Of a stretch of 64,000 bases of DNA, positions 1 through 64,000 are shown in pieces. Every line of letters begins with the position of its first letter. The first letter of the stretch is position 1. The position numbers and the translations under genes were made by a program. The stretch is from Desulfurococcaceae archaeon MEX13E-LK6-19 (lineage in GTDB: Archaea; Thermoproteota; Thermoprotei_A; Sulfolobales; Desulfurococcaceae), in contig CP072660.1 in the NCBI GenBank assembly GCA_029637525.1, positions 62,001-126,000 of the forward strand. The letters run 5' to 3'. The notes beneath the pieces are model-generated. The model searched no databases, was not told the DNA's origin, and saw only the letters and a list, made by a program, of their open reading frames with translations.

Positions 1-707
1 TTGTCGAGAGTAACTTGATCGGATTAATTATTGTGGAAAGAGATGCTGCAACAATAGGCTTACTCAAGGGATCGCGTCTCGAGCTTTTAGAGGAGCTTGA
101 AGACTATGTACCCGGCAAACACCACCGAGGAGGACAGAGTCAGAGAAGATTCGACAGAATAATAGAACAAATGGTGGATAACTTCTATAAGAGAGTTGCT
201 GAACACGCTAAGAAATGGTTTGAACCATACCTAGAGCAAAAGAAGCTTAAAGGAATACTTATCGGTGGACCAGCCTACTCAAAATATGATTTCTTGGAAA
301 AAGACTACCTGGACTATAGACTAAGAAGACTGGTATTACCAAAGCTAATAGACGTAGCTTATCAAGGCGAAGCAGGCTTGCGTGAAATGGTTAGGAAGGC
401 AAGCGATATACTGAAGAACATAGAGTACGTAGACGCTCTTGAAGCTGTTGAAGAATTTAAACTACATCTCGCTAAAGACGATGGTATGATTGTTTATGGC
501 GAAGAAGATGTGAAAAAAGCTCTAGAACTAGGTGCAGTAAAAACGCTTATCATAGATGAGAGTAGACCTGATGCTGACGAGTGGTACGAGCTGGCCAAAC
601 GAAGGGGAGCAAAACCAGTCATGCTGAGCGATGATATACCTGAAGGCGCATGGATAAAGAAGACTTTTGGAGGAGTAGTAGGAATACTCAGATATAAGAT
701 CTTTTAA
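1..707 (+). CDS. prf1: Peptide chain release factor aRF1, C-terminal part (cut by window edge)
   Basis: Archaeal class I release factor, which recognises all three stop codons and triggers peptidyl-tRNA hydrolysis in the ribosome. The frame is open to base 1 (V-E-S-N-L before the first possible TTG at 15), so the N-terminal stop-codon recognition domain lies outside the window. The visible part starts in the central domain with the hydrolysis motif GGQ in the context KHHRGGQSQRR (about base 120), then the C-terminal eRF1 domain 3. The family is about 370 residues, so roughly 140 are missing. Pelota is excluded because it lacks GGQ. Followed by a 130-base spacer. Confidence 0.95.
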   Translation, partial: VESNLIGLIIVERDAATIGLLKGSRLELLEELEDYVPGKHHRGGQSQRRFDRIIEQMVDNFYKRVAEHAKKWFEPYLEQKKLKGILIGGPAYSKYDFLEKDYLDYRLRRLVLPKLIDVAYQGEAGLREMVRKASDILKNIEYVDALEAVEEFKLHLAKDDGMIVYGEEDVKKALELGAVKTLIIDESRPDADEWYELAKRRGAKPVMLSDDIPEGAWIKKTFGGVVGILRYKIF

Positions 708-837
708 CCATAGGGTAAGTTCATAAAACATAAAGAATTTTTATGGACTATTTTCACTTACAAAACTTTATATTATACGAAACCCAAGAAATAACATGAA
801 GCCCCTAGTTTTCTAACATAACGGGTGGATTATAAAA

Positions 838-1119
838 ATGAGACCTTATTTGTCCCCACAGGAGAAAGAACACCTATTAAAACTCATAATACAAGCCGGG
901 TTAAATGAAGACTTTACTCGATGGCTTGAAGAACAAGGATACAAATTTATCTTCGGAAGACTCGATAATATCCCTGATGAACTAATAGAAGCATATATCA
1001 AAGAAAAGAAGCTTCTAGACTTCGGTGAAGAAGAATACAAAATTTACTATGAATTAGGTGATGTCGAACCCGAATCCAAAAGAAATTACATACCCGCAAA
1101 GAAACCCGGTTTAAGGTAA
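838..1119 (+). CDS. Small hypothetical protein, 93 aa
   Basis: I do not recognise a family. The product is highly charged, without membrane segment or cysteine. It has an N-terminal helical part (residues 1-35), a middle with many Glu and Lys, and a basic tail ending KKPGLR. The ATG is preceded by a GGGTGG stretch about 10 bases upstream, and an AT-rich TATA-like stretch (ACTTTATATT) lies near 766-776. It sits alone between the aRF1 gene and a GC-rich RNA candidate. The coding call rests on length, start context and absence of a better frame. Confidence 0.6.
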   Translation: MRPYLSPQEKEHLLKLIIQAGLNEDFTRWLEEQGYKFIFGRLDNIPDELIEAYIKEKKLLDFGEEEYKIYYELGDVEPESKRNYIPAKKPGLR

Positions 1120-1254
1120 TTAACTTAAAGACTCCATCTACCCAATAAACTCTTTTATTTAGCAGGATTAATGGAAAATAAATGTATAGTCATTTTTCTA
1201 ACTATCTCTCTAACAAATCCTTATTCAAGAGTTTTCAAGAATATGTTTGTGTAA

Positions 1255-1340
1255 AATGAGGCCGGGAGTGACCCGTCCCGTGGTCACTCTTTCTCCCGGT
1301 ACACGGGAGTGTCCCACGGGCTCCGGGGTTCACTCAAGAA
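1255..1340. ncRNA. GC-rich structured RNA candidate
   Basis: About 75 bases of very high GC content stand out sharply in an AT-rich spacer, which in AT-rich hyperthermophiles usually marks a structured RNA. CCGGGAG (1262-1268) can pair with CTCCCGG (1293-1299). GAGTGACC (1266-1273) can instead pair with GGTCACTC (1282-1289). CTCCCG (1293-1298) can also pair with CGGGAG (1304-1309), and CCCGTGG (1277-1283) with CCACGGG (1314-1320). The helices are mutually exclusive, so two folds are possible. It does not fit a tRNA, and I found no clear C/D boxes or terminal ACA. Strand is unknown. Confidence 0.4.
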
Positions 1341-1414
1341 TAGGAGTAAGAGGTTAGCATATTATATATGTTTACCTGGATAAGCCAAACGATATTACTT
1401 TAATAATAATCTAC

Positions 1415-1798
1415 TCAAATACGCTGCTTTCTTGGTCTTGCATTTATAATTTCCGGCTCTAAAACAGGTTCTTGTATTTCCTGTATAGTTAGCTCTAGAT
1501 CATTAATACGGGACTCTACATCATCTATAAACTCTTTCAATTTTACCTCATTTTCTCTGATCCTAAGCTCTAAATATTTTAGTCTTTTATCAATTTTTTC
1601 AAGTGCCTTGACAACAGTATTTATAGTAGCTATTAATTCTTCTGTTCTGTCCGGAACACTATATTTCTCTCTATATTCTTCAAGCCCTTTGTTTATGAAC
1701 ATCTTTATAAGGTCAGTTACCTGTACTCCCAAATGATTAGCGTACTTCTTGAGCTCTCTGTAGATGCTCTCTGGCAGCGATAAATGTACTGTTGGCAT
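1415..1798 (-). CDS. Ribbon-helix-helix protein with coiled-coil tail, 127 aa
   Basis: Residues 1-45 look like a ribbon-helix-helix DNA-binding domain: a short strand (PTVHLSLPES) followed by two helices with the LGVQVTDLIKMFI pattern. Residues 55-110 are rich in regularly spaced Ile/Leu with Lys/Glu and should form a coiled coil, probably for oligomerisation. The tail is proline-rich and basic. It is divergent from another ribbon-helix-helix gene at 1968. Its start codon overlaps one copy of a 12-base direct repeat, and a TATA-centred palindrome lies just upstream, so autoregulation is plausible. The target is unknown. Confidence 0.75.
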   Translation of the reverse strand: MPTVHLSLPESIYRELKKYANHLGVQVTDLIKMFINKGLEEYREKYSVPDRTEELIATINTVVKALEKIDKRLKYLELRIRENEVKLKEFIDDVESRINDLELTIQEIQEPVLEPEIINARPRKQRI

Positions 1799-1864
1799 AT
1801 GTATTCTCCTGTAAAAGAAACTCTATGAGGTTTTATAAAAACCTAGCGTCTAATATGTATTCTC
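1797..1864. promoter_or_regulatory. Promoter and possible operator between divergent RHH genes
   Basis: ATATGTATTCTC occurs twice in direct orientation (1797-1808 and 1853-1864), 56 bases apart. Between them GGTTTTATAAAAACC (1829-1843) is a near-perfect palindrome containing a TATA element about 38 bases ahead of the leftward start at 1798. Paired repeats around a promoter are typical of ribbon-helix-helix operators. Binding is inferred, not shown. Confidence 0.4.
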
Positions 1865-1967
1865 TATTAATAGACTCTACAGTAATACATAACAGAACAA
1901 GAGTTATCCTATACAGGGCTAGTAATACTATTCTTGAGAGAAGACGCGTTATAGAGGAGGTGTACAC

Positions 1968-2159
1968 ATGCCAACAAGAGTAATAACATTCAAAGCCGAT
2001 GACGAGCTTATTGAGAAAATAGACAAATTAGCTAAAATGCTTGGAGAATCAAGAAGCAATATCATTCGTAAGGCTGTTCTCAGATACATTAAGGACAATA
2101 GTATTCTTGTTGAAGATGAGAGAAAACCTGAGGTTGTAGAAACAATTATTTTAAGCTAG
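1968..2159 (+). CDS. CopG-like ribbon-helix-helix regulator, 63 aa
   Basis: The length and pattern are those of a minimal ribbon-helix-helix protein: beta strand PTRVITFKADDEL, helix IEKIDKLAKMLGE, turn SRSN, helix IIRKAVLRYIKDN. Such proteins bind operators as dimers through the strand. ATG at 1968 follows GAGGAGGTG, a good ribosome binding site that fixes this start. It is divergent from the other RHH gene. No toxin gene follows, so a transcriptional regulator is more likely than an antitoxin, but this is inference. Confidence 0.85.
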   Translation: MPTRVITFKADDELIEKIDKLAKMLGESRSNIIRKAVLRYIKDNSILVEDERKPEVVETIILS

Positions 2160-2343
2160 TTGTATAACCCTAATTATGATTTGTTACCTAAACTTATTAT
2201 CCATTTATGGAGTTTATCATGCATTATCTACAATTACACATAGAAGTAGCGTCAACATGGTCTATACGCTACTATGATATCTATTTTTATATCCTTATAG
2301 TATTTACTTAAAGATAGAACGTATATACAGGTGTGTACGCGTA

Positions 2344-3375
2344 TTGGTTGAACGACGTAAGATACAGCGGACAGGTTCTTCATCGTTTATTGTAACCCTG
2401 CCTAAAGAGTGGATTGAGTCGATGGGAATAAAACCTGGAGACTACGTTCTCGTTTATGAGCATGCCGATAAGCTGATTATAACACCAAGTGAAAAAGAAG
2501 GAAGCAAATTATCTACCGAGATAAGAGTCTCCGAGAGCGCCGATGTCGACGAAATTCTCCGTGTAATAGTTTCACAGTATCTTGCTGGCTACGATACTAT
2601 AACAATTGTATTTAAACCAAACACTCCAGGTCTAGCTAAAAAGATAAATACTATAAAGAATATGGCTCGTGCAAAACTCGCTGGGGTAGAAGTTGTAGAT
2701 GAAACATACAACACCCTTACATTAAAAATACTTCTCAATCTAAGAGAACTACCTCTCACAAGAGCTCTTAGAAGACTCCATCTTATCGTGAATAACATGC
2801 TTGTAGACGCACTAGAAGCTTTCAAAGACAAGAATATGAATTTAGCAGAAGCAGTTATTCAAAGAGATGATGAAGCAGATAGATTCCATTTCATGATCAC
2901 CCGGCAGTTATCCCTGGCATTACTTGATATAAGAGTCATGCACGAACTTGGCATAAATAATCCTATTGAGACACTTAACTATAGAATCCTGGCACGTAAC
3001 CTAGAGAGAATAGCTGACCATGCAGTCAATATATCTAAGAGAGTTAAAGAGAGACCCGATGAATGTAGGTATTGTGAAAAAATCTATGAGTTCGGCAAAA
3101 AGGTACTTGAATTGTTCAATAAATCTATGGAAAGCATTTATAGACTCAATAGAAAAATTGCTGAAGAGGTAATTAGGGAATCACAAACACTGATAACAGA
3201 ACTTGAAAACCTGCTTTCCAAGGAAATACTTGTAGGACACATAAACGATCAAGAAAAGATAGTACTTGCATTAATATACGATAGCCTCCGAAGAATAATA
3301 AGATATTCAAGTGGTATCGCTGAAGCAACACTTAATATTAAAGCATCTAGAACAAACATCATAGACGTGAAATGA
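2344..3375 (+). CDS. AbrB-domain/PhoU-domain phosphate regulator
   Basis: Cytoplasmic regulator that fuses a SpoVT/AbrB DNA-binding domain (residues 1-50: RKIQRTGSSSFIVTLPKEW, then a GIKPGDYV turn) to a PhoU-like three-helix-bundle region (about 140-340) with the metal-site type motif ARNLERIADHAVNI. In archaea this architecture is linked to phosphate uptake control, and a Pit transporter with a DUF47 protein lies at 57.6-59.3 kb. The start is TTG at 2344, with a TATA-like TTACTTAAAG about 30 bases ahead, so the transcript is nearly leaderless. Length 343 aa is usual for the family. Confidence 0.88.
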   Translation: MVERRKIQRTGSSSFIVTLPKEWIESMGIKPGDYVLVYEHADKLIITPSEKEGSKLSTEIRVSESADVDEILRVIVSQYLAGYDTITIVFKPNTPGLAKKINTIKNMARAKLAGVEVVDETYNTLTLKILLNLRELPLTRALRRLHLIVNNMLVDALEAFKDKNMNLAEAVIQRDDEADRFHFMITRQLSLALLDIRVMHELGINNPIETLNYRILARNLERIADHAVNISKRVKERPDECRYCEKIYEFGKKVLELFNKSMESIYRLNRKIAEEVIRESQTLITELENLLSKEILVGHINDQEKIVLALIYDSLRRIIRYSSGIAEATLNIKASRTNIIDVK

Positions 3376-3433
3376 AATTAAGTTAAAGTATTTTTCTCTT
3401 GACAATTCCCTTATTACCACCTGGTGAAGACTG

Positions 3434-4141
3434 TTGTCCATAACCATAGGGGTAAGTAGGGAAATAGAAGAAATTCCAGTCAGGGCAATGATTCTTTATT
3501 TCACAGTTAATCATGTAAAAAACAGTGATGTTAATCCTCTTATTTATGAAAAAACTCTTGACGTAATTAAGAAGTATAAAGAGGTAATGGATCTTTCCTC
3601 GATAAAAAAACACCACATGATTAGAGTATATCGTGATTTTCTCTGGAAACTAGGTATAGATCCAACAAAATTAAGGCCTAGCCATGAAGCATTGCTGAGA
3701 CGCGCAATTAGAACTGGAAGTATTCCGAGAATTAACACTATAGTGGATATAGGAAATTATGCCAGTTTAAAACATCTTGTCCCTGTAGGTATCTATGATA
3801 TCAATAAGCTTAAGCCGCCTCTCACCTTAAGGCTTAGTATAGATGGTGAAGCATTTTATCCTGTAGGTGCTGAAACAGCAAAAGTTCTCCCCAGAGGAAT
3901 ACCTCTTCTTGTTGACCAGGAAAAACCAATCCATATATTCCCGTGTAGGGATAGCAAATTTAGCACCGTCGATATTAAGACTACGCGGATACTTGTTATA
4001 GTAGCTGGTGTCGAAGGAGTTCCAGAGTCAACGCTATATATGGCGTCAGATACGATAGTTGAGTACTTGAAAACATACTGTGATGCACGTGGAGTAAGTA
4101 AGTATAGTATGGTGTATTTCGGTGGACGCAAAGAGTCTTAG
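3434..4141 (+). CDS. Stand-alone B3/4 domain protein
   Basis: Resembles the B3/B4 domain of the phenylalanyl-tRNA synthetase beta subunit, which carries the editing site for mischarged tRNA. Supporting motifs are RPSHEALLRRAIRTG, the stretch INTIVDIGNYASLKHLVPVG and PVGAETAKVLPRG. Stand-alone versions may act as trans-editing or tRNA/amino-acid binding factors; the substrate here is unknown. 235 aa matches free-standing members. The 3' end overlaps the next gene by 20 bases, which implies co-transcription and perhaps translational coupling. The TTG start at 3434 is the earliest option. Confidence 0.8.
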   Translation: MSITIGVSREIEEIPVRAMILYFTVNHVKNSDVNPLIYEKTLDVIKKYKEVMDLSSIKKHHMIRVYRDFLWKLGIDPTKLRPSHEALLRRAIRTGSIPRINTIVDIGNYASLKHLVPVGIYDINKLKPPLTLRLSIDGEAFYPVGAETAKVLPRGIPLLVDQEKPIHIFPCRDSKFSTVDIKTTRILVIVAGVEGVPESTLYMASDTIVEYLKTYCDARGVSKYSMVYFGGRKES

Positions 4142-4961
4142 GAAAATACTTGTGAGAATAGCCGGAGAAACTGCTGGCTACTTGAGAGATATTGTTGACC
4201 AACATGATCTAGCTGAAGCCATCGGTAAGGGTGCAGCTGGCGATACAACACATCGAGCAGACAAAATTGCTGAAGAAACCATTATTGACCTTGTCCGTAG
4301 AGAAGATCTGCCTGCTAAAATAGTTACTGAAGAAGGAGGCATTATTAATGTAACAACTAATCCAGAATACTTACTCATAATAGATCCCCTTGATGGTAGC
4401 ATGAATTATCTTTCCAAAATACCTTATGCAGCAGTATCACTTGCAATAAGCAGGATAGACAACCCTGTTAACACAGGTATATTAGCTGGCGCTATAGCAA
4501 ACATCTTTCTTAAAGAAATCTATAGTTTCGATGATGAATATGCATACATAGATAACACACCTATTCTACCTGATAGCCTAAAGCCTTCTGTAAGCAATAT
4601 AGTGATAGTCTATACAAAAACTCCTTCATTCTTTAATTTAATGAAAGACTTCTTCACTACACACTTACCTCAAGGAAGGCTACGTGTCTTAGGGTCAGCA
4701 TCTCTCGAACTCGTCTACACGGGACTAAATAGGATACTATTATTCATAAACAATATGGGTAGTCTAAGGAATTTAGATATCGTAGCAGCAATTAAATTCG
4801 CTGAAAAGCTCGGAAAGAAGATCACTGATATACATGGTAACCCTATATTCTTTAGAGTAGACGAGATCGTAAGAATAGATTCTATTGTTGTTGGAGAAAA
4901 ACATTTTGTCGACAAACTTATTAGCTTCATTAAGGCCAAAGAATACGCTCAAGTTTTCTAG
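4122..4961 (+). CDS. Inositol monophosphatase / fructose-1,6-bisphosphatase family enzyme
   Basis: Mg-dependent sugar phosphatase of the IMPase superfamily. The metal-binding motif DPLDGSMNYL (about residue 88), the upstream EEGG glutamates (about 70), the GSASLELVY motif (about 190) and a later Asp in the LDIVAA context are all in the expected order. In archaea such enzymes (class IV FBPase/IMPase) act on fructose-1,6-bisphosphate and inositol-1-phosphate; which substrate applies cannot be read here. GTG start at 4122, inside the upstream gene. Its last 32 bases overlap the convergent peptidase gene. Confidence 0.9.
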   Translation: MDAKSLRKILVRIAGETAGYLRDIVDQHDLAEAIGKGAAGDTTHRADKIAEETIIDLVRREDLPAKIVTEEGGIINVTTNPEYLLIIDPLDGSMNYLSKIPYAAVSLAISRIDNPVNTGILAGAIANIFLKEIYSFDDEYAYIDNTPILPDSLKPSVSNIVIVYTKTPSFFNLMKDFFTTHLPQGRLRVLGSASLELVYTGLNRILLFINNMGSLRNLDIVAAIKFAEKLGKKITDIHGNPIFFRVDEIVRIDSIVVGEKHFVDKLISFIKAKEYAQVF

Positions 4962-6036
4962 ACAATACTTTAATTCCCTTACTAGTCATTACAGCATCTT
5001 CTTCTATTCTTACTCCATACTTGCCCGCTATGTATACTCCTGGTTCTATTGTAAACACCATATTTTCTTCTATAGGCTTATCATATCCTTGTGTAAGATA
5101 CGGTCTCTCGTGAACATCTATACCCAGACCATGTCCTAGCCCATGTATGAAGTATTTTGCCAGACCATGCTTCTCGAGTACACGACGGGCAATAGAGTCT
5201 ATCTCACTACCCTTCATTCCAGGTTCTGCCTTATCCACTACTTCCGAGATCGCTTCCTCTACAGCCTCCAAGGCTTTTCTTTCTTCAGCAGTAGGTCTTT
5301 TCCATGGTATTGTCCTCGTTAAGTCACTACAATAACCGTTTATCTTTACTCCAACATCTATTAAAACAAGGTCACGTTTTCCTATGCGCTTCCCTGTAGG
5401 TAAATTATGAGGATAACTGTTATCAGGTTTGAATAATACTAATGGCTGGAAAGCATATTCCTCCACACCTTCAAGCCTTACTCTATGCTCGAAAACACCA
5501 GCCAACTCAGCATCTGTTATGCCTTCGTGTAGGTGATCAACTGCTGTCTTTATACCCTTTATAGTGATGTCTATTGCTCTTTTTATGATTTCTAATTCCC
5601 AATCTTCTTTCTGCATTCTATGCTTCCATACATCATCGCTTATATCAACTATATTCTTGGACTGGTAGTCAACTATTTTACGTAGTTGGGGAAGGGTTTT
5701 TGCATCAATCCCTATTTTCTTGTGTTGTGAAACGAATTTGACTACTATCTCGTCGGGTGAAGCCTTTTCTTGTTTCATATCTTCAATAACAAGTTTTTTC
5801 GATAACGCATAGACCTCTATTTCTGGTGGAAGATTGTTTCTTGCCCTATAGTACTCTAGTACTGGTGTATACAATTTCTTTTCTCCATCTCTATTGATGT
5901 AGAAAACCATCACCGGGTCCGCAATCATTTTCAAGCCTGTATAGTATTGTATATTCGATGGTTCAACGAGTACTATTGCTTCAAGGTTTTTCTCTTCAAG
6001 AATCCTCGTCAATTTATGTAGGTTATGTTTCATCAA
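4930..6036 (-). CDS. Xaa-Pro aminopeptidase/dipeptidase, M24B family
   Basis: Cytoplasmic metallopeptidase that cleaves X-Pro bonds, useful to a peptide-fermenting archaeon. Residues 1-125 form a creatinase-like N-terminal domain. The pita-bread domain shows the five metal ligands: the two Asp in LIDVGVKINGYCSDLTRT, His in FIHGLGHGLGIDVHE, Glu in FTIEPGVY and Glu in RIEEDAVM. 368 aa is normal for the family. Two adjacent ATGs (6036, 6033) make the start slightly uncertain. The 3' end overlaps the IMPase gene on the other strand by 32 bases. Confidence 0.93.
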   Translation of the reverse strand: MMKHNLHKLTRILEEKNLEAIVLVEPSNIQYYTGLKMIADPVMVFYINRDGEKKLYTPVLEYYRARNNLPPEIEVYALSKKLVIEDMKQEKASPDEIVVKFVSQHKKIGIDAKTLPQLRKIVDYQSKNIVDISDDVWKHRMQKEDWELEIIKRAIDITIKGIKTAVDHLHEGITDAELAGVFEHRVRLEGVEEYAFQPLVLFKPDNSYPHNLPTGKRIGKRDLVLIDVGVKINGYCSDLTRTIPWKRPTAEERKALEAVEEAISEVVDKAEPGMKGSEIDSIARRVLEKHGLAKYFIHGLGHGLGIDVHERPYLTQGYDKPIEENMVFTIEPGVYIAGKYGVRIEEDAVMTSKGIKVLSRKLERILWP

Positions 6037-6175
6037 AAGAAGACGCCCCGCAAATCCTGGTGTACACGTATTTGTTGTCCACTCTTTACTAGATAAAATG
6101 TTTACTGCAGTAGATAACCTAAATACTCTCTATCTAGGTCTAAGTGGGTAAGTGGATGAGTAGAGGGAGCAGTAC

Positions 6176-6409
6176 ATGGTGCTGGTTGACCCCAAGAGAG
6201 GATTTGTCTGTAAGAAATGCGGTAAATCCATGGGGCTTATAGCTGAGTCAGAGAAACTAAGCGACAATAGTCTAAGGATCAAATACTATTACAAGTGCCC
6301 AAGCTGCGGTTACAGAATAGATGCAGAACAACTTACTATTGGCCGTGAACAAGAATTTATTCTTGTTAAGAGGAAGGTTTTTCTGTTGACTCAGACTGTT
6401 TCTGTTTAG
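6176..6409 (+). CDS. Small zinc-ribbon protein, 77 aa
   Basis: A C4 zinc ribbon is visible: CKKCG near residue 12 and CPSCG near residue 41, joined by a charged strand region. The rest is short and basic. Such small ribbons in crenarchaea are often transcription or ribosome-associated, but I cannot assign a role. The start is ATG at 6176 in a GAGGGAGCAGTACATGG context. The C-terminal 15 codons overlap the convergent gene at 6366, so the last residues (FLLTQTVSV) may be less conserved. Confidence 0.75.
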   Translation: MVLVDPKRGFVCKKCGKSMGLIAESEKLSDNSLRIKYYYKCPSCGYRIDAEQLTIGREQEFILVKRKVFLLTQTVSV

Positions 6410-6782
6410 GTATCCTTATCCTTAAGGCTTTTGTTTCTAATGCTATTCTCTTAAGTTCTTCAAGAAGTTCTTCAGATGTGTCATAGACTCTAACTCTATA
6501 TGTTTCTCTTGAAATGGGTTCTACGATCACTACCGCTTTATTGTCCACTATGTCTATAATCTTCATTATATACTTTGAGATCTTGAATGCTGAGACAAGA
6601 AATTCTCCGACAAACTTTTTCCCAGATGGTTCCCCATCTATGCTTTCACCCACCATACTGTATGTTAGACTTACTTTTGTTGTAGAACGTGAACTTTTCT
6701 TGGAAGTCCTTGGTCTCGCTATTTTTTCTTTAACTCTAATCCATCCAGCAGCTAGTTTCACGTATATACCAGGTTTGCTCAT
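6366..6782 (-). CDS. Hypothetical protein, 138 aa
   Basis: I do not recognise the family. A basic region rich in Lys, Arg, Ser and Thr (residues 18-36) is followed by an alternating hydrophobic segment (about 55-105) that looks like a beta-rich domain, then a helical stretch EELLEELKRIALETKAL and a hydrophilic tail. No signal peptide, cysteine or catalytic motif. It follows the gene at 6812 on the same strand with a 29-base gap, so the two probably share a transcript. Its 3' end overlaps the zinc-ribbon gene. Confidence 0.65.
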   Translation of the reverse strand: MSKPGIYVKLAAGWIRVKEKIARPRTSKKSSRSTTKVSLTYSMVGESIDGEPSGKKFVGEFLVSAFKISKYIMKIIDIVDNKAVVIVEPISRETYRVRVYDTSEELLEELKRIALETKALRIRIPKQKQSESTEKPSS

Positions 6783-6811
6783 GATGCGTCCACCTACTGG
6801 TTTACCTTGTT

Positions 6812-7159
6812 TTATCCTCTATTTCGATCATCATACCTATGTACTACGCCGAGTACATCTCGTATGACTCCGCGTAGCACAAGTGTTTCATATATTCTCC
6901 ATATCCTTTTTATAGTCACGTATTTTGTTGAAAACCCTTGTTCCTCGAGTATACTGTACACAAGCTCGGGGAATTCATCTGGATGTATTCCACGTGCTCG
7001 TGAAGTAGCTTCAATTACTGCTTCCACTATATCCCGCGAACTGGGAAGCAGGTACTTGGTCTTTTTCTTATGGTATTCCTTTTCTGCTTCTTCAACTTCT
7101 CTTAACACGTCTTCGGGTATTATTTCACTGTAGTCAATACTATTTTCTTTCTCCACCAA
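6812..7159 (-). CDS. Hypothetical protein, 115 aa, helical
   Basis: Family not recognised. The N-terminus is acidic and helical (EDVLREVEEAEKEYHKKK). The middle (SRDIVEAVIEATSRARGIHPDEFPELVYSILEE) and C-terminus (VTIKRIWRIYETLVLRGVIRDV) suggest a compact helical, possibly winged-helix-like fold. No metal or catalytic motif. First gene of a two-gene leftward unit with the 6366 gene. An AT-rich promoter element (TTATTTAATATA, 7177-7189) lies just upstream and could serve both directions. Confidence 0.65.
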   Translation of the reverse strand: MVEKENSIDYSEIIPEDVLREVEEAEKEYHKKKTKYLLPSSRDIVEAVIEATSRARGIHPDEFPELVYSILEEQGFSTKYVTIKRIWRIYETLVLRGVIRDVLGVVHRYDDRNRG

Positions 7160-7223
7160 ATACTATTCCCTCCATAGTTATTTAATATAGTGAAGAATAA
7201 AAACGTAGAATAATATTATTAGC

Positions 7224-7285
7224 AATGGGATGACCGGGCAGGTGACGTACTGAACTGTGATGTAGGTGGAGCGACTGGGACCGTT
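7224..7285 (+). ncRNA. C/D-box sRNA candidate
   Basis: The spacer shows the box order of an archaeal dual-guide C/D sRNA: imperfect C box ATGACCG (7231-7237), 13-base guide, perfect D' box CTGA (7251-7254), 3-base spacer, C' box GTGATGT (7258-7264, one mismatch to RTGATGA), 11-base guide, D-like box CTGG (7276-7279), then a T-rich run. A TATA element (7177-7189) lies upstream. Weak points are the poor C box and the imperfect D box. I cannot test guide complementarity to rRNA or tRNA. Confidence 0.4.
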
Positions 7286-7289
7286 TTTC

Positions 7290-9116
7290 TTAATGTTTTA
7301 CTATAGCTACTCCTCTTGGTTCTATTACATAGTTTTCTTCATTCTTTCTTCCATGCACCAATATTGGTTCGGTACCTGATGCCTCCACTACTACTTCTTC
7401 ATAGCTATGATTTATCATGTAAATGATTCTGCTATCACCGCTTGTTGCCTCGATCACTTCTAGTCTTGGGTCGTATGGTGTTCTTGGTTTAAGCTTGTTC
7501 TCCAGGATTTTCCTGTAGATTCTATATGGTTTGTATCTAGTGTTGGCATCGATCGCCTCTATGAGGTAGTATTCTATGGGTTCTGTCACGAGTATTGCTT
7601 CGCCTTTACCTCTTTTTGCACGTAGAATCAATGGGTTGTTATTACATGGTACAATTACTTCTGCGTCAACAGGTTTTACTTTAATACCTAGATGTATCGT
7701 GTATTGGGGTGCCGTTTTTAGTCCGGGTATGACTATTTCTTCTCCTAGAATCTCTGTTTTTATGTCGTTCGTCATTGGCGTAATGTACCCTGGTGTTTGG
7801 GCTGGTATTACCCCGAAGAGTTCTTCCCAGAGATGAGTTGGAGCATGATGTGGTTCTTTTACTGATATTGCTACACTATAGTATAGTGTTAAACCGTTTT
7901 CCACTAGCCTAAGCAGTTTTCTCCATGTTGTGGCCTTGAGTATTGGTATTGAAGGTACTATCAGTGCTTTCAATCTGGTTTTATCGAATGTATCCTCGTT
8001 TACTATTATAGGATTGTATCCAGCCATTTTCAGCATAGTAAATGATTGATATAATACCTTGATTATAGTTCCTAGATCCACTTTCTCTATAATTTTGTTC
8101 ACGAACTCTACATCTTTATACATGTACTGAGGTATCAGTATCCCTACCGGGTCTTCAATAGGCTTGTAGTTTGATAGCATGTATTTTTCTTCAAGACTAC
8201 TTATCTCCTTTATAAGTAGGGCCGATGGTTTTTGTTCTCTATTTGCCTTAACAATACCGAATCCCAGCTCGTAGGGATGATTTATATAGGGCTCCCACTC
8301 TTCTTTATCAAAATCACTAAAACACCAAATCATGAATCCTTGTGCACCATTTGCTAGTATGCTATATAGTATTGGGCGTAGGAACAAGAACTGACCTTCA
8401 TCACCGTACTGGTAACTCGAGAAACCTAGTTCCTCGTATATCACTGGCTTCCGTGTTGACAAACAGTGTTTTAGCTTGAAAATATATGCGTAACCCTGTC
8501 TCATGACATCGTTATCGTAGTTGTACATATGGGGAGCCAAGTAATCAAGAATCTCGGCCTCTGTCTCTGGTTCAGCGCCAACGTGATATGGATAATATAG
8601 ACCACTACCACTTGTAACCCTATGTTTGGGATCAACTTTCTTCAGTGCACTATAGATTCTTCTCAAAAACTCTCTATATTCTTCTCGTGAAGAAGGTTTC
8701 TCGTAAATAGTAATCTCGTTCCCTATAACATAAGCTTCGAGAGCAGGGTGATCTTTTACTCTGGACGCTATCTCCTGGAAGAATTTCTCCAGACAATCAA
8801 TTGCTTCACGAGAATACATGTATCCGTTAACCACCCTGAAGTTCATACCAGACATATGCCCTACAATAAGCGTCAAGTAAACCTTTAAACCATACTTATA
8901 GCATCTATCAAGAAAATCAAGCAACCGCTCCAGAGCATGTTCTTTAACACCACACTCACTATCCATAAAAACCCTCGTCAACAAGAACACGCGAACACTA
9001 TTAACACCAAGTTCACGCATAACCCTCAAGTCATCATCAATCTCTTCACCACGATACTTTTCCCAAAAATAGATCGGGCAATAACTAGGCCAATAATTCA
9101 ACCCCACAACAAACAC
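7290..9116 (-). CDS. Clan GH-A glycoside hydrolase with C-terminal GH42-like domain
   Basis: A (beta/alpha)8 glycosidase. The acid/base Glu is in YVIGNEITIYE, the nucleophile Glu probably in KPVIYEELGFSS, and barrel features include LGVNSVRVFLL and a late GFMIWCFSDFDKEEW segment. After about residue 360 (GILIPQYMY onward) comes a Rossmann-like region resembling the GH42 trimerisation domain, then a small beta-rich end. The frame stays open to 9203, but a TATA box at 9156-9166 places transcription near 9135, so GTG 9116 is the best start. The product then begins VFVVGLNYWP, has no signal peptide and is cytosolic. Family (GH5 or GH42-like) and substrate are unresolved. Confidence 0.82.
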   Translation of the reverse strand: MFVVGLNYWPSYCPIYFWEKYRGEEIDDDLRVMRELGVNSVRVFLLTRVFMDSECGVKEHALERLLDFLDRCYKYGLKVYLTLIVGHMSGMNFRVVNGYMYSREAIDCLEKFFQEIASRVKDHPALEAYVIGNEITIYEKPSSREEYREFLRRIYSALKKVDPKHRVTSGSGLYYPYHVGAEPETEAEILDYLAPHMYNYDNDVMRQGYAYIFKLKHCLSTRKPVIYEELGFSSYQYGDEGQFLFLRPILYSILANGAQGFMIWCFSDFDKEEWEPYINHPYELGFGIVKANREQKPSALLIKEISSLEEKYMLSNYKPIEDPVGILIPQYMYKDVEFVNKIIEKVDLGTIIKVLYQSFTMLKMAGYNPIIVNEDTFDKTRLKALIVPSIPILKATTWRKLLRLVENGLTLYYSVAISVKEPHHAPTHLWEELFGVIPAQTPGYITPMTNDIKTEILGEEIVIPGLKTAPQYTIHLGIKVKPVDAEVIVPCNNNPLILRAKRGKGEAILVTEPIEYYLIEAIDANTRYKPYRIYRKILENKLKPRTPYDPRLEVIEATSGDSRIIYMINHSYEEVVVEASGTEPILVHGRKNEENYVIEPRGVAIVKH

Positions 9117-9155
9117 ACTACACCACCCACAACAAAAAACAACTACCATCGAAAA

Positions 9156-9166
9156 GCTATATAAAC
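9156..9166 (-). promoter_or_regulatory. TATA box of the glycoside hydrolase gene
   Basis: Reading leftward, GTTTATATAGC is a strong archaeal TATA box. Transcription would begin about 25 bases downstream, near 9135, which rules out the longer reading frame and supports a GTG start around 9116 with a short leader. Confidence 0.6.
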
Positions 9167-9192
9167 CCCAAGAAAATATACAACAAAAAATC

Positions 9193-9339
9193 TGGCGGGG
9201 CAAAACAGCGGGGTAGGGCAGCCAGGTAGCCCGCGGGGCTCATAACCCCGAGGTCGGTGGTTCAAATCCACAAGCCGTAGCCGTATGGCGCGGCTGGGGA
9301 GCCCCCGCTACCACCGCCCGCGAGGGCGCCCCGCCACCA
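9193..9339 (+). other. Outer acceptor-like helix enclosing the tRNA-Met gene
   Basis: TGGCGGGGC (9193-9201) is exactly complementary to GCCCCGCCA (9328-9336), and this is followed by CCA (9337-9339). The core is a 7-pair GGCGGGG/CCCCGCC helix plus discriminator-like A and CCA, copying the layout of the inner acceptor stem. Between the inner CCA and the outer strand lies a GC hairpin with tetraloop GCGA (CGCCC/GGGCG, 9315-9328). It could be a precursor-processing stem or the trace of an acceptor-stem duplication. Confidence 0.6.
9207..9310 (+). tRNA. Initiator tRNA-Met (CAT) with 30-base insert in the T arm
   Basis: Acceptor AGCGGGG (9207-9213) pairs with CCCCGCT (9303-9309), discriminator A 9310, encoded CCA 9311-9313. 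D arm GGGCAGCCAGGTAGCCC; anticodon arm CGGGG-CTCATAA-CCCCG with CAT at 9241-9243 and the initiator-type GC pairs under the loop. T arm is GGTGG-TTCAAAT-CCAC and then breaks off: 30 bases (9272-9301) separate position 64 from the final C of the stem and the acceptor strand. Removing exactly 9272-9301 restores a canonical archaeal initiator tRNA. The insert folds as AGCCG...CGGCT. A perfect bulge-helix-bulge splice motif is not obvious by eye. Confidence 0.9.
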
Positions 9340-9645
9340 ATTCTATAATCTAAGACAAAAACATTCATGTAGTGTCTGTTATTAGTACATTAAGAGATTA
9401 AGTGATATAGAATAAGAACTAATGATTTTCTCTTGTACCATATGGTAGTTAAATTATGAACCTACAGAATAACAGAACAATCTTTTATTTTATGTCATAA
9501 TTTATTGGGCTCGTGTATCGGTTGGCTGCGGCCTTCCTCATTGTGTCGGTGTCCGTGAGACTTCCTCATCTATTGTTTGTTCTTGTTTGTTAGGGTAGTA
9601 AATGTTTTGTGCTGATTCGGGTTTTCTTGTTTTGGGTGGTGTTGA
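9340..9645. other. Spacer without recognised gene
   Basis: About 300 AT-rich bases between the tRNA locus and a phosphoesterase gene. CTTCCTCAT occurs twice (near 9532 and 9558), and a TATA-like TTTATTTTATG lies near 9483. Both are weak. No open frame or RNA fold that I can support. Confidence 0.5.
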
Positions 9646-10416
9646 TTGTCTCGTGTCTTGGTGTTGAGTGATATCCACGGCAATATTGATGCGTTGGAGA
9701 GTGTTTTGGATAGCATTGCTTTTGATGAAGTTATTGTTCTCGGCGATCTCGTTGATTATGGTCCTGAGCCGGGTATGGTTATTGATGTTATTAGAGAACT
9801 AGATCCTATCGCTATTGTTCGTGGGAACCATGATCATGCTGTTGCGTATAATGTTGACTGTAGGTGTGGTGAGGCAACACATTGGTTGAGTGTTTATACA
9901 CGTGAGCATATAAGCAAGAAATCGTTGTCTAGAAACGATATCGCGTTCCTCAGGAATCTTCCTTTGAAGAATATCGTGGACATTAGCTCAATGAAGCTAG
10001 CTGTAGTACATGCCTCACTGGAAGACCCTCTTTACGACTACTTGTATCCATGGCTTAACGATGCAGAGATAACGAGGAGAACTATAGACAAAACACTTAA
10101 TGAGCACCCGCATATAATACTTGTTGGCCATACTCATTACCAGTTTTGTAGAAGAGTAAAAGATGCTCTATTAGTGAACCCGGGTAGCGTAGGTCAACCT
10201 AGAGATGGGGACCCACGTGCAAGCTGTATAGTGATAGAGACTGATAGAGACTGGCCAAAGATAACATTTGTGCGAATAAAGTATCCCGTAGAGAAGACAA
10301 TAATGAGGCTAAGAGAACATGGCATAGAAGATGTCTACTTGAGGACGCTAGAATATATTCTCAAGAACGCTGTTGTTCCACGAAATCATAAAGCAATTCA
10401 TGGTGATCAACAATAG
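9646..10416 (+). CDS. Calcineurin-like metallophosphoesterase (YfcE type)
   Basis: Binuclear-metal phosphoesterase. The five motifs are in order: SDIHGN (residue 8), GDLVDYGPEP (33), GNHDH (60), a His in AVVHASLEDP (about 125), and GHTHYQ near residue 163 followed by NPGSVGQPRDGDP. The last motif is typical of the YfcE/MJ0936 phosphodiesterase group. Substrate unknown. TTG at 9646 is the first in-frame start; since the text begins SRVLVLSDIHGN the true N-terminus is close to this. A hydrophilic tail of about 40 residues follows the catalytic fold. No operon partner. Confidence 0.9.
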   Translation: MSRVLVLSDIHGNIDALESVLDSIAFDEVIVLGDLVDYGPEPGMVIDVIRELDPIAIVRGNHDHAVAYNVDCRCGEATHWLSVYTREHISKKSLSRNDIAFLRNLPLKNIVDISSMKLAVVHASLEDPLYDYLYPWLNDAEITRRTIDKTLNEHPHIILVGHTHYQFCRRVKDALLVNPGSVGQPRDGDPRASCIVIETDRDWPKITFVRIKYPVEKTIMRLREHGIEDVYLRTLEYILKNAVVPRNHKAIHGDQQ

Positions 10417-10483
10417 TGCCGTAGAGTTTATGTTAAGAATTAAGACATGTATTGTAGCTATACCTAATGTTTTTAGTTTTAAG

Positions 10484-12484
10484 TTAAATGCTGTGAGAAA
10501 ACATGTTCGTCTTTCTTACACTACGAATAACATATATCATCAATACTCCCACGAGAACTCCTACCGCTAGTCCTACAATGAAATAGTATCCTGGGTTCAA
10601 CGATGCTAACTCTCCTTCAGTCTTTTCTGAAGAACTAGTAGTGCTTGTCGTTGTTGTTCCTGTAGGTGTTGGTGTGATTGTTTGTGTTCTCTGTTTTATC
10701 ACTATTACTCCTCCAGTTATGGAGCCTCTACAATACTCAATTACTTTTGCATGTATTGAAGCAAGTATGTATATTGTGATGGCTTTTAGTGGCTCTCCAA
10801 GCCCATATACTTCATCACCATATAGAACATAGTATTGGGGGAGAAGGATTGCCGGATTCTTCTCTAGGAGTCTGCTAAGCGAAACCATTACTTCACTTCT
10901 TATCTTCGTTGCAAGCATGTTTAGTGTCTGTTGGTCGTTAGTAAACATGTTATGAATACTTGCAATAGAGTATGCTAGAGCATTCACGATCTCGCCGAGC
11001 GCTATAATGGTCTCGTTTTTCCTTCCTATAAACACCGAGGCTCTATCCATATGCTGTATTGCTTCATCAAGTTCACTGGGCGTAGAGCCTATGTCTTGCG
11101 ACAAGGAGTACGCGTATGAAACAATGTTTTCTGTTAAACCATAGATGAACAGGGTGACAGAATATATTCTGTCCATAGTGATGTTACTATCGTCTATACA
11201 ATGTTGTAGAATCTTAAGCCAGCCATGTATGCTTTTTACTCTACTTATCGTGTAAGAGAAGTCGTTAACTGCAGCACCTATGTCGTTCTTGCTGAGAGCT
11301 TCAACGCCATTATTGTAGTAGAGTACTGCATCAGTGTATCTTGATGCAATAGCTATTAATACATCGAGTTTGCTTAGACCAATGCTCTTCCCTGTAGTAT
11401 ACTTACTTATGATAAGGCTAACATTATCTAACGTTTCATTAGCTTCTCTTGCGAGGATGTTAATATTACTTGCATTAATAAGTACTTTAGTAAGCCAGTA
11501 ACCGTATATTGCTCTATACAAGATTGTAAAAGCCTTGTTTGCGGCAAGTACTATATCTCCTGAGCTGAGAAGACTTTCTGTCTCGTTGATACCATCCTCA
11601 ACTTCGGCGATAATGTTACGTATTGTCCCTCTGTAGAATGGGTGTATTTCATCTAAAACACTTTTCATGTACTCTACTTTATCCATTGCCTCGGAGGTAT
11701 AGTTTGCCACAATATCCTCTAGTATCTCTTTAAACCAGTCTGGCAACACTGGTTTCACTATATTGGCTCCATAGGATATGTTGTAGCCGGTAAAGTACGA
11801 GTATGCTTCTCTAATACTTGCTACCTCAATTACTTTCACTCCAAGCTTCTTACCGTATTCCACTAAGTCGAGACGAGTATACTCAACTCTATGAACAACG
11901 CCCCAAGGATACTTTATGGTAGTAATGTTGGGTACGAGTACTACTCGTTGACCATAAGGTATTAGGAATACTTTAAACCCGTGTTTAGCCGCTGCTTCCA
12001 GCTTAGATTTCAACCCGCCCACAGGACCAATAGTGCCATCAGGGTTAATCATGCCGGTCATTGTGACATTGCTTCTAAGCGTATGGTTTAGGAGAAGTGA
12101 TAGAATAGCGATAGTCATTATAGCTCCGGCACTAGGGCCTCCAACAACGATGCTGTTGGAAGACATTGTTATGTAGTAGTCATAGTCATAGAAATTGACC
12201 CCTGCGACATCTGCTGCTACAACCGCTGCAACACGAGCAGTGGCTTGTGTATCGATCTGTGTCAGAGGTTGTGCTTGGAAAAACACTTTACCCGAGCCAG
12301 GGTAGGTGACGATAACATCTACTCTTATCAGCACGCCCGGCGAGTACTCCGACCCAGCTACAGCTGGCGCATAGACAGTAACTTCACGTGTCCACTTGTA
12401 ATTGAATAAATTACTGCTCAGCAATGGCGTTGAGATAGAGACCAGAAGTATCATCAAGAACAGGCAAACGAGCAGACGCCGCAA
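10484..12484 (-). CDS. Secreted, membrane-anchored Lon-type (S16) protease
   Basis: Starts with a signal peptide (MRRLLVCLFLMILLVSIS). The S16 Lon protease domain follows at about residues 30-230, with catalytic Ser in GGPSAGA and Lys in GGLKSKLEAA. No AAA+ ATPase is present, unlike cytosolic Lon. Residues 240-590 are a long helical region with many N-x-S/T sites. Then come a Thr/Ser-rich stalk (near 615-640) and a C-terminal membrane helix with basic RSVRK stop-transfer. This predicts a protease held outside the cell and working without ATP. Related ectodomain Lon-like proteins occur in Desulfurococcales. The ATG start gives a clean signal sequence. Confidence 0.88.
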   Translation of the reverse strand: MRRLLVCLFLMILLVSISTPLLSSNLFNYKWTREVTVYAPAVAGSEYSPGVLIRVDVIVTYPGSGKVFFQAQPLTQIDTQATARVAAVVAADVAGVNFYDYDYYITMSSNSIVVGGPSAGAIMTIAILSLLLNHTLRSNVTMTGMINPDGTIGPVGGLKSKLEAAAKHGFKVFLIPYGQRVVLVPNITTIKYPWGVVHRVEYTRLDLVEYGKKLGVKVIEVASIREAYSYFTGYNISYGANIVKPVLPDWFKEILEDIVANYTSEAMDKVEYMKSVLDEIHPFYRGTIRNIIAEVEDGINETESLLSSGDIVLAANKAFTILYRAIYGYWLTKVLINASNINILAREANETLDNVSLIISKYTTGKSIGLSKLDVLIAIASRYTDAVLYYNNGVEALSKNDIGAAVNDFSYTISRVKSIHGWLKILQHCIDDSNITMDRIYSVTLFIYGLTENIVSYAYSLSQDIGSTPSELDEAIQHMDRASVFIGRKNETIIALGEIVNALAYSIASIHNMFTNDQQTLNMLATKIRSEVMVSLSRLLEKNPAILLPQYYVLYGDEVYGLGEPLKAITIYILASIHAKVIEYCRGSITGGVIVIKQRTQTITPTPTGTTTTSTTSSSEKTEGELASLNPGYYFIVGLAVGVLVGVLMIYVIRSVRKTNMFSHSI

Positions 12485-12572
12485 CAGTATTCACCCCATA
12501 AGTTTTTCTCAGAGAATAGGACACACAAACCTAGTTAGATAAGGATTACTTCACGCACCATGGGTATAGGTA

Positions 12573-13004
12573 ATGACTAGATATGTGTTGATGTCGTTTA
12601 AACCACTATTCGCATACAAGATCCTAGGGAAAGCAATGGATTGTGAGGTAAGAACGTATTTCGGCGAGATAAGAGAAGGCGATATAGTACTCGTGTACGC
12701 GTCATCACCCATCAAGGCTATTCTCGGATACTTCAAAGCAGGAAAATCCTTCACTGGGACATACAAAACCATAGTAGAGATCTTGAAAAGAGAGTGCATG
12801 ATGTTCGATGAAGATAACTGGAATTTTATAAAACGATACCAGCACTCAAAAAGAAAGCTTTTACTATTAAAAATAAGAGAACCAGTGAAACTAAAGAACC
12901 CAATAAGCCTGCACGAACTAAGAAGAACCTATGGAGTCAAACAACCTCCAAGAAGCTACAGTATAGTAGAATTTAACGTAGGAGAAGTCACTAAGGTAAA
13001 ATAA
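12573..13004 (+). CDS. ASCH/PUA-like domain protein, 143 aa
   Basis: The N-terminal pattern YVLMSFKPLFAYKILGKAMDCEVRTYFGEIREGDIVLVYASSPIKAILGYF is that of the ASCH domain, a PUA-like beta barrel predicted to bind RNA, described in pieces here: the SFKP strand, the conserved R-T-Y after the helix, and the EGD-IVLVYASSP turn. The C-terminal 60 residues are basic and helical. ATG at 12573 fixes the start. It lies in the 12.5-14.0 kb stretch next to an integrase remnant, so element origin is possible but not shown. Confidence 0.75.
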   Translation: MTRYVLMSFKPLFAYKILGKAMDCEVRTYFGEIREGDIVLVYASSPIKAILGYFKAGKSFTGTYKTIVEILKRECMMFDEDNWNFIKRYQHSKRKLLLLKIREPVKLKNPISLHELRRTYGVKQPPRSYSIVEFNVGEVTKVK

Positions 13005-13118
13005 GTCTATTAATTATAGTTAATTGCAATCAAGTATTACCCGAAGCAAACATGTTTTAATAAAACATAGCTGCTAATACACTTATAATGACTAGAGACG
13101 TATACACGTGGTGGTTTA

Positions 13119-13649
13119 ATGCTTTCAAGACCAATGTTGTTCATAACACTCACGATACTCTTGATCACGGTAATAGCTATTTCAACACACTTTATATCAT
13201 CATCATACTCATCAATAAGCAATGAAATAAACAAGCTCAACAACAAGATCGACTATATAGACACTAGACTACATAATATAACGAGAGAACTAGAGGAACT
13301 AAAAACTATTACCTTGAACAAGACAAGAAACAAGACAACAATAATATACAAACCCATAATAATACCATGTAGCCAAGACCCATCAATATCTATTAACGTA
13401 AAAATAGAGAACATAACAGACGACGGAACCCTCCTAAAATTCAGAGTATACATAACAAACAATGGGAACACAACAAAGAAAGACCTACTACTCGTAATCA
13501 TAACATATGACGAACAAGAAGGATACAAAACCACAATAAAATACATAGACGAAATAGAGCCAGGAATAACACTTAGATTCGACTTCACATACACTCAACC
13601 GACAATAACAAGATACTACATATGCGTACTCACACCAAACAAGCCATAG
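13119..13649 (+). CDS. Membrane-anchored protein with coiled coil and beta domain
   Basis: One N-terminal membrane helix (LFITLTILLITVIAIST, residues 7-23), a short coiled coil (about 32-65: INKLNNKIDYIDTRL, then NITRELEELK), then an extracytoplasmic beta-sandwich-like domain (residues 85-172) with the SINVKIENITDDGTLLKFRVYITNNG type of strand pattern split by N-x-T sites, like CARDB-type domains. No enzyme motif. A TATA-like CTTATAATG at 13082-13090 and a GGTGG stretch precede the ATG. Role unknown. It lies to the left of the integrase fragment and could belong to the same former element. Confidence 0.6.
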   Translation: MLSRPMLFITLTILLITVIAISTHFISSSYSSISNEINKLNNKIDYIDTRLHNITRELEELKTITLNKTRNKTTIIYKPIIIPCSQDPSISINVKIENITDDGTLLKFRVYITNNGNTTKKDLLLVIITYDEQEGYKTTIKYIDEIEPGITLRFDFTYTQPTITRYYICVLTPNKP

Positions 13650-13757
13650 AGTATTAATTACTGTAAACCATGTTATGTTTTATGTCAAACACTATTACTC
13701 TTTCATAGGTATTCGTAGAAGTATTTCTTAATTGTGTTACATGATTATGTCCTGTTG
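13650..13757. other. Short spacer before the integrase boxes
   Basis: AT-rich spacer between the membrane-anchored protein and the CCACAGT boxes. No gene or fold seen. It may hold the left side of the former element's boundary, but no second copy of the tRNA-Leu 3' end is found here. Confidence 0.4.
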
Positions 13758-13878
13758 CCACAGTTTTCATGAAGATCTTCAACTAGATTTATACCACAGT
13801 ATAGTTACCACAGTTTCTGGTGTTTGTTGTAGTGGTGTCAAAGGGTTATGGTAGCGATTCTGTGGTATATGGCTGTGG
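13758..13878. repeat. CCACAGT boxes around the integrase-fragment promoter
   Basis: CCACAGT occurs at 13758-13764, 13794-13800 and 13808-13814. The inverse CTGTGG occurs at 13860-13865 and 13873-13878. The TATA-like GATTTATACC overlaps the second copy. Five short boxes in 120 bases ahead of the integrase fragment suggest an operator or recombinase arm-site cluster. Confidence 0.4.
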
Positions 13879-13906
13879 CAATACCTATGTCTCAAGGGTG
13901 GTTGTA

Positions 13907-14140
13907 ATGGTGTTTTATCGCATTAAAAAGGTTAAAGGATACTACTACCTCTACAAGGAATGGTACGATTCTGAGACAAAGAAGAGGAAATCGAAACTGA
14001 TAGGCAGGTGTGATAAGCTTGAAGAACTAGTTAGCTGGTGCGGGGGGTGGGATTTGAACCCACGCAGGCCTACGCCATCGGGTCCTAAGCCCGACCCCTT
14101 TGACCAGGCTCGGGCACCCCCGCACCTGTTTGTTTTATGA
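13907..14140 (+). pseudogene. N-terminal fragment of an SSV-type tyrosine integrase
   Basis: From ATG 13907 the product starts VFYRIKKVKGYYYLYKEWYD, followed by KKRKSKLIGRCDKLEEL, the typical N-terminus of crenarchaeal SSV-type integrases. The frame then runs antisense through the tRNA-Leu gene, giving GGWDLNPRRPTPSGPKPDPF, the usual translation of such an attachment site, and stops just past it. These integrases carry attP inside their gene and split into intN and intC on integration. Only intN is here; no catalytic R-H-R-Y part is found. An in-frame upstream extension to 13820 looks spurious. Confidence 0.75.
14039..14123 (-). tRNA. tRNA-Leu (TAG anticodon), integration target
   Basis: Reading leftward: acceptor GCGGGGG (14123-14117), D arm GAGCCTGGTCAAAGG, anticodon arm GTCGGG-CTTAGGA-CCCGAT with TAG, long variable arm GGCGTAGGCCTGC typical of class II tRNAs, T arm GTGGG-TTCAAAT-CCCAC, acceptor CCCCCGC, discriminator A, and encoded CCA at 14038-14036. 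No intron. Its 3' half is the likely attachment core for the integrase fragment that reads into it from the left. Confidence 0.96.
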
Positions 14141-14345
14141 ATTTTGTTTAGGGTTATAAGGTTTATACCTGCCTGGATGAGGGTTTGTTTATTCTTCTAC
14201 TTCCTGATGACGTTAATGCTTTCCATGGTGTTTCATATAGCTGGGTTCCTGGGCGTAGTTATTTTTGATGTGTTTTGTGAGAGTGTGTGTTCAGGGAATA
14301 AAAGTTTATGTTCTAGTTGTACTTATAGTGTTTGGGTGAAGTCTC

Positions 14346-15035
14346 TTGCCCCGTGTGCCCGTGAAACTTGTGTCTTGGGAAGAGATTGTTGACTGGAGTT
14401 ATAATCTTGCTAAGAAGATTAGGGAGGCAGGATATAAGCCTGATGTCGTTGTTGCTCTTGCTCGTGGAGGCTATGTACCGGCCCGTCTTATCTGTGATTT
14501 CCTTGACGTAGAGAACCTCCTGAGTATTCAGAGCCAGCATTGGACAGAGGCTGCTAAGAAGGAGGAGCGTGCGATCATAAAATTCCAGTACAAAGTTGAT
14601 CTGAGTGGACTCAGAGTACTCATTGTGGACGATATATGTGATACTGGTGAGTCTCTTATTCTGGCAAAGAACTTTATTCAGGAGAACTGGAACCCAGCTG
14701 AACTCAAGATTGCTACACTTCAGTGGATAAGCCCTGTAGCCAAGATCAAGCCGGACTTCTACTACATAGAGGTCAAGGACTGGACCTGGTTCCAATACCC
14801 ATGGACGAGACTTGAAGACACATACCAGTTTATAAAGAGGATGATGCAGGAAGCCTACAAGGAGAAAGGAAAAGAGGAATGGACTTACAACGAGATCCTT
14901 GAGGGATTCAAGGAATGGTACGGTATTGATGTAGGTGAACTATACTACAAGGAGGCTTTGAAGCTTCTCGAAGAAAAAGGAATAATAAAGTATGATAGAG
15001 ACCGCGATGTATACATACTATTGGCGAAACCATAG
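14346..15035 (+). CDS. Purine phosphoribosyltransferase
   Basis: Type I phosphoribosyltransferase that makes a nucleotide from a base and PRPP. The PRPP loop is VLIVDDICDTGES (about residues 91-103). An upstream VVVALARGGYVPAR segment binds pyrophosphate, and the WTWFQYPW stretch near residue 148 matches the base-recognition region of archaeal and Gpt-like xanthine/guanine/hypoxanthine enzymes. A C-terminal extension of about 60 residues looks like a small helical winged-helix-type domain (LKLLEEKGIIKYDRDR), seen in crenarchaeal members. TTG 14346 is used; GTGs at 14355 and 14361 are alternatives. Purine salvage fits the methylthioadenosine phosphorylase downstream. Confidence 0.88.
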   Translation: MPRVPVKLVSWEEIVDWSYNLAKKIREAGYKPDVVVALARGGYVPARLICDFLDVENLLSIQSQHWTEAAKKEERAIIKFQYKVDLSGLRVLIVDDICDTGESLILAKNFIQENWNPAELKIATLQWISPVAKIKPDFYYIEVKDWTWFQYPWTRLEDTYQFIKRMMQEAYKEKGKEEWTYNEILEGFKEWYGIDVGELYYKEALKLLEEKGIIKYDRDRDVYILLAKP

Positions 15036-15114
15036 CATAGTAATTAAAACACTAAGACAATATATGACAATGTTTTATAGTTTCTCTACATACTATTTTA
15101 TTCGGTGAAATTCT

Positions 15115-15936
15115 ATGCTTGTTCCACCAAAGAAAAAAGCCGAGATAGGGGTTATTGGTGGAAGCGGCTTATACGATATACCCGGCCTTACTGATGTCGA
15201 GGAGATAAAAGTATATACACCTTATGGCGCACCCAGTGACAACATTATACTCGGGACACTTGAGGGCAGAAGAATAGCTTTCCTACCAAGACATGGGCGT
15301 GGTCACAAGATCCCTCCACATAGGGTAAACTATAGGGCAAACATATGGGCTTTGAAAGCATTAGGCGTGAAATGGGTTATAGCATTCTCCGCCGTGGGGA
15401 GCCTCAGGAAAGACTATAAGCCAGGAGATTTCGTTGTACCAGACCAGTTCATCGACATGACCAAGGGAGTAAGACCATTCACATTCTTCGAGGGAGGAAT
15501 AGTAGGACACGTCAGCATGGCAGAGCCTTTCTGCGAGCACTTGAGAAGAATAATAATCGAGGCAGCCAAAAACGTGAAGAACCTCAAGTTACACGACAAA
15601 GGCACATACATCTGCATAGAGGGGCCTAGGTTCTCCACTAAAGCGGAAAGCAAGATCTGGAAAGATGTGTTTAAAGCAGACATTATAGGGATGACTCTAG
15701 TCCCCGAAATAAACCTGGCTTGCGAAGCGGAACTATGTTATGCAACAGTCGCGATGATTACTGACTACGATGTCTGGGCTGAGAAGCCGGTCACAGCAGA
15801 AGAAGTAGTAAGGACAATGCAGGAGAATACTGTTAAAGCCAGGCAACTACTACCAGAAATAATCAAGAGACTACCCGAAGAACCTGATCCAGGGCTGTGT
15901 AGTTGTTGCAAAGCACTCGAAACAGCTCTACTCTAG
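15115..15936 (+). CDS. mtnP: S-methyl-5'-thioadenosine phosphorylase
   Basis: Splits methylthioadenosine, the by-product of polyamine synthesis, into adenine and methylthioribose-1-phosphate. Family signatures: [12 protein letters not shown] (residue 11), the phosphate-binding [30 protein letters not shown] and [30 protein letters not shown], given here in parts (GMTLVPE then ITDYDVWAE). Length 273 is normal. The C-terminus has CSCC near the end, matching the disulphide-rich CXC tails of hyperthermophilic homologues. It overlaps the next gene by 34 bases. Its adenine product could feed the upstream phosphoribosyltransferase. Confidence 0.95.
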
Positions 15937-16802
15937 AATACCTGAGGAAAATCATCGAAGTAGGTGAACGATGGGCCAAAGAGGCCAAGAGTAAGCTAGT
16001 CGACTTCATAAAGACAAGGGGAGGAGAACTAGTAATATCATATAGCAGCCTAGGCTACTCACCAGCATCAATCCTGTACTGGCTGATAACAACAGCCAAC
16101 CCCGAGAAAACACCAGTACTCCAGGATACCGACACTATAGCATTGTATAGACTTGTCTACAGGAAGTCATCAACAGTAATTGTTTTCACGACAAGAGGAG
16201 ACGACCCCTCACTAGTGAGAATAGCTGATGCATCACGGTGGACGGGAGGCAATATACTAGTAGTAACTCCTAAGCCTCCAGACATAGTTGTTGAAATGCT
16301 GAGAAACACGCCACTCATAACCGTGCCAGGCGGGCCAAACGAGATCCTGTTGAGCTTCTATGAATCACTACTAAGCCTTTACACAGGCGTTGACCTAGGT
16401 GTATCTATTGGTAAGCGGCTAGAGAGACTCAAAGAATTCATAAACGAAGGATACGGTGTAACAGTTGAAGAACTTCTAGAAAAATACAGAAACATAATCA
16501 ATAACGTGAAAGAAGAAGAACACATCATAATCACTTCAACGAAATTCCTTGAACCAGCCTCATACATACTGTTATCAGTTTTGATGGAGAAAAACGTGAA
16601 AGCATCATTTGTACCAATATCACTACTTAAACCAAAGAGGAATAATGTTATACTAATAGTTTCTTCAAGCGTGGAAGAATCATTGCTTAAAGAAAAGAAG
16701 ATGAAGGCATTGATGAGCGGCGCTAAGGTCTATGAATTAACATTCAATGTTGACCCATTAGAGCTACCGATTTACCTACACATACTAGCATTATCTATCT
16801 AG
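15903..16802 (+). CDS. SIS-like sugar-isomerase-fold protein, 299 aa
   Basis: Looks like a divergent SIS (sugar isomerase) fold protein: helix-rich N-terminus, [17 protein letters not shown], a [24 protein letters not shown] pattern (the second half resembles the TxSGxT...A region), then [13 protein letters not shown] and a repeat half with [15 protein letters not shown] and VILIVSSS. No confident active site, so the role is unknown. The frame opens with TTG at 15903 inside mtnP. Co-transcription is clear; a link to methylthioribose-1-phosphate salvage is a reasonable guess only. Confidence 0.7.
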
Positions 16803-16868
16803 GTAGCAAACCTTTTTTGCTTTTACAAAACTAGTTTTGAGTAACAAGAAGATAATGGGTGATACTGC

Positions 16869-17204
16869 GTGGCTTCAATACTGTATTCTAGGAAACCACT
16901 AATCATAGTATTCATAGGATTGCTTATATCCGCAGCCTACATGACGTACTACTTTACAACAGAAGCGATCATATGGGGTACCGTCGCTTCCGTAGTTTTA
17001 CTCCTATACATATGGGCGTATACATCAAAACATGTTGATTTAAGAGACTCTATCTCAGCCATAGTCTTGGCATCAATATTCCTCGTTATAGGCGGTGTTA
17101 TAGGTGTAATACTTCACGGAAGCATTGGGGCAGTATTTTACACACTAGGCCTACTTGTTTTATCCTTAGGCATAGTTTACTCCTTGACAAAATACCTTCT
17201 ATAA
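16869..17204 (+). CDS. Small four-helix membrane protein, 111 aa
   Basis: Four predicted membrane helices: about residues 9-28, 32-50, 60-80 and 86-108, with short loops and one charged loop (KHVDLRDS). No signature motif; family not recognised. Start at 16869 is a GTG (GTGGCTTCAATA) 67 bases after the SIS-like gene, same strand, so it may be the last gene of that unit. Function unknown. Confidence 0.65.
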   Translation: MASILYSRKPLIIVFIGLLISAAYMTYYFTTEAIIWGTVASVVLLLYIWAYTSKHVDLRDSISAIVLASIFLVIGGVIGVILHGSIGAVFYTLGLLVLSLGIVYSLTKYLL

Positions 17205-17269
17205 CCCCTTTTACCACAAGAATACATGACGTAGACAAGTAGTTTTCTTAATAACTAGCATGCGAGGCG

Positions 17270-18166
17270 ATTACTACGAGAATCATTGTTTTACACTACC
17301 ATACCAATCCAACATGGAGTTGCCGCGAGTTACTGAAAGCAGCCGAGCATAGAGGTATAGAAGCTGTTTACGAGAGAATACAGTCTCTCGATGCAATGAT
17401 TAATGACAAAGGTCTTGATGTCAGTGTTCGTGGAAGCAGAGTAAACGCTGATGCCGTGATTGTGAGAAGCCTAGGAGCAGCACCATCAACAGAACAGTTA
17501 TTGAAGAGAGTAGGTGTTCTCGAGGCTCTTCGTTTAACAGACCGCATCGTAATTAATAAGCCTATACCAATGTTCTTTGCGAGAGATAAATGGTTCAGCA
17601 TACTGAGACTCAAAACAGCTGGGCTACCGGTACCAAGGACGCTAATAACAGAGAACCCCTACACGGTAATGAGATTTATCAACGAGTACAAGAAGGCTGT
17701 AGTGAAGCCCGTTATTGGTAGCCTAGGGCTTGGCTCAACTTTTGTAAACGACCCCGACATAGGGTACCAGGTTTCAAAAACACTACTGTCATTCAAGCAA
17801 CCTATCTACATACAAGAGTTCATTGAAAAACCGGGTTTTGATTACAGGATATTTGTTGTAGGAGACCAAGTGGTAGCGGCAATGAAGCGTGTTATAACTA
17901 GTGGGTGGAAGACAAATATAGCCCAGGGAGCTAAAGGGGTTCCTCTAAAGGAAAACGATGATCCGGAAGCTTATGAGCTAGCCTTGAAGGCTGTGAAAAC
18001 TCTTGATCTAGACTATAGTGGTGTCGATATAATCGTCGATCAGGATGGAAAACACTATATTATCGAAGCAAACGCATCACCCCTCTGGAAGGGGCTCATG
18101 GAAGCCACAGGAGTGAACCCCGCAATACACATAATAGACTATATTATCGATAAATACAAGAGATGA
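17270..18166 (+). CDS. RimK/LysX-like ATP-grasp ligase
   Basis: ATP-dependent carboxylate-amine ligase of the RimK family (as LysX or MptN): a pre-ATP-grasp domain (IIVLHYHTNPTW, then NADAVIVRSLGAAPS), RDKWFSILRLKTAGLPVPRT, the VVKPVIGSLGLGS lysine loop, IQEFIEK, and the metal-binding YIIEANASPLWKG. Substrate unknown; no lysine-pathway neighbours. The first legal start, ATG 17396, would remove about 40 residues of the conserved N-terminal domain. The frame is open back to 17255 but holds no ATG, GTG or TTG. I give 17270 (ATT, near the expected transcript start) as the domain limit, not as a proven start. Confidence 0.8.
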   Translation: MTTRIIVLHYHTNPTWSCRELLKAAEHRGIEAVYERIQSLDAMINDKGLDVSVRGSRVNADAVIVRSLGAAPSTEQLLKRVGVLEALRLTDRIVINKPIPMFFARDKWFSILRLKTAGLPVPRTLITENPYTVMRFINEYKKAVVKPVIGSLGLGSTFVNDPDIGYQVSKTLLSFKQPIYIQEFIEKPGFDYRIFVVGDQVVAAMKRVITSGWKTNIAQGAKGVPLKENDDPEAYELALKAVKTLDLDYSGVDIIVDQDGKHYIIEANASPLWKGLMEATGVNPAIHIIDYIIDKYKR

Positions 18167-18226
18167 TGAGAAGCAAACCGGTTGAACCCTCCATGGGGTT
18201 GTGATAGAGAGCTCTCACACTGATCA
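18160..18226 (+). ncRNA. Possible C/D-box sRNA in a convergent spacer
   Basis: ATGATGA (18163-18169) is a perfect C box and CTGA (18220-18223) a perfect D box, 50 bases apart, the usual size. The internal D' (TTGA, 18182-18185) and C' (GTGATAG, 18201-18207) boxes are imperfect and spaced wider than normal. The C box overlaps the stop of the ATP-grasp gene. There is no good terminal stem, so this is tentative. Confidence 0.25.
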
Positions 18227-18679
18227 AACAAGCATTGTTACCCGTTTAACCGACCTTAATACAAGCATAGTATTAGTATCAACTACACCATCAACGAGCC
18301 TGACTTGATCGATAATATTAGCTAAAGCCTTCTGGTCTTCAGCCCACACCTTCAATAACAAATGATAATCACCGGTTACCTCGCATAATTCAACAATGTT
18401 ATCCATTTTAGACAACCTTATGAGTACATTACGAGTCTTCTTAGGATCGGTTTTGATGAGCATGTAAGCCTGGACACTAAAGCCAAGTTTTTCCGGATCA
18501 ATATCAACAGTGAACCCCCTGATAACACCTTTCTTCCTCAGTTTCCTAAGTCTCACGAGAACAGTGGCTGGACTAACCCCCAGGCGCTCAGCAATCTTCC
18601 TATAACTCATTCTTGAATTAAGCATGAGCAATTTTATGATCTCTCTGTCAAGGTCGTCAAGGTCTATACGAGAGCTCAA
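18224..18679 (-). CDS. Lrp/AsnC-family transcription regulator
   Basis: N-terminal winged helix (DLDREIIKLLMLNSRMSYRKIAERLG followed by VSPATVLVRLRKL, residues 6-50) and C-terminal RAM/ACT-like ligand domain (VELCEVTGDYHLLLKV, residues 95-115). Such proteins sense amino acids and control amino-acid metabolism. It lies 75 bases beyond asd on the same strand, at the end of the threonine operon, and may regulate it. An upstream AT-rich TATA-like element near 18735 suggests its own promoter. The start is TTG at 18679. Confidence 0.93.
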   Translation of the reverse strand: MSSRIDLDDLDREIIKLLMLNSRMSYRKIAERLGVSPATVLVRLRKLRKKGVIRGFTVDIDPEKLGFSVQAYMLIKTDPKKTRNVLIRLSKMDNIVELCEVTGDYHLLLKVWAEDQKALANIIDQVRLVDGVVDTNTMLVLRSVKRVTMLV

Positions 18680-18754
18680 TACACAACACCACCATGATAC
18701 CCATCAACAAAAATATGTTAGGTACTCAAATAAAATAAGTTAAGTTGAAGAAAA

Positions 18755-19828
18755 TTATTGAAGGACACCAATATAGTTTTGGCTTACCAGTAGTTCACCA
18801 ATCAAAATAGCTGTTCCAGCAGCACCTCTAATCGTGTTGTGACCTAGTACAACAAACTTCACGCCATTAAACACTTTATCTTCTCTTATCCTCCCCACTA
18901 CAACACTCATGCCCTTCCCTTCATTCCTGTCGAGACGTGGCTGGGGTCTATCTGGCTCGTCTCTTACGATTATTGGGTTCTTTGGGGCTGTCGGCAAGTT
19001 TAGGTCTTTTATTTTATTTTCTTTAAACTCCTTCAATACCTTCTTTAAAGAATCTAGATCAGGTTTCTCTACTGTCTCAATAAACACGGCTTCAAGATGT
19101 CCATCTAGGACCATTACTCTATGACAACTAGCTGAGACTCTGATGTCAGCGTACTGTATTTTGTCTTTCTCGAATTTACCAAGAATTTTCAGTGTTTCAC
19201 TCTCTACTTTCTCTTCTTCTCCTTTAATGTATGGTATTACGTTATCAAGTATTGCTACTGAGGGGACGCCACTGTATCCTGCTCCAGATAGCGCCTGCAT
19301 TGTTGATACAATTACTTTCTTTAAACCATAGTTATCCATTATTGGTTTCAGCACGAGAGTTAGAATAGCTGTTGTACAGTTTGGTACTTTAACCAGTATT
19401 CCCTTCCAGCCATACTTGCTTTTCTGAAGCCTAGCTATCTCTAAATGATCGGCATTAACTTCTGGATTGAGTACTGGTACATAAGGATCCATTCTCATTG
19501 GACTAGCATTAGATACCACTACGAAACCTCTCTTGACAAGCTCGAGTTCTACCTCAACAGCTATGCTTGACGGTAAAGCCGAGAATACTAGATCTGGTTT
19601 CTCCCTAGAAATAATATCTACATCAACTTTGACAATCTTCATATCACCGATGTCATCTGGGAGAACCTCATCGATAACCCATTTCACGGCATCTCTATAT
19701 TTCTTGCCAGCAGACTCAGGAGAAGCCATTAGGATCTCTGGATCAAACCATGGATGCCTTGCCAAAAGCGATACCATTCTCTGCCCAACAAGCCCTGTAG
19801 CTCCTAGAACACAAACCCTATACCTCAT
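18755..19828 (-). CDS. asd: Aspartate-semialdehyde dehydrogenase
   Basis: Reduces aspartyl phosphate to aspartate semialdehyde with NADPH, second step to threonine and homoserine. NADP motif VLGATGLVGQRMV at residues 6-18; catalytic Cys in VKVPNCTTAI (about residue 154); active-site His in RVSASCHRVMVLDGH; later VVGRIREDK. The archaeal/fungal type is indicated by the sequence style. The frame extends to 19864, but ATG 19828 follows GTGGGGGAG, a good ribosome binding site, and yields the standard MRYRVCVLGATG start. It overlaps lysC by 11 bases. Confidence 0.95.
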   Translation of the reverse strand: MRYRVCVLGATGLVGQRMVSLLARHPWFDPEILMASPESAGKKYRDAVKWVIDEVLPDDIGDMKIVKVDVDIISREKPDLVFSALPSSIAVEVELELVKRGFVVVSNASPMRMDPYVPVLNPEVNADHLEIARLQKSKYGWKGILVKVPNCTTAILTLVLKPIMDNYGLKKVIVSTMQALSGAGYSGVPSVAILDNVIPYIKGEEEKVESETLKILGKFEKDKIQYADIRVSASCHRVMVLDGHLEAVFIETVEKPDLDSLKKVLKEFKENKIKDLNLPTAPKNPIIVRDEPDRPQPRLDRNEGKGMSVVVGRIREDKVFNGVKFVVLGHNTIRGAAGTAILIGELLVSQNYIGVLQ

Positions 19829-20948
19829 AGCTCCCCCACTCCAGAACAAGGTTATGGAGAACATGCAGAGCCTTGCCCAGCATCTTGTCTTCGAAAAGAA
19901 GTACTATAGAGGGTCTTCCCTTGATCATATATAGTCCTTCAAAGAATAAATCATGGCTACTAATATAGTCTATAATATCCCTCATGATAGTAGGCGTGCT
20001 AACACCCTCACCAACAAGAGCTACCGGAGATCCTCTATTCTTTTTCCTGAAAGCAATTAGTTTAGGCCCTCTCAATGATCCTTCAGCATAGTTCTTTACT
20101 ATAGTCGTTCCCCATCTATCCCAACAGCCTATATGTACCACGCTGCCATGTATGTTTATGAGAGGATGGAATGTTCTCGGATGCAATCGTTTGCCTCCAT
20201 AAAACGATGCTTCAATAGCTTCGCTATAACTTAGTACACGAACTATTCTTGGCGATGAAACGTATTTTGGGTCACAGGTCATGATGCCCGGTACATCGGT
20301 GACCAGGTATACTTCCCTTAAGCCCAGCAAGGCAGCAATAGTAGTCGCCGTATAATCTGATCCACCCCGTCCAAGAGTAGTTGTTGCACCATAGTTATCA
20401 GATCCGATAAACCCTTCTATAACGCAAGCTATCCCGTCTTTCAACAAAGCATTGATACCAACTAGTCTTTTCCTTGTCTCATCATAGTTTATTACTGCAT
20501 TACCATGGATGGAGTTTGTTTTTATGATGTCTCTGGCATCAACTCCTACAGCTTTAACGCCGACCAGGCTCAATGCTTCAGTCATTATGATTCTACTTAG
20601 TCTTTCTCCAAACGATAACATTAGGTCTCTTGTAGCATTGTCTCTGGAGAGATTTGATTTGAAAACTATTTCAAGTCTATCTAGCTCTTCTCTGACTCTT
20701 CTTACAAGACTCTGTCCCCCAACATATGATGCCGCGTTAATATACCGCTCCATTACCGCATATAGATCATTAATAGAGCCATTGTATGCTCTGATAAGGC
20801 TATCGGTAACTCCTTTCATAGCTGATACAACAATTACTGTGCCTAATCCTTGCTCTATAAATAACTCCTTAATCTTCTCTGCTGCGTTAATATACGATCT
20901 ACCATCCCTTAAGAGAGAACCTCCAATTTTCAAGACAACACTTATCAT
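19818..20948 (-). CDS. lysC: Aspartate kinase
   Basis: Phosphorylates aspartate with ATP, first step of the aspartate pathway. Amino-acid kinase fold with LKIGGSLLRDG at the N-terminus, VIVVSAMKGVTD, a catalytic FGERLSRIIM and the TTLGRGGSDYTATTIA motif (about residue 215), then LVTDVPGIMTCDPK. The C-terminal 110 residues form a short ACT-like regulatory part (VSTPTIMRDIIDYISSHDL). It is monofunctional, with homoserine dehydrogenase encoded separately upstream. It overlaps hom by 4 bases and asd by 11, so translation is probably coupled. Confidence 0.95.
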   Translation of the reverse strand: MISVVLKIGGSLLRDGRSYINAAEKIKELFIEQGLGTVIVVSAMKGVTDSLIRAYNGSINDLYAVMERYINAASYVGGQSLVRRVREELDRLEIVFKSNLSRDNATRDLMLSFGERLSRIIMTEALSLVGVKAVGVDARDIIKTNSIHGNAVINYDETRKRLVGINALLKDGIACVIEGFIGSDNYGATTTLGRGGSDYTATTIAALLGLREVYLVTDVPGIMTCDPKYVSSPRIVRVLSYSEAIEASFYGGKRLHPRTFHPLINIHGSVVHIGCWDRWGTTIVKNYAEGSLRGPKLIAFRKKNRGSPVALVGEGVSTPTIMRDIIDYISSHDLFFEGLYMIKGRPSIVLLFEDKMLGKALHVLHNLVLEWGSYEV

Positions 20949-21985
20949 CTAGTCATCACCCCAATGCTTAATATATCATCGAGAACAGCATGTGCCGTCT
21001 CTACACCGCCAGCACCCTTGCCTATGACAGTAATTGTATTAACATCAGTTTTCACAACAACACAATTGAGCGTACCATTAACAGACGCTAGTATATTACT
21101 GCGGGGTATTTTCTCTACTCTAACAGATCCTTTTCTATCAGCGACGTGAAGTCTTGCAATAAATTTTATGACCATACCGTTTTTGATAGCATTGTATACA
21201 TCACGTAGATCTATTCTGGACAAATCTTCCCTCACAACATCGCTGAGCCTGATAGGCGTACCTAGAATATTCGATATTATTACAAGTTTTGCAGCCGCAT
21301 CAAAACCCTTAACATCAAGATCGGGGTTTGCTTCAGCAATACCGAGGACCCGTGCTTTCTTTAAGGCATCACTAAACGATACAAGATTCTCATGCATTTC
21401 AGTTAAAATGAAATTCGTAGTACCATTAAGTATTCCTTCAACAACCTCTACCTCATACCCCTTCAGCCCCATAAGCAGATCTATAAGAGGAGTGCCAGCC
21501 ATTACTGTCGCCTTGAATTTAACAATAAGGTTTTTCCGTAGAGAAGCTTCCATGATCTTATCATACTCTAGTACGAATGGCGCTTTGTTTGATGATACAA
21601 CATTTACGCCGTGTTCTAGTGCGTACATTATATGTGAAAGACCAGGTTCTCCGTTAGTGTAATTAGATGGTGTTAGCTCGACGTGTACATCGGGTAGGAT
21701 TCTTGCATAAACGTCTTTAAGCCCTGCATTGGGGATACCGTAGGGCTTGTAGAGACATATACTAGATCTTGGTAGCTCGCTTAGTTTCAGTAACTCGTAA
21801 GGAGATAAACCGTTCTCTTTCACAACAGCTCCTTTTGAGTCCATTACTGCTACAACGTTCACTACTATGTTATACTTTTTCTCGATAAACTCCTTTTTGT
21901 GAACCAGTAGCTTCGCTAGATTCCTTCCAACGCTACCAAAGCCTACTATGGCTATATCGAGTTTTTTAGCCAAGGCAATAATCAC
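20945..21985 (-). CDS. hom: Homoserine dehydrogenase
   Basis: Reduces aspartate semialdehyde to homoserine. Rossmann motif IAIVGFGSVGRNLAKLL at residues 11-27. The middle shows VELTPSNYTNGEPG and HGVNVVSSNKAPFV, family hallmarks, followed by GILNGTTNFILTEM and the catalytic-type PDLDVKGFDAAAKLVI. No C-terminal ACT domain, typical of archaeal short forms (346 aa). Both ends overlap neighbours by 4 bases (ATGA type) in the thrC-thrB-hom-lysC-asd unit. Confidence 0.95.
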   Translation of the reverse strand: MIIALAKKLDIAIVGFGSVGRNLAKLLVHKKEFIEKKYNIVVNVVAVMDSKGAVVKENGLSPYELLKLSELPRSSICLYKPYGIPNAGLKDVYARILPDVHVELTPSNYTNGEPGLSHIMYALEHGVNVVSSNKAPFVLEYDKIMEASLRKNLIVKFKATVMAGTPLIDLLMGLKGYEVEVVEGILNGTTNFILTEMHENLVSFSDALKKARVLGIAEANPDLDVKGFDAAAKLVIISNILGTPIRLSDVVREDLSRIDLRDVYNAIKNGMVIKFIARLHVADRKGSVRVEKIPRSNILASVNGTLNCVVVKTDVNTITVIGKGAGGVETAHAVLDDILSIGVMTR

Positions 21986-22962
21986 CCCACGATTCTTGCT
22001 CCTTGATTAGAAATCTTGGTTACATAGAGTCTTGATTTTACACCAATGTTCAGCAAGTACTCCATTATTTTTGTGCCAGCCCTGTAGGCATCAACTTCAT
22101 TTCTATAGATCGAGAACACTGATGGCCCTGCACCAGCTATATTAAAGCCGAGTGCACCGTTTTCACGGGCTATCTTCTTTAGCTCCCAGTAACCGGGTAT
22201 AAGCTTCGATCTGTATGGCTCTGCTATATAGTCCATTGAAATACTTTCACCAAATAGTTCCAAGTCTTCTTGGTATAATGCATGGATCATTTTTGCTATG
22301 TTAGCATACTGTTTTACACAAGCATCGATAGTTATTTCTCTCGGTAATAGAGATCTCGCGAGCATCGTCTTCTTAAATCCAAACGATATTTCTGGCGATA
22401 CTATTGCGATCCAGAAGTCTTTCTTCACATCGATCTTATATGCGTTCATACTAACAGGATCCACAATAACTATTCCTCCAAGAAGACTGGCCGCCACGTT
22501 ATCGTAGTGTGGTGAGCCAGCAGCCAGTGCCTCGCCTTCGCCTGCAAGTCTGATTAATTCTCTAATATCTAAATCCAAGTCAAGAACTTTTGATAAAGCA
22601 TAGATTGTCGCCGCCGCGGTTGCACCAGAACTACCAAGCCCTAGAGAGACTGGTACACCTTTGAATACTGTTACATAGAAGTCTTTATCATGTAATCCAT
22701 ACTCCTCAATAGCTTTCTTAACGACTCTATAAGCTACATTGCATTTACCATCAGGTACCTTTATTCCTTTTGACTCAACAATTATGTTCCCCGCACCCTG
22801 CTCAACAACTATTTTTACGCGATCACTTAACCCCTCGATAGCCATGGCAAGTACGTCAAATCCTGGCCCAATATTGGCTATGGAGGCAGGTGCTTCAACA
22901 ACTATACTTTTTAGCTCTTTACTTGCTCCAACATGAGTATTATTAAGACCAGGAACTACCAT
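21982..22962 (-). CDS. thrB: Homoserine kinase
   Basis: GHMP-family kinase converting homoserine to O-phosphohomoserine. Motifs: APASIANIGPGFDVLAMA (residues 19-36), the ATP loop VSLGLGSSGATAAA (about 106), and AGAGPSVFSIY near the C-terminus (about 277). Length 326 is normal. Six bases separate it from thrC, and it overlaps hom by 4 bases. The first Met is followed by about 15 less conserved residues, so an internal start cannot be excluded, but ATG 22962 fits the operon spacing best. Confidence 0.94.
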   Translation of the reverse strand: MVVPGLNNTHVGASKELKSIVVEAPASIANIGPGFDVLAMAIEGLSDRVKIVVEQGAGNIIVESKGIKVPDGKCNVAYRVVKKAIEEYGLHDKDFYVTVFKGVPVSLGLGSSGATAAATIYALSKVLDLDLDIRELIRLAGEGEALAAGSPHYDNVAASLLGGIVIVDPVSMNAYKIDVKKDFWIAIVSPEISFGFKKTMLARSLLPREITIDACVKQYANIAKMIHALYQEDLELFGESISMDYIAEPYRSKLIPGYWELKKIARENGALGFNIAGAGPSVFSIYRNEVDAYRAGTKIMEYLLNIGVKSRLYVTKISNQGARIVG

Positions 22963-22968
22963 GGCACA

Positions 22969-24018
22969 TCACCTACGGTAATTGTTTATGGAAATTCTAC
23001 GTATCATAGCCAAGGCTTCTTCAATGCTTTCAGCTTCGTAAGCTATGGTATCGTGGAGAACAGCTGCATCGGGATCTTTTAGTGCATGACCCGTTGCAAT
23101 AACAACTACTTTTTCATCTTTATCAATTATCTTCTCTCTCCTAAGCTTGACAAGACCGGCGAATGCTGCCGCACTAGCTGGTTCTACTCCTAGTCCTTCT
23201 CTTCTTGCAAGAATCCTCTGCGCCTCAAGGATTTCCTCATCACTAACATCTATAACAACACCATTACTCTCCTTGACGGCTTTTAGTGCCCGCATCCAGT
23301 TTACAGGTTTTCCTATCCTGATCGCTGAAGCAATGGTCTCTGGGTTGTCAATGAAAACTGGTTCACTGGAACCTGTCTTGAAGGTCTTTACTATGGGTGC
23401 TGCACCAGATGCCTGCACCCCGGCTAATCTCGGTAACTTGTCTATCAATCCTGCTCTCTTGAGTTCTACAAGGCCTTTCCATACAGCAGATATATTCCCT
23501 GCATTACCTACTGGCAAGATAATCCAGTCGGGAACACCTATTTCATCAATAATTTCGTAGGCTACAGTCTTCTGCCCCTCAATTCTCCATGGATTAATAG
23601 AGTTTAATGGGTAGACAAGCATTTTCTTTGATGCCTCAATAATTACTTTCAATGCTTCATCAAATCCTCCTTTAACGAAAACTATTTCAGCTCCATGGAG
23701 AATTGCTTGCGCTAGTTTCCCTTTGGCGACACTTTTCTTCGGCAAAACTATCAATGGCTTTATTCCTGCTCTAGAAGCGTAGGCCGTCATTGAGGCCGAG
23801 GTATTGCCTGTGGAAGCACATGCGACTATTTTCGCCCCCAAGTACTTTGCCACACTAATAGCTACAGTCATTCCACGATCCTTAAAACTACCAGTTGGGT
23901 TAGCTCCATCGAATTTTACATAGACTTCTTTAACACCAGTATACTCCATAGAATTGACAGCCTTGATTAAAGGAGTGCCTCCTTCGCCAAGAGACACTAT
24001 TTTCGCTTCTTGGGGCAA
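22969..24018 (-). CDS. thrC: Threonine synthase (N-terminal zinc ribbon lies upstream of the legal start)
   Basis: PLP enzyme of the final threonine step. PLP lysine is in NPTGSFKDRGMT (about residue 45), with the CASTGNTSASMTAYA phosphate loop, IILPVGNAGNISAVWKG and the late ATGHALKDP segment. The first legal start is TTG 24018, but the same frame continues to about 24252 and encodes KCISCSSEYNLYEKR then VLCSCNG: a C-x2-C...C-x-C zinc ribbon followed by LWRYRELIP, the normal N-terminus of archaeal threonine synthases. No in-frame ATG, GTG or TTG exists there. First gene of the threonine operon. Confidence 0.93.
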   Translation of the reverse strand: MPQEAKIVSLGEGGTPLIKAVNSMEYTGVKEVYVKFDGANPTGSFKDRGMTVAISVAKYLGAKIVACASTGNTSASMTAYASRAGIKPLIVLPKKSVAKGKLAQAILHGAEIVFVKGGFDEALKVIIEASKKMLVYPLNSINPWRIEGQKTVAYEIIDEIGVPDWIILPVGNAGNISAVWKGLVELKRAGLIDKLPRLAGVQASGAAPIVKTFKTGSSEPVFIDNPETIASAIRIGKPVNWMRALKAVKESNGVVIDVSDEEILEAQRILARREGLGVEPASAAAFAGLVKLRREKIIDKDEKVVVIATGHALKDPDAAVLHDTIAYEAESIEEALAMIRRISINNYRR

Positions 24019-24242
24019 CGGTATTAGTTCTCTATACCTCCACAGCCTGAATGGTCTACTTCTAAATAGACTCCATGATACCTCTGGCAGCTTCTTGAAT
24101 TCTACTTGAAGTAATCCATTACAAGAACATAGTACTCTTTTTTCATACAGATTATACTCGGAAGAACAAGAGATACATTTTAATACAACTAACCTGTTTG
24201 GCGCATCCTCATCACCTAGCCACCTATCTACAAGACTGCCAG

Positions 24243-24252
24243 TATTTAAATA
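24243..24252 (-). promoter_or_regulatory. TATA box of the threonine operon
   Basis: Reading leftward, AATATTTAAATAC forms a clear TATA element. Initiation about 25 bases downstream falls near 24220, just at GTG 24223, which is one base out of frame with thrC. This supports a transcript that includes the zinc-ribbon coding region. Confidence 0.5.
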
Positions 24253-24349
24253 TTACACTAGTGTACGTTCAGTGGGAATAAATAGATCTATGATAGTACA
24301 GCTGTTTATTTCACTAATCTATAGCCTATAAGAACTGGTTTATAGTGGC

Positions 24350-24415
24350 CTGAAGGCCGGGAGGGAGCCCATCATCCCCTCCCCCTCTCTAAGGGGGGCG
24401 TTAGGGCTCCGTAGA
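24350..24415. ncRNA. GC-rich structured element (RNA or terminator)
   Basis: A GC-rich island in AT-rich surroundings. GGAGCCC (24364-24370) pairs with GGGCTCC (24404-24410). Inside it CCCCCT pairs with AGGGGG around a short loop (about 24381-24397). A small GGCC-TGAA-GGCC hairpin precedes it. It sits just downstream of the leftward membrane-protein gene at 24447, so it may be its 3' structure, or an independent RNA. Strand unresolved. Confidence 0.4.
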
Positions 24416-24446
24416 TATTCTTTCTCATAATGGGATTTATAGGTAT

Positions 24447-25088
24447 CTATAACATAAACGTGATCTCTATGAGAAGGAGTGTTATTATTGGTGTAAGCGA
24501 GCCTGTGATCACCACGATGTCGCTTACTCCTGCGCCTCCCAGTATGAACTCTATTTTTCTTTTCAGACTGACATGTATGGTTTTGATTACATCTACCCCA
24601 ATTATTATACTGAGGTATCCTATTGAAGAACTCAAAGGAATGCATACTAGTGGATTGCCTATGTTATGAAAGACTATTATGGTTGAACTAGATATAAGGA
24701 GTGATGTTGGAATAACCGATAACCCAATACCGTAGCCTACTATGTGTATTGACGTGTAATAGAATATTATGGACAACACTATAAGCAAAATAATGGTCTT
24801 GTACACTTCTATACATGTGGCAACATGGATAATGAAAAGCGTACTTAGAGAATATATAAGAGGGGCTACGAAACCACCTATATTCACCGCCAGTTTATTT
24901 AGTTTACTTGTTTTCACAACATACATTGACCCAAATACTATACTCATAGTGTAAGCTATAGAGATCGCTAGTGAATCCCATAGCTCAAAACCGAGTACAC
25001 TATAGTTTATTGTTGACGACAACAATATCATCAAGCATACTATAATCTCAGCCGAACCAAGTTTCTTTCTCTCAAACACAATATCCAC
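24447..25088 (-). CDS. DUF1614-like multi-pass membrane protein
   Basis: Six or seven hydrophobic segments across 213 residues. The family-type signature is near the C-terminus, where IEFILGGAGVSDIVVITG matches the GGAG..D...TG motif of DUF1614 membrane proteins; an N-G-type pocket also appears at VNIGGFVAP. Function of the family is unknown. The gene stands alone, with a possible structured 3' element. Divergent from the gene at 25177 with an 88-base spacer. Confidence 0.7.
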   Translation of the reverse strand: MDIVFERKKLGSAEIIVCLMILLSSTINYSVLGFELWDSLAISIAYTMSIVFGSMYVVKTSKLNKLAVNIGGFVAPLIYSLSTLFIIHVATCIEVYKTIILLIVLSIIFYYTSIHIVGYGIGLSVIPTSLLISSSTIIVFHNIGNPLVCIPLSSSIGYLSIIIGVDVIKTIHVSLKRKIEFILGGAGVSDIVVITGSLTPIITLLLIEITFML

Positions 25089-25176
25089 TATTATCTACAC
25101 CACAGAGCTATTATTACTGCAAGACACTAGTATAGTAGAGAAATGAAGAAAAGGTTTCTGGAGGAGACTCCTAGTA

Positions 25177-26055
25177 ATGTATCCTCATATACTAAGGTCT
25201 GTTGTAGAGGGTGTTCACTTAGCAGTATACTCTAGTATAAAACCAGGCGGAATCCATAGGCTAAGACTCGATGAGGAAGCATACAAAATGATGTCTTCCT
25301 GTACTAGTACTATAGAGTACATTATGAAGGCTATTGAGCTCGGAGAAAGAGTTCGGAGAGGGGAACTAGCTGCTACTGGCATCAATCTAGGAGGGCTTTA
25401 TGCTAAAGCATTAAGAGAGGCATATAGATGGCTTGGTAGAGGAGTGTACCCGGACATCATAATACCTTCACTGACTAACGCATTAATATTATCGTATACT
25501 GAAGTCGAGAGTGTTCTAGAGGATCTTGGAAGCGTGAAGAGAGCTAGGAGCATATTCATTGATGGAAGTCAGTGGCGTGACGTGAGGGAGCTCATGAATG
25601 CATTAAAGACTATAGGTGCTGAACAAATGGTCACTCATCTCCAAGAAGTAGGGCTGACTTACACTCATGCTCTAACAGAATCAACTGGACTAACAGAAGT
25701 ATTCAATACCTTGTCCAGTAAATGGCCAGGATTCATAACAGTTAATCCACGTGATGACACAGTATTTAACCTGGTTAGAAAACTCATGGAGTACAATAGA
25801 GAATACAGCGACTTCAACAGTGCTATAGTAAGACTCTATCTAGAAATAATTAAGCCACGGTTACCTGATTGGGCGCTAAAGTATGTAGAAGAAGCATTAA
25901 ACCATAAGTTAATGGATACTAGAGAGGGAAGCAAGATCCTATTCAATCTTGACTTGAAATTAAGAAAAGAAGGCTTCACATACGATCAATACATACCGCT
26001 CTTGGCTGCTGTTCTACAACTAGCAGTATACGATGGCTTTAGACCTCATTACTGA
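25177..26055 (+). CDS. CitG-like (triphosphoribosyl-dephospho-CoA synthase family) protein
   Basis: All-helical protein resembling the CitG/MdcB family. The key piece is SSIKPGGIHRLRLD near residue 20, like the KPGNVxR loop of that family; other hints are LGGLYAKALREAY and a central QWRDVRELMNALKTIGAEQM. In archaea, which usually lack citrate lyase, the substrate of these proteins is unknown; related enzymes transfer a ribosyl-triphosphate group. Conservation is loose, so the assignment is tentative. ATG 25177 after a GGAGGAG ribosome binding site fixes the start. It overlaps the convergent rhomboid gene by 7 bases. Confidence 0.6.
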   Translation: MYPHILRSVVEGVHLAVYSSIKPGGIHRLRLDEEAYKMMSSCTSTIEYIMKAIELGERVRRGELAATGINLGGLYAKALREAYRWLGRGVYPDIIIPSLTNALILSYTEVESVLEDLGSVKRARSIFIDGSQWRDVRELMNALKTIGAEQMVTHLQEVGLTYTHALTESTGLTEVFNTLSSKWPGFITVNPRDDTVFNLVRKLMEYNREYSDFNSAIVRLYLEIIKPRLPDWALKYVEEALNHKLMDTREGSKILFNLDLKLRKEGFTYDQYIPLLAAVLQLAVYDGFRPHY

Positions 26056-26879
26056 GCTTCTTCACCAGCTTCTTCTATAATTGCTTCTTTATGCTCTGGG
26101 GGTATGATCAGCTCGTATTTCTCGATAACTCTCCTGGTTCTAATCATTGCTTTTACACGTGGGCTCAAGAAAAACGGGGCAAGTACAACGCCTGCCATGA
26201 AGCCTCCTATATGGGCCCAGAATGCTATACTGGAGTAGGTTAGTCCTACGAGGACAAGTATTCCGAGTATCAATTGTGTCAGGAACCATAAGCCAATATA
26301 AGCCCAGGCTGGAAGAGTCACAAACAATGGTATTATTGCTATAAAGTACACTAGACTAAGCTTTGTTCTAGGATAGTATATGAGATACGCCCCCATGACA
26401 CCACTTATAGCGCCCGAAGCCCCTATCGCCGGCACAGTCCATGGCGAGAAACCATAGTTTGTCAACAAGTATTCCTGAGGAATAAAGTATATTACAAGAA
26501 TATTCACATAATGCGCGAAGAGACCTGATATAAAGTAGAATAATAGGAACCGCTTACTACCCATCGCATTCTCAACTGCTCCACCGAAGAAGTAGAGGAA
26601 AAGCATGTTTCCAAGCAAATGATAGAAATCACCGTGGAGAAACATTGATGTAAACAACGTCCATAGTTTTTCTCCTCTAACAATAGCTATCGGCACAACA
26701 CCCAGCTCTCTGTATATATCACTAGCCGATATAGCATATGGAAGAATATAGTTTGGATGGAAAACAACTACTATGTGGACAACAACATTAATCAATATAA
26801 GTAATATTGTTGCAACAGGGAACCTGCCGTACATTACATCTTCAGTAGTCTTTGCAACAGGAAGCATTACCGTATACAC
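26049..26879 (-). CDS. Rhomboid-family intramembrane serine protease
   Basis: Integral membrane protease. Six or more membrane helices. Catalytic Ser is in PAIGASGAISGVMGAY (about residue 153), catalytic His in SIAFWAHIGGFMAGVVLAPF, and the second-helix FTSMFLHGDFYHLLGNMLFLYFFGGAVE stretch has the conserved H and N pattern (LHGDFYHLLGN). The soluble N-terminus is short, and a C-terminal tail of about 35 charged residues faces the cytoplasm. Substrates unknown. Monocistronic by spacing. Confidence 0.92.
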   Translation of the reverse strand: MYTVMLPVAKTTEDVMYGRFPVATILLILINVVVHIVVVFHPNYILPYAISASDIYRELGVVPIAIVRGEKLWTLFTSMFLHGDFYHLLGNMLFLYFFGGAVENAMGSKRFLLFYFISGLFAHYVNILVIYFIPQEYLLTNYGFSPWTVPAIGASGAISGVMGAYLIYYPRTKLSLVYFIAIIPLFVTLPAWAYIGLWFLTQLILGILVLVGLTYSSIAFWAHIGGFMAGVVLAPFFLSPRVKAMIRTRRVIEKYELIIPPEHKEAIIEEAGEEAQ

Positions 26880-26947
26880 CTACTCCTATTAAAAGACAAT
26901 AGGTCGCCAAAATAATATAAGAATATCCATATACACCACTACACTAG

Positions 26948-27676
26948 TCATCCAAGCCATTGTAGTAATCCCTTCTTCCCGCCAATAACTATTTCAAATA
27001 ATTTATTGAACGCCGGTAAACTAACATTGTATACTGGTACATTGTTCACCAACACCTTCTCCACCCTAGCATTATGGGCATGTCCATGGATTACTGCATC
27101 AAACAAGTCTGGCGTAATAATTTTCTCCATTCTCTTTGACGCAAGATAAGGCCATACATAAGGTTTTTCTCCACGAAGATTCCTGTATGTTACACCATAA
27201 TGTGATACTAAAACCAGGTAATCCACTTCACTCCTGATCTTCGTGGCTAACTCCTTTATTTTAGCTGGGAGTTCTTCATAGTATTTACTAAGCCAGGGCA
27301 TGTTTTTTGATTGCCACAAAGTTGGTTTCTCCAAAGCGCCTCTTGTCCCGATAAATCCTATTTTAGAGCCCTTTATCTCGAGGATAACATAGTTGTCTTT
27401 AAGCCATATAACTTGCTCATATCTTCTCATATACTCTTCCTCGTATTCATGGTATTCCTCGTTACCAAAAACAGCCACTATAGGTTTCCCTTGAGAGAGA
27501 CTAAGTGTTTTCTCATAAGCAGGCTTGAGAGCGGATATATTATTCTTTTCAACAAGATCTCCAGCCCACACGATCACATCAATTTTACTCCAGTCAACAG
27601 TTTTTAGCAACTTCAAGTATATGTCTAAATATCTAGGACTATGTATATCAGATGTTGCTAGAAGAGTTATTCCCAT
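26948..27676 (-). CDS. Calcineurin-like metallophosphoesterase
   Basis: Motifs in order: ATSDIHSPRYLD (residue 7), WAGDLVEKN (about 38), FGNEEYHEYEEEY (GNxE variant of GNHE, about 70), a His in LVSHYGVTYRN (about 155) and HGHAHNARVEKV (about 200). It belongs to the broad Icc-like phosphoesterase group; substrate unknown. The frame extends to 27784, but ATG 27676 begins GITLLATSDIH directly and lies about 35 bases after a TATA element (TTTATAA near 27717). Confidence 0.88.
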   Translation of the reverse strand: MGITLLATSDIHSPRYLDIYLKLLKTVDWSKIDVIVWAGDLVEKNNISALKPAYEKTLSLSQGKPIVAVFGNEEYHEYEEEYMRRYEQVIWLKDNYVILEIKGSKIGFIGTRGALEKPTLWQSKNMPWLSKYYEELPAKIKELATKIRSEVDYLVLVSHYGVTYRNLRGEKPYVWPYLASKRMEKIITPDLFDAVIHGHAHNARVEKVLVNNVPVYNVSLPAFNKLFEIVIGGKKGLLQWLG

Positions 27677-27776
27677 CAATGTTTCCGTCCTCACACTAGG
27701 GATTAATACGAGATAAAGGTTATAAAGGATACTAAAATGATTTAAGCGAGACGTAGCAGTGGAGGGCAGAAGAACA

Positions 27777-27998
27777 ATGACCATAGGATTACTAAAGGGT
27801 ATAAACGCCCCTGGCCATAAGGGATGGACTACTGTAAAGTGCTCGATATGTAATAAGAAGATCGATTTGTTTGATGCAATAGATACTGGCGAAGCATACT
27901 ATTGCCCAAAATGTGGTGCATTCTTCTGTGCAGCTGATGCAAAGAGACTGAAGTACAAATGCCCTTACGATAGAACAGAACTACAGCCATACTATTAA
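27777..27998 (+). CDS. Small zinc-binding protein, 73 aa
   Basis: Three cysteine pairs are visible: CSICNKK, CPKCGAFFC and a final KYKCPYDRTEL. This resembles a treble-clef or RING-like zinc finger (YYCPKCGAFFCAADAKR). Such proteins may act in ubiquitin-like or protein-protein roles, but no partner genes are here. ATG 27777 follows GGAGGGCAGAAGAACA. An upstream in-frame start at 27759 is less likely. Divergent from the phosphoesterase. Confidence 0.72.
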   Translation: MTIGLLKGINAPGHKGWTTVKCSICNKKIDLFDAIDTGEAYYCPKCGAFFCAADAKRLKYKCPYDRTELQPYY

Positions 27999-28183
27999 GG
28001 ATCTTCATCAACTATTGTTATTGCTCTTTGGGGACACAATGGAATACATCCATAGCATTCTTTACATCGACTGCTCTCGACAACAAGTTTCTTATCTTCT
28101 ATCCGGAATACGTAAGCTGGACAATACTCTACGCATAAACCACATAAATCACATTTATTCTCATCAACAATAATATTAACCAA
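27995..28183 (-). CDS. Ferredoxin, two 4Fe-4S clusters
   Basis: A 62-residue ferredoxin with two C-x2-C-x2-C-x3-C(P) motifs: CDLCGLCVEYCP (residues 10-21) and CKECYGCIPLCP (about 40-51). Small electron carrier in the cytoplasm, probably serving ferredoxin-linked oxidoreductases such as the AOR and 2-oxoacid enzymes elsewhere in the window. It ends 4 bases inside the convergent zinc-binding gene. GTG or ATG at 28183 region; the start chosen gives the standard short N-terminus before the first cluster. Confidence 0.93.
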   Translation of the reverse strand: MVNIIVDENKCDLCGLCVEYCPAYVFRIEDKKLVVESSRCKECYGCIPLCPQRAITIVDEDP

Positions 28184-28246
28184 ATCCTAGAACCACCTCA
28201 CATGGTATAGACAGTGATAGTATACGTGTAGAGGTGAGTAATAGGT

Positions 28247-28951
28247 TTGAAGCTCAAAGCCGACATGCATATTCATACAACTGTAAGTGACGGTAGAGCT
28301 AGTCCCTACGAAGTAGTCTTAACCGCCATCGAGAAAGAACTCGGCATAATAGCTATAACAGACCACAATAGTTTTCGCGGAGGCATACTTGCACAAGAGT
28401 ACGCCAAGAAATATCAACACGAGATCATCGTCATTATTGGGAATGAAGTTCGGACAGTTCATGGAGACGTACTTGTATACTGTAGTAGCCCAAAGAACAT
28501 ACCCAACATACCGAGTTCGCTTCAGGAGCTCATAGACAAAGCACATGAGAATAACTGTCTTGTTGTCCCAGCACATCCATTCGACTCACTTAGGCTAGGC
28601 ATAGGTGATTTGGTATATGAGTTGAAGGGATGGGATGCTATAGAAGTATTTAATGCATCAGCTAATCGTGGCGCTAACAAGAAAGCAGAAGAGGCTGCCA
28701 GAATACTCGGACTCCCAGGCTTGGCTTCATCTGATGCACATATACCGGAGTATATTGGGACAGCATACACCATTATTGAAATAGACGACTACAGCCCTGA
28801 GGGTGTCTTGGAGGCTATTAGGAAAAACAAGGTAACGCCTGTTAAGAGGTATCCCCCTTTTAAGTATTTTGTAAAAAGAGTCCTATGGACTATAGAGAGG
28901 AAAACTGTCAGAGCACTACTTTACGGGCACCACGATTACTCCGAGGCCTAG
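28247..28951 (+). CDS. PHP-domain metal-dependent phosphoesterase
   Basis: PHP domain: DMHIHTTVSDGRASP (residues 6-20), IAITDHNSFRGG, a Glu in VIIGNEVRTVHGDVL, VVPAHPFDS and LASSDAHIPEYIG supply the trinuclear metal ligands. Related to the YciV/TrpH phosphodiesterases acting on small nucleotides, but the substrate cannot be read. The start at 28247 is TTG following GAGGTGAG. Its last 36 bases overlap the convergent valS gene. Confidence 0.88.
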   Translation: MKLKADMHIHTTVSDGRASPYEVVLTAIEKELGIIAITDHNSFRGGILAQEYAKKYQHEIIVIIGNEVRTVHGDVLVYCSSPKNIPNIPSSLQELIDKAHENNCLVVPAHPFDSLRLGIGDLVYELKGWDAIEVFNASANRGANKKAEEAARILGLPGLASSDAHIPEYIGTAYTIIEIDDYSPEGVLEAIRKNKVTPVKRYPPFKYFVKRVLWTIERKTVRALLYGHHDYSEA

Positions 28952-31369
28952 TTCTTCGCCTTCTGGTTTCTCTTTATCATATACACGTACATCTCTTATC
29001 TTGTGGAGATCCTTGATCTCGTCAACCACTCCCTCGAGTTCCCTAGGGACATACACAGTGGCGTCAAGAGGCTCACTTAGCTTTAATCCCTTGTTCTTCT
29101 TGTAAGTCCATATGAGGGAGTTTACTTCAACAACTTTTTCAAGGAGATCAGGACTCCACTCAAGCCATTCTTTCTCGGGTTCTGGGAATCTTTCTCTATG
29201 CACTGTTCTACCATAGAGTCTCCTATAGATGGCGTCGGTGACGAAGGGCATTATTGGTGCTAGAGCACGTAGTATTGTGTTGAGTGTTGTGTAAAGTGTA
29301 TACCATGCTGCTTTCTGTTCTTCACTACTATACTTGCCCTCCCTATTGTATGCACGTGATTTAACGAGCTCCAGGTAATGACTAGCGAATATATTCCATG
29401 TAAACTGGTAGATCTCGTTAATAGGCTCGTATACATCGAGTTCACTATAAGCTTTATCTATCTTCTCGATTACTCTAGCGAGTTTCGCTAGGAGAGCCTT
29501 GTCTAGAGGACGTAGCTTTACCTCTTCTTTCTTCGGTTCAGGGAAAGCTGATATGAATCTCGCTATGTTCCATAGTTTTGTTGCAAACAACCTACCTGTC
29601 TTGATCATTTGCTCACTGAACCTGTAGTCGTAACCCAGCTTGCTTGCTCCAGCAGCCCAGAACCTGAATGCATCTGCACCATATTTCTCGAGATAGGGAT
29701 CTGGGTCTATGATATTGCCTTTACTCTTATGCATCGCCTCACCTTTCTCGTCAAGCCCCATACCAGTAATTCTTACCCATCTGAAGGCTGGTTGTCCTGT
29801 TAGTTGGTATACTCTGAGCAACGTGTAGTAAAGCCATGTTCTTATGATGTCCTCGCCTTGTGGACGTAACGCGTTCTTGAATCCTCTCTTGAACAGCTCT
29901 GGGTTTCTCTTGTAGCCGGAGGCATAGAGTACTGATATACTGCTGTCAAACCATGTATCGAAGACTTTCTTCTCGCCAACAAGTTTTTCTTTTGGAGCAC
30001 CACACTTGGGGCACTTGTCCCATGGGGGCTCGTCTTTCCATGGCCTATAGTATTTTCCTGGCTCCGGGAGAAGGACTGCTCCACATTCACTACAACGCCA
30101 TACCGGTACTTCTGTCGCATAATACCTGTCTCTACTTATTGGCCAATCGGCTGTTATACTCTCGATCCAGTCGATTAGTTTTCTGCGATGCATCTCAGGC
30201 TTAAAATCGATCTTATAGGCAATTTCTTTTATCTTGTCTTTGTACTCTAGTTGTTTAAGGAACCATTCGCGTGTATTGATTATTTGTACGGGTGTTTTAC
30301 ATCTCCAACAAATAGGAACTGAGTGAACGATCTTTTCCTTCTTGACTATAAGCCCTTTTTCTTCAAGCAACTCTATGATCTTCTTTCTAGCCTCGTCAAC
30401 AGGCAATCCAGCTATAGGCCCTGCTTCACTCTTCATTCTACCATCTTTATCCACTATGACGAGAGGCTCTAGCCCGAGGTCACGGAACATTTTCACGTCT
30501 ACTTTGTCTCCATAACTACATACCATGACGAGGCCTGTACCGAATTCCCTGTCTACTTCCTGGTGAGTCATTATGGGTACTTCGTGTTCGTACAATGGTA
30601 CTATAGCGTGTTTGCCTTTTAGATCCTTGTATCTATCGTCTTCAGGATGAAATACAAGTGCTTTACAAGCCCTGAGTAGTTCTGGACGTGTTGTAGCCAC
30701 AATGACTTCTTTACCAGTTTCTTTTACTAGGAATTTGATGTAGCATAGATAACCTTCTTTGTCTTTATACTCTAGTTCAGCGTCAGCAAGTGTTGTCCTG
30801 CATCTAGGACACCAGTTTACAGGTCTCTCGGCCTCATAGATCAAACCGCGTTTATACAACTCTATGAATGTCTCCTGGGTGATCTTCCTGTACTCTGGGC
30901 TATCGGTGCCATTCCTCCAGTAGTCGAAGCCACATCCGAGCCTCTTCCATACCTTCACGATCTCTTCTTCAGCTTTATCAAGGAATTTCTTACAGAGCTC
31001 GAGAAACTTTTCTCTACCCTCAGGGGTAGATGCTATTTCATGCGGGTTTATACCATAGGCTTTCTCAACCTGTACTTCAACAGGAAGACCATTCCTGTCA
31101 GCATAGAATGGAACCAGTACATTATATCCTTTCATCTTAAAGTATCTAGCAATCATATCTATTTGTGCGTAATGAGCCGCGCCGCCAACATGCCATTTAC
31201 CGCTAGCATATGGTGGAGGAGTATCTATTACAATAATTTCTCTCTCATCGCTTGGGTCGAAAGTAAATTTATGCAGCCCCTCTTCCTCCCACTGTTTATA
31301 GAGCTCGGGCTCAAGATTGTGATCCCATCGTTTCTCCTTGATTCTGCTACTAAACCTACTGGACTCCAT
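28916..31369 (-). CDS. valS: Valyl-tRNA synthetase
   Basis: Class I synthetase that charges tRNA-Val. The HIGH motif appears as KWHVGGA (residue 58) and KMSKS as MHKSKGN (about 560). The inserted editing domain spans about 190-370 with a TTRPELLRACKALVFHPED stretch. Zinc-like cysteine pairs occur at NWCPRCRT, ICWRCKTP, WRCSECG and DKCPKCG. The C-terminal anticodon-binding helices follow after residue 600. 817 aa fits crenarchaeal ValRS. It is distinguished from IleRS and LeuRS by overall sequence style, not by a decisive residue. Confidence 0.9.
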   Translation of the reverse strand: MESSRFSSRIKEKRWDHNLEPELYKQWEEEGLHKFTFDPSDEREIIVIDTPPPYASGKWHVGGAAHYAQIDMIARYFKMKGYNVLVPFYADRNGLPVEVQVEKAYGINPHEIASTPEGREKFLELCKKFLDKAEEEIVKVWKRLGCGFDYWRNGTDSPEYRKITQETFIELYKRGLIYEAERPVNWCPRCRTTLADAELEYKDKEGYLCYIKFLVKETGKEVIVATTRPELLRACKALVFHPEDDRYKDLKGKHAIVPLYEHEVPIMTHQEVDREFGTGLVMVCSYGDKVDVKMFRDLGLEPLVIVDKDGRMKSEAGPIAGLPVDEARKKIIELLEEKGLIVKKEKIVHSVPICWRCKTPVQIINTREWFLKQLEYKDKIKEIAYKIDFKPEMHRRKLIDWIESITADWPISRDRYYATEVPVWRCSECGAVLLPEPGKYYRPWKDEPPWDKCPKCGAPKEKLVGEKKVFDTWFDSSISVLYASGYKRNPELFKRGFKNALRPQGEDIIRTWLYYTLLRVYQLTGQPAFRWVRITGMGLDEKGEAMHKSKGNIIDPDPYLEKYGADAFRFWAAGASKLGYDYRFSEQMIKTGRLFATKLWNIARFISAFPEPKKEEVKLRPLDKALLAKLARVIEKIDKAYSELDVYEPINEIYQFTWNIFASHYLELVKSRAYNREGKYSSEEQKAAWYTLYTTLNTILRALAPIMPFVTDAIYRRLYGRTVHRERFPEPEKEWLEWSPDLLEKVVEVNSLIWTYKKNKGLKLSEPLDATVYVPRELEGVVDEIKDLHKIRDVRVYDKEKPEGEELGLGVIVVPVK

Positions 31370-31497
31370 AAAAAGACACCCACTATAGGCTTATCCTCAT
31401 CAAATACTTTATTGTACTACGTTTAACGAATTATATGATGATAACAGTATTTATATTTTGTAACAAGAAGGTAATAAGAGCAGTCTTTTAAGGTAAT

Positions 31498-31893
31498 TTA
31501 AGGTAGTTCTTCTTCACGTGGAGCATTACACCCAATGATCTCCCAGGATTTGTAGAAGAGTCTCTCAATGTCGTTGTATGTGAGTTCTCCATTGATTATG
31601 TATCTAACGTTTACGGTCTCTGTCTTGTTCTTGGCTTTTACGCCTACGACAATGGTTTTCTCTATTTTATTGGCGAGATCCTCGCCAAGGATCTTAAGGT
31701 AGTCTTTCTTGTCGATTTCACTATATAGTATACAGTACTCCTTGTTCTCTAGGCATTTCTCGCTAGTGATTTTGTGAACGAATCCTTTCTTGTAGACGTC
31801 GACAGAGACTGTTTTCTTACCGTTTTCCTCGATTATGAGGACCCTGTAGTATCTTAGAAACCAGTACTCACTGACATTACTTGGTTGCTCCAT
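31498..31893 (-). CDS. Hypothetical protein, about 131 aa
   Basis: No recognised family. Predicted mostly beta with a helical end: YWFLRYYRVLIIEENGKK, a charged central helix (SEIDKKDYLKILGEDLANKIEK), a second strand region VVGVKAKNKTETVNVRYIING, and ELTYNDIERLFYKSW. Two cysteines at about 50-60 and one near the end. Frame is open to 31923, overlapping the radical SAM gene, but ATG 31893 after a CTTGTTCATGG-rich junction is the simplest start. Last gene of the maf-radical SAM unit. Confidence 0.6.
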   Translation of the reverse strand: MEQPSNVSEYWFLRYYRVLIIEENGKKTVSVDVYKKGFVHKITSEKCLENKEYCILYSEIDKKDYLKILGEDLANKIEKTIVVGVKAKNKTETVNVRYIINGELTYNDIERLFYKSWEIIGCNAPREEELP

Positions 31894-31907
31894 TGTACAC
31901 ACCTTGT

Positions 31908-33065
31908 TCATGGTTTGAAGCACAGGTCTTCAACACATTTTGTTAAACCATATTCTCTAGCTATATTGAATGCTTCTCTAATCTCTTTCCATGTAGGTCT
32001 TCTAGCTATATCTGGGTAGTTCTTCGGGTTTCTAGCTACAAGGTATTCTGGTCTATACTGGTCCATTATGTTTACTAGAACTCTAGGCAGGTGTTTACCA
32101 ATATACTCTAGTACTTTCCTAGTACAACACTCTATGTGGTTTGGCAACACTAGGTGGCGTATTATGATTTCTTCTCCTTCGTCATGTATTATCTTCAAGT
32201 TACGTGTAACTATATCAAAGTAGTTTTTCACGAGAGACAGTTTTTCTCCACACTTGTTGTTGCCGTACTTGAAGTCGGGGAGCCATATATCCATGAGGTC
32301 TTTGATAAGCTTCAACGACTCGACGGTAAGATACATGTTGCTATTCCATAGTTGCGGAACGTTTACGTCCATATACTTCATGCTCTCAATAATAGTGTGT
32401 ATGTTAGGCGTTGGATCGCCTCCAACATGGTTCACGTTCCTAGCACCGGCTTTCCTCAATTCCTCTTGGATCCTAGCCAGTGTCTTGGCATCAACTTTGA
32501 TCCCATGGGTAGGGTGTTCCTGGCTTATATCCCAGTTCTGGCAGAACACGCAATGGAAGTTACATCCACCATAGAATATCGTCCCGGATGGTACCAGGAC
32601 GGACTCCTCGCCCATGTGTAGAAAATACGTGTGGACAATCGTGGTAGCATCTACTCTACAAGAACCTATCTTGCCTTCACGCCTGTTTATACCGCATCTC
32701 CGTTCACAGAAACAACAAGCCTCAACCATCTTATTGGCTATAGCGATCTTTATATCAAGTAGACTGTACTCGGGAAGAGGTAGTTCGTCGAGACTAGACC
32801 CGCCCTCCTTGATCTCTCTGAATACTTTCTTGAAGACAGCCGCGTACTTGTCATGGAGTCTCCACAGCTCGTTAATATCCTGTATCTCATATGGATTCTC
32901 GCTAACCTCAATCCTCTTAACGATCCTATATTTCGCTGGAGCCTCGTTCCTCATAACGCGTAGGTACCAGTCTAGTTTCTCCCTGACATCCGGGTCCTCC
33001 CAAATCCTTATGGCATCGGGTCTATAGAGTACTAGAGAATAAATGTCCACGGGATCCACCGACAA
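31908..33065 (-). CDS. Radical SAM protein, PflA/PflX-like
   Basis: Radical SAM enzyme related to glycyl-radical activases. The cluster-binding motif is GGCNFHCVFCQNW (about residues 165-177). An upstream cysteine set CCFCERRCGINRREGKIGSC (about 115-135) binds an accessory cluster or zinc and is typical of the COG1313 PflX group. No glycyl-radical enzyme is encoded nearby, so the target is unknown. It overlaps maf by 44 bases, and the next gene follows directly, indicating one transcript. Confidence 0.87.
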   Translation of the reverse strand: MSVDPVDIYSLVLYRPDAIRIWEDPDVREKLDWYLRVMRNEAPAKYRIVKRIEVSENPYEIQDINELWRLHDKYAAVFKKVFREIKEGGSSLDELPLPEYSLLDIKIAIANKMVEACCFCERRCGINRREGKIGSCRVDATTIVHTYFLHMGEESVLVPSGTIFYGGCNFHCVFCQNWDISQEHPTHGIKVDAKTLARIQEELRKAGARNVNHVGGDPTPNIHTIIESMKYMDVNVPQLWNSNMYLTVESLKLIKDLMDIWLPDFKYGNNKCGEKLSLVKNYFDIVTRNLKIIHDEGEEIIIRHLVLPNHIECCTRKVLEYIGKHLPRVLVNIMDQYRPEYLVARNPKNYPDIARRPTWKEIREAFNIAREYGLTKCVEDLCFKP

Positions 33066-33669
33066 CTCTCTTCATCACCCCTGATTCGAGAATGTTTATG
33101 CCGTGTTTAAGCAGGTAGACATGTAGTCTGGCTAGAGGTAGTCCGACAACGTTGTAGTAATCACCGTCAATCTTCTCGATCAATAGGGATCCTAGACCCT
33201 GGATTGCATAGCCACCAGCTTTCCCGAGACCCTCAAGACTCGCAGCATAGAGTTCTAGTTCTTTATCAGTAAAGTACCTCATTTTCACACGTGTCTCCTC
33301 AACAAAATAATCTACTGTTTTCTCGCTCATATCTATTATGAATACCCCGGTCAAAACACGATGCCATCGGCCACGAAGCCTCTTCAGTATAGCAACTTGT
33401 TCATTAACACTAGGAGGCTTTCCGATAACCCTACCATCATCTATAGCTATAATGGTGTCGGCAGCAACAATTACGGAGTCCCTAGGCACTAGATCGACTA
33501 CACTGTATGCTTTTCTCCTAGCATTCTCGAGAACAACCTCCCTAGGATCACCATCATAAACCTCCACTACACCGCGTGGCTCAACAACAATAAAGTCGGC
33601 TCCAATAGCTCTAAGTAACTCTATCCTACGCTTACTCTTCGTTGCAAGCACTAGTTTCTTCACAGCCAA
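33022..33669 (-). CDS. maf: Maf-family nucleotide pyrophosphatase
   Basis: House-cleaning nucleoside triphosphate pyrophosphatase. N-terminal LVLATKSKRRIELLRAIGADF and the metal/catalytic patch IVAADTIIAIDDGRVIGKP (about 66-84), then LRGRWHRVLTGV and YVEETRVKMR-like FVEETRVKMR. The catalytic core is complete (215 aa). Family members hydrolyse dTTP/UTP or modified bases; specificity not evident. First gene of a leftward unit with the PflX-like enzyme, which it overlaps by 44 bases. Confidence 0.92.
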   Translation of the reverse strand: MAVKKLVLATKSKRRIELLRAIGADFIVVEPRGVVEVYDGDPREVVLENARRKAYSVVDLVPRDSVIVAADTIIAIDDGRVIGKPPSVNEQVAILKRLRGRWHRVLTGVFIIDMSEKTVDYFVEETRVKMRYFTDKELELYAASLEGLGKAGGYAIQGLGSLLIEKIDGDYYNVVGLPLARLHVYLLKHGINILESGVMKRVVGGSRGHLFSSTL

Positions 33670-33801
33670 ACACCACTAATGATACTCTAGAGTATTTCTC
33701 CGCAAACCCTTTATTCTATTTTTAACCAGAAGAAGAATTGACTCATTGGTTTCTCTAAATACCGTTAAGGAAGGTTGTCTGGGAGTGTAAACACAAAAAT
33801 C

Positions 33802-34359
33802 CTATGTCTTTTTCGCAAAGACCATCCTTCCTGGTATAGTGAATGCTCTCCCACTTTGGTGTAGTAGTATGCCTGCTTTCTTGAGGTCCCATCCATACCT
33901 AGTGTATATGTCTTCTCTAACTCTCACTGCCTCTACGCGTCCTATGAATAGTGTTGATTCTCCTGCTTCAACGATTTTCTCTAGAGTACACTCAACGATG
34001 CCGTATGCTCCGTCTATACCTGGTGTCGTGATTTTTATTGGATCTAGTGGTTTTAGCCCAAGCATTTCCCATTTATCAACAGTTTTCCCTGAGACCGTGC
34101 CTGCCTTGTAGACAATATCGGCGTGTTCTACGCCCATAATGTTTATTGTGAACTCTTTTGTTTCACGTATAAGCTGGTTTGTGTAGGCTTCTCTACTAAC
34201 TGCTATGAGTACTAGTGGTGGCTCCTCGCTTACCGGTGTTGCCCAAGAAACAGCCATCACGTTGTATCCTCCACTAGGCTTCTTCGTTACTATAAGGTAT
34301 GCTGGCCTCGGGTGGAATACATAGTAGCTTGTTGGATCAATTTCTTTGTATGCCATCAC
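33802..34359 (-). CDS. Flavin reductase-like FMN-binding protein
   Basis: Split-barrel flavin-reductase fold. Typical stretches: PRPAYLIVTKKPSGGYNVMAVSW, EEPPLVLIAVS, TIKEFTINI-like TKEFTINIMG and SGKTVDKWEMLGL. The C-terminal HQSGRAFTIPGR is usual in archaeal members. May reduce FMN with NAD(P)H or act as a flavoprotein electron carrier. It overlaps the upstream ABC/GNAT fusion gene by 4 bases on the same strand, so the two are likely co-expressed, which gives no clear function. Confidence 0.88.
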   Translation of the reverse strand: MMAYKEIDPTSYYVFHPRPAYLIVTKKPSGGYNVMAVSWATPVSEEPPLVLIAVSREAYTNQLIRETKEFTINIMGVEHADIVYKAGTVSGKTVDKWEMLGLKPLDPIKITTPGIDGAYGIVECTLEKIVEAGESTLFIGRVEAVRVREDIYTRYGWDLKKAGILLHQSGRAFTIPGRMVFAKKT

Positions 34360-36287
34360 CTACCTCCCTCGATCACGTAGGCTGTTCCGTATCCCACGTA
34401 TATTATCTTGTCTGGATTCAGTACTTCTATTATCTCGGGCCTATTCGTTGCAACTATGAGTGTTATACCTGCTTTCCTCGCCAACGAGCCTATTTTCCTC
34501 GCTACTCTCCGGGCGGTAACCGTGTCGAGATGGGCTGTAAACTCGTCTATTATCAGCAGGTTTGGTTTCTCGGCGAGAAGACTAGCGAATTTTGCTCTCT
34601 CTTTCTGTCCTGTAGACAACTCGCTGAATCTCGCTCTATAGAATACTGCGTCACTGAGCCCAACCATGTTCAGGATTTCTACTCCAGCCGCTGGGTCGCC
34701 TATCTTGTAGGTTACATGCTCTAGTAGTGTCTCGGCGCCGAAAGCTGGCTCGTGCTCTCCTGGAAGCAGATAAGCTACTTTAACGTTGTCTGGTACCTTG
34801 ACTTCCCCGCTACTAGGCCTGTAGTTCTCGTCTTCTCTCCTACTCGGGTCAGCTGCTCCTATGATCATTCTGAGCAGAGTTGTCTTGCCCGCGCCGCTGG
34901 CCCCGACTACAACCACTATTTCGCCAGGCTTGATCTCGATGTTCACGTCTCTGAGAACATATTTCTCGACAATTCTCCTCTCAACACCAAACGCGATCAA
35001 TACTTCGCGGAGCCCTGGTGGTAGACGGCGTACATCTAGTTCGCTCCTGAAAGTCCTGGTGAGGTTTTTGATTACTATGGGTTCTTTTAATGGTTCTACT
35101 TTACCATACCTGCTCTTGTAGAGTCTGCCTCCGTGTTGTCTAGCGTACTTGTCTTCCTTGATGAACTTCTCTATTCTCTCACGGGCCTCGTTTGTCAGCG
35201 GGTACATTAGTACTGGGCGTCCGCTGCCAGTGTCCCACATGTAGTAGAATCCTGCTTTCTCGAAGAACGGGTTGTATCGCGCCATCATAGCTATTGTTTC
35301 TACCACGTGTTTCCTACGCTTCATCTCGGGTACCCTGCGCTCTCTAATCCATTCCACAGCTAGTTTCACAGCAGTATACCCGAGCCCGTCACCTCTATAA
35401 TCGGGGTGCACGACTACTCGCGCTATCCTGGCTGCAGCATTATTGACTATCTTGAGTGCTTTCTCGGAAACTTCTTCGCCAACAATAGCTCTAGCCAGCC
35501 GCTTCGACTTGTAGAGCCCGTAGAGCTCCCTGTACCTCCTAATGATCTCTCTCCTATCCTCGAGTGCTGTAGGCCAGTATGTTGGGTGGAACCAGTCTCT
35601 CGGAAACACTTTCTCACGAATCATCTTCTCCACTGAGCCATCCGGGAGCCTACGGTTCATAAGAGGGATCGGTGTGTCTACACGAACATAGGCTACCACA
35701 CGTGGCTCGTAGGGTCTCCTATTAGCTAGCTCGAGTATGAGGAACCGGCTACTAGGCAGACTACCCCTGATCTCCTGTAGCCTCATGGGCACGTTGTCTC
35801 TAGGGCATGTAGGCTGAAGGTTAGCCTCCTTATACATACCGCATACAGGGCAACGCCATACAGCTACGAGCTCTTCTTTACTAGCGTAATGGTATTGTTC
35901 TAGGCCGACGATTTCCATGTAGTCTTCTTCTGTGAAAGCTTCTCTGGCAATAATAGTGTACTCATAGACCTTCTTGGTACCGAGAGGATCTTGTCTCTCA
36001 AGCCTAACCTCCTTGTAGAACAAAGGCCATACCTTTATTTCCTCTCCACCATAAATCCTGTAGAGCTCATAGTCGTTAAACCCAAGCACATAAACACCAT
36101 TAATCCTCCTAGGCTCATTCTTCAAGACAATCCTTACTTTCTCACCCTTGCTAAACCACTGAGAAACAACACCAGTCATCATCAAGTACACTGGAGTCCC
36201 ATCAAGATCGACTAGCAGCGAGCCAAACCATCTATACCCACGGCGATCCATAGTCTTAAAAGGCTCCTCTAGAACAACAGACTCCAC
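34356..36287 (-). CDS. Zinc-ribbon/GNAT acetyltransferase/ABC-ATPase fusion protein
   Basis: Multidomain protein like the COG2401 group. After a beta-rich N-terminal part comes a ribbon (WRCPVCG, then TCPRDNVP, about residues 145-165). A GNAT acetyltransferase motif follows: RVVVHPDYRGDGLGYTAVKLA (about 290-310), with NPFFEKAGFYY. A soluble ABC ATPase completes it: Walker A VGASGAGKTTLL, signature ELSTGQKERAKFA, Walker B LLIIDEFTA, and VATNRPE. No membrane domain, so not a transporter. The frame extends to 36350; GTG 36287 with a preceding GGTAGGGG is preferred because residues before it look random. Function unknown; RNA or protein acetylation is inferred. Confidence 0.88.
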   Translation of the reverse strand: MESVVLEEPFKTMDRRGYRWFGSLLVDLDGTPVYLMMTGVVSQWFSKGEKVRIVLKNEPRRINGVYVLGFNDYELYRIYGGEEIKVWPLFYKEVRLERQDPLGTKKVYEYTIIAREAFTEEDYMEIVGLEQYHYASKEELVAVWRCPVCGMYKEANLQPTCPRDNVPMRLQEIRGSLPSSRFLILELANRRPYEPRVVAYVRVDTPIPLMNRRLPDGSVEKMIREKVFPRDWFHPTYWPTALEDRREIIRRYRELYGLYKSKRLARAIVGEEVSEKALKIVNNAAARIARVVVHPDYRGDGLGYTAVKLAVEWIRERRVPEMKRRKHVVETIAMMARYNPFFEKAGFYYMWDTGSGRPVLMYPLTNEARERIEKFIKEDKYARQHGGRLYKSRYGKVEPLKEPIVIKNLTRTFRSELDVRRLPPGLREVLIAFGVERRIVEKYVLRDVNIEIKPGEIVVVVGASGAGKTTLLRMIIGAADPSRREDENYRPSSGEVKVPDNVKVAYLLPGEHEPAFGAETLLEHVTYKIGDPAAGVEILNMVGLSDAVFYRARFSELSTGQKERAKFASLLAEKPNLLIIDEFTAHLDTVTARRVARKIGSLARKAGITLIVATNRPEIIEVLNPDKIIYVGYGTAYVIEGGR

Positions 36288-36545
36288 AACAACACCCCTA
36301 CCAGGAACACGAGACACAAAACACCACCACAACACAGCCGCACTAAACACAAAATACTACAATAACAAAAATTAATCTACCTACCCATCATAGAAACCAA
36401 GGGAAAAACAAATAGAACCTAGTACAAGCAATAGAGAAGAGAATACACTTCTCAGGCTTCATTTTAAGTATTTCCTTGACTGTTTTGGTGCTTCTTTTGT
36501 TATTCTCTCGTATTTGTTGTATATACTAGATGAATTCTTTATGTG

Positions 36546-37421
36546 TTATCGTTGGTTGATCGTGTATACTGATTCTTTGTATAATTGTTCCAGTTGTTTT
36601 AGTGGTATTATGTCTCCGTATTTTTCTATTATTTTCTTGATTGCTTCTATTTGGTTTTCTATGTTGATGTATCTTGTTGTTAGCCATATTATTGTGTCTA
36701 GTTGTAGTGGTGGTATACTTGTTTCTTTTGATATTTTCCTCCAGGTTTCTAGTACTAGTTTCCTGTGTTTTGTCATGAGTGTTTCCACATGTTTTCTGAG
36801 GTTCTCTCTCGTCAACTGTTCTTCTGTGGGCTCGACTATGCCGCTTGTTAGCGTGAACGTTGTTATTCTCTTGTCGACAGGTATTTCGATACGGTGGTCT
36901 ATTACTGGTTTCCCGTGGCATATCCTGCAGACATAGCTGTACATTTTTGCAGCGAAAACTATTGTTTTCGCGTTTACTGGTTGTCTATAGATGGTGGAGA
37001 GTTGCTTGACGAGACTGTATAAGTCATTACAGTACTTGCTTGGTTGTTCTAGGAGTGTATTGTAGAGTTTTGAGGAGAAGAATTTCCTTAGCCTACGTAT
37101 TTTTGCTGCGATGGAGAGTCTGTTGTATCTACTGTGTTTCTGGAGGAACTCTATGAACAATTCTTCTAGGCTGCCATTGTGTTTCCTGAAGAATTGTGAT
37201 ACTTCTGTCCAATAGTCTTCACCATACCCGGTTAGCCTGTAGCTGATTAAGGCATTGGCTACTGCTACTAAGAAGGCTGTTCTACAATCTCTCTCCCTAG
37301 CGAGATCCTTTAAGGCAATGTACTGCGGATCCCTTGTCTCGAGAACGAGTATTCTCTCAACACCTATCTCCTTGAGGGCTCTGGCGACAGCCTCTATTCT
37401 ACTCATGTTCACTCTATACAT
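36546..37421 (-). CDS. Archaeal 8-oxoguanine DNA glycosylase/lyase (AGOG)
   Basis: HhH-type DNA glycosylase of the AGOG family, removing 8-oxoguanine in base-excision repair. The catalytic Lys is likely in TIVFAAKMYSYVC, and the conserved Asp in IPVDKRITTFTLTSGI. The protein is helical throughout, with no cysteine-cluster motif. 291 aa is slightly longer than described members (about 240-270) because of a C-terminal extension rich in Ile/Lys/Glu. A second Met at residue 6 (37406) is an alternative start. Confidence 0.83.
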   Translation of the reverse strand: MYRVNMSRIEAVARALKEIGVERILVLETRDPQYIALKDLARERDCRTAFLVAVANALISYRLTGYGEDYWTEVSQFFRKHNGSLEELFIEFLQKHSRYNRLSIAAKIRRLRKFFSSKLYNTLLEQPSKYCNDLYSLVKQLSTIYRQPVNAKTIVFAAKMYSYVCRICHGKPVIDHRIEIPVDKRITTFTLTSGIVEPTEEQLTRENLRKHVETLMTKHRKLVLETWRKISKETSIPPLQLDTIIWLTTRYINIENQIEAIKKIIEKYGDIIPLKQLEQLYKESVYTINQR

Positions 37422-37529
37422 CGGCTGGTACCTTGACCTGTTTTCCCGGGATAACTATATTACCGCCCTAATATATTATGCAAGCCCAAGTAGTAGTCCA
37501 TGACTAGTCTGTATGGATGTGCTTGAGTC

Positions 37530-37829
37530 ATGTATAGAATTGTTGTTGCTGTAGATGAAGAAGGCGTTCACGTTAAGGGAGCTAGGTCTGCTGATAAACT
37601 GTTGTTCATAGACCTTGATACGCGTAGTAGGATCGTTAGGGAGAATCCTTTGAAGCAAGGCCTGATGGGTATTGTCGAGGATCTTCTCGAGGAGCTTGGT
37701 CCAGCCGTGTTTATTTGTAGTGAGATAAGTGATAGTGATAGGTTTTTCTTTGAGGAGAACGGTGTGAAAGTCATTGTTACACCCAGTAATCTTGTTGAAG
37801 AGCTTCTGGAGTATATTGGTCCAGAGTAG
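37530..37829 (+). CDS. NifX/NifB-like small protein (dinitrogenase cofactor domain)
   Basis: 99 residues with the alternating strand-helix pattern of the FeMo-cofactor-binding (DIM) domain: IVVAVDEEGVHVKGARSADK, then GIVEDLLEELGPAVFICSEI, and a last FFEENGVKVIVTP half. No cysteines to hold a metal cluster. No nitrogenase genes are near, and in archaea such proteins may have unrelated roles. The match is by pattern only. ATG 37530 is the start. Confidence 0.5.
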   Translation: MYRIVVAVDEEGVHVKGARSADKLLFIDLDTRSRIVRENPLKQGLMGIVEDLLEELGPAVFICSEISDSDRFFFEENGVKVIVTPSNLVEELLEYIGPE

Positions 37830-37989
37830 TAGCGAGTACGTGTAACCCGGGAGAATCCTGCTGGGCTATTCCATTGGATACACTATACCCCACTACAATA
37901 CCCCACGGTAGGGTGGTTATGTCTATAGGGGGAATACTTTAAAAGCAGCGGGTAGGGTGGTAGAAAGGGGTAGTAGAAGGGGTGTGTGT

Positions 37990-38361
37990 ATGGGGGAGCT
38001 TGTTATAGGCAGGCATGTCTACGGCGAGCTGTATGGGTGTCCTAGCGACCTCTTATGGGATGAGAAAGCCATTGTTGATGCTGTCAAGAAGGCTGCCGAG
38101 AAAGCTAATGCAACACTTCTAGAGATCAAGTCTTGGAGAGTGAGTGGCGAGAAAGGAGGCGTCTCGGTTCTAGCACTTGTAGTCGAGAGCCATATTGCCG
38201 TGCACACGTGGCCTCTGAGCGAGTATGTCACAGTAGATATCTATACATGTGGGGAGAAAGCTGATCCATGGATTGCATTCAAGTACTTAGTAGATTTCTT
38301 CAAGCCGAAACGCTACACAGTACACTATAGTGATAGAAGCCAGCTCCCGGTAAAGTATTAA
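37990..38361 (+). CDS. Pyruvoyl decarboxylase proenzyme (arginine or S-adenosylmethionine decarboxylase)
   Basis: Self-cleaving pyruvoyl enzyme of the SpeH family, for polyamine synthesis. Cleavage is expected before Ser in VVESHIAVHTWP (about residue 70), with CGEKADPW later as the second key region. Crenarchaea have two paralogues. The GEKGGVSVLALVVES wording and the HYSDRSQLP tail resemble the arginine decarboxylase, while GELYGCPSDLL resembles the AdoMet decarboxylase, so arginine decarboxylase is favoured but not certain. ATG 37990 lies in a purine-rich GTGTGTATGGGGGAG context; TTTAA near 37936 is the likely TATA. Confidence 0.82.
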   Translation: MGELVIGRHVYGELYGCPSDLLWDEKAIVDAVKKAAEKANATLLEIKSWRVSGEKGGVSVLALVVESHIAVHTWPLSEYVTVDIYTCGEKADPWIAFKYLVDFFKPKRYTVHYSDRSQLPVKY

Positions 38362-38395
38362 AGATTATTGTTTTAGAGTAGATTAAAAAACACGT

Positions 38396-38632
38396 CTAGT
38401 AGACCATTATCCCTGTTTTCTCAGAGAAATTCATTATCGTGATGCTCACGACACGCCCATCCTTGATCCTGACTATAATGTCTTCACCCGAGAGAAACTC
38501 TTCATCAGCGTCCTCGATGTCGTAGCCGAAGTTTATGTACAGTATATCGTTTTGTTTATCATACTCAATCCAGATCTTATCCAAATCCTTGATCCTATAC
38601 TCTTTTTCTTGACTACTCTCATGCTGCTCCAT
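38396..38632 (-). CDS. DUF2283 protein, 78 aa
   Basis: Small beta-rich protein. The LDKIWIEYDKQNDILYINFG core followed by ADEEFLSGEDIIVRIKDGRVVSITIMNFS matches the DUF2283 pattern, in pieces: Y-D-x-x-N-D-I-L-Y-I and the D-I-I-V-R-I-x-D-G-R turn. Function unknown; homologues are sometimes found beside toxin-antitoxin genes. The N-terminal 18 residues are hydrophilic. It lies in the same leftward direction as the 38666 gene with a 33-base gap. Confidence 0.72.
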   Translation of the reverse strand: MEQHESSQEKEYRIKDLDKIWIEYDKQNDILYINFGYDIEDADEEFLSGEDIIVRIKDGRVVSITIMNFSEKTGIMVY

Positions 38633-38665
38633 TATCTAGACACCAACCATACCAGGCTATTGGGG

Positions 38666-38986
38666 TTAGAACCCTATTGTTATGTCGGCGAAGTCCACGG
38701 GTAACGGCATGCCTTTGGATTTGTATTCCTCGTACTTCCTCTCAAGGAAGTCTTTGAATACTGGGCAGTTCTCGAACTTACCGTCTCTATCACACTTTGC
38801 TCCTAGTGCTAGGAAACACATGCCGGTCTTCTTGTCGAAGTATGGACAGATCTTGTGGTGGTGTTTAGCGCTTCTAATCATTCGTGTAACCCATTTCTGT
38901 TTCTCGTCAGGCGATGTCTTTTGTGCTTGTTTCTCCTCCAGTGCTTTCTTGAGTTCGTCATCTGATACAATTGACCTTGAGGTCAA
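38666..38986 (-). CDS. Cysteine-containing hypothetical protein, 106 aa
   Basis: Four cysteines are arranged as CPYFDKKTGMC, then KCDRDGKFENC (residues 46-75), which suggests a zinc site or iron-sulphur cluster. A helical charged N-terminus (DDELKKALEEKQAQK) and a basic HHH patch precede it. The tail is LERKYEEYKSKGMPLP. Family not recognised, but the pattern looks conserved rather than random. Probably in one unit with the DUF2283 gene. Confidence 0.65.
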   Translation of the reverse strand: MTSRSIVSDDELKKALEEKQAQKTSPDEKQKWVTRMIRSAKHHHKICPYFDKKTGMCFLALGAKCDRDGKFENCPVFKDFLERKYEEYKSKGMPLPVDFADITIGF

Positions 38987-39241
38987 AACCGTTCACCTCC
39001 TTTTCTTCCATCCATCCGGTTCGTATTGCAGAAACGTTATCTTCTACTCGAATTTTTAATCTATGGGTTTAGAATAGGTTCTTAAATATTTTTAGTTTAC
39101 TCACCGATCAAGGAACCCTGATCGAGGCCTCCTCAACGCTATTTTGATGATATTTTATATACGCATCCATAGAACTAGAACACGTAACACTCTACACTCT
39201 ATCTAAATACTCTATCGACACAGTGTTAACTCTCCAGGTCG

Positions 39242-39976
39242 ATGGTGGGGGTCTTGCCCGATATTAGTTGGCTGTTAGACCTCGTACCTATACAAGAGAT
39301 CGTTATTACAGTAGTACTTTTTATCTGGGTAATGATAATCGTTGGCCCCGTCGCCAAGAGATTTTACCATTATCTCGTCGATAAGAAGAAGATGCCTGTA
39401 AACAAGGCAGTGTACTATAACCGTAAGCTGATACATATTGCCGCCGGAGGATTCGTAGCACTACTAGTACCCTTCCTCTTCAAGACCCCTATACTACCAT
39501 TCATACTAGCAATGATACTAGCGTTGCTAACATATCTACCACACAAAAAAGGAGAGCTCATGTACTGGTTCCAAGTACCAGACAACATGTACGAGGTACA
39601 CTTCTGTGTAATGTGGGGCATAATAATAACACTATCATGGATTATCTTCGGCAACTACTGGTACGGCGTAATACCAGTATCATTCATGGCGTTCGGAGAC
39701 GCTGCAACAGGTATAGTGAGGAACGCCCTCTACGGACACAGAACAAAGTCATGGTACGGCAACTTAGCAATGCTAGGAGTAACACTACCAATAGGAGCCC
39801 TAGTAGGGATCCCAGGAATAATAGCAGCACTAATAGCAAGCTTCATCGAACACTTCGAGTTCAAAGGAATAGACGACAACATAACAGTACCACTAACAGG
39901 GTTCCTAACAATATACATACTACAAAACACACCAATACTCGACCAACTAGTACAAGTAGTCTCAGCACTATCTTAA
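39242..39976 (+). CDS. Dolichol kinase-like CTP-dependent lipid kinase
   Basis: Integral membrane protein of the SEC59/DolK/VTE5 family that phosphorylates polyprenols or isoprenoid alcohols with CTP. Seven or so membrane helices. The family's conserved pieces are YYNRKLIHIAAGG, the SFMAFGDAATGIVRN segment and KSWYGNLAM. Likely feeds lipid-linked sugar carriers for N-glycosylation. ATG 39242 starts the frame, with hydrophobic segment at residues 20-40. Confidence 0.85.
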   Translation: MVGVLPDISWLLDLVPIQEIVITVVLFIWVMIIVGPVAKRFYHYLVDKKKMPVNKAVYYNRKLIHIAAGGFVALLVPFLFKTPILPFILAMILALLTYLPHKKGELMYWFQVPDNMYEVHFCVMWGIIITLSWIIFGNYWYGVIPVSFMAFGDAATGIVRNALYGHRTKSWYGNLAMLGVTLPIGALVGIPGIIAALIASFIEHFEFKGIDDNITVPLTGFLTIYILQNTPILDQLVQVVSALS

Positions 39977-40153
39977 AGACACAAACCCATTTTAGATAAG
40001 ACCAGCTTTTTCCCTTTCTACACTTTCTACAACCAATAAAATATTGTAAAACACAACCCATGGAAACCGGCCGGTTACCATTAACTCCCACTAAAAACAA
40101 TGATAGATTCCACACTTTAAACAAGAGAAGCCAAGACCACACCAGAAGAGTGG

Positions 40154-40238
<85 letters not shown>

Positions 40239-40479
40239 ACCAGTATAGCATTTCACACCAACACTCTTATAACCTTTCATAAACACCCCAATAATTATGT
40301 ATAGATCCAGGGTTACCTAGAAGTAAATTGATGTTCAAATCATTTCTTGACTAGTAGGCTAGGTGTCTCTTAGGTTTAAGCATGGTTTTTGGTATTATGT
40401 TTCACAACATTAATGTATAACAATATAATATACAAAATAATAGTTTGAAGCCTGTCCAGGAAGATTGAAGGTGAACTAA

Positions 40480-40770
40480 ATGTATGTTCCATTCCTGGAT
40501 GCGTTCTTGCTTTGTTTTCTACTGATTTTATCACTTATCATAATAGTTCCTTTAATGGTTCTTGTTGGAGCTGATAAGAGGGATTTAGTGAAACTGGTTG
40601 GCGCATCAGCATTGATTTCGATCGCAGTGTTTATAGTGTTTCTACTTGTTTACTACTTGTTCATCCCGGATCTAGACTTCTCTATTGCTATAACTTCTTT
40701 TGTACTAGCAAGCATAATTATTGGGTTGGATTTTTCTGCTGCACTTTTTATTTTGTTTAAGAAGTCTTGA
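40480..40770 (+). CDS. Small three-helix membrane protein, 96 aa
   Basis: Three predicted membrane helices (about residues 8-28, 38-58 and 68-92) separated by GADKRDLVK and FIPDLDFS loops. No signature motif; family unknown. ATG 40480 follows GAAGGTGAACTAA. Convergent with pyrH, from which 5 bases separate it. Possibly an accessory membrane subunit, but nothing in the sequence says so. Confidence 0.6.
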   Translation: MYVPFLDAFLLCFLLILSLIIIVPLMVLVGADKRDLVKLVGASALISIAVFIVFLLVYYLFIPDLDFSIAITSFVLASIIIGLDFSAALFILFKKS

Positions 40771-40775
40771 TGGTT

Positions 40776-41456
40776 TTACTCCGGTAGTATTATTGTTCCA
40801 GGGTTCTGGTTTTCTAGTATGATTTTCTTGATGTTTTCTGGTTTCTTGTAGTGTGTTAGGATCATTTTTATTTTGCTTCGCTTCATTATCTCGATCGCGT
40901 GGACGTCGAGTAGCTCGTATTGTCCTGGCAGTGTTTTTGTTTCTAGGAGTTGTAGTAGCTGTGTTGCCGTGACTTGTTTGAGTGGTTTCGCATCAGGGTG
41001 TTTCGTGGGGTCTTTCGTGTAGACGTAGTCTATGGCTCCAGCGTTTACTATGGTGTTTACTCCTAGTGCTTCCGCTGCCTCTACTGCTACTGTTGCTGTT
41101 GACTGGCCAGGCACTAGTCCCCCGAGGACTACTATCTTGTAGTTGCTTGCCGCCGCTACTAGTTCCTCAAGCGTCTCAGCAGGCTTCGGATAGGCTAGAG
41201 GGTATAGCGCCGCAGCTATGAGTTGTGCGTTGAGTCTAGCCACTCTTATGGCTATGGTGTCTAGCCAGTAGTTCGAGTCCACACCTATTCTCCGAGCCAT
41301 CTCAATGTACTGTCTCGCAACAGGGCCACCGCCAGCGACGACTGTTATCTTATAGCCTTTCTCCACGAGTTCTCTAAGCAGCACAATGTACTCAGCGACT
41401 ATCCCTATGTTTTCTGGCGTGAAGGCTTTCCCCGTTATCTTCAACACGTAATCCAT
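40776..41456 (-). CDS. pyrH: UMP kinase (archaeal type)
   Basis: Amino-acid-kinase-fold enzyme that phosphorylates UMP to UDP. LKITGKAF at the N-terminus, TVVAGGGPVARQYIEMAR (about 40-57), LGGLVPGQSTATVAVEAAE (about 110), and VNAGAIDYVYTKDPTKHPDAK (about 140). Length 226 fits archaeal enzymes. The start codon region abuts the divergent glmS frame; the two promoters share the 41457-41587 spacer. UDP formed here can supply UDP-GlcNAc synthesis next door. Confidence 0.95.
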   Translation of the reverse strand: MDYVLKITGKAFTPENIGIVAEYIVLLRELVEKGYKITVVAGGGPVARQYIEMARRIGVDSNYWLDTIAIRVARLNAQLIAAALYPLAYPKPAETLEELVAAASNYKIVVLGGLVPGQSTATVAVEAAEALGVNTIVNAGAIDYVYTKDPTKHPDAKPLKQVTATQLLQLLETKTLPGQYELLDVHAIEIMKRSKIKMILTHYKKPENIKKIILENQNPGTIILPE

Positions 41457-41505
41457 TGTCTCCTACACCACGATTACTATTCTCCATGTGTTTCTTCACG
41501 TTATC

Positions 41506-41514
41506 CTATATATA
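41506..41514 (+). promoter_or_regulatory. TATA box of glmS
   Basis: CTATATATA at 41506-41514. Start of transcription near 41537 leaves a leader of about 50 bases before TTG 41588, and excludes the earlier in-frame start at 41456. Confidence 0.55.
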
Positions 41515-41587
41515 CCTCCACGAGTATATTATGCTGGTAAGAGACGTAAGTAATTGTTTATACAGTGTTTACACGAGGTATACTGTC

Positions 41588-43435
41588 TTGTGTGGCATAA
41601 TAGGTGTCGTGGCGTTACCAGGATACACTCCGCTACCGCCCGCCGAAATGGTTTACCGTGGGCTTCTCAGGCTTGAGTACCGTGGTTATGATAGTGCAGG
41701 CATCGCCTCCATAGACCCTGTGTCGAGGAGTATACTTGTGCTCAAAGGAGCCGGGAGGATCGCTGCTCTCGAACGCAGACTCGGGTTCTCCCGTGCCCCC
41801 GGCTATACTGTTGTGGGGCACACTAGATGGGCTACCCATGGGAGACCCAATGACGCTAATGCTCATCCACACACTGATTGCCGTGGCACCATAGCTATTG
41901 TACACAATGGTATTATACAGAACTACTTGGAGCTCAAGAAATGGCTTATTGATAGAGGACACGTGTTCTCCAGCGAGACAGACACCGAGGTATTCGCCCA
42001 CCTAGTCGAAGAACTCTATAAGTCTACGAGGAGTTTCTATGAGGCATTCAAGAAAGCCGTCGAGATGATCAAGGGTAGTTATGCTCTGGCAGTTATAACA
42101 ATCCACGAGCCAGACAAGATCTTTTTCGCACGCAAAGACAGCCCCTTGGTTATAGGTATTGGGGAGAAGTATAACCTTGTTGCAAGCGATATACCTGCTC
42201 TACTAGAGTACACCAACAAGGTAATCATAGTCCATGACAACGAAGTAGGCTACATCACACCCGAGACAATCCACCTAGAGCACCTTGGGAAAGGCGTTAT
42301 CGACTACAGGAAGAGGATCAGGGTTGTCGAGTGGAGTATCGAGGACGCCAGCAAGAGCGGTTACCCACACTTCATGCTCAAAGAAATCCATGAGCAGCCT
42401 AGAGCGGTTAGAGACACTATCTATGGTATTGAAGGAGACCCCATGGTGGAGGAGGCTGTCAGCCTCCTCACTAAGGCTGACAACGTGTTCATAACCGCCG
42501 CGGGGACAAGCTTCTATGCATCACTATACTATAGCCTTCTAACAAGTATCCTGGCAGGCAAGCCCGTCATCCCGTTTATAGCTAGCGAGTACAGTGTATA
42601 CGCTGGCTCGGCTGGCGAGAATGATGTGCTTATTGTTGTTAGCCAGAGTGGTGAGACCATAGACTCTCTGATGGCTCTACGTGCCTTTAAGAAGGAGGGC
42701 GTGAAAGTCATAGCTGTATCTAATGTAGTGGACTCGGCTATACCAAGGGAGAGCGATATAGTATTGTATACTAGAGCTGGGCCCGAGATCGGTGTCGCCG
42801 CCACGAAGACCTTCACGACCCAGACAATACTCTTGTCGTGGCTCGCCGTAAAGCATGGTGTGAAGGAGAAGGTTCTCGATAGAGATGAGGGTGACGTGCT
42901 CCTTGAGGAGATAAAGAAGGCTCCGGACCTAGTCTCCAAGTCTATTGCGTGGAATGAGGAGAAAGCCAAGAGGCTCTCCCGGTGGTTTGCCAGGAAGACG
43001 AACGCCTACTACTTGAGCCGTGGCATAGGTGTCCCTGTTGCTCTCGAGGGGGCTTTGAAGATGAAGGAGATAGCCTACGTGCACGCTGAGGGGTATCCCG
43101 CTGGGGAGAGCAAGCATGGCCCGATTGCTCTCGTTGAGGAGGACTACCCTGTCGTATTCGTTGTCCCCAGGGACAAGGAGCTCGCGCGCCTACTACACGG
43201 TAATGTACAGGAGATGAAGGCTCGTGGAGCCACAACCATAGCTGTTGCCCCAGAGTCTCTCCAGCTAGACCACGAGTCCATAGACTATGTCTTCAAGGTA
43301 CCTGATGGACACTGGGTTCTGACTCCCGCCACACATATTCCACCGCTCCAGCTCCTAGCATACTATACCGCTGTGGAGCGGGGCTACGATCCCGATAGAC
43401 CACGTAACTTAGCGAAGACTGTTACAGTAGAGTAG
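41588..43435 (+). CDS. glmS: Glucosamine-fructose-6-phosphate aminotransferase
   Basis: Makes glucosamine-6-phosphate from fructose-6-phosphate and glutamine. The N-terminal Ntn glutaminase requires Cys at position 2, and TTG 41588 gives exactly M-C-GIIGVVALPGY; earlier starts would bury the nucleophile. Glutaminase features are RGYDSAGIA, GHTRWATHG, HPHTDC and HNGIIQNY. Two SIS domains follow (TAAGTSFYASLYYS, SQSGETIDS, AGPEIGVAATKTF, and a second with SRGIGVPVALEGALKMKEI). The tail HIPPLQLLAYYTAVERGYDPDRPRNLAKTVTVE, cited in part, is typical. Next to GlmU-like and UMP-kinase genes. Confidence 0.95.
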   Translation: MCGIIGVVALPGYTPLPPAEMVYRGLLRLEYRGYDSAGIASIDPVSRSILVLKGAGRIAALERRLGFSRAPGYTVVGHTRWATHGRPNDANAHPHTDCRGTIAIVHNGIIQNYLELKKWLIDRGHVFSSETDTEVFAHLVEELYKSTRSFYEAFKKAVEMIKGSYALAVITIHEPDKIFFARKDSPLVIGIGEKYNLVASDIPALLEYTNKVIIVHDNEVGYITPETIHLEHLGKGVIDYRKRIRVVEWSIEDASKSGYPHFMLKEIHEQPRAVRDTIYGIEGDPMVEEAVSLLTKADNVFITAAGTSFYASLYYSLLTSILAGKPVIPFIASEYSVYAGSAGENDVLIVVSQSGETIDSLMALRAFKKEGVKVIAVSNVVDSAIPRESDIVLYTRAGPEIGVAATKTFTTQTILLSWLAVKHGVKEKVLDRDEGDVLLEEIKKAPDLVSKSIAWNEEKAKRLSRWFARKTNAYYLSRGIGVPVALEGALKMKEIAYVHAEGYPAGESKHGPIALVEEDYPVVFVVPRDKELARLLHGNVQEMKARGATTIAVAPESLQLDHESIDYVFKVPDGHWVLTPATHIPPLQLLAYYTAVERGYDPDRPRNLAKTVTVE

Positions 43436-43450
43436 AGAGGTGTCCCATGC

Positions 43451-44644
43451 ATGAAAACAGTTGTTCTAGCCGGCGGAGAGCCCAGGAACATAAGGGTTCT
43501 CGTCCCGGAGGGTAAGAGTAAGCATTGTCTTAGACTACTCGGTAAACCAGTTATAGCCTACCCCATGGAGGCTGTATCGAGTGTCTTACGTGGAGGCGAA
43601 GTGGTTCTCGTCTACACGTGGGATGACGTTGTCGTGGAGGCAAGGAACCATTACCGCGGCTATGTTAGACCTGTTAAGCAGGTTGGCGGGGGAATCGAGG
43701 AGGCTATATTGTCTACAGAACCCTATCTCCATGACACGGACTACTTTCTGCTGGTCTACGGGGACCTGGTGTTCGATAAGGAGGCTTTGACTACACTACT
43801 AGAAGTCTTCTACAGGCAGGAGCCCTCGGCGGCGATACTGACTATTCCTCTCGAGGAACGTTTCGCGCCAACCTATGGCGTGGCCGTCGTTGATGTATCC
43901 GGTAATGTTGAGCGTGTCATAGAGAAGCCCGTCGCAAGAGAAGTCTCGGGGTTACCCGCGTATACTCTCGGTGGAGTCTACATACTCCCGACGACCATAC
44001 TCGACATGATCAAGAAGGAGGGCTCGTTCCCACGAGCACTCAACAAGATCGCTAGCACGGAGAAGGTTGTCGCAGTACACTGGGGCGGACTATGGATCGA
44101 TATAGGGTACCCGACAGACCTCCTCGAAGCAACCACGCTACTCCTAGACAAAACAAAAGGCCTATGGGTCAGCGATAAAGCAGTAGTGGAGTCAAACACA
44201 ATAATCAAGCCACCAGCCATAATAGATGACGGAGCCTACATAGACCACAACGCAGTAATCAAGGGGCCTGTCTACATAGGCAAGAACACCTTCATAGGAG
44301 CACATAGTTTCGTCAGACACTACACTAGCATAGAGGAAAAAGTACGTGTCGGAGCATACACAGAAGTAAAACACAGCATAATACAGCCCTACACAGTAAT
44401 AGACAGCCACTGCTTCATAGGAGACAGTATAGTGGGAGAAAACACAAGTATAGGAAGCCACGTCGTCACACAAAACGTGTTACCCTCCCAGGAAACACCG
44501 CCACGACTAAGAGAACAACTGGTATACATAGTGAAACCAGGAGCTAAATACAAACTAGGAGCAATAATAGGATACAACACAAGAATATCACCAGGAAAAA
44601 TACTATCACCAGCACAGACAATACAACCAAACACAATATACTAG
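43451..44644 (+). CDS. GlmU-like sugar-1-phosphate nucleotidylyltransferase
   Basis: Bifunctional type: nucleotidylyltransferase domain (MKTVVLAGGEPRNIR, KSKHCLRLLGKPVI, LLVYGDLVFD, PAYTLGGVYIL, WIDIGYPTDLLEA, residues 1-230) plus a left-handed beta-helix with hexapeptide repeats (about 245-395: VESNTIIKPPAIIDDGAYIDH, in part, IGKNTFIGAHSF). With GlmS 15 bases upstream, a UDP-GlcNAc or similar amino-sugar nucleotide product is likely. The loop GGEPRNIR replaces the usual GxGTR, which is a divergence worth checking for activity. Confidence 0.88.
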   Translation: MKTVVLAGGEPRNIRVLVPEGKSKHCLRLLGKPVIAYPMEAVSSVLRGGEVVLVYTWDDVVVEARNHYRGYVRPVKQVGGGIEEAILSTEPYLHDTDYFLLVYGDLVFDKEALTTLLEVFYRQEPSAAILTIPLEERFAPTYGVAVVDVSGNVERVIEKPVAREVSGLPAYTLGGVYILPTTILDMIKKEGSFPRALNKIASTEKVVAVHWGGLWIDIGYPTDLLEATTLLLDKTKGLWVSDKAVVESNTIIKPPAIIDDGAYIDHNAVIKGPVYIGKNTFIGAHSFVRHYTSIEEKVRVGAYTEVKHSIIQPYTVIDSHCFIGDSIVGENTSIGSHVVTQNVLPSQETPPRLREQLVYIVKPGAKYKLGAIIGYNTRISPGKILSPAQTIQPNTIY

Positions 44645-45182
44645 CCAAAACATCGATACAAAATTACTAAAACAAAAGACGAACAACAAACAACATTGTA
44701 ACACTACATATAATCTAAGACTGGTGTTTTTAGATTAAAACTCTTTCTCAAACACCACAACAATGAACCACACCAGCAAGAGTATTACCCCTAGTAACCG
44801 ATCATGACGGAAATCCTGTGAACCACCTACATACACCACTCCGGGTCCCTCGTACACAAGAACCAAGAGTATTACCCTTTACACTCAAGTACCTGGTTTC
44901 AATACTTCAACCTATTTATCAAGGCAAGTCTTTGGGTTTATTGCCTAGAATCAGGCTTATCTGATGATTAGATATATGGTTTTATCTATTGTATTAAAGT
45001 ACTTGTCTTATATCTGTATTCTGTTTGGCTAGACTGCGTATCTTCTTTTATTGGTGTAATACCTGGTGTAGGTGATCATGGTGGTCTGGCTGCTGTGTAT
45101 ATAGGTGTTGCTGGGCCCGGGGGTCTTCGGCTGGGGTCTTGGGTATTATTTATTGTTTTCATATACTGTCTACAATATGGTT
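44645..45182. other. Gene-poor spacer with short repeats
   Basis: About 540 bases without a supportable gene. TAATCTA (44711-44717) and TAGATTA (44731-44737) form an inverted repeat just after the GlmU-like gene and may end its transcript. CAAGAGTATTACCC is repeated directly at 44777-44790 and 44864-44877. The right part becomes G-rich on the plus strand (45061-45145), including GCTGGGCCCGGGGG near 45110, without a convincing fold. Confidence 0.5.
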
Positions 45183-46250
45183 CTACATGGTTTCTTGTCT
45201 TGTTTCTTTTATACTAGCTTTTATCTTTGTGTAGTCTTTCTCTATTTTTGTTGGTGATGCTTCTAGTTCTAGTCTTATCCAGTGCTCTCCTTTGTGTGCC
45301 CCGTATATTACTGGTAATTGTTTTAGTGCACGCGCTATATTGTATGGTGACATTGTCTTTATGTGTCCTACTAGTACTATTGTCTCGCTAGGGAATAGTG
45401 TTGCCTCGAAATCTACTCTCTCACGTTTTGTCTCCGCTAGTTTCTTTGTTACGAAGAGTTCTCCACGTCCAAGCTTGATTATCGAGGACAGGAATACACG
45501 GAGCTTATTGCGTGGTCTCCGGGTATACAGGAACAGGCTTCCCTTGACGCCGTTCTCTCTGGTCTCAATAGTTGCTTCACCAAACTCTTTACCGATAGCT
45601 ACGTGGAGCCTCTGTTTCTCGAGCTCAAACACAGTCTCCCCGGGACGGGGAGCCCTGAGAACTGCTATAACACTACCCTCGAGCCCTGGCTCGGTGATAA
45701 AGTAGCCGGGGGCCTCGATGTAGCCAGCCTTGTCCTCGTTCAGTAAGAGCAAGTAGTCTAGAGGCTCCTTGCTGGTATCGATTTTCTCGATAACACTCTT
45801 CTCCCCAGTATCTTTGAATAAGTACTCCGTATGGTAGTGCCTGTAGTAGCCAATCCACACACCAATATACCTCAAAACACCCTTCTCAGCCTCAACAGGC
45901 TTCTTGAACCGGATGACATCACCCTCAACAATAATGAGATCCCGTAGCTTATCCACAATCCTGTTGATGACAATGTAGAGAAGAGTCTTCCTGACAAAGA
46001 AGTACGAGACAACAGTAAAGATAATGAAGGCAAGAACTATGCCAGCAACACCCGCAGCACCCATAAACAACGGGTACAACCCAGCAACCACAAGAGCCAT
46101 AAACACAATATAGACAATAATACCAGTAGCAACACCACCAGTCTTAACAGCAACAACCTTAACCAAACCAGCCCACCCACCTAAATAACTCGGCAAAAGA
46201 GAGAAAAAACTGTATACAAGAGATAAAACCAATAAACAAAGATAAAACAA
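45183..46250 (-). CDS. Hypothetical membrane protein, 355 aa
   Basis: Three hydrophobic N-terminal segments (about residues 1-20, 40-60 and 65-90), then a soluble portion (about 95-345) of alternating strands with many Lys and Glu, for example RFKKPVEAEKGVLRY, TVFELEKQRLHVAIG and GELFVTKKLAETKRER. No enzyme or transport motif, so I do not assign a function. It stands alone in a loose stretch between the GlmU-like gene and a decayed toxin-antitoxin pair. A downstream start (residue 30, near MVKVVAVK-like GLVKVV) is possible. Confidence 0.6.
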   Translation of the reverse strand: MFYLCLLVLSLVYSFFSLLPSYLGGWAGLVKVVAVKTGGVATGIIVYIVFMALVVAGLYPLFMGAAGVAGIVLAFIIFTVVSYFFVRKTLLYIVINRIVDKLRDLIIVEGDVIRFKKPVEAEKGVLRYIGVWIGYYRHYHTEYLFKDTGEKSVIEKIDTSKEPLDYLLLLNEDKAGYIEAPGYFITEPGLEGSVIAVLRAPRPGETVFELEKQRLHVAIGKEFGEATIETRENGVKGSLFLYTRRPRNKLRVFLSSIIKLGRGELFVTKKLAETKRERVDFEATLFPSETIVLVGHIKTMSPYNIARALKQLPVIYGAHKGEHWIRLELEASPTKIEKDYTKIKASIKETRQETM

Positions 46251-46271
46251 TACTCAGCTAATACCTACTAC

Positions 46272-46493
46272 TCATTTTTCAATAATGGGTGAAACCACAT
46301 CAATATTAAGACATATACTAATTAGCTTAGATTTCTTCACGAAATCCCTATCCAAAGTTATAATCCTCGAAACATCTATGGAACCAGCTACTAGAACACT
46401 GAGTAAATCAAGTGTTTTTAAATATAATTTTGGCATATAACATCTTAACATGTAAGGCTATAGCAAAAAACTGGTATCGAGATAATCAATCAT
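46272..46493 (-). pseudogene. VapC (PIN-domain toxin) remnant
   Basis: Reading leftward from ATG 46493 the frame gives MIDYLDTSFLL, the PIN-domain start with its first Asp, then an amber stop, then PYMLRCYMPKLYLKTLDLL, and VSRIITLDRDFVKKSK followed by NIDVVSPIIEK up to TGA 46272. The N- and C-terminal thirds of a PIN toxin are therefore in one frame, with about 60-70 central codons lost and one stop. The toxin cannot be active. Confidence 0.65.
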
Positions 46494-46627
46494 TAATCCC
46501 TTAACTCACTTATCTCCTTAGAGACATCAGTTTGTTTACCAAGCACTATTCCGCCTTGTTTTTCAAAAACACTAATAAGTTCCCTAACGTGCTTTCTCCG
46601 CTCAATCTCTTTCTTCATGGCATCCAT
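46493..46627 (-). pseudogene. VapB antitoxin remnant
   Basis: Leftward frame from ATG 46627: MDAMKKEIERRKHVRELIS, then EKQGGIVLGKQTDVSKEISELRD, the usual C-terminal part of a VapB antitoxin. Its stop TAA overlaps the toxin ATG (TAATG at 46495-46491), the classic vapBC arrangement. The N-terminal DNA-binding part is interrupted: an in-frame TAG lies 7 bases upstream of the ATG, and the preceding text matches no domain. Confidence 0.55.
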
Positions 46628-47082
46628 ACCTTTCTACAAATTAAATGCTTCATTTCTAGAAGACGTATTTCCTTATTTTATCATCTCATTGCCAAGTTCT
46701 ATAATACTTTTTCTTAACCCTGATACTAACTACTGCGCTCATAGCATGCTCCTTACACTAGAAGGCAGAGTCAATGTAATAAACATAGCTTTGACGAAAA
46801 TATTAGAGCAAAATACATAATCACTGTTCTTAAATACATTGTTTACATAGGCGGGAAATTAGCTGAGAAGTGTATAAAGACATAGAACACCTTAATTGAG
46901 GAACCACAGACAAACCCTATTATGTATAAATATTCGATACAACAATCAAAACAATACATATACAGGCTCCAAATAAGATACATAGTATATATGAAATCAT
47001 CACAACAGACATACCTGCATATCAGACACCATAACCTGATGTAGAGACTGGTTAACTGCCCACCTGGAAAGTTAAGCGCTGA
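46628..47082. other. AT-rich spacer, nothing recognised
   Basis: About 450 AT-rich bases between the vapBC remnant and the small membrane ORF at 47083. Short open frames exist but none has a start context, motif or composition I can defend. No repeat or GC-rich RNA-like island. Confidence 0.5.
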
Positions 47083-47331
47083 TTAACTACCCCATCGCCA
47101 ATGGAGCCAGCCCCGATCAAGGAAGCCAGTCCGGTAACACCCATAGACACCATAACCACCAGCACAAATAAAAAACACAGTATACAAGATCACAAACACT
47201 CTATATCGAATACTAAAAACACTAGCAATCAGTAATAAAACGAGAACCACCATAAACAAAATACCAGAGAAATACCTGTACAAAACAATAAACAAAAACA
47301 TGCAAACCAACAAGACCACGTTAAGAACCAA
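47083..47331 (-). CDS. Possible small membrane protein, 82 aa
   Basis: The frame encodes two to three hydrophobic segments (residues 3-20, 22-40 and 45-62), ending in an aromatic-rich tail (GCYRTGFLDRGWLHWRWGS). Hydrophobic frames arise by chance in AT-rich DNA read in the right phase, so this is weak. It is placed upstream of and divergent from nothing obvious; the next gene ends at 47386 on the same strand. Confidence 0.3.
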   Translation of the reverse strand: MVLNVVLLVCMFLFIVLYRYFSGILFMVVLVLLLIASVFSIRYRVFVILYTVFFICAGGYGVYGCYRTGFLDRGWLHWRWGS

Positions 47332-47385
47332 GTAAAAGTTTCCCGTGATAGAACAAACGATGTTGTTATAGCTAAAATAGTTGGA

Positions 47386-48786
47386 TTAAGATTTTACTCT
47401 AGTGGACTTAAAAGCAACGACTATAATAGCCATGAAGATTATTAAGCCAATAATAGCGTACGAGACAGGTATACCTGTTGTCTCTCCCTCATTCCCTCCT
47501 TTAGGCGTTGTTGAAGAAGTACTGGTTATACTTGTAGGCGTAGAGGATTGTTGTTCTTCTGGTATAGTACTCGTTGTAGTTGTTGTAGTAGTGGTTTGCA
47601 TAATATTTGTTTGTTCTTCTTGTTCTCCAAAAATATTGAATACCTCTACATTCCTGTACACAGGAACAGAACTACCCCAAGCCGGAACCATCATATTCAA
47701 TAAATGTACCTCACCAGTATCAGCAAACACTATAGCAATAGTGACATTGCCATACTTATTAAACTCGCCTTTACTAATATGCTCAACATGCTTCAAGTAA
47801 TAAATGGGTCTTAAAATATTTGAGGAGTTACTAGATACTAGAATGCCGATATATTTCTCTAACTCGTTGGCAATGACGTGTTTCTCTATCTTTGTTTTTG
47901 ACGATATTGCATATGCTACTTCATCTCCACTAATATTCCACATAAACTTCTCGTATGCCGTATTCCTCACTATAGTGTATAATTCAATAAGATTCTCTAC
48001 GCCAGAAACACTAAAAGCAACCGATGTAAACGCACTTGTCTTAGAATACACTTGAGATAAACCAAGTCGCGGAATTCTAATACCAACATTATCTAGATCT
48101 ATAAAGACCAATGTATAGTTGCCATATGAGAAATTATAGGTTAGAGAAATTGTTTTAGTAATAACTTCTCCTTCACTATTCGTTTCAATAGTAGTTCTCA
48201 CACCTTGATTGATTTTTATAAAACTAGGCAACCTGTATGTTCCAAAATATCCTTGAGCAATAGTGGATATATTATAATCTCTATATTTTTGGACAAGGGA
48301 GTATAGTTCATCATCACTACTATCATTATTTGCACGAATATATACATGGTACCCACTAATTACAGGAGTTTCCCCAATAATTTTCACTTTGACCCCAACA
48401 GCTATTGGAGCACTCGATAAAGCTACATCGTATACATTTAATGCATCATTAAAAGTAACTATTATTTTCTCTAGATTATTCTCTTTAATATAATTGTACA
48501 AATCATTATAGCATTCTCTAAAGTATGTGTTAAACCATGTTAATGCAACCGATAATACTTGGTCTTGAAGGGTTAGAATATCCCAAATATTTGTTACTCT
48601 CATATATGCCCCATCGATCCCCAATACCATAGAATACGCTTTTACCACGCCATCTGAAGTTTGTGTACTCATGTTTTTTATATCAAGTGAATGTACAGTT
48701 GTTAATACGCCATTACATATGGACAATATAATTAGTATCATGAATACAAATGATATATATCTCAATAATACAAGATCATATTTCAT
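47386..48786 (-). CDS. Cell-surface anchored hypothetical protein, 466 aa
   Basis: N-terminal membrane/signal segment (YISFVFMILIILSICNGV, residues 10-27), a large extracytoplasmic region (about 30-400) with many N-x-S/T sites, a Thr/Ser-rich stalk (residues about 390-435: TTTTTTTTSTIPEEQQSS) and a C-terminal membrane helix (VSYAIIGLIIFMAIIVVAF) with a basic tail. The layout copies the secreted Lon-like protein at 10.5 kb, but I see no protease motif. Role unknown; probably displayed on the cell surface. Single gene, own promoter likely near 48800. Confidence 0.72.
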   Translation of the reverse strand: MKYDLVLLRYISFVFMILIILSICNGVLTTVHSLDIKNMSTQTSDGVVKAYSMVLGIDGAYMRVTNIWDILTLQDQVLSVALTWFNTYFRECYNDLYNYIKENNLEKIIVTFNDALNVYDVALSSAPIAVGVKVKIIGETPVISGYHVYIRANNDSSDDELYSLVQKYRDYNISTIAQGYFGTYRLPSFIKINQGVRTTIETNSEGEVITKTISLTYNFSYGNYTLVFIDLDNVGIRIPRLGLSQVYSKTSAFTSVAFSVSGVENLIELYTIVRNTAYEKFMWNISGDEVAYAISSKTKIEKHVIANELEKYIGILVSSNSSNILRPIYYLKHVEHISKGEFNKYGNVTIAIVFADTGEVHLLNMMVPAWGSSVPVYRNVEVFNIFGEQEEQTNIMQTTTTTTTTSTIPEEQQSSTPTSITSTSSTTPKGGNEGETTGIPVSYAIIGLIIFMAIIVVAFKSTRVKS

Positions 48787-48956
48787 TACTATACGCCTCA
48801 GAATACTTTAGCATGATATATTTTTCTGAATACTCATACATATATATTACGCTGATATCTATTGTAATTCTATATGTGTTCTAATTGTTTGTTGTATTAC
48901 GAGAATTCAAGGTATTAGTATAAAAAGAGATGTAGCGGGAGAGGAAAAAGTATTTA

Positions 48957-50828
48957 TTAATGTGGAAGTAGTCCTTCTTCTTCGAGGCGGTCGGCTAGCC
49001 ATTTGAGGCCTAGTTCTTCTAGTTTTGCTCTTGTTGGTCTGCCATCGATCCATCCGCGTAGCTTGTAGTACTCGTCTAACATCTCGTTGAGTCTTACAAC
49101 ATGTCCTTTGGCTGGTCCTTCAGGCATTGGTTCTTCTAGTAGTCTCCTTGGTAGTGTATCGTATTGTCTGCCGTCGCCGAAGCTTAGTATGTTGAATACT
49201 CTCTCGGCGTTCCATATCATTTCTCCAATGGTTTCAACGTCTTTGGCTGTGTAGTCCCATCCTGTTACAGCGCTTAGGAGGGCTGCGTAGTCTTCTGACC
49301 ATATTGCGAAGGAGGTGAACTTACATACTATCAGGCTGTCTATGACGGCGAACACGTCCTGGAAGTGTTTGACTAGCGCGGGCTTGCCCTTGGTCTCGAA
49401 TCTGTCTACGAGCTCTGGTACACCAAGCACCTCGGGTGAGATCATGTAGGCTCTCAGGTGGCATCCTCCACGGTTGCTCGTCGCGTAACCAAGGCCGTGT
49501 CCCTGGCTTCCACGTGGGTCGTAGGCTGGGAGCTCTTGTCCACGTACAACCATTGCTAGCTCGGGTGCACCATATTTCTCGGCGAGCCTCTTAGCGCCTT
49601 CAGCCAAATCGTTCCCGATACCTGATCTATAGGCTGTTCTCCAGACAAGCTCTACTATTGCTTCTGGTGTACCCCACTCAGCCTTCAAGCCACGGAGAAG
49701 CTCTTTAGGCACCTTGCCTTTCTCAACAAGCTCCATTAGTGTACCAATAGTGTGGCCCATGGAGATAGTGTCGAGTCCTAGCTCGTTACACAAGAAGTTA
49801 GCCTTAGCTATGGCTTCCAAGTTGTCCGTGCCTGTCTGAGCACCAAAAGCCCAGATAGTCTCGTACTCAGGGCCACCGCCTTCTCCACTGAACGGCGAGT
49901 TGGTTACTCTCGTGTACCTAGCACATGTTATCGGGCATCCCCAGCAAGCCTCCTCCTTACTCTTCTTTGGATCAAGTATTGTCTCCGCCATACGCTCGCC
50001 ACTAATCTTCTCGGCACCAGGGAATACTCCTGTCTGGAAGTTTCTCGTTGGGAATATCCCTGCTTTATTGATTATATTGACGAGAACAGCTGTACCATAT
50101 CTTGGTAGAGACTCTGCTGTAACAGGGCTCTTCTTATGTTTCTCCATAGCGATTCTAACGGCTTCTCTAAACTTGTCCTCATTGGCAACTCTGGGCCTAT
50201 TGTGGCCTAGAACAGCTATTGCCTTGAGCTTCTTCGAGCCCCATACAGCACCGTGTCCTCCACGGCCAGCAGCCCTGTTCTTATCATTCATTATAGCAGC
50301 GTATCTCACAAGGTTCTCGCCAGCCGGGCCAATACAAGCAACCTTGACTTTAGGTGCTTCATCACCGACCTCTGCCTTAAGCTCTTCCCTAATCATATCG
50401 GTTGTTGTGTGAACATCCTTACCCCACAAATGCTTTGCATCCCTGATCTCGACTTTACCGTCGTGCACCCATAGGTAGACGGGATCCTCCGAGGCGCCCT
50501 CAATAATAATTGCGTCGAAGCCAGCAAACTTCAGCTCAGGTCCAAACTTGCCGCCACTGTGTGAGTCATGTATCGTGTTAGTCAATGGTGATTTAGTCAC
50601 TGAACACCAGCGGCCTGCCGCAGGGACACCAGCAACACCAGTCAGAGGACCCGTCATGACAAGAGCCTTGTTTGCAGGCGAGAACGGGTCGACCTTGGGG
50701 TCTACTTCACGCAACATAAGGTATACTCCTAGGCCACGTCCTCCAATCCACTTCCTTAATACTTCGTCAGGTAGTCGCTCGTAAGTTATTTTACCGCTCC
50801 AAAGATCTACACGAACAATCCTACCCAT
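48957..50828 (-). CDS. aor: Tungsten-dependent aldehyde:ferredoxin oxidoreductase
   Basis: Oxidises aldehydes to acids with ferredoxin, using a tungsto-bispyranopterin and a 4Fe-4S cluster. N-terminal GRIVRVDLWSGKITYERLP; cluster cysteines in EEACWGCPITCAR (C-x2-C-x3-C) and the fourth in DSLIVCKF; pterin-binding style stretches are RWCSVTKSPLTNT and GRGGHGAVWGSKKLKA. 623 aa matches AOR/FOR. The frame opens at 50846, but TAGGAGG at 50839-50833 lies just ahead of ATG 50828, which fixes the start. It points away from the maturase genes at 51035 and shares their promoter region. Exact aldehyde range unknown. Confidence 0.93.
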   Translation of the reverse strand: MGRIVRVDLWSGKITYERLPDEVLRKWIGGRGLGVYLMLREVDPKVDPFSPANKALVMTGPLTGVAGVPAAGRWCSVTKSPLTNTIHDSHSGGKFGPELKFAGFDAIIIEGASEDPVYLWVHDGKVEIRDAKHLWGKDVHTTTDMIREELKAEVGDEAPKVKVACIGPAGENLVRYAAIMNDKNRAAGRGGHGAVWGSKKLKAIAVLGHNRPRVANEDKFREAVRIAMEKHKKSPVTAESLPRYGTAVLVNIINKAGIFPTRNFQTGVFPGAEKISGERMAETILDPKKSKEEACWGCPITCARYTRVTNSPFSGEGGGPEYETIWAFGAQTGTDNLEAIAKANFLCNELGLDTISMGHTIGTLMELVEKGKVPKELLRGLKAEWGTPEAIVELVWRTAYRSGIGNDLAEGAKRLAEKYGAPELAMVVRGQELPAYDPRGSQGHGLGYATSNRGGCHLRAYMISPEVLGVPELVDRFETKGKPALVKHFQDVFAVIDSLIVCKFTSFAIWSEDYAALLSAVTGWDYTAKDVETIGEMIWNAERVFNILSFGDGRQYDTLPRRLLEEPMPEGPAKGHVVRLNEMLDEYYKLRGWIDGRPTRAKLEELGLKWLADRLEEEGLLPH

Positions 50829-51034
50829 GTAGCCTCCTAAAGGCAAGAGAACTCACCTGTTACTATAATTTTACGATTAAAAACAATAAGTTTTCCTTAA
50901 AACAATTTCAACGACCAACAAACATAATAAAGTTAAACAGACTTATTTAACAACACCACGATGCCGTAATGTCAGTTAAATATGCCTCGAAATATTAATC
51001 TAAATACACACGTTGAATACTCTCCACGAGGAAG
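50829..51034. promoter_or_regulatory. Shared promoter region of AOR and its maturase
   Basis: 206 bases between divergent starts. The AOR ribosome binding site TAGGAGG sits at 50839-50833. AT-rich blocks near 50875-50905 and 50930-50960 can supply TATA boxes in both directions. The Tfx regulator encoded at the end of the rightward unit is the obvious candidate to bind here. Confidence 0.45.
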
Positions 51035-52147
51035 GTGTACTCTTCCTTGAGAATAAAATACGGAGAATGGATAATAGAGCTTTCAGACGATACCCATCCA
51101 AAGGAGTTAATGATAGAGGTTACCACCAGATGCAATTATAACTGTATATACTGCTTCAGGAGAAAACTAAGTGAACCATACAGGGACATGGAGATAAATC
51201 TATATAAAAAGATCATTAATGACGCTGCTAAAGCAGGTGTCAATAAAATAGTTTTCTCGGGATGGGGTGAACCACTAGTACACCCCCGTATCATTGAGAT
51301 GCTGACTATAGCCAAAGACAATGGGTTTAAAGTACTCTTAAACACAAACGGTTCATTACTAGAGAGCTTTGCCGAAGAAATAGTTGAACTGGGTATCGAT
51401 GAACTAGTGGTTAGTATTGATGCACCTGAAGAAACTTACTCAGCACTCCGCTTAGGCGGTACACTTGACAACGTAACCAACGCTTTATCCAGAATAAAGA
51501 AGTTGAAGAGAGAAAAGAACACCCTGTATCCCAACGTAAAACTCCAGTTCACGATAACAAGACGTAATTACAGGAGACTACCAGACATGATCGAGTACGC
51601 TAAAATAGTAGGTTCATCACATATAATAGTATCAAACATAATACCATTGACTGCCGATATAGATGAGTCTATGGCTTGTTATAATGATAAAGAATGTATA
51701 GACTATGTATCCAAGGTCACACATCTTGCAGCTAGGGAAAGCCTTAACATAGGCATAACCATAGTCATGCCTAATATGAGCTATATTGTTGAGAGAAAGT
51801 GCCCGTTCATAAACAGGCAAGCACTCTACATTAGAGCTGATGGACTCGTATCGCCATGCATTTACTATGCACACTCATGGACAAACTGCTTTATGAGTGT
51901 TGAAAGAGAGATCAAAGAGGTAGTATTCGGTGACCTAAAGAGCGAAAACCTGTTGTCCATATGGAGGAAGAAAGACTATGCATTATTCAGGTTGAAAACA
52001 TTCTTCTTCATGATGCCTTCTTGTCTAGACTGCTTATTGAAAGATTATTGTAACTATACGATGACAAACATATTTGACTGTTGGGGAAATAATCCTACAT
52101 GTGCACACTGCCCCTACTCCCACGATATAACAAGGTGCCCCCTCTAG
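51035..52147 (+). CDS. Radical SAM maturase of the tungsten oxidoreductase
   Basis: Radical SAM protein of the type encoded beside tungsten AORs. Cluster motif TTRCNYNCIYCFRRKL (about residues 30-45), GWGEPLVHP, and a cysteine-rich SPASM-like C-terminus (CLDCLLKDYC, CWGNNPTCAHCPYS). Such proteins are thought to modify the enzyme or its cofactor. The divergent AOR start is 206 bases away, and the MoaD-like gene starts 7 bases after it, giving strong context. The frame starts with TTG at 51035. Confidence 0.88.
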   Translation: MYSSLRIKYGEWIIELSDDTHPKELMIEVTTRCNYNCIYCFRRKLSEPYRDMEINLYKKIINDAAKAGVNKIVFSGWGEPLVHPRIIEMLTIAKDNGFKVLLNTNGSLLESFAEEIVELGIDELVVSIDAPEETYSALRLGGTLDNVTNALSRIKKLKREKNTLYPNVKLQFTITRRNYRRLPDMIEYAKIVGSSHIIVSNIIPLTADIDESMACYNDKECIDYVSKVTHLAARESLNIGITIVMPNMSYIVERKCPFINRQALYIRADGLVSPCIYYAHSWTNCFMSVEREIKEVVFGDLKSENLLSIWRKKDYALFRLKTFFFMMPSCLDCLLKDYCNYTMTNIFDCWGNNPTCAHCPYSHDITRCPL

Positions 52148-52153
52148 GTGTAG

Positions 52154-52429
52154 TTGATGGCCCGCATCAAGATAACTCTCTTTGGTGCTCTCCGCGAAAA
52201 ACTCGGCTGGGATAGTAAAGTAGTTGAGATACCATACAATAAATGCAGCTTCAGGAAACTACTTGACATGATCCCCGAGTTACGAGACATCATGATCGAG
52301 AACAATAAGATAAAAGAAGGATTCATAGTCCTCGTGGATGGTATACATATACAGTTTAAAGGAGGACTGGATGCAGAAATTAATGACGGCGACGAGATAT
52401 CGATATTTCCACCAGGCGGAGGAGGATAA
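52154..52429 (+). CDS. MoaD/ThiS-like sulphur carrier, 91 aa
   Basis: Ubiquitin-like fold ending in FPPGGGG, the C-terminal di-glycine used for thiocarboxylate formation in pterin-cofactor synthesis. IKITLFGALREKLG at the start, GFIVLVDGIHIQF and INDGDEISIFPP. It lies between the maturase and the Tfx regulator, so a role in making the tungstopterin dithiolene for the AOR is likely. 7 bases after the maturase. A second ATG three codons in is possible. Confidence 0.9.
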   Translation: MMARIKITLFGALREKLGWDSKVVEIPYNKCSFRKLLDMIPELRDIMIENNKIKEGFIVLVDGIHIQFKGGLDAEINDGDEISIFPPGGGG

Positions 52430-52450
52430 AATCGAATACATGGTGGAAAA

Positions 52451-52882
52451 TTGAGTACAAGCAACGACACTCTACTCACATCCTTGCAAGTAAAAATACT
52501 AAAAATGAAGGCTGAAGGACTGACTTTCGATGAAATAGCGAGAAGACTTGGAGTCTCTAAATCAAGCGTCTATACGGTATACAAAAACGCCATCCATAAC
52601 ATCGAGAAAGCAAGAAATACCTTGAGATTATATGCTGAAATATTCGGTGGCATCGAGGTATCTATACCTAAGAATACTCCAATAAATAATATAGTCTCGA
52701 TAATCCTTAGAGAAGCCGATATACATGGCATAAAAATAAATAGATCGTCAAGCAGTATACTATTATATCTTTTCAAGAAAGCACGTGAATGTTTTAATTT
52801 AGACGATGAAGTATTGTCTTGTGGCTTGAAGATAAGAATAACATTGGATGGAAACCTAGAGGTAGTAGAGAAACAACTATAA
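52451..52882 (+). CDS. Tfx-family transcription regulator
   Basis: N-terminal helix-turn-helix SLQVKILKMKAEGLTFDEIARRLGVSKSSVYTVYKNAIHNIEKA, cited in part (LTFDEIARRLGVSKSSVYTV), matches the Tfx family. In methanogens Tfx controls the molybdenum formylmethanofuran dehydrogenase operon. A C-terminal domain of about 80 residues follows (PINNIVSIILREAD, CGLKIRITLDGN) and may sense metal or oxyanion. Being in the tungsten-enzyme island, it probably regulates AOR genes in response to metal. TTG start at 52451. Confidence 0.82.
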   Translation: MSTSNDTLLTSLQVKILKMKAEGLTFDEIARRLGVSKSSVYTVYKNAIHNIEKARNTLRLYAEIFGGIEVSIPKNTPINNIVSIILREADIHGIKINRSSSSILLYLFKKARECFNLDDEVLSCGLKIRITLDGNLEVVEKQL

Positions 52883-52931
52883 CAGAATATATGCAACACT
52901 TTAATGTATCGCCTGGAGATGATGTGCTGGT

Positions 52932-53945
52932 ATGGCGGCCGTCATTGTTTTTTATAGACTCAAGAAAATAATGAGGGTTTTCTCTAGAAGGAAAAGTCTT
53001 ATTGTTATAGCGTTCTTTATAACAACTTTTCTTCTCAATGGTGTCCTGTTTTATTACGCTGAAAACATTGTTGGTGGACGTAAAGAAATAACTCTGCCGA
53101 TAGCTCTTTACTGGTCTCTTATAACAATGGCGACTATAGGCTATGGCGACATAACACCGAAGACTGGCCCAGGCTATTTCGTCGCAAGTATCGCCGCTAT
53201 AATGGGTATTGCTGTTTATACACTAACTATATCAATTATAGCTGATGCTTTCTTATCTAGTACACTAAAAAAAGTATTGGGATTGGGTAAATTGCGTGGC
53301 AAAAAGATACTCGTAGTAGGAGATGCTAGTTCTTGTAAGGAAATCATCAGCGAGTTAATTAGGAATAACTTAGAAGACTATACAGGCTGGGTTATGAGTA
53401 AAACGCCAAAAACACCTCCTCCTATAGATTATATTGTTGGAGAATACGATGAAGACACTCTCAAAAGAGCGGGCATAGAGAAAGCCAGTCATATAGTTCT
53501 TTGCCTTGACGATGATAGTAAGACCCTACACTTAGCACTCCTTATCAGGAAACTTAATAAGAAAGCTCTCGTAACAGCAGTAGTATTATCTGATAATACA
53601 GGTGATCTGTTAAAAGAAGCTGGCGTCGACTACGTATTGACTGAAGGTATAATAGGGAGACTTGCAGCATCATCAGTTTTCGAGCCACTTGTAGTTAGTT
53701 TCATTAGAGATGTTACCACAGCCAAGGGATACGCTGATCTCATTGAATACGACATATCTGACAAGGAAGAGGGATTAACTATACGAGAGCTTGAAGAAAA
53801 ACTGTTTAAAAAAGATGGTAGTAGATACAAGGTACTATACATGACGAGGAATGGACAACAATTCTTCTTACCGCCAGAAAACACTGTATTAAAAACAGGC
53901 GATAAACTCGTTTTACTCAAAGCATACAAGCATAAAGTAGAATAA
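52932..53945 (+). CDS. Potassium channel with RCK/TrkA domains
   Basis: Two membrane helices flanking a pore loop with the filter TIGYGD (about residue 73), helix 1 at 22-43 and helix 2 at 88-110. Then RCK/TrkA-N (KKILVVGDASSCKEI, residue about 125) and TrkA-C-like end (LTIRELEEKLFKKDGS, TGDKLVLLKAY). MthK-type gating by ligand binding to the RCK ring is inferred. 49 bases after the Tfx gene, same strand; a functional tie is not evident. Confidence 0.92.
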   Translation: MAAVIVFYRLKKIMRVFSRRKSLIVIAFFITTFLLNGVLFYYAENIVGGRKEITLPIALYWSLITMATIGYGDITPKTGPGYFVASIAAIMGIAVYTLTISIIADAFLSSTLKKVLGLGKLRGKKILVVGDASSCKEIISELIRNNLEDYTGWVMSKTPKTPPPIDYIVGEYDEDTLKRAGIEKASHIVLCLDDDSKTLHLALLIRKLNKKALVTAVVLSDNTGDLLKEAGVDYVLTEGIIGRLAASSVFEPLVVSFIRDVTTAKGYADLIEYDISDKEEGLTIRELEEKLFKKDGSRYKVLYMTRNGQQFFLPPENTVLKTGDKLVLLKAYKHKVE

Positions 53946-54014
53946 GGAAAACCATAGCTTATAGACATTTGGAGTTAATTTTTAGAAGAAGAGTATACCA
54001 GGTGTAGTGATCCC

Positions 54015-54236
54015 TTGGGGTATCGTATTGTAGTTGATAAAAATCTTTGTAAAGGATGCGGTATATGCGTCACCATATGTCCCCATGGAGCTATTGTTCT
54101 TTCTCGTAACTTGTCTGAAAGAGGCTATCGTTACCCTGTTCCTACGGAAAAGAAGTGTATGGGATGCAGATTATGTGAAGTCTTCTGTCCTGATTTCGCG
54201 ATAACAATTACTGAGGAAGGTGAGGAGAATGGCTAG
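54015..54236 (+). CDS. korD: 2-oxoacid:ferredoxin oxidoreductase delta subunit (ferredoxin domain)
   Basis: Two 4Fe-4S motifs in 73 residues: CKGCGICVTICP and CMGCRLCEVFCP. It transfers electrons from the TPP enzyme to ferredoxin. It is the first gene of the korDABC unit, 7 bases before the alpha start. TTG start near 54015. Very like the delta subunits of 2-oxoglutarate-type enzymes. Confidence 0.9.
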   Translation: MGYRIVVDKNLCKGCGICVTICPHGAIVLSRNLSERGYRYPVPTEKKCMGCRLCEVFCPDFAITITEEGEENG

Positions 54237-55347
54237 GCTCTTCTTATCGGGAAACGAGGCAGCTGCGCTAGGCGCTCTTGATGCTGGATGCAATTTCTAT
54301 GCAGGCTACCCTATTACTCCATCCAGTGAGATAATGCATTTTATGGCAAAAGAATTGCCTAGACGAGGAGGGGTCTTCATACAAGCCGAAGACGAGCTTG
54401 CTGCAATAAACATGGTTATAGGTGCATCATGGGCTGGTGCTAGGGCAATGACTGCTACAAGTGGCCCAGGCTTATCGCTGATGCAAGAGGGGCTAGGCTA
54501 TGCTGCAATGACTGAGACGCCGCTGGTACTCATCGATGTTATGAGGGCGGGTCCTGCAACAGGTCAGGCGACCAAAGCAGCTCAGGGAGACCTGATGGCT
54601 GCAAGGTGGGGTAGGCATGGAGACCAGTACATCCCTGTGCTAGCGCCTCAGTCCCCCCAGGATGCTTATGATATGGTTATTGAAGCATTCAAAATCTCTG
54701 AAGAACTCCGTACACCAGTTATAGTCTTATCCGATGAATTCATAGGCCATGGTAGAGAGGTTGTTTATACACGTGAAGAAGTGAAGATACCAAGCAGAAG
54801 AAAGCCTAGCAAGCCCGATGAGGATTTCTTTGATTCACCAGACCCCAGGGTCCCTCCACCAATGCCTAGTGTAGGAGAAGGATACTATGTCTTGGTCACG
54901 GGTTCTACACATAATGGCAAGGGCTATAGGGATGTACATAGTTTTGAGACCCACTACAAGCTTGTCAAGAGGATCAAGGAGAAAATATGGGGAAACATAG
55001 AGAAGATCTTTAAGTACAATGTATTAGGCGATCCTAGTGAAGCTAAGAAGGCCATTGTATGCTATGGCTCGGTATGTAGATCTGCCAGGGAAGCCTGGAG
55101 GAAGCTATCTGTTAACCAAAAACTACTGCTCATCGAACTTAAGACTGTGTGGCCTATAGACTACAATAGATTACGCAGCCTACTAGAGAACGTTGAGAAA
55201 GTTGTTGTACCTGAGCTTAATCTTGGACAATTAGTATACGATGTAATGGCTTGTGTCGATAAAACAACCATTATAGAGACCGTAAATAAAGTTGGAGGAG
55301 GAATACCGATCTATCCAAGCGAGATAATAAGTGCTTTAGAGAGGTGA
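54229..55347 (+). CDS. korA: 2-oxoacid:ferredoxin oxidoreductase alpha subunit
   Basis: Alpha subunit of an oxidative decarboxylase producing acyl-CoA and reduced ferredoxin. N-terminal LFLSGNEAAALGALDAG, GYPITPSSEIMHF, GASWAGARAMTATSGPGLSLM (in part, MTATSGPGLS), and late EVNKVGGGIPIYPSE-type TVNKVGGGIP. The full length of 372 aa fits. ATG 54229 after GAAGGTGAGGAG is preferred over the frame's first start 54220, which is in the delta gene. It overlaps korD by 8 bases. Confidence 0.92.
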   Translation: MARLFLSGNEAAALGALDAGCNFYAGYPITPSSEIMHFMAKELPRRGGVFIQAEDELAAINMVIGASWAGARAMTATSGPGLSLMQEGLGYAAMTETPLVLIDVMRAGPATGQATKAAQGDLMAARWGRHGDQYIPVLAPQSPQDAYDMVIEAFKISEELRTPVIVLSDEFIGHGREVVYTREEVKIPSRRKPSKPDEDFFDSPDPRVPPPMPSVGEGYYVLVTGSTHNGKGYRDVHSFETHYKLVKRIKEKIWGNIEKIFKYNVLGDPSEAKKAIVCYGSVCRSAREAWRKLSVNQKLLLIELKTVWPIDYNRLRSLLENVEKVVVPELNLGQLVYDVMACVDKTTIIETVNKVGGGIPIYPSEIISALER

Positions 55348-55353
55348 GATACT

Positions 55354-56187
55354 ATGGCGAAACACTTTTCTAGAAATTATCTTCGCGAGGAAGTTCTCCC
55401 AACAGCATTCTGCCCAGGATGCTACAACGGTATTGTAATGAATGCTCTCTTCAAAGCATTCAGTGAAATAGGAGTAAAAGATCTAAAGAACTACGTGTTC
55501 GTCAGCGGTATAGGCTGTTCTTCATGGATACCAAGCCCCTATATCAAGGCTGATTCACTCCACACCCTCCATGGAAGAGCAATCCCTGTGGCCACTGGCG
55601 TTAAACTAGCCAACCCAAGTCTTGAAGTAATAGTTATAGCTGGCGATGGAGACCTAGCCTCCATAGGAGGAAACCATCTTCTTCACGCAGCCCGTAGAAA
55701 CATGGACTTGATAGTCATACTAGTCAACAACCAGGTATACGGCATGACACGCGGGCAAATGGCACCGACAACACCACAAGGATTCGTAACACCGACAACA
55801 CCCTACGGGAACCCAGAGTACCCAATGGATATAGCTGGCTTGATAGCAAACACCAACGCCAATTATGTTGCTCGTTGGTGTGTAAGCAATTTCTTCCAAT
55901 TAAAAGAGAGCTTGAAAGAAGTACTTACAGTGATTAAACGTGGATTCAGGTTTATAGAAGTCTATACACCATGTATAACATACATCGTACGTAGAGAAGG
56001 TAAAACTCCCGGAGAGAAACTAAAGGAGTTAATGAGGAAATGCATACCAATAGAAAAATACAATATGCTAAGCGATGATGAGAAGAGAAACTATGTCCCC
56101 GTAGGTATATTTAAACGTGAAGACAAGCCAGGCTACATAGAACAATATAAGACTATTGTAGAGAAGGCGAGAGGTGTAACACAATGA
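55354..56187 (+). CDS. korB: 2-oxoacid:ferredoxin oxidoreductase beta subunit (TPP)
   Basis: Binds thiamine diphosphate and Mg: motif IVIAGDGDLASIGGNHLLHAARRNM with N in ILVNNQVYGMT (about residues 90-125). Cluster cysteines in TAFCPGCYNG and GIGCSSW, and a later THY-like CITYIVRR. Substrate is set by the alpha-beta pair; 2-oxoglutarate is the common case for this DABC order, but other 2-oxoacids are possible. It overlaps korC by 4 bases. The start is ATG with a GAGAGGTGAGATACT leader. Confidence 0.93.
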   Translation: MAKHFSRNYLREEVLPTAFCPGCYNGIVMNALFKAFSEIGVKDLKNYVFVSGIGCSSWIPSPYIKADSLHTLHGRAIPVATGVKLANPSLEVIVIAGDGDLASIGGNHLLHAARRNMDLIVILVNNQVYGMTRGQMAPTTPQGFVTPTTPYGNPEYPMDIAGLIANTNANYVARWCVSNFFQLKESLKEVLTVIKRGFRFIEVYTPCITYIVRREGKTPGEKLKELMRKCIPIEKYNMLSDDEKRNYVPVGIFKREDKPGYIEQYKTIVEKARGVTQ

Positions 56188-56723
56188 AATCTATAGCATT
56201 TCTAGGAAGAGGAGGCCAAGGAATAGTATTTGCTGCCTCAATTCTAGCCGAAGCATTATTTAAGAAAGGATACTATGTTGTACAGCTTCAAAGCTATGGT
56301 GCCGAGGTTAGAGGCGGTTCTGTACTAGCCTACGTTATAGTAGATGACAAGAAAGTAGAGAATCCCTTTATTGAAGCATTCGATGTAGCCATAGTACTTC
56401 ATGAAGCTGGTGCAAAGAGATGGAATAAGCTTCTCGAGAACACCGATCTAACAATAGTTGATAAAGACTTAGTTATGACTAAAACAGGTAAACAAGTAGT
56501 TGAAGCACCCATAGTCAGTGAACTTGTATCAAATAATCTATCGGGAAGAGAAAACATGGCCAGCATAGGAATGCTACAAGGGCTTGGGCTCATTGATATT
56601 GATGAAGAGACTATGTTGTCGATACTTCGTGAGAAAAAAGATTGGGAAGCAAACATCAGAGCCTATAAACTTGGAGTGAGTATAGGAGAAAAGCTTAAGG
56701 ATATACTGAATACAGCTAGGTAA
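56184..56723 (+). CDS. korC: 2-oxoacid:ferredoxin oxidoreductase gamma subunit
   Basis: CoA-binding gamma subunit. FLGRGGQGIVFAASILAEA at residues 6-24, QSYGAEVRGGSVLAYVIV (about 38-55), and NMASIGMLQGLGLI (about 118). Length 179 matches the family. It overlaps korB by 4 bases and is the last gene of the unit; a new promoter-like TTTTTATAG (near 56747) begins the next gene. Confidence 0.92.
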   Translation: MKSIAFLGRGGQGIVFAASILAEALFKKGYYVVQLQSYGAEVRGGSVLAYVIVDDKKVENPFIEAFDVAIVLHEAGAKRWNKLLENTDLTIVDKDLVMTKTGKQVVEAPIVSELVSNNLSGRENMASIGMLQGLGLIDIDEETMLSILREKKDWEANIRAYKLGVSIGEKLKDILNTAR

Positions 56724-56796
56724 TACTGTTATATCAAGAAAACATATTTTTATAGACCGCATACATGTAGGATAGAAATAGCTTGTTCTGACACGG

Positions 56797-57558
56797 GTGA
56801 CTAACGTGAGGGTTAAAGCAGCTGTACTTGGCGGTGGTCTTGGCAAAAGATTGCGTCCTTTAACATACTATTTCCAAAAAGTAATGATACCCATTGGCAA
56901 GAAGCAAAAACCTCTTCTTGAGTACATCATAAAGCTGTTGAAATACCATGGGATCAGAGATGTCGTCATGCTTGTAGGCTATAAGCACGAACAAATAATA
57001 AACTATTTTGAAGACGGAAGTAGATTTGGTGTCAATATAGAGTATGTTATAGATGAGCCAGGCTATTCTGGTACTGGTGGTGCCCTCCTTAATGCATACA
57101 GGAAGAATGTGTTTGAGGGATACGACTCTGTACTAGTATATTATGGTGATATATTAACTAACATGGATTTATCGTCGCTACTAAAGTATCATGAGGAGCG
57201 CGATGCAGATGCTACTTTGGCTGTTGCATCAAAATACCAGGTTCCAGTAGGAGTTGTAGAAGTTGATGAAGAAAACAGAGTAATGGAGATCAGAGAAAAG
57301 CCATGGCTGCCAATCAAGGCTACTATTGGTATCCTCGTACTAAAGACAAGTACTTTGAAGGTACTTGAGGAAATACGTTCTACACGCGAGAAGATAGATA
57401 TCATGGGGGACTTTATACCAGAACTGATTAAGAGAGGCGCAAAAGTGTACGCTTATCTCTATGATGGAGAATGGTTCGACGTAGGAACTACAGAGAGGTA
57501 TGAAAAGCTTGACAACGAGAAAATAGATAATATGTTTAAAGAAATTTTAGCAGCCTAG
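56797..57558 (+). CDS. Sugar-1-phosphate nucleotidyltransferase
   Basis: Nucleotidyltransferase family with AVLGGGLGKRLRPLTYYFQKVMIPIGKKQKPLL (given in part: GGGLGKRLRPLT and KVMIPIGKKQKP), a GTGGALLNA loop, YYGDILTNMDL with the metal Asp, EKPWLP and WFDVGTTERYEKL. The core is 253 aa without the beta-helix tail. It transfers UMP, dTMP or GMP to sugar phosphate; base unresolved. Possible starts GTG 56797 and GTG 56806. It stands between kor and a Pit transporter unit. Confidence 0.88.
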   Translation: MTNVRVKAAVLGGGLGKRLRPLTYYFQKVMIPIGKKQKPLLEYIIKLLKYHGIRDVVMLVGYKHEQIINYFEDGSRFGVNIEYVIDEPGYSGTGGALLNAYRKNVFEGYDSVLVYYGDILTNMDLSSLLKYHEERDADATLAVASKYQVPVGVVEVDEENRVMEIREKPWLPIKATIGILVLKTSTLKVLEEIRSTREKIDIMGDFIPELIKRGAKVYAYLYDGEWFDVGTTERYEKLDNEKIDNMFKEILAA

Positions 57559-57573
57559 CCTGGCTAATCACTA

Positions 57574-58242
57574 TTAAATTCTCATGAGAGCTATAGCTCT
57601 GACTACATCGCCCGTGTCTTCACATTTATCAGTTATCATTTCCACGTTATCAATAATCTCCTTGACTATTATACTTGATATATCCCAATTACTTTTACCA
57701 TACTCTATAGCTTTTTCATAAGCTTTCATCTTCAATTCATCTACTTGCTCTTCCAGTTCTTCTATTTCATCAGCATCCTCAAGAGCTTTCTTAGGCTCCG
57801 TTATAAGTGACCCTATAGCGTTTTCTAGTAGTTTCACTGCTTTGACTGATTTCTCCATCATTTCGTCTAGTAGGACAAGGACTTCACGTGGTATTGAAAG
57901 TGATGTGTCGAGAGCTATTTTTAGTCTTCTAGCAGCTGCTTTAGCATGAGCAGCCACGTCATCGCCCGTTAGTACTAGTCTTAATATATCGTCACGGTCC
58001 ATGGGATGTAATACTCCTTCCGACAACAACTTTATTATTTCACGTTTCTTTTCATCAGCTATTTCTTCTTCTCTATAGACAGTGTTATAGATGTCGAGCG
58101 CCTTGTCTTTCTTATCTTCAAGTATCATTTTTATCATTTCATGTAATCCGGTGACAACTTTTATCACATGTTTAATATGTATAAGACTTGTCTGGAGAGC
58201 TTCTCTCCCAACACGTCTTGAAAGCCAAACCCATGTGGTCAA
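57574..58242 (-). CDS. DUF47/PhoU-like protein, Pit transporter partner
   Basis: Helical bundle of the DUF47 type: REALQTSLIHIKHVIKVV, EEEIADEKKREIIKLLSEG, RDDILRLVLTGDDVAAHAKAAARRL and EQVDELKMKAYEKAIEYGK, IDNVEMITDKCEDTGD, all in order. Such proteins regulate Pit-type phosphate transporters and resemble PhoU. It ends the unit with pit: the transporter is 22 bases upstream on the same strand, so the two are coexpressed. Confidence 0.88.
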   Translation of the reverse strand: MTTWVWLSRRVGREALQTSLIHIKHVIKVVTGLHEMIKMILEDKKDKALDIYNTVYREEEIADEKKREIIKLLSEGVLHPMDRDDILRLVLTGDDVAAHAKAAARRLKIALDTSLSIPREVLVLLDEMMEKSVKAVKLLENAIGSLITEPKKALEDADEIEELEEQVDELKMKAYEKAIEYGKSNWDISSIIVKEIIDNVEMITDKCEDTGDVVRAIALMRI

Positions 58243-58264
58243 GACACATACACCTGCTCACATT

Positions 58265-59293
58265 TTATATCTGGGGTATAAGCCTGTAAAGTAGTTGATG
58301 TGTAATTAAAGCAAAAAATGCTGCAGCAGGAAGTGTGAGAAGCCAGGAAGCAACAATCATTGTCACGATCTTCATGTTGACTCCTTTAAGGCTTTTAGCT
58401 CTAGCTATACCAACTCCTATGACTGCAGAGACGCTGGCATGCGTTGTTGATATAGGCATGCCGAATCCAAACAACATATATGGTATTGTAGTAAACAACC
58501 ACACTACAAGAGCATTAGCATATTCTGCAGCCGTCCCAGTTACATAGTCTAATCTCGTTATCTTGTATGCTACCGTTGCAATAACTCTTTTACCCATAGT
58601 AAATGCTCCAAGCGCTATCCCTATGCTACCAAGTATTGCGAGGAACAATCTTGTCTGTACATCAGGAAGGCCAAGATACTTAGATGTTATTACTAGGTAG
58701 ACTCCAGTAGCATTACCAACATCGTTTGCCCCGAAAGAATATGCTGAGAACAAAAGTGATCCTATTAGTAATGCTCTAAATATCTTGGCATTGATTCGTG
58801 GGGCTATCTTCTTAAATAAATAGAAAAGCAGTATTGCAAGTGCTATTGATAATAGTGGTGAAAGAATCCAGCTCAACACTATTTTTACTAGAACACTAAA
58901 CCCTATGTCATTGATACTTATTATTCCCAGCAATATGTACGAGAAGCCAACGCCAAAAACACCGCCTACAATACTTTGTGACGTAGATATTGGTAAGCCT
59001 TTGTAGGTAGCGATAGTAATCCATAACCCGGCTCCGATAACTGCTGCAAGGGGTCCTGCAAGATCTGTGAATGGTGTTATACCCTTACCTATAGTCTTCA
59101 TAACCATATATCCCTGGAGTACAGCACCAAGCCCAGCGAAAACTGAGAACAATAGTATTGCTTGACGTATGTTAAGTGCTCCCGAACCCACTGCTGTCTC
59201 TGTTGGGTTAGAAGCATCGTTTGCACCAATGTTCCACGCCATGTATAGTGCCGCCGCATAGCCTATAAGAAGAATTGCTTCAGGTGGAAGCAC
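58265..59293 (-). CDS. pit: Inorganic phosphate transporter (PiT family)
   Basis: Ten or so membrane helices. The family's repeated GANDxxN signatures are YMAWNIGANDASNPTETAVGSGAL (residue 19; in part, GANDASNP) and YSFGANDVGNATG (about 190). Other PiT pieces: STSQSIVGGVFG and ISTTHASVSAVIGVG. Low-affinity phosphate or metal-phosphate uptake driven by ions. The start lies near the end of the helix-1 codons: 59293 is ATG-like and gives a complete first helix. Paired with DUF47. Confidence 0.94.
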   Translation of the reverse strand: MLPPEAILLIGYAAALYMAWNIGANDASNPTETAVGSGALNIRQAILLFSVFAGLGAVLQGYMVMKTIGKGITPFTDLAGPLAAVIGAGLWITIATYKGLPISTSQSIVGGVFGVGFSYILLGIISINDIGFSVLVKIVLSWILSPLLSIALAILLFYLFKKIAPRINAKIFRALLIGSLLFSAYSFGANDVGNATGVYLVITSKYLGLPDVQTRLFLAILGSIGIALGAFTMGKRVIATVAYKITRLDYVTGTAAEYANALVVWLFTTIPYMLFGFGMPISTTHASVSAVIGVGIARAKSLKGVNMKIVTMIVASWLLTLPAAAFFALITHQLLYRLIPQI

Positions 59294-59417
59294 TCTAGTA
59301 CACCTTTAGAATTCTTTTAACCGCGTCTTTCGATCACTCCGTGTTCTCTATGGATACTTTTCTGTATAAAAATACCTCTAACTAAAAGTACCCATTGATA
59401 TGTACAGTACTTACTCT

Positions 59418-60269
59418 TCATACACGTTTTTCTTTTTCATACCGTACAACTACTTCGAGAGGGGATCTGAACCATATGTCGTTTTGCGGGAACGGTATCT
59501 CTATACCTTCTTTCCTTAGTGCCTCCTTGATTCTCCATAGAAGATCTTTTAGTACAGTGTAATACATTTTTGATGGAACCCATGCCCTGATCTTTATGTC
59601 TACACTACTGTTACCAAGCTGATAGACGAAAATATCTGGCTGCGGCTCAACAAGTACAAGCGGGTGTTCCTCAACAACTCTTCGTATAACCTTGTATGCT
59701 TTCATTACATCCTCCTTGTAAGCTATACCGACAACCAACTCTAGAACACGTGCCACAGTACCACTATAGTTTCTTATTATTGCCTGGAATACTTTTTCAT
59801 TAGGAATCCTTATGAGAACTCCCTTCAAGTCTATTATTTTTGTTGACATGAAGTTTATCTCAACAACCCTACCTATAACATTATCGATTTCTATAAAGTC
59901 TCCTGGTTTCAATGGACGCTCCCAAAACAAGAATATCCCGGAGACAAGATTAGCAGTAATAGACTGTAGTGCAAAACCAAGAATAATACCTATTATTCCT
60001 CCTGCCAGAACAAATCCAGTAAGATCTATTCCAAGCATTCCTATGGCGGATACCCCAAAGATCACCAGTATTGCATAGTAGATTATTTTCGATACAGTGC
60101 CGGCAATTTCTTTGGGAGCAAATCTAGCCATTACTCTTAGTACAGTCTTGCGTACAACCATTGCAATAACTGCGCCTATAGTTAAAAGAATAATCGCATA
60201 AAGTATACCTAGGTAATTAATTGATGTCATCCACTCAAAAGTATTTACAAGAGAATCATTTTCACTCAT
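59418..60269 (-). CDS. MscS-family mechanosensitive channel
   Basis: Three membrane helices (about residues 18-38, 60-80 and 85-105) with the pore helix GGIIGIILGFALQSITANLVSG, then the soluble beta domain with ERPLKPGDFIEIDNVIGRVVEI, TKIIDLKGVLIRIPNEKVF and a C-terminal VPSKMYYTVLKDLLWRIKEAL. Matches small MscS proteins. It follows the DUF432 gene by 2 bases on the same strand, so they form one unit. Osmotic safety valve. Confidence 0.92.
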   Translation of the reverse strand: MSENDSLVNTFEWMTSINYLGILYAIILLTIGAVIAMVVRKTVLRVMARFAPKEIAGTVSKIIYYAILVIFGVSAIGMLGIDLTGFVLAGGIIGIILGFALQSITANLVSGIFLFWERPLKPGDFIEIDNVIGRVVEINFMSTKIIDLKGVLIRIPNEKVFQAIIRNYSGTVARVLELVVGIAYKEDVMKAYKVIRRVVEEHPLVLVEPQPDIFVYQLGNSSVDIKIRAWVPSKMYYTVLKDLLWRIKEALRKEGIEIPFPQNDIWFRSPLEVVVRYEKEKRV

Positions 60270-60271
60270 AA

Positions 60272-60997
60272 CTACAAACCCCAGATCATGTCTGTTTTGA
60301 AGTGTATTACTGGTTGACGCAATTGAGGTGGATCAGTTATTGGCACTACATTGTCTTTAAACGGCTTACCATAGTATATTGATCCTGTTTTCTGCGATGT
60401 TATTACAAAATTAAGCTCCTGTGTATAGGCTTTCCATTCTCCTTTAACATAGAATAAACTCAATGGATTTGATTCAAGCAATATTCTTGTAACCGTAACC
60501 CACTCCTGTGTTTTGTTTTTCACAACAACTTTGGCTATAGCTTCGCCTAGATCAGGATCCTTTTCTTTGAAGTAATACTCTGTCTTATAGTAACGTGCCA
60601 CCACACCAGTATCAACAGGCCCATAAAGCCCGTATTTCACCTTTTTAACTGAAAACACGTCAACAACACTAAACACTTCTTTCCCACTATTATTATTCTT
60701 TACAGCATAAACAGCTATATCCACAGGTATAGGCACATATATTGTTAGTTCTTCTCCTGGAGCCACATCTAGAGAATTCTTGAAAACAACAAGCACGTAT
60801 GTTGTGAACAAAGCCGGGATATTGACTGGATAGAGAGGTACTGGTACTACTTTGTCGGCTCCATATATTTTCTTGGAGACAACTACTTCTCCATTTACAA
60901 GTCTTTCATAAGACAGTATTTTCCCATCTTTACCCACATGTATGACATGGTCTTCTAGGACAAGTCTTCCATATAACTCGGTGCCGTAGCCCGGCAT
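60272..60997 (-). CDS. DUF432-like protein, partner of MscS
   Basis: Beta-rich protein resembling DUF432, which is often encoded next to MscS in archaea. Runs of strand-like segments: GRLVLEDHVIHVGKDG, YPVNIPALFTTYVLVVFKNSL, ELTIYVPIPVDIAVYAV, VVARYYKTEYYFKEKDP and VTRILLESNPLSLFYV. No membrane helix or catalytic motif. It lies directly upstream of mscS (2 bases), so it is the first gene of this pair and may affect channel gating or assembly. Function of the family is unknown. Confidence 0.7.
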   Translation of the reverse strand: MPGYGTELYGRLVLEDHVIHVGKDGKILSYERLVNGEVVVSKKIYGADKVVPVPLYPVNIPALFTTYVLVVFKNSLDVAPGEELTIYVPIPVDIAVYAVKNNNSGKEVFSVVDVFSVKKVKYGLYGPVDTGVVARYYKTEYYFKEKDPDLGEAIAKVVVKNKTQEWVTVTRILLESNPLSLFYVKGEWKAYTQELNFVITSQKTGSIYYGKPFKDNVVPITDPPQLRQPVIHFKTDMIWGL

Positions 60998-61119
60998 AAT
61001 GTTTCCCGTGTTTATACTATTTTCGTGTTCTCTTAACCTGGTCTAAATAATATGTTTATTATATGACGCATATCTACTTTAATATCAATAAACTAAATAG
61101 TTTCAACGGGGATGAGAGT

Positions 61120-61446
61120 ATGTCTCTTTGGGGTGGATGGATTCTAGTGCTTGTAACTACTAGTGGGCTTGATGAGGCCAAACGTATTGCAAAAACCTTG
61201 GTCGAGAAGAAGCTCGCAGCATGTATAAACATTGTCGAGAAAATACATAGCGTGTATTGGTGGCAAGGTAAAGTAGAAGAAGGCGATGAATCTCTTCTTG
61301 TTATCAAGACAAGGGTTGATAAGTTTAAGGAACTAGTTGATACTGTCAAGAAACTCCATAGTTATACTGTTCCAGAGATAATAGCTCTACCAATAGTAGT
61401 GGGGTCCAGTGACTACTTGAAATGGCTTGATGAAAGTGTTTCCTAG
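61120..61446 (+). CDS. cutA: CutA-like divalent cation tolerance protein
   Basis: 108-residue ferredoxin-like trimer protein: VLVTTSGLDEAKRIAKTLVEKKLAACINIVEKIHSVYWWQGKVEE, cited in part (KKLAACINIVEKI, WWQGKVEE), and SYTVPEIIALPIVVGSSDYLKWL. Conserved Cys and Trp in the usual places. The frame is open from 61063, but ATG 61120 follows GGGGATGAGAG, a ribosome binding site, and gives the standard N-terminus. It overlaps the convergent GTPase gene by 4 bases. Role debated in the family; copper tolerance is the historical name. Confidence 0.9.
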   Translation: MSLWGGWILVLVTTSGLDEAKRIAKTLVEKKLAACINIVEKIHSVYWWQGKVEEGDESLLVIKTRVDKFKELVDTVKKLHSYTVPEIIALPIVVGSSDYLKWLDESVS

Positions 61447-62258
61447 AAATAATCCTCTGGTTTGACATAGAAAGGTATTTTTCCTCTATGATAATCACGT
61501 ATAATTGTTCTAGCAGCCTCCTCGATCAAGGGTTCTTTTGTTTTCTTGTAAAACCATCCCCTCTTAATAGCTATTTTCTCTAGTATTTTTAACGGATCTG
61601 TTTCAGCAATCCCATAAGCTGATCTTATGGCATAAGGATTGTGTTTCAATATTTTTTCTATAAGCATCATAGCAGGTTTAACTGGGTCATCAAGTTGTTC
61701 AGGAGACATGCCCCTTATAATCCTTTCAAGAGGCCCTCCTTCAACAGGTATCACTCCTGGCGTGTCTATCATTAGTATCTTGCTATCTATCCTGTAGAGC
61801 TGTACATGTCTAGTATACCCTGGGCTTCCTGGGATAGGGCTTGTTGAAGCCGAGTGTTTTCCTTTTAGTGCGTTGATTATTGTTGATTTACCTGTTTTGG
61901 GATACCCTGTCACAGCAACTATCACGGGAAACGCTGGTGCTACTTCTTTTATTGTTCTCCTTAAAACACGTGTACCCTTATGGTCCCTTGCCGCTATGTA
62001 TACGGCACGATATCCACGGTCTCTAAGGAGACGAGTCCAGGCTTCAACAATTTCTCTCGGCACTAGATCACTCTTGTTAAGAACTAGAATAAGCTCTCTC
62101 CCCATGTTTTCAACCATTTGCTCTAGTCTTTTACTTCTAGTACTCATTGGATCCCTTGCATCGAGAACTTCAAGTACAACATCAGCTCTCGATACCACAA
62201 GTTTTAAATCATGCCAGCTAGCTAATGTGAAGCCCCTTCGTGTTTTAGTCATTGTCAT
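61443..62258 (-). CDS. Circularly permuted GTPase (YlqF/RbgA-like)
   Basis: G-motifs in permuted order: VLNKSDLVP (G4, about residue 59) comes before GYPKTGKSTIINAL (G1, about 117) and DTPGVIPVE (G3, about 160). This order defines the cpGTPases that assist ribosome assembly, with RbgA/YlqF and eukaryotic Nog2/Lsg1 as relatives. A C-terminal helical tail of about 70 residues follows. Part of a leftward run with the kinase and PP-loop genes; 68 bases separate it from AK6. Confidence 0.9.
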   Translation of the reverse strand: MTMTKTRRGFTLASWHDLKLVVSRADVVLEVLDARDPMSTRSKRLEQMVENMGRELILVLNKSDLVPREIVEAWTRLLRDRGYRAVYIAARDHKGTRVLRRTIKEVAPAFPVIVAVTGYPKTGKSTIINALKGKHSASTSPIPGSPGYTRHVQLYRIDSKILMIDTPGVIPVEGGPLERIIRGMSPEQLDDPVKPAMMLIEKILKHNPYAIRSAYGIAETDPLKILEKIAIKRGWFYKKTKEPLIEEAARTIIRDYHRGKIPFYVKPEDYF

Positions 62259-62326
62259 GCTTACCCGAGCTATTGCTTGCTGTTGATAAGGGAGTCCTGC
62301 CCCTCTACTAAATATTTCGATTCAAG

Positions 62327-62896
62327 CTACTTAGAGAAATACTTCTCTAATTTCTCAAAAGGCTTTAGGGAAAGCCAATCATACTTTAGACCAGGCTCTC
62401 CTTCACCTCTAATGATCTTAAGTGCTTCCTCAAGTATTTCTTCAGGGCTCTTGTTGCTTGTATCTATTTCGTATACTTTATCTTCACCGAAAACCTGGAT
62501 CGCGTTATGTGTACATACAGAAAGTATTTCCGCCTCAATATTCTCTCTGATTTTATCCCACCACCATCCTTTCTTTTTAAGTCTCTCTTCTAGAACCTCG
62601 GGGTCTGTGCGTAGAACTATTACCTTCTCAACGTATTCACGTGGAATTATTTCACCGTAATGACTATCTATTATGACTAACTTGTTGTTCTCAATAATCT
62701 CTTTCACACGCCTGACGAGCGCTTCCTCGTCTATAACAAAACTCGCTACTTCCTCGTCGTAGTCAGTATACAATCCCTCCTTTAATACAAGTTCACTTAA
62801 GTCAATATGTACTGCACCAAGTTTTTCAGCAAGCATTTTAGCCAGTGTTGTCTTTCCTGTACCAGGAGTCCCCATTACTACTATTACTTTACCCAT
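62327..62896 (-). CDS. AK6/Fap7-type adenylate kinase
   Basis: P-loop MGTPGTGKTTLAKMLAEKLG (residues 8-27, cited as GTPGTGKTT), a helical lid, VIIDSHYGE, and RTDPEVLEERLKKKGW. Matches the AK6/Fap7 family, which works in small-subunit maturation and has adenylate kinase activity. It overlaps the upstream PAPS-reductase-like gene by 13 bases. A neighbouring cpGTPase strengthens a ribosome-assembly context. Confidence 0.88.
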   Translation of the reverse strand: MGKVIVVMGTPGTGKTTLAKMLAEKLGAVHIDLSELVLKEGLYTDYDEEVASFVIDEEALVRRVKEIIENNKLVIIDSHYGEIIPREYVEKVIVLRTDPEVLEERLKKKGWWWDKIRENIEAEILSVCTHNAIQVFGEDKVYEIDTSNKSPEEILEEALKIIRGEGEPGLKYDWLSLKPFEKLEKYFSK

Positions 62897-64000
62897 TTCT
62901 TCTCCCTCAGGAACTCTTCAATAAACTCTTTACCGCATAGTCTATTCCACAATTTTCTCGTCATAATATATAATTCTAGACTACGGAGTGCAGGGCATAT
63001 ATAACACCCTATTCTATAGAAGCCTTGTTCATACAATGGATTAACTGGTAGTTTATTTAGATACATGTATAATTGTACATGTGCTGTAGACCATTGCTTT
63101 ATTGGCGCAACCTCGATCATCTTATCACTCAACTTCCTTACTGGAGACCTATGGCTCCTAGAAACAGACTCAGCATCCCTATCACCGACAACAACAAGTA
63201 CTTGTTCGTATCCACGCGTAATTTCTTCTAGTTTTTCCTTGAAAGCCTTTGTCTTTAGTCCTGTACACCATCTATTTGTTTTAGTTGGTAACCCCTTCTC
63301 CTTAACAGCTTCATCTATCTTTGCAAAAGCCTTCACGACCTCAATACCATAGTATTCCTGAACTTTACTAACATACTCTATTGTTTCAGGAAATTCTAGG
63401 CCTGTATCAACATATATTGGATACACTTTGTTTTTCCCATAGCACTTTATGGCTAGGTCAAGTACAACAATACTATCCTTGCCCCCACTAAAACTAACAA
63501 CAACAATATCGGGATTACCAGTTATCTCGAAGATTTTGCTAGAAATCCTCATATGCTCCATTATAATACTCTTGTTCTTATCAAGAAGTAAATTGAAGTC
63601 ATTACTATATCTTTCATTACTTACTTCCTCGAGTATGAGCTCTCTTCCTTCATCTGGTATAGTTAGTCTCCCTACTATTCTTGGCCCAGAATATATGTCA
63701 TGAACGCCGCGAAACTTTCTTAAAACAAGAGGTGTTTCCGGAGGATTCTCCATACCGAGTTCTTTTAGGAGACATACAGTGTCAGCGCCTATTAGAAAAA
63801 ACATGTCATAACCTGGGTGAGGTTCTAATCCGTATAGTTTCTCTCCTTCTTCTGAGAGAACAAAGCATTCATTGTATGTAGCAGTTAGTCTTAACCTTGC
63901 TCTCGCTCTCTCGATCGTTCTAACTAGTTCTAGTGGAGGGATGCTGGAGAGATTCCTTGCTCCAGCATATTCTACAACATATTTGGGGTTAACTAAACGG
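62884..64000 (-). CDS. PAPS reductase-family PP-loop protein (cut by window edge)
   Basis: PP-loop ATP pyrophosphatase fold of the phosphoadenosine phosphosulfate reductase family: VVVSFSGGKDSIVVLDLAIK (about codon 170 of the visible part), YVDTGLEFPETIEYV, NRWCTGLKTKAFKE, RDAESVSRSHRSPV, and IGCYICPALRSLEL. The frame stays open to 64000 (RLVNPKYVVEYAG, ARLRLTATYNECFVLSEEGEKLYG), so the N-terminus is outside the window. Archaeal members of this type are larger proteins with N-terminal extra domains and act in tRNA or sulphur metabolism; the reaction is not known here. It overlaps the AK6 gene by 13 bases. Confidence 0.85.
   Translation of the reverse strand, partial: RLVNPKYVVEYAGARNLSSIPPLELVRTIERARARLRLTATYNECFVLSEEGEKLYGLEPHPGYDMFFLIGADTVCLLKELGMENPPETPLVLRKFRGVHDIYSGPRIVGRLTIPDEGRELILEEVSNERYSNDFNLLLDKNKSIIMEHMRISSKIFEITGNPDIVVVSFSGGKDSIVVLDLAIKCYGKNKVYPIYVDTGLEFPETIEYVSKVQEYYGIEVVKAFAKIDEAVKEKGLPTKTNRWCTGLKTKAFKEKLEEITRGYEQVLVVVGDRDAESVSRSHRSPVRKLSDKMIEVAPIKQWSTAHVQLYMYLNKLPVNPLYEQGFYRIGCYICPALRSLELYIMTRKLWNRLCGKEFIEEFLREKKWVK

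What the first reader, a model, noticed from the sequence alone, without database searches (positions are those of the whole stretch)
9193..9339. Initiator tRNA-Met gene wrapped in a second acceptor-like helix
The tRNA acceptor AGCGGGG/CCCCGCT plus ACCA is enclosed by a second perfect helix TGGCGGGGC/GCCCCGCCA that also ends with A and CCA. A GC hairpin with a GCGA loop lies between the two 3' strands. Two nested acceptor ends are not an ordinary tRNA gene. They could form an unusual processing precursor, an acceptor duplication, or a competing 3' end for CCA use or RNase P/Z choice.
Basis: partly seen in the sequence, partly recalled or inferred. Interest (0 to 1): 0.75.

Follow-up and report, generated by a model that had tools for sequence, protein, structure and literature searches.

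The report
Outer helix clamping archaeal initiator tRNA
In a large order of heat-loving archaea, the RNA from which the translation-starting tRNA is cut carries an extra helix that ties its two ends together; evolution keeps the pairing, in many species even when the tRNA is encoded in two or three separate pieces, which points to a so far undescribed step in making the initiator tRNA.

Summary
A perfect 9-bp helix (9193-9201 with 9328-9336, followed by CCA) encloses the initiator tRNA-Met gene (9207-9313). The outer helix is a leader-trailer helix of the precursor. Across the GTDB order (Desulfurococcales plus Sulfolobaceae) it is kept by compensatory changes at 7 of 9 pairs, and in Acidilobus-type genomes by a relocated helix with new sequence. 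It was not found on 39 other tRNAs of this genome, on the tRNAs sampled from two relatives, on published split tRNAs-Lys and -Asp, or in 30 initiator genes outside the class. Many relatives split the initiator gene at 29/30, 37/38 or 59/60, some into three pieces. There the first piece's leader pairs in trans with the last piece's trailer (27 loci with both pieces seen). In two genera the first piece instead closes on itself. Best reading: an initiator-specific clamp that holds the precursor's ends together until splicing is done. The helix as a selected structure is near certain; its function is inferred. I found no description of it in the papers searched.

The parts
9157..9165 (+). TATA-like box CTATATAAA; predicted start of transcription about 26 nt downstream, at the 5' edge of the outer helix
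   Evidence: AT peak centred near -42 from nt 1 in 150 homologous loci, so predicted start near -16
9193..9201 (+). 5' strand of the outer (leader-trailer) helix, TGGCGGGGC
   Evidence: covariation
9202..9206 (+). A-rich unpaired 5' spacer (AAAAC) between outer helix and acceptor stem, holding the RNase P site at its 3' edge; length 5-6 nt in relatives
9207..9271 (+). initiator tRNA-Met(CAU), 5' exon (nt 1-64)
   Evidence: A1-U72 and GGG/CCC anticodon stem
9272..9301 (+). 30-nt intron between nt 64 and 65 with relaxed bulge-helix-bulge (AC^A / AG^C bulges, inner helix AGCCG/CGGCT)
   Evidence: same intron in L012 and L033; removal restores the cloverleaf as MFE
9302..9313 (+). initiator tRNA-Met 3' exon (nt 65-72), discriminator A and encoded CCA
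9316..9327 (+). trailer hairpin GCCC-GCGA-GGGC abutting the outer helix
   Evidence: hairpins of different sequence in the same place in many relatives (22 of 32 spacers of 14 nt or more beat 95% of shuffles)
9328..9336 (+). 3' strand of the outer helix, GCCCCGCCA
9337..9339 (+). CCA 3' overhang directly after the outer helix; present at 55 of 78 intact loci with the helix

Best explanation
The outer helix is a leader-trailer clamp of the initiator-tRNA precursor. Shown: the 5' leader, which by promoter position starts about where the helix starts, pairs with a 3' trailer strand; selection keeps the pairing, not the sequence; it is not seen on the other tRNAs tested; a 5-6 nt unpaired spacer is kept next to the RNase P site. 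In split and tri-split initiator genes the pairing lies between the first and the last RNA piece, or the first piece closes on itself. Inferred: the clamp holds the two ends of the precursor together (in cis or in trans) so that tRNA splicing endonuclease and ligase can join the exons before RNase P and 3' processing remove leader and trailer. In the window it would hold a 12-nt 3' exon in place while the 30-nt intron at 64/65 is cut out.
For: Covariation: in 41 distinct helices 46 cells are changed on both sides against 14.6 in shuffles, 7 of 9 pairs show double changes, one pair has four pair types, and slid registers fall to 0-10 such cells. Cognate leader/trailer pairs score 18.05 on average against 15.63 (sd 0.25, maximum 16.48 of 5000) for permuted pairs. 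Acidilobus-type genomes keep a helix of new sequence further upstream (GGGCAAAGGG/CCCTTTGCCC, GGCAAGGGG/CCCCTTGCC). Sulfolobaceae have GGTAGGG/CCCTACC, GGCGGGAT/ATCCCGCC and AGCGGGGAA/TTCCCCGCT. Specific to the initiator: controls on 39 other tRNAs of this genome, 29 of a relative in which the initiator ranks first, 30 of S. marinus, and published split tRNA-Lys and tRNA-Asp, which lack it. Clade-specific: 0 of 30 initiator loci outside the class. Trans pairing: 27 split loci with both pieces seen, pieces on opposite strands (L042/L341) or different contigs (L123/L336, L132/L337); trans covariation GGGGCCGC/GCGGCCCC in L155/L342 against GGGGCCGT/ACGGCCCC in intact relatives. Tri-split genes whose third piece holds about 14 tRNA nt plus the trailer strand (L034/L338, L159/L344). 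Cis closure of the first piece in two genera (scores 20-25 against 10-17 elsewhere; 16 in L052), with a compensatory G-C to A-T change between L048 and L049.
Against: No RNA data: neither the transcript ends nor the order of processing was measured. Genes without any intron keep the clamp (Thermogladius-, Pyrolobus- and Ignicoccus-type), so splicing cannot be its only reason. The first strand persists without a partner in some genera (L011, L013-L015, L024, L293-L302), and both strands are missing in others (L022, L104-L108). One split gene (L088) has no clamp. Other split tRNAs manage without one. In folding models the clamp gives no net gain of acceptor-stem probability over having neither strand.
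Confidence: 0.6

Rival explanations
1. End-protection helix: the clamp pairs the 5' and 3' ends of the primary transcript and, with its CCA overhang, shields a long-lived precursor from exonucleases at high temperature; holding exons together is a by-product.
For: The predicted transcription start coincides with the helix edge; the CCA overhang is frequent; in two genera the first piece of a split gene closes on itself and in one of them ends in CCA, which no exon-holding role needs.
Against: It does not explain why only the initiator among the tested tRNAs has it, nor why many split genes put the partner on the other piece, leaving the single pieces open until they meet.
Confidence: 0.25
2. 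Gate on end maturation: the helix slows RNase P (and 3' processing) so that 3' trimming must precede 5' cleavage, setting the rate of initiator supply.
For: Leader pairing with the 3' RCCA is an anti-determinant for bacterial RNase P (PMC9433436). The constant 5-6 nt spacer next to the cleavage site suggests the distance to RNase P matters.
Against: The spacer leaves N(-1) to N(-5) unpaired, which should keep the site accessible. No archaeal RNase P data at hand. It does not explain the trans versions.
Confidence: 0.2
3. Tandem duplication relic: leader and trailer are decayed copies of the acceptor strands, and pairing persists because each strand alone would mispair with the tRNA.
For: The commonest variant resembles the acceptor (GGCGGGG/CCCCGCC-RCCA), and Acidilobus-type leaders repeat the first 13 nt of the tRNA. 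Either strand alone lowers acceptor-stem probability, both together restore it.
Against: Variants unlike the acceptor keep the pairing (GGGGCCG, GGGAGGC, GGTAGGG). A relocated helix in Acidilobus-type genomes, trans pairing and cis closure all show renewed selection for pairing. The whole element could simply have been lost, as in L022 and L104-L108.
Confidence: 0.1
4. DNA-level or transcription element: the G-rich leader is conserved as an initial transcribed sequence or promoter part, and the trailer is chance or a terminator.
For: Leader strand without partner in several genera, including some outside the order (L198, L204, L210, L230, L237, L272).
Against: Compensatory replacement of both strands; partner moved to another gene piece.
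Confidence: 0.03

Closest known systems
Split (trans-spliced) and tri-split archaeal tRNA genes (N. equitans, C. maquilingensis, A. pernix, S. marinus, T. aggregans; PMC3218864, PMC4033280)
   Same: Separate RNA pieces joined at bulge-helix-bulge junctions by G+C-rich complementary arms; relatives of the window have such initiator genes.
   Different: The known complementary arms lie at the exon junctions. Here an additional helix pairs the outer ends (5' leader with 3' trailer). It exists in unsplit genes too, and the published split tRNA-Lys and tRNA-Asp lack it.
Archaeal pre-rRNA processing stems (leader-trailer helices of 16S and 23S rRNA; own knowledge)
   Same: Leader and trailer pair around a structured RNA that is excised later.
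   Different: rRNA stems carry a bulge-helix-bulge cut by the splicing endonuclease; here the 5' bulge is 5-6 nt and the 3' spacer 0-46 nt, so no such motif is formed.
Leader/trailer pairing in eukaryotic pre-tRNAs (La-bound precursors; PMC9705548) and acceptor-extended bacterial pre-tRNAs (PMC9433436)
   Same: Leader pairs with trailer or with the 3' end and affects processing.
   Different: Those are short and variable, with no report of order-wide covariation on one tRNA or of trans pairing between gene pieces in what I read.
Permuted tRNA-iMet of Thermofilum pendens (PMC3218864)
   Same: Initiator tRNA of a crenarchaeon with a disrupted gene.
   Different: Here exon order is normal; the outer helix closes true 5' and 3' flanks.

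Membership tests
Archaeal initiator tRNA-Met | CAU anticodon, A1-U72, GGG/CCC anticodon stem, cloverleaf | tested here: met
   sequence; spliced form folds to the cloverleaf; a separate CAU tRNA with elongator-type sequence lies at G000:C1:362773-362846 (called tRNA-Met by ARAGORN)
Archaeal BHB-type tRNA intron | 3-nt bulges flanking a central helix at both splice sites; removal restores the tRNA | tested here: met
   relaxed motif AC^A / AG^C with inner helix AGCCG/CGGCT (read by eye); removal restores the cloverleaf; homologous intron in L012 and L033. Cleavage itself not tested
Split (trans-spliced) tRNA gene | tRNA encoded in separate transcripts joined by complementary arms | tested here: not met
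   the window's own gene is contiguous apart from the intron; only relatives are split
Permuted tRNA gene | 3' part encoded upstream of the 5' part | tested here: not met
   normal exon order
Leader-trailer helix of an RNA precursor | 5' leader complementary to 3' trailer, kept by compensatory changes | tested here: met
Leader-trailer helix of an RNA precursor | both strands present in one primary transcript and cleaved off later | not testable with these tools
   needs RNA end mapping; promoter position is only indirect support
rRNA-type processing stem cut by splicing endonuclease | bulge-helix-bulge within the leader-trailer stem | tested here: not met
   5' bulge of 5-6 nt and 3' spacer of 0-46 nt, no 3-nt/4-bp/3-nt arrangement

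The most novel reading that the evidence does not exclude
A dedicated initiator-tRNA assembly device: an outer acceptor-like helix with its own CCA end keeps the ends of the precursor together, acts in trans as the third helix that closes three-piece initiator tRNAs, and made repeated splitting of this one essential gene tolerable, so that initiator tRNA matures by its own pathway.
Probability: 0.35. Interest if true: 0.9.

Novelty: new variant of a known kind. Interest (0 to 1): 0.8.

Why it matters
The initiator tRNA is an essential RNA. An order-wide covarying element that is found on its precursor alone among the tRNAs tested implies a maturation step that has not been described. It also bears on how tRNA genes come to be split: the clamp is present in many unsplit lineages, pairs in trans in the split ones, and in some cases joins three pieces. 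It occurs in genomes whose lengths match Sulfolobus acidocaldarius, Metallosphaera sedula and Aeropyrum pernix, so it can be tested in the laboratory.

Tried and rejected
Chance inverted repeat: rejected by shuffles, tRNA controls and covariation. A general feature of tRNAs here: rejected. A general feature of split tRNAs: rejected with the published Lys and Asp cases. BHB processing stem: geometry does not fit. A second nested tRNA: the outer acceptor has no D, anticodon or T arm of its own. A rationale from the weak A1-U72 pair: not supported, because two other tRNAs of this genome (AGCCGGG..CCCGGCT; one called Gln by ARAGORN, the other undetermined) also have A1-U72 and no clamp. Folding helper: not supported by partition functions. 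Literature searches found no description of the helix; subscription papers are not covered. One row of the covariation alignment was mistyped by me (TAGGCGGGAT...) and counts against the helix; left in as conservative.

Full report
What is there. Window 9193-9339 reads TGGCGGGGC-AAAAC-[tRNA]-CC-GCCC GCGA GGGC-GCCCCGCCA-CCA. The tRNA is initiator tRNA-Met (CAU, A1-U72, GGG/CCC anticodon stem), nt 1 at 9207 and ACCA at 9310-9313. ARAGORN ends it at 9279 because the 30 nt 9272-9301 interrupt the T arm between nt 64 and 65. With these removed the predicted MFE is exactly the cloverleaf inside the outer helix, with the trailer hairpin. The geometry (AC^A, a central helix of about three pairs, AG^C, inner helix AGCCG/CGGCT) is that of a relaxed archaeal bulge-helix-bulge intron, and two loci of one related genome carry the same intron (L012, L033).

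Is the outer helix more than chance? Its score (26) was reached by none of 2000 shuffles and by none of 39 other tRNAs of this genome. In a relative with a different helix sequence (G058) the initiator ranks first among 30 tRNAs; among 30 S. marinus tRNAs other than the initiator the scores are ordinary (median 13).

Conservation. A search of 61 related genomes gave matches in which the leader is as conserved as the tRNA. Reading about 160 initiator loci shows the helix in many families with different sequences: GGCGGGGC/GCCCCGCC, GGTGGGGC/GCCCCACC, TGGGGCCGT/ACGGCCCCA, TGGGGGGT/ACCCCCCA, TGGAGGGT/ACCCTCCA, TGGGAGGC/GCCTCCCA, GGCGGAG/CTCCGCC, CGGCGGGT/ACCCGCCG, GGTAGGG/CCCTACC, GGCGGGAT/ATCCCGCC, AGCGGGGAA/TTCCCCGCT. 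On 41 distinct helices, 46 cells carry double changes (shuffled 14.6, sd 3.8), and sliding the partner by one to three columns leaves 0 to 10. Leader position is fixed (-14 to -6 from nt 1), so only the trailer strand was chosen by fit; the matching control (cognate against permuted pairs, same freedom) gives 18.05 against at most 16.48 in 5000 permutations. In Acidilobus-type genomes (L094-L097) the pairing lies further upstream with new sequence (GGGCAAAGGG/CCCTTTGCCC and others). Thirty initiator loci from outside the class show nothing similar (best score 16). That sample was taken with a pattern that requires an uninterrupted anticodon loop.

Anatomy. The TATA-like signal is centred near -42, so transcription should start near -16, at the edge of the helix. 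A 5-6 nt A-rich unpaired spacer always separates it from nt 1; the 3' spacer varies from 0 to 46 nt and often forms a hairpin. The helix is followed by CCA in 55 of 78 intact loci. The outermost two pairs are almost always G-C (41/41 and 40/41).

Split genes. Many relatives encode the initiator tRNA in pieces, split at about 29/30, 37/38 or 59/60, with G+C-rich complementary arms at the junctions and TATA-like signals before the later pieces. In 27 loci with both outer pieces in hand, the first piece's leader pairs with the last piece's trailer, including pieces on opposite strands or different contigs. In G003 and G153 three pieces can be read; the arms between pieces 1 and 2 (GGGGCTACCGTCCC/GGGACGGTAGCCCC) and 2 and 3 (CGGGGCGGCTGTCCGC/GCGGACAGCCGCCCCG) in G003 are perfect, and the outer helix closes the set between pieces 3 and 1. 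In genera g27 and g13 the last piece has no trailer strand. There the first piece ends with a strand that pairs with its own leader, in g27 followed by CCA (TGGGGGGAC...GTCCCCCCA-CCA), and L048 and L049 differ by a compensatory change in it. Published lists (PMC3218864, PMC4033280) hold a split initiator tRNA only for N. equitans and tri-split tRNAs only for C. maquilingensis; later lists outside the open library were not seen. The published split tRNA-Lys of S. marinus and tRNA-Asp of A. pernix and T. aggregans, found at the published coordinates in G022, G084 and G017, lack such a helix.

How it works. Shown: a selected leader-trailer pairing, found on the initiator and on none of the other tRNAs tested, in cis or in trans. 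Inferred: it holds the ends of the precursor together until exons or pieces are joined, and is removed with RNase P and 3' processing. Rivals are end protection, a gate on RNase P, a relic of acceptor duplication, and a transcription element. Partition functions show that either strand alone would disturb the acceptor stem and that both together do not, which explains why they co-evolve but not why they exist. Against an exclusive role in splicing: intron-less genes keep the clamp, several genera have lost one or both strands, and L088 is split without it.

Identity of organisms. The window's genome has 1,910,795 bases and its nearest relatives are in the family of Staphylothermus, Desulfurococcus and Thermosphaera (genome lengths; the published tRNA coordinates fit; record titles). 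Genome lengths that I recall suggest G218 is S. acidocaldarius, G204 M. sedula, G226 S. tokodaii and G079 A. saccharovorans; these names rest on memory.

Noticed in passing
window 9272-9301: Intron between tRNA nt 64 and 65 of the initiator gene, missed by ARAGORN; the same site and similar sequence in L012 and L033.
   Followed up: yes
L034/L338 (G003), L035/L339 (G016), L159/L344 (G153), L172/L347 (G172), L173/L348 (G174): Initiator tRNA genes that look tri-split (three separately promoted pieces with complementary arms), a form known from one species in the reviews read.
   Followed up: partly
L155/L342, L156/L343, L039/L340: Initiator genes split in the T loop (59/60), leaving a last piece with about 14 tRNA nucleotides plus the trailer.
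   Followed up: partly
L281 and L282 (G219, G218, S. acidocaldarius-sized genome): The trailer holds GCTTCCCTAC, a perfect complement of tRNA nt 7-16 (GTAGGGAAGC), besides the clamp strand. Similar complements of the tRNA's own 5' part occur at the ends of some first pieces (L088 CCCTACCCC, L026 GCCCTACC).
   Followed up: no
L013-L015, L024, L198, L204, L230, L237, L272, L293-L302: The G-rich leader strand GGCGGGG is kept without any trailer partner in several genera, some outside the order.
   Followed up: partly
G053 (L025, L032); G050 (L007, L031): Two initiator tRNA copies with the clamp in one genome; in G053 the copies are identical through the trailer and diverge after it.
   Followed up: no
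window 7290-9203, minus strand: Long ORF listed with a TTG start inside the outer-helix leader; the true start is probably further downstream.
   Followed up: no
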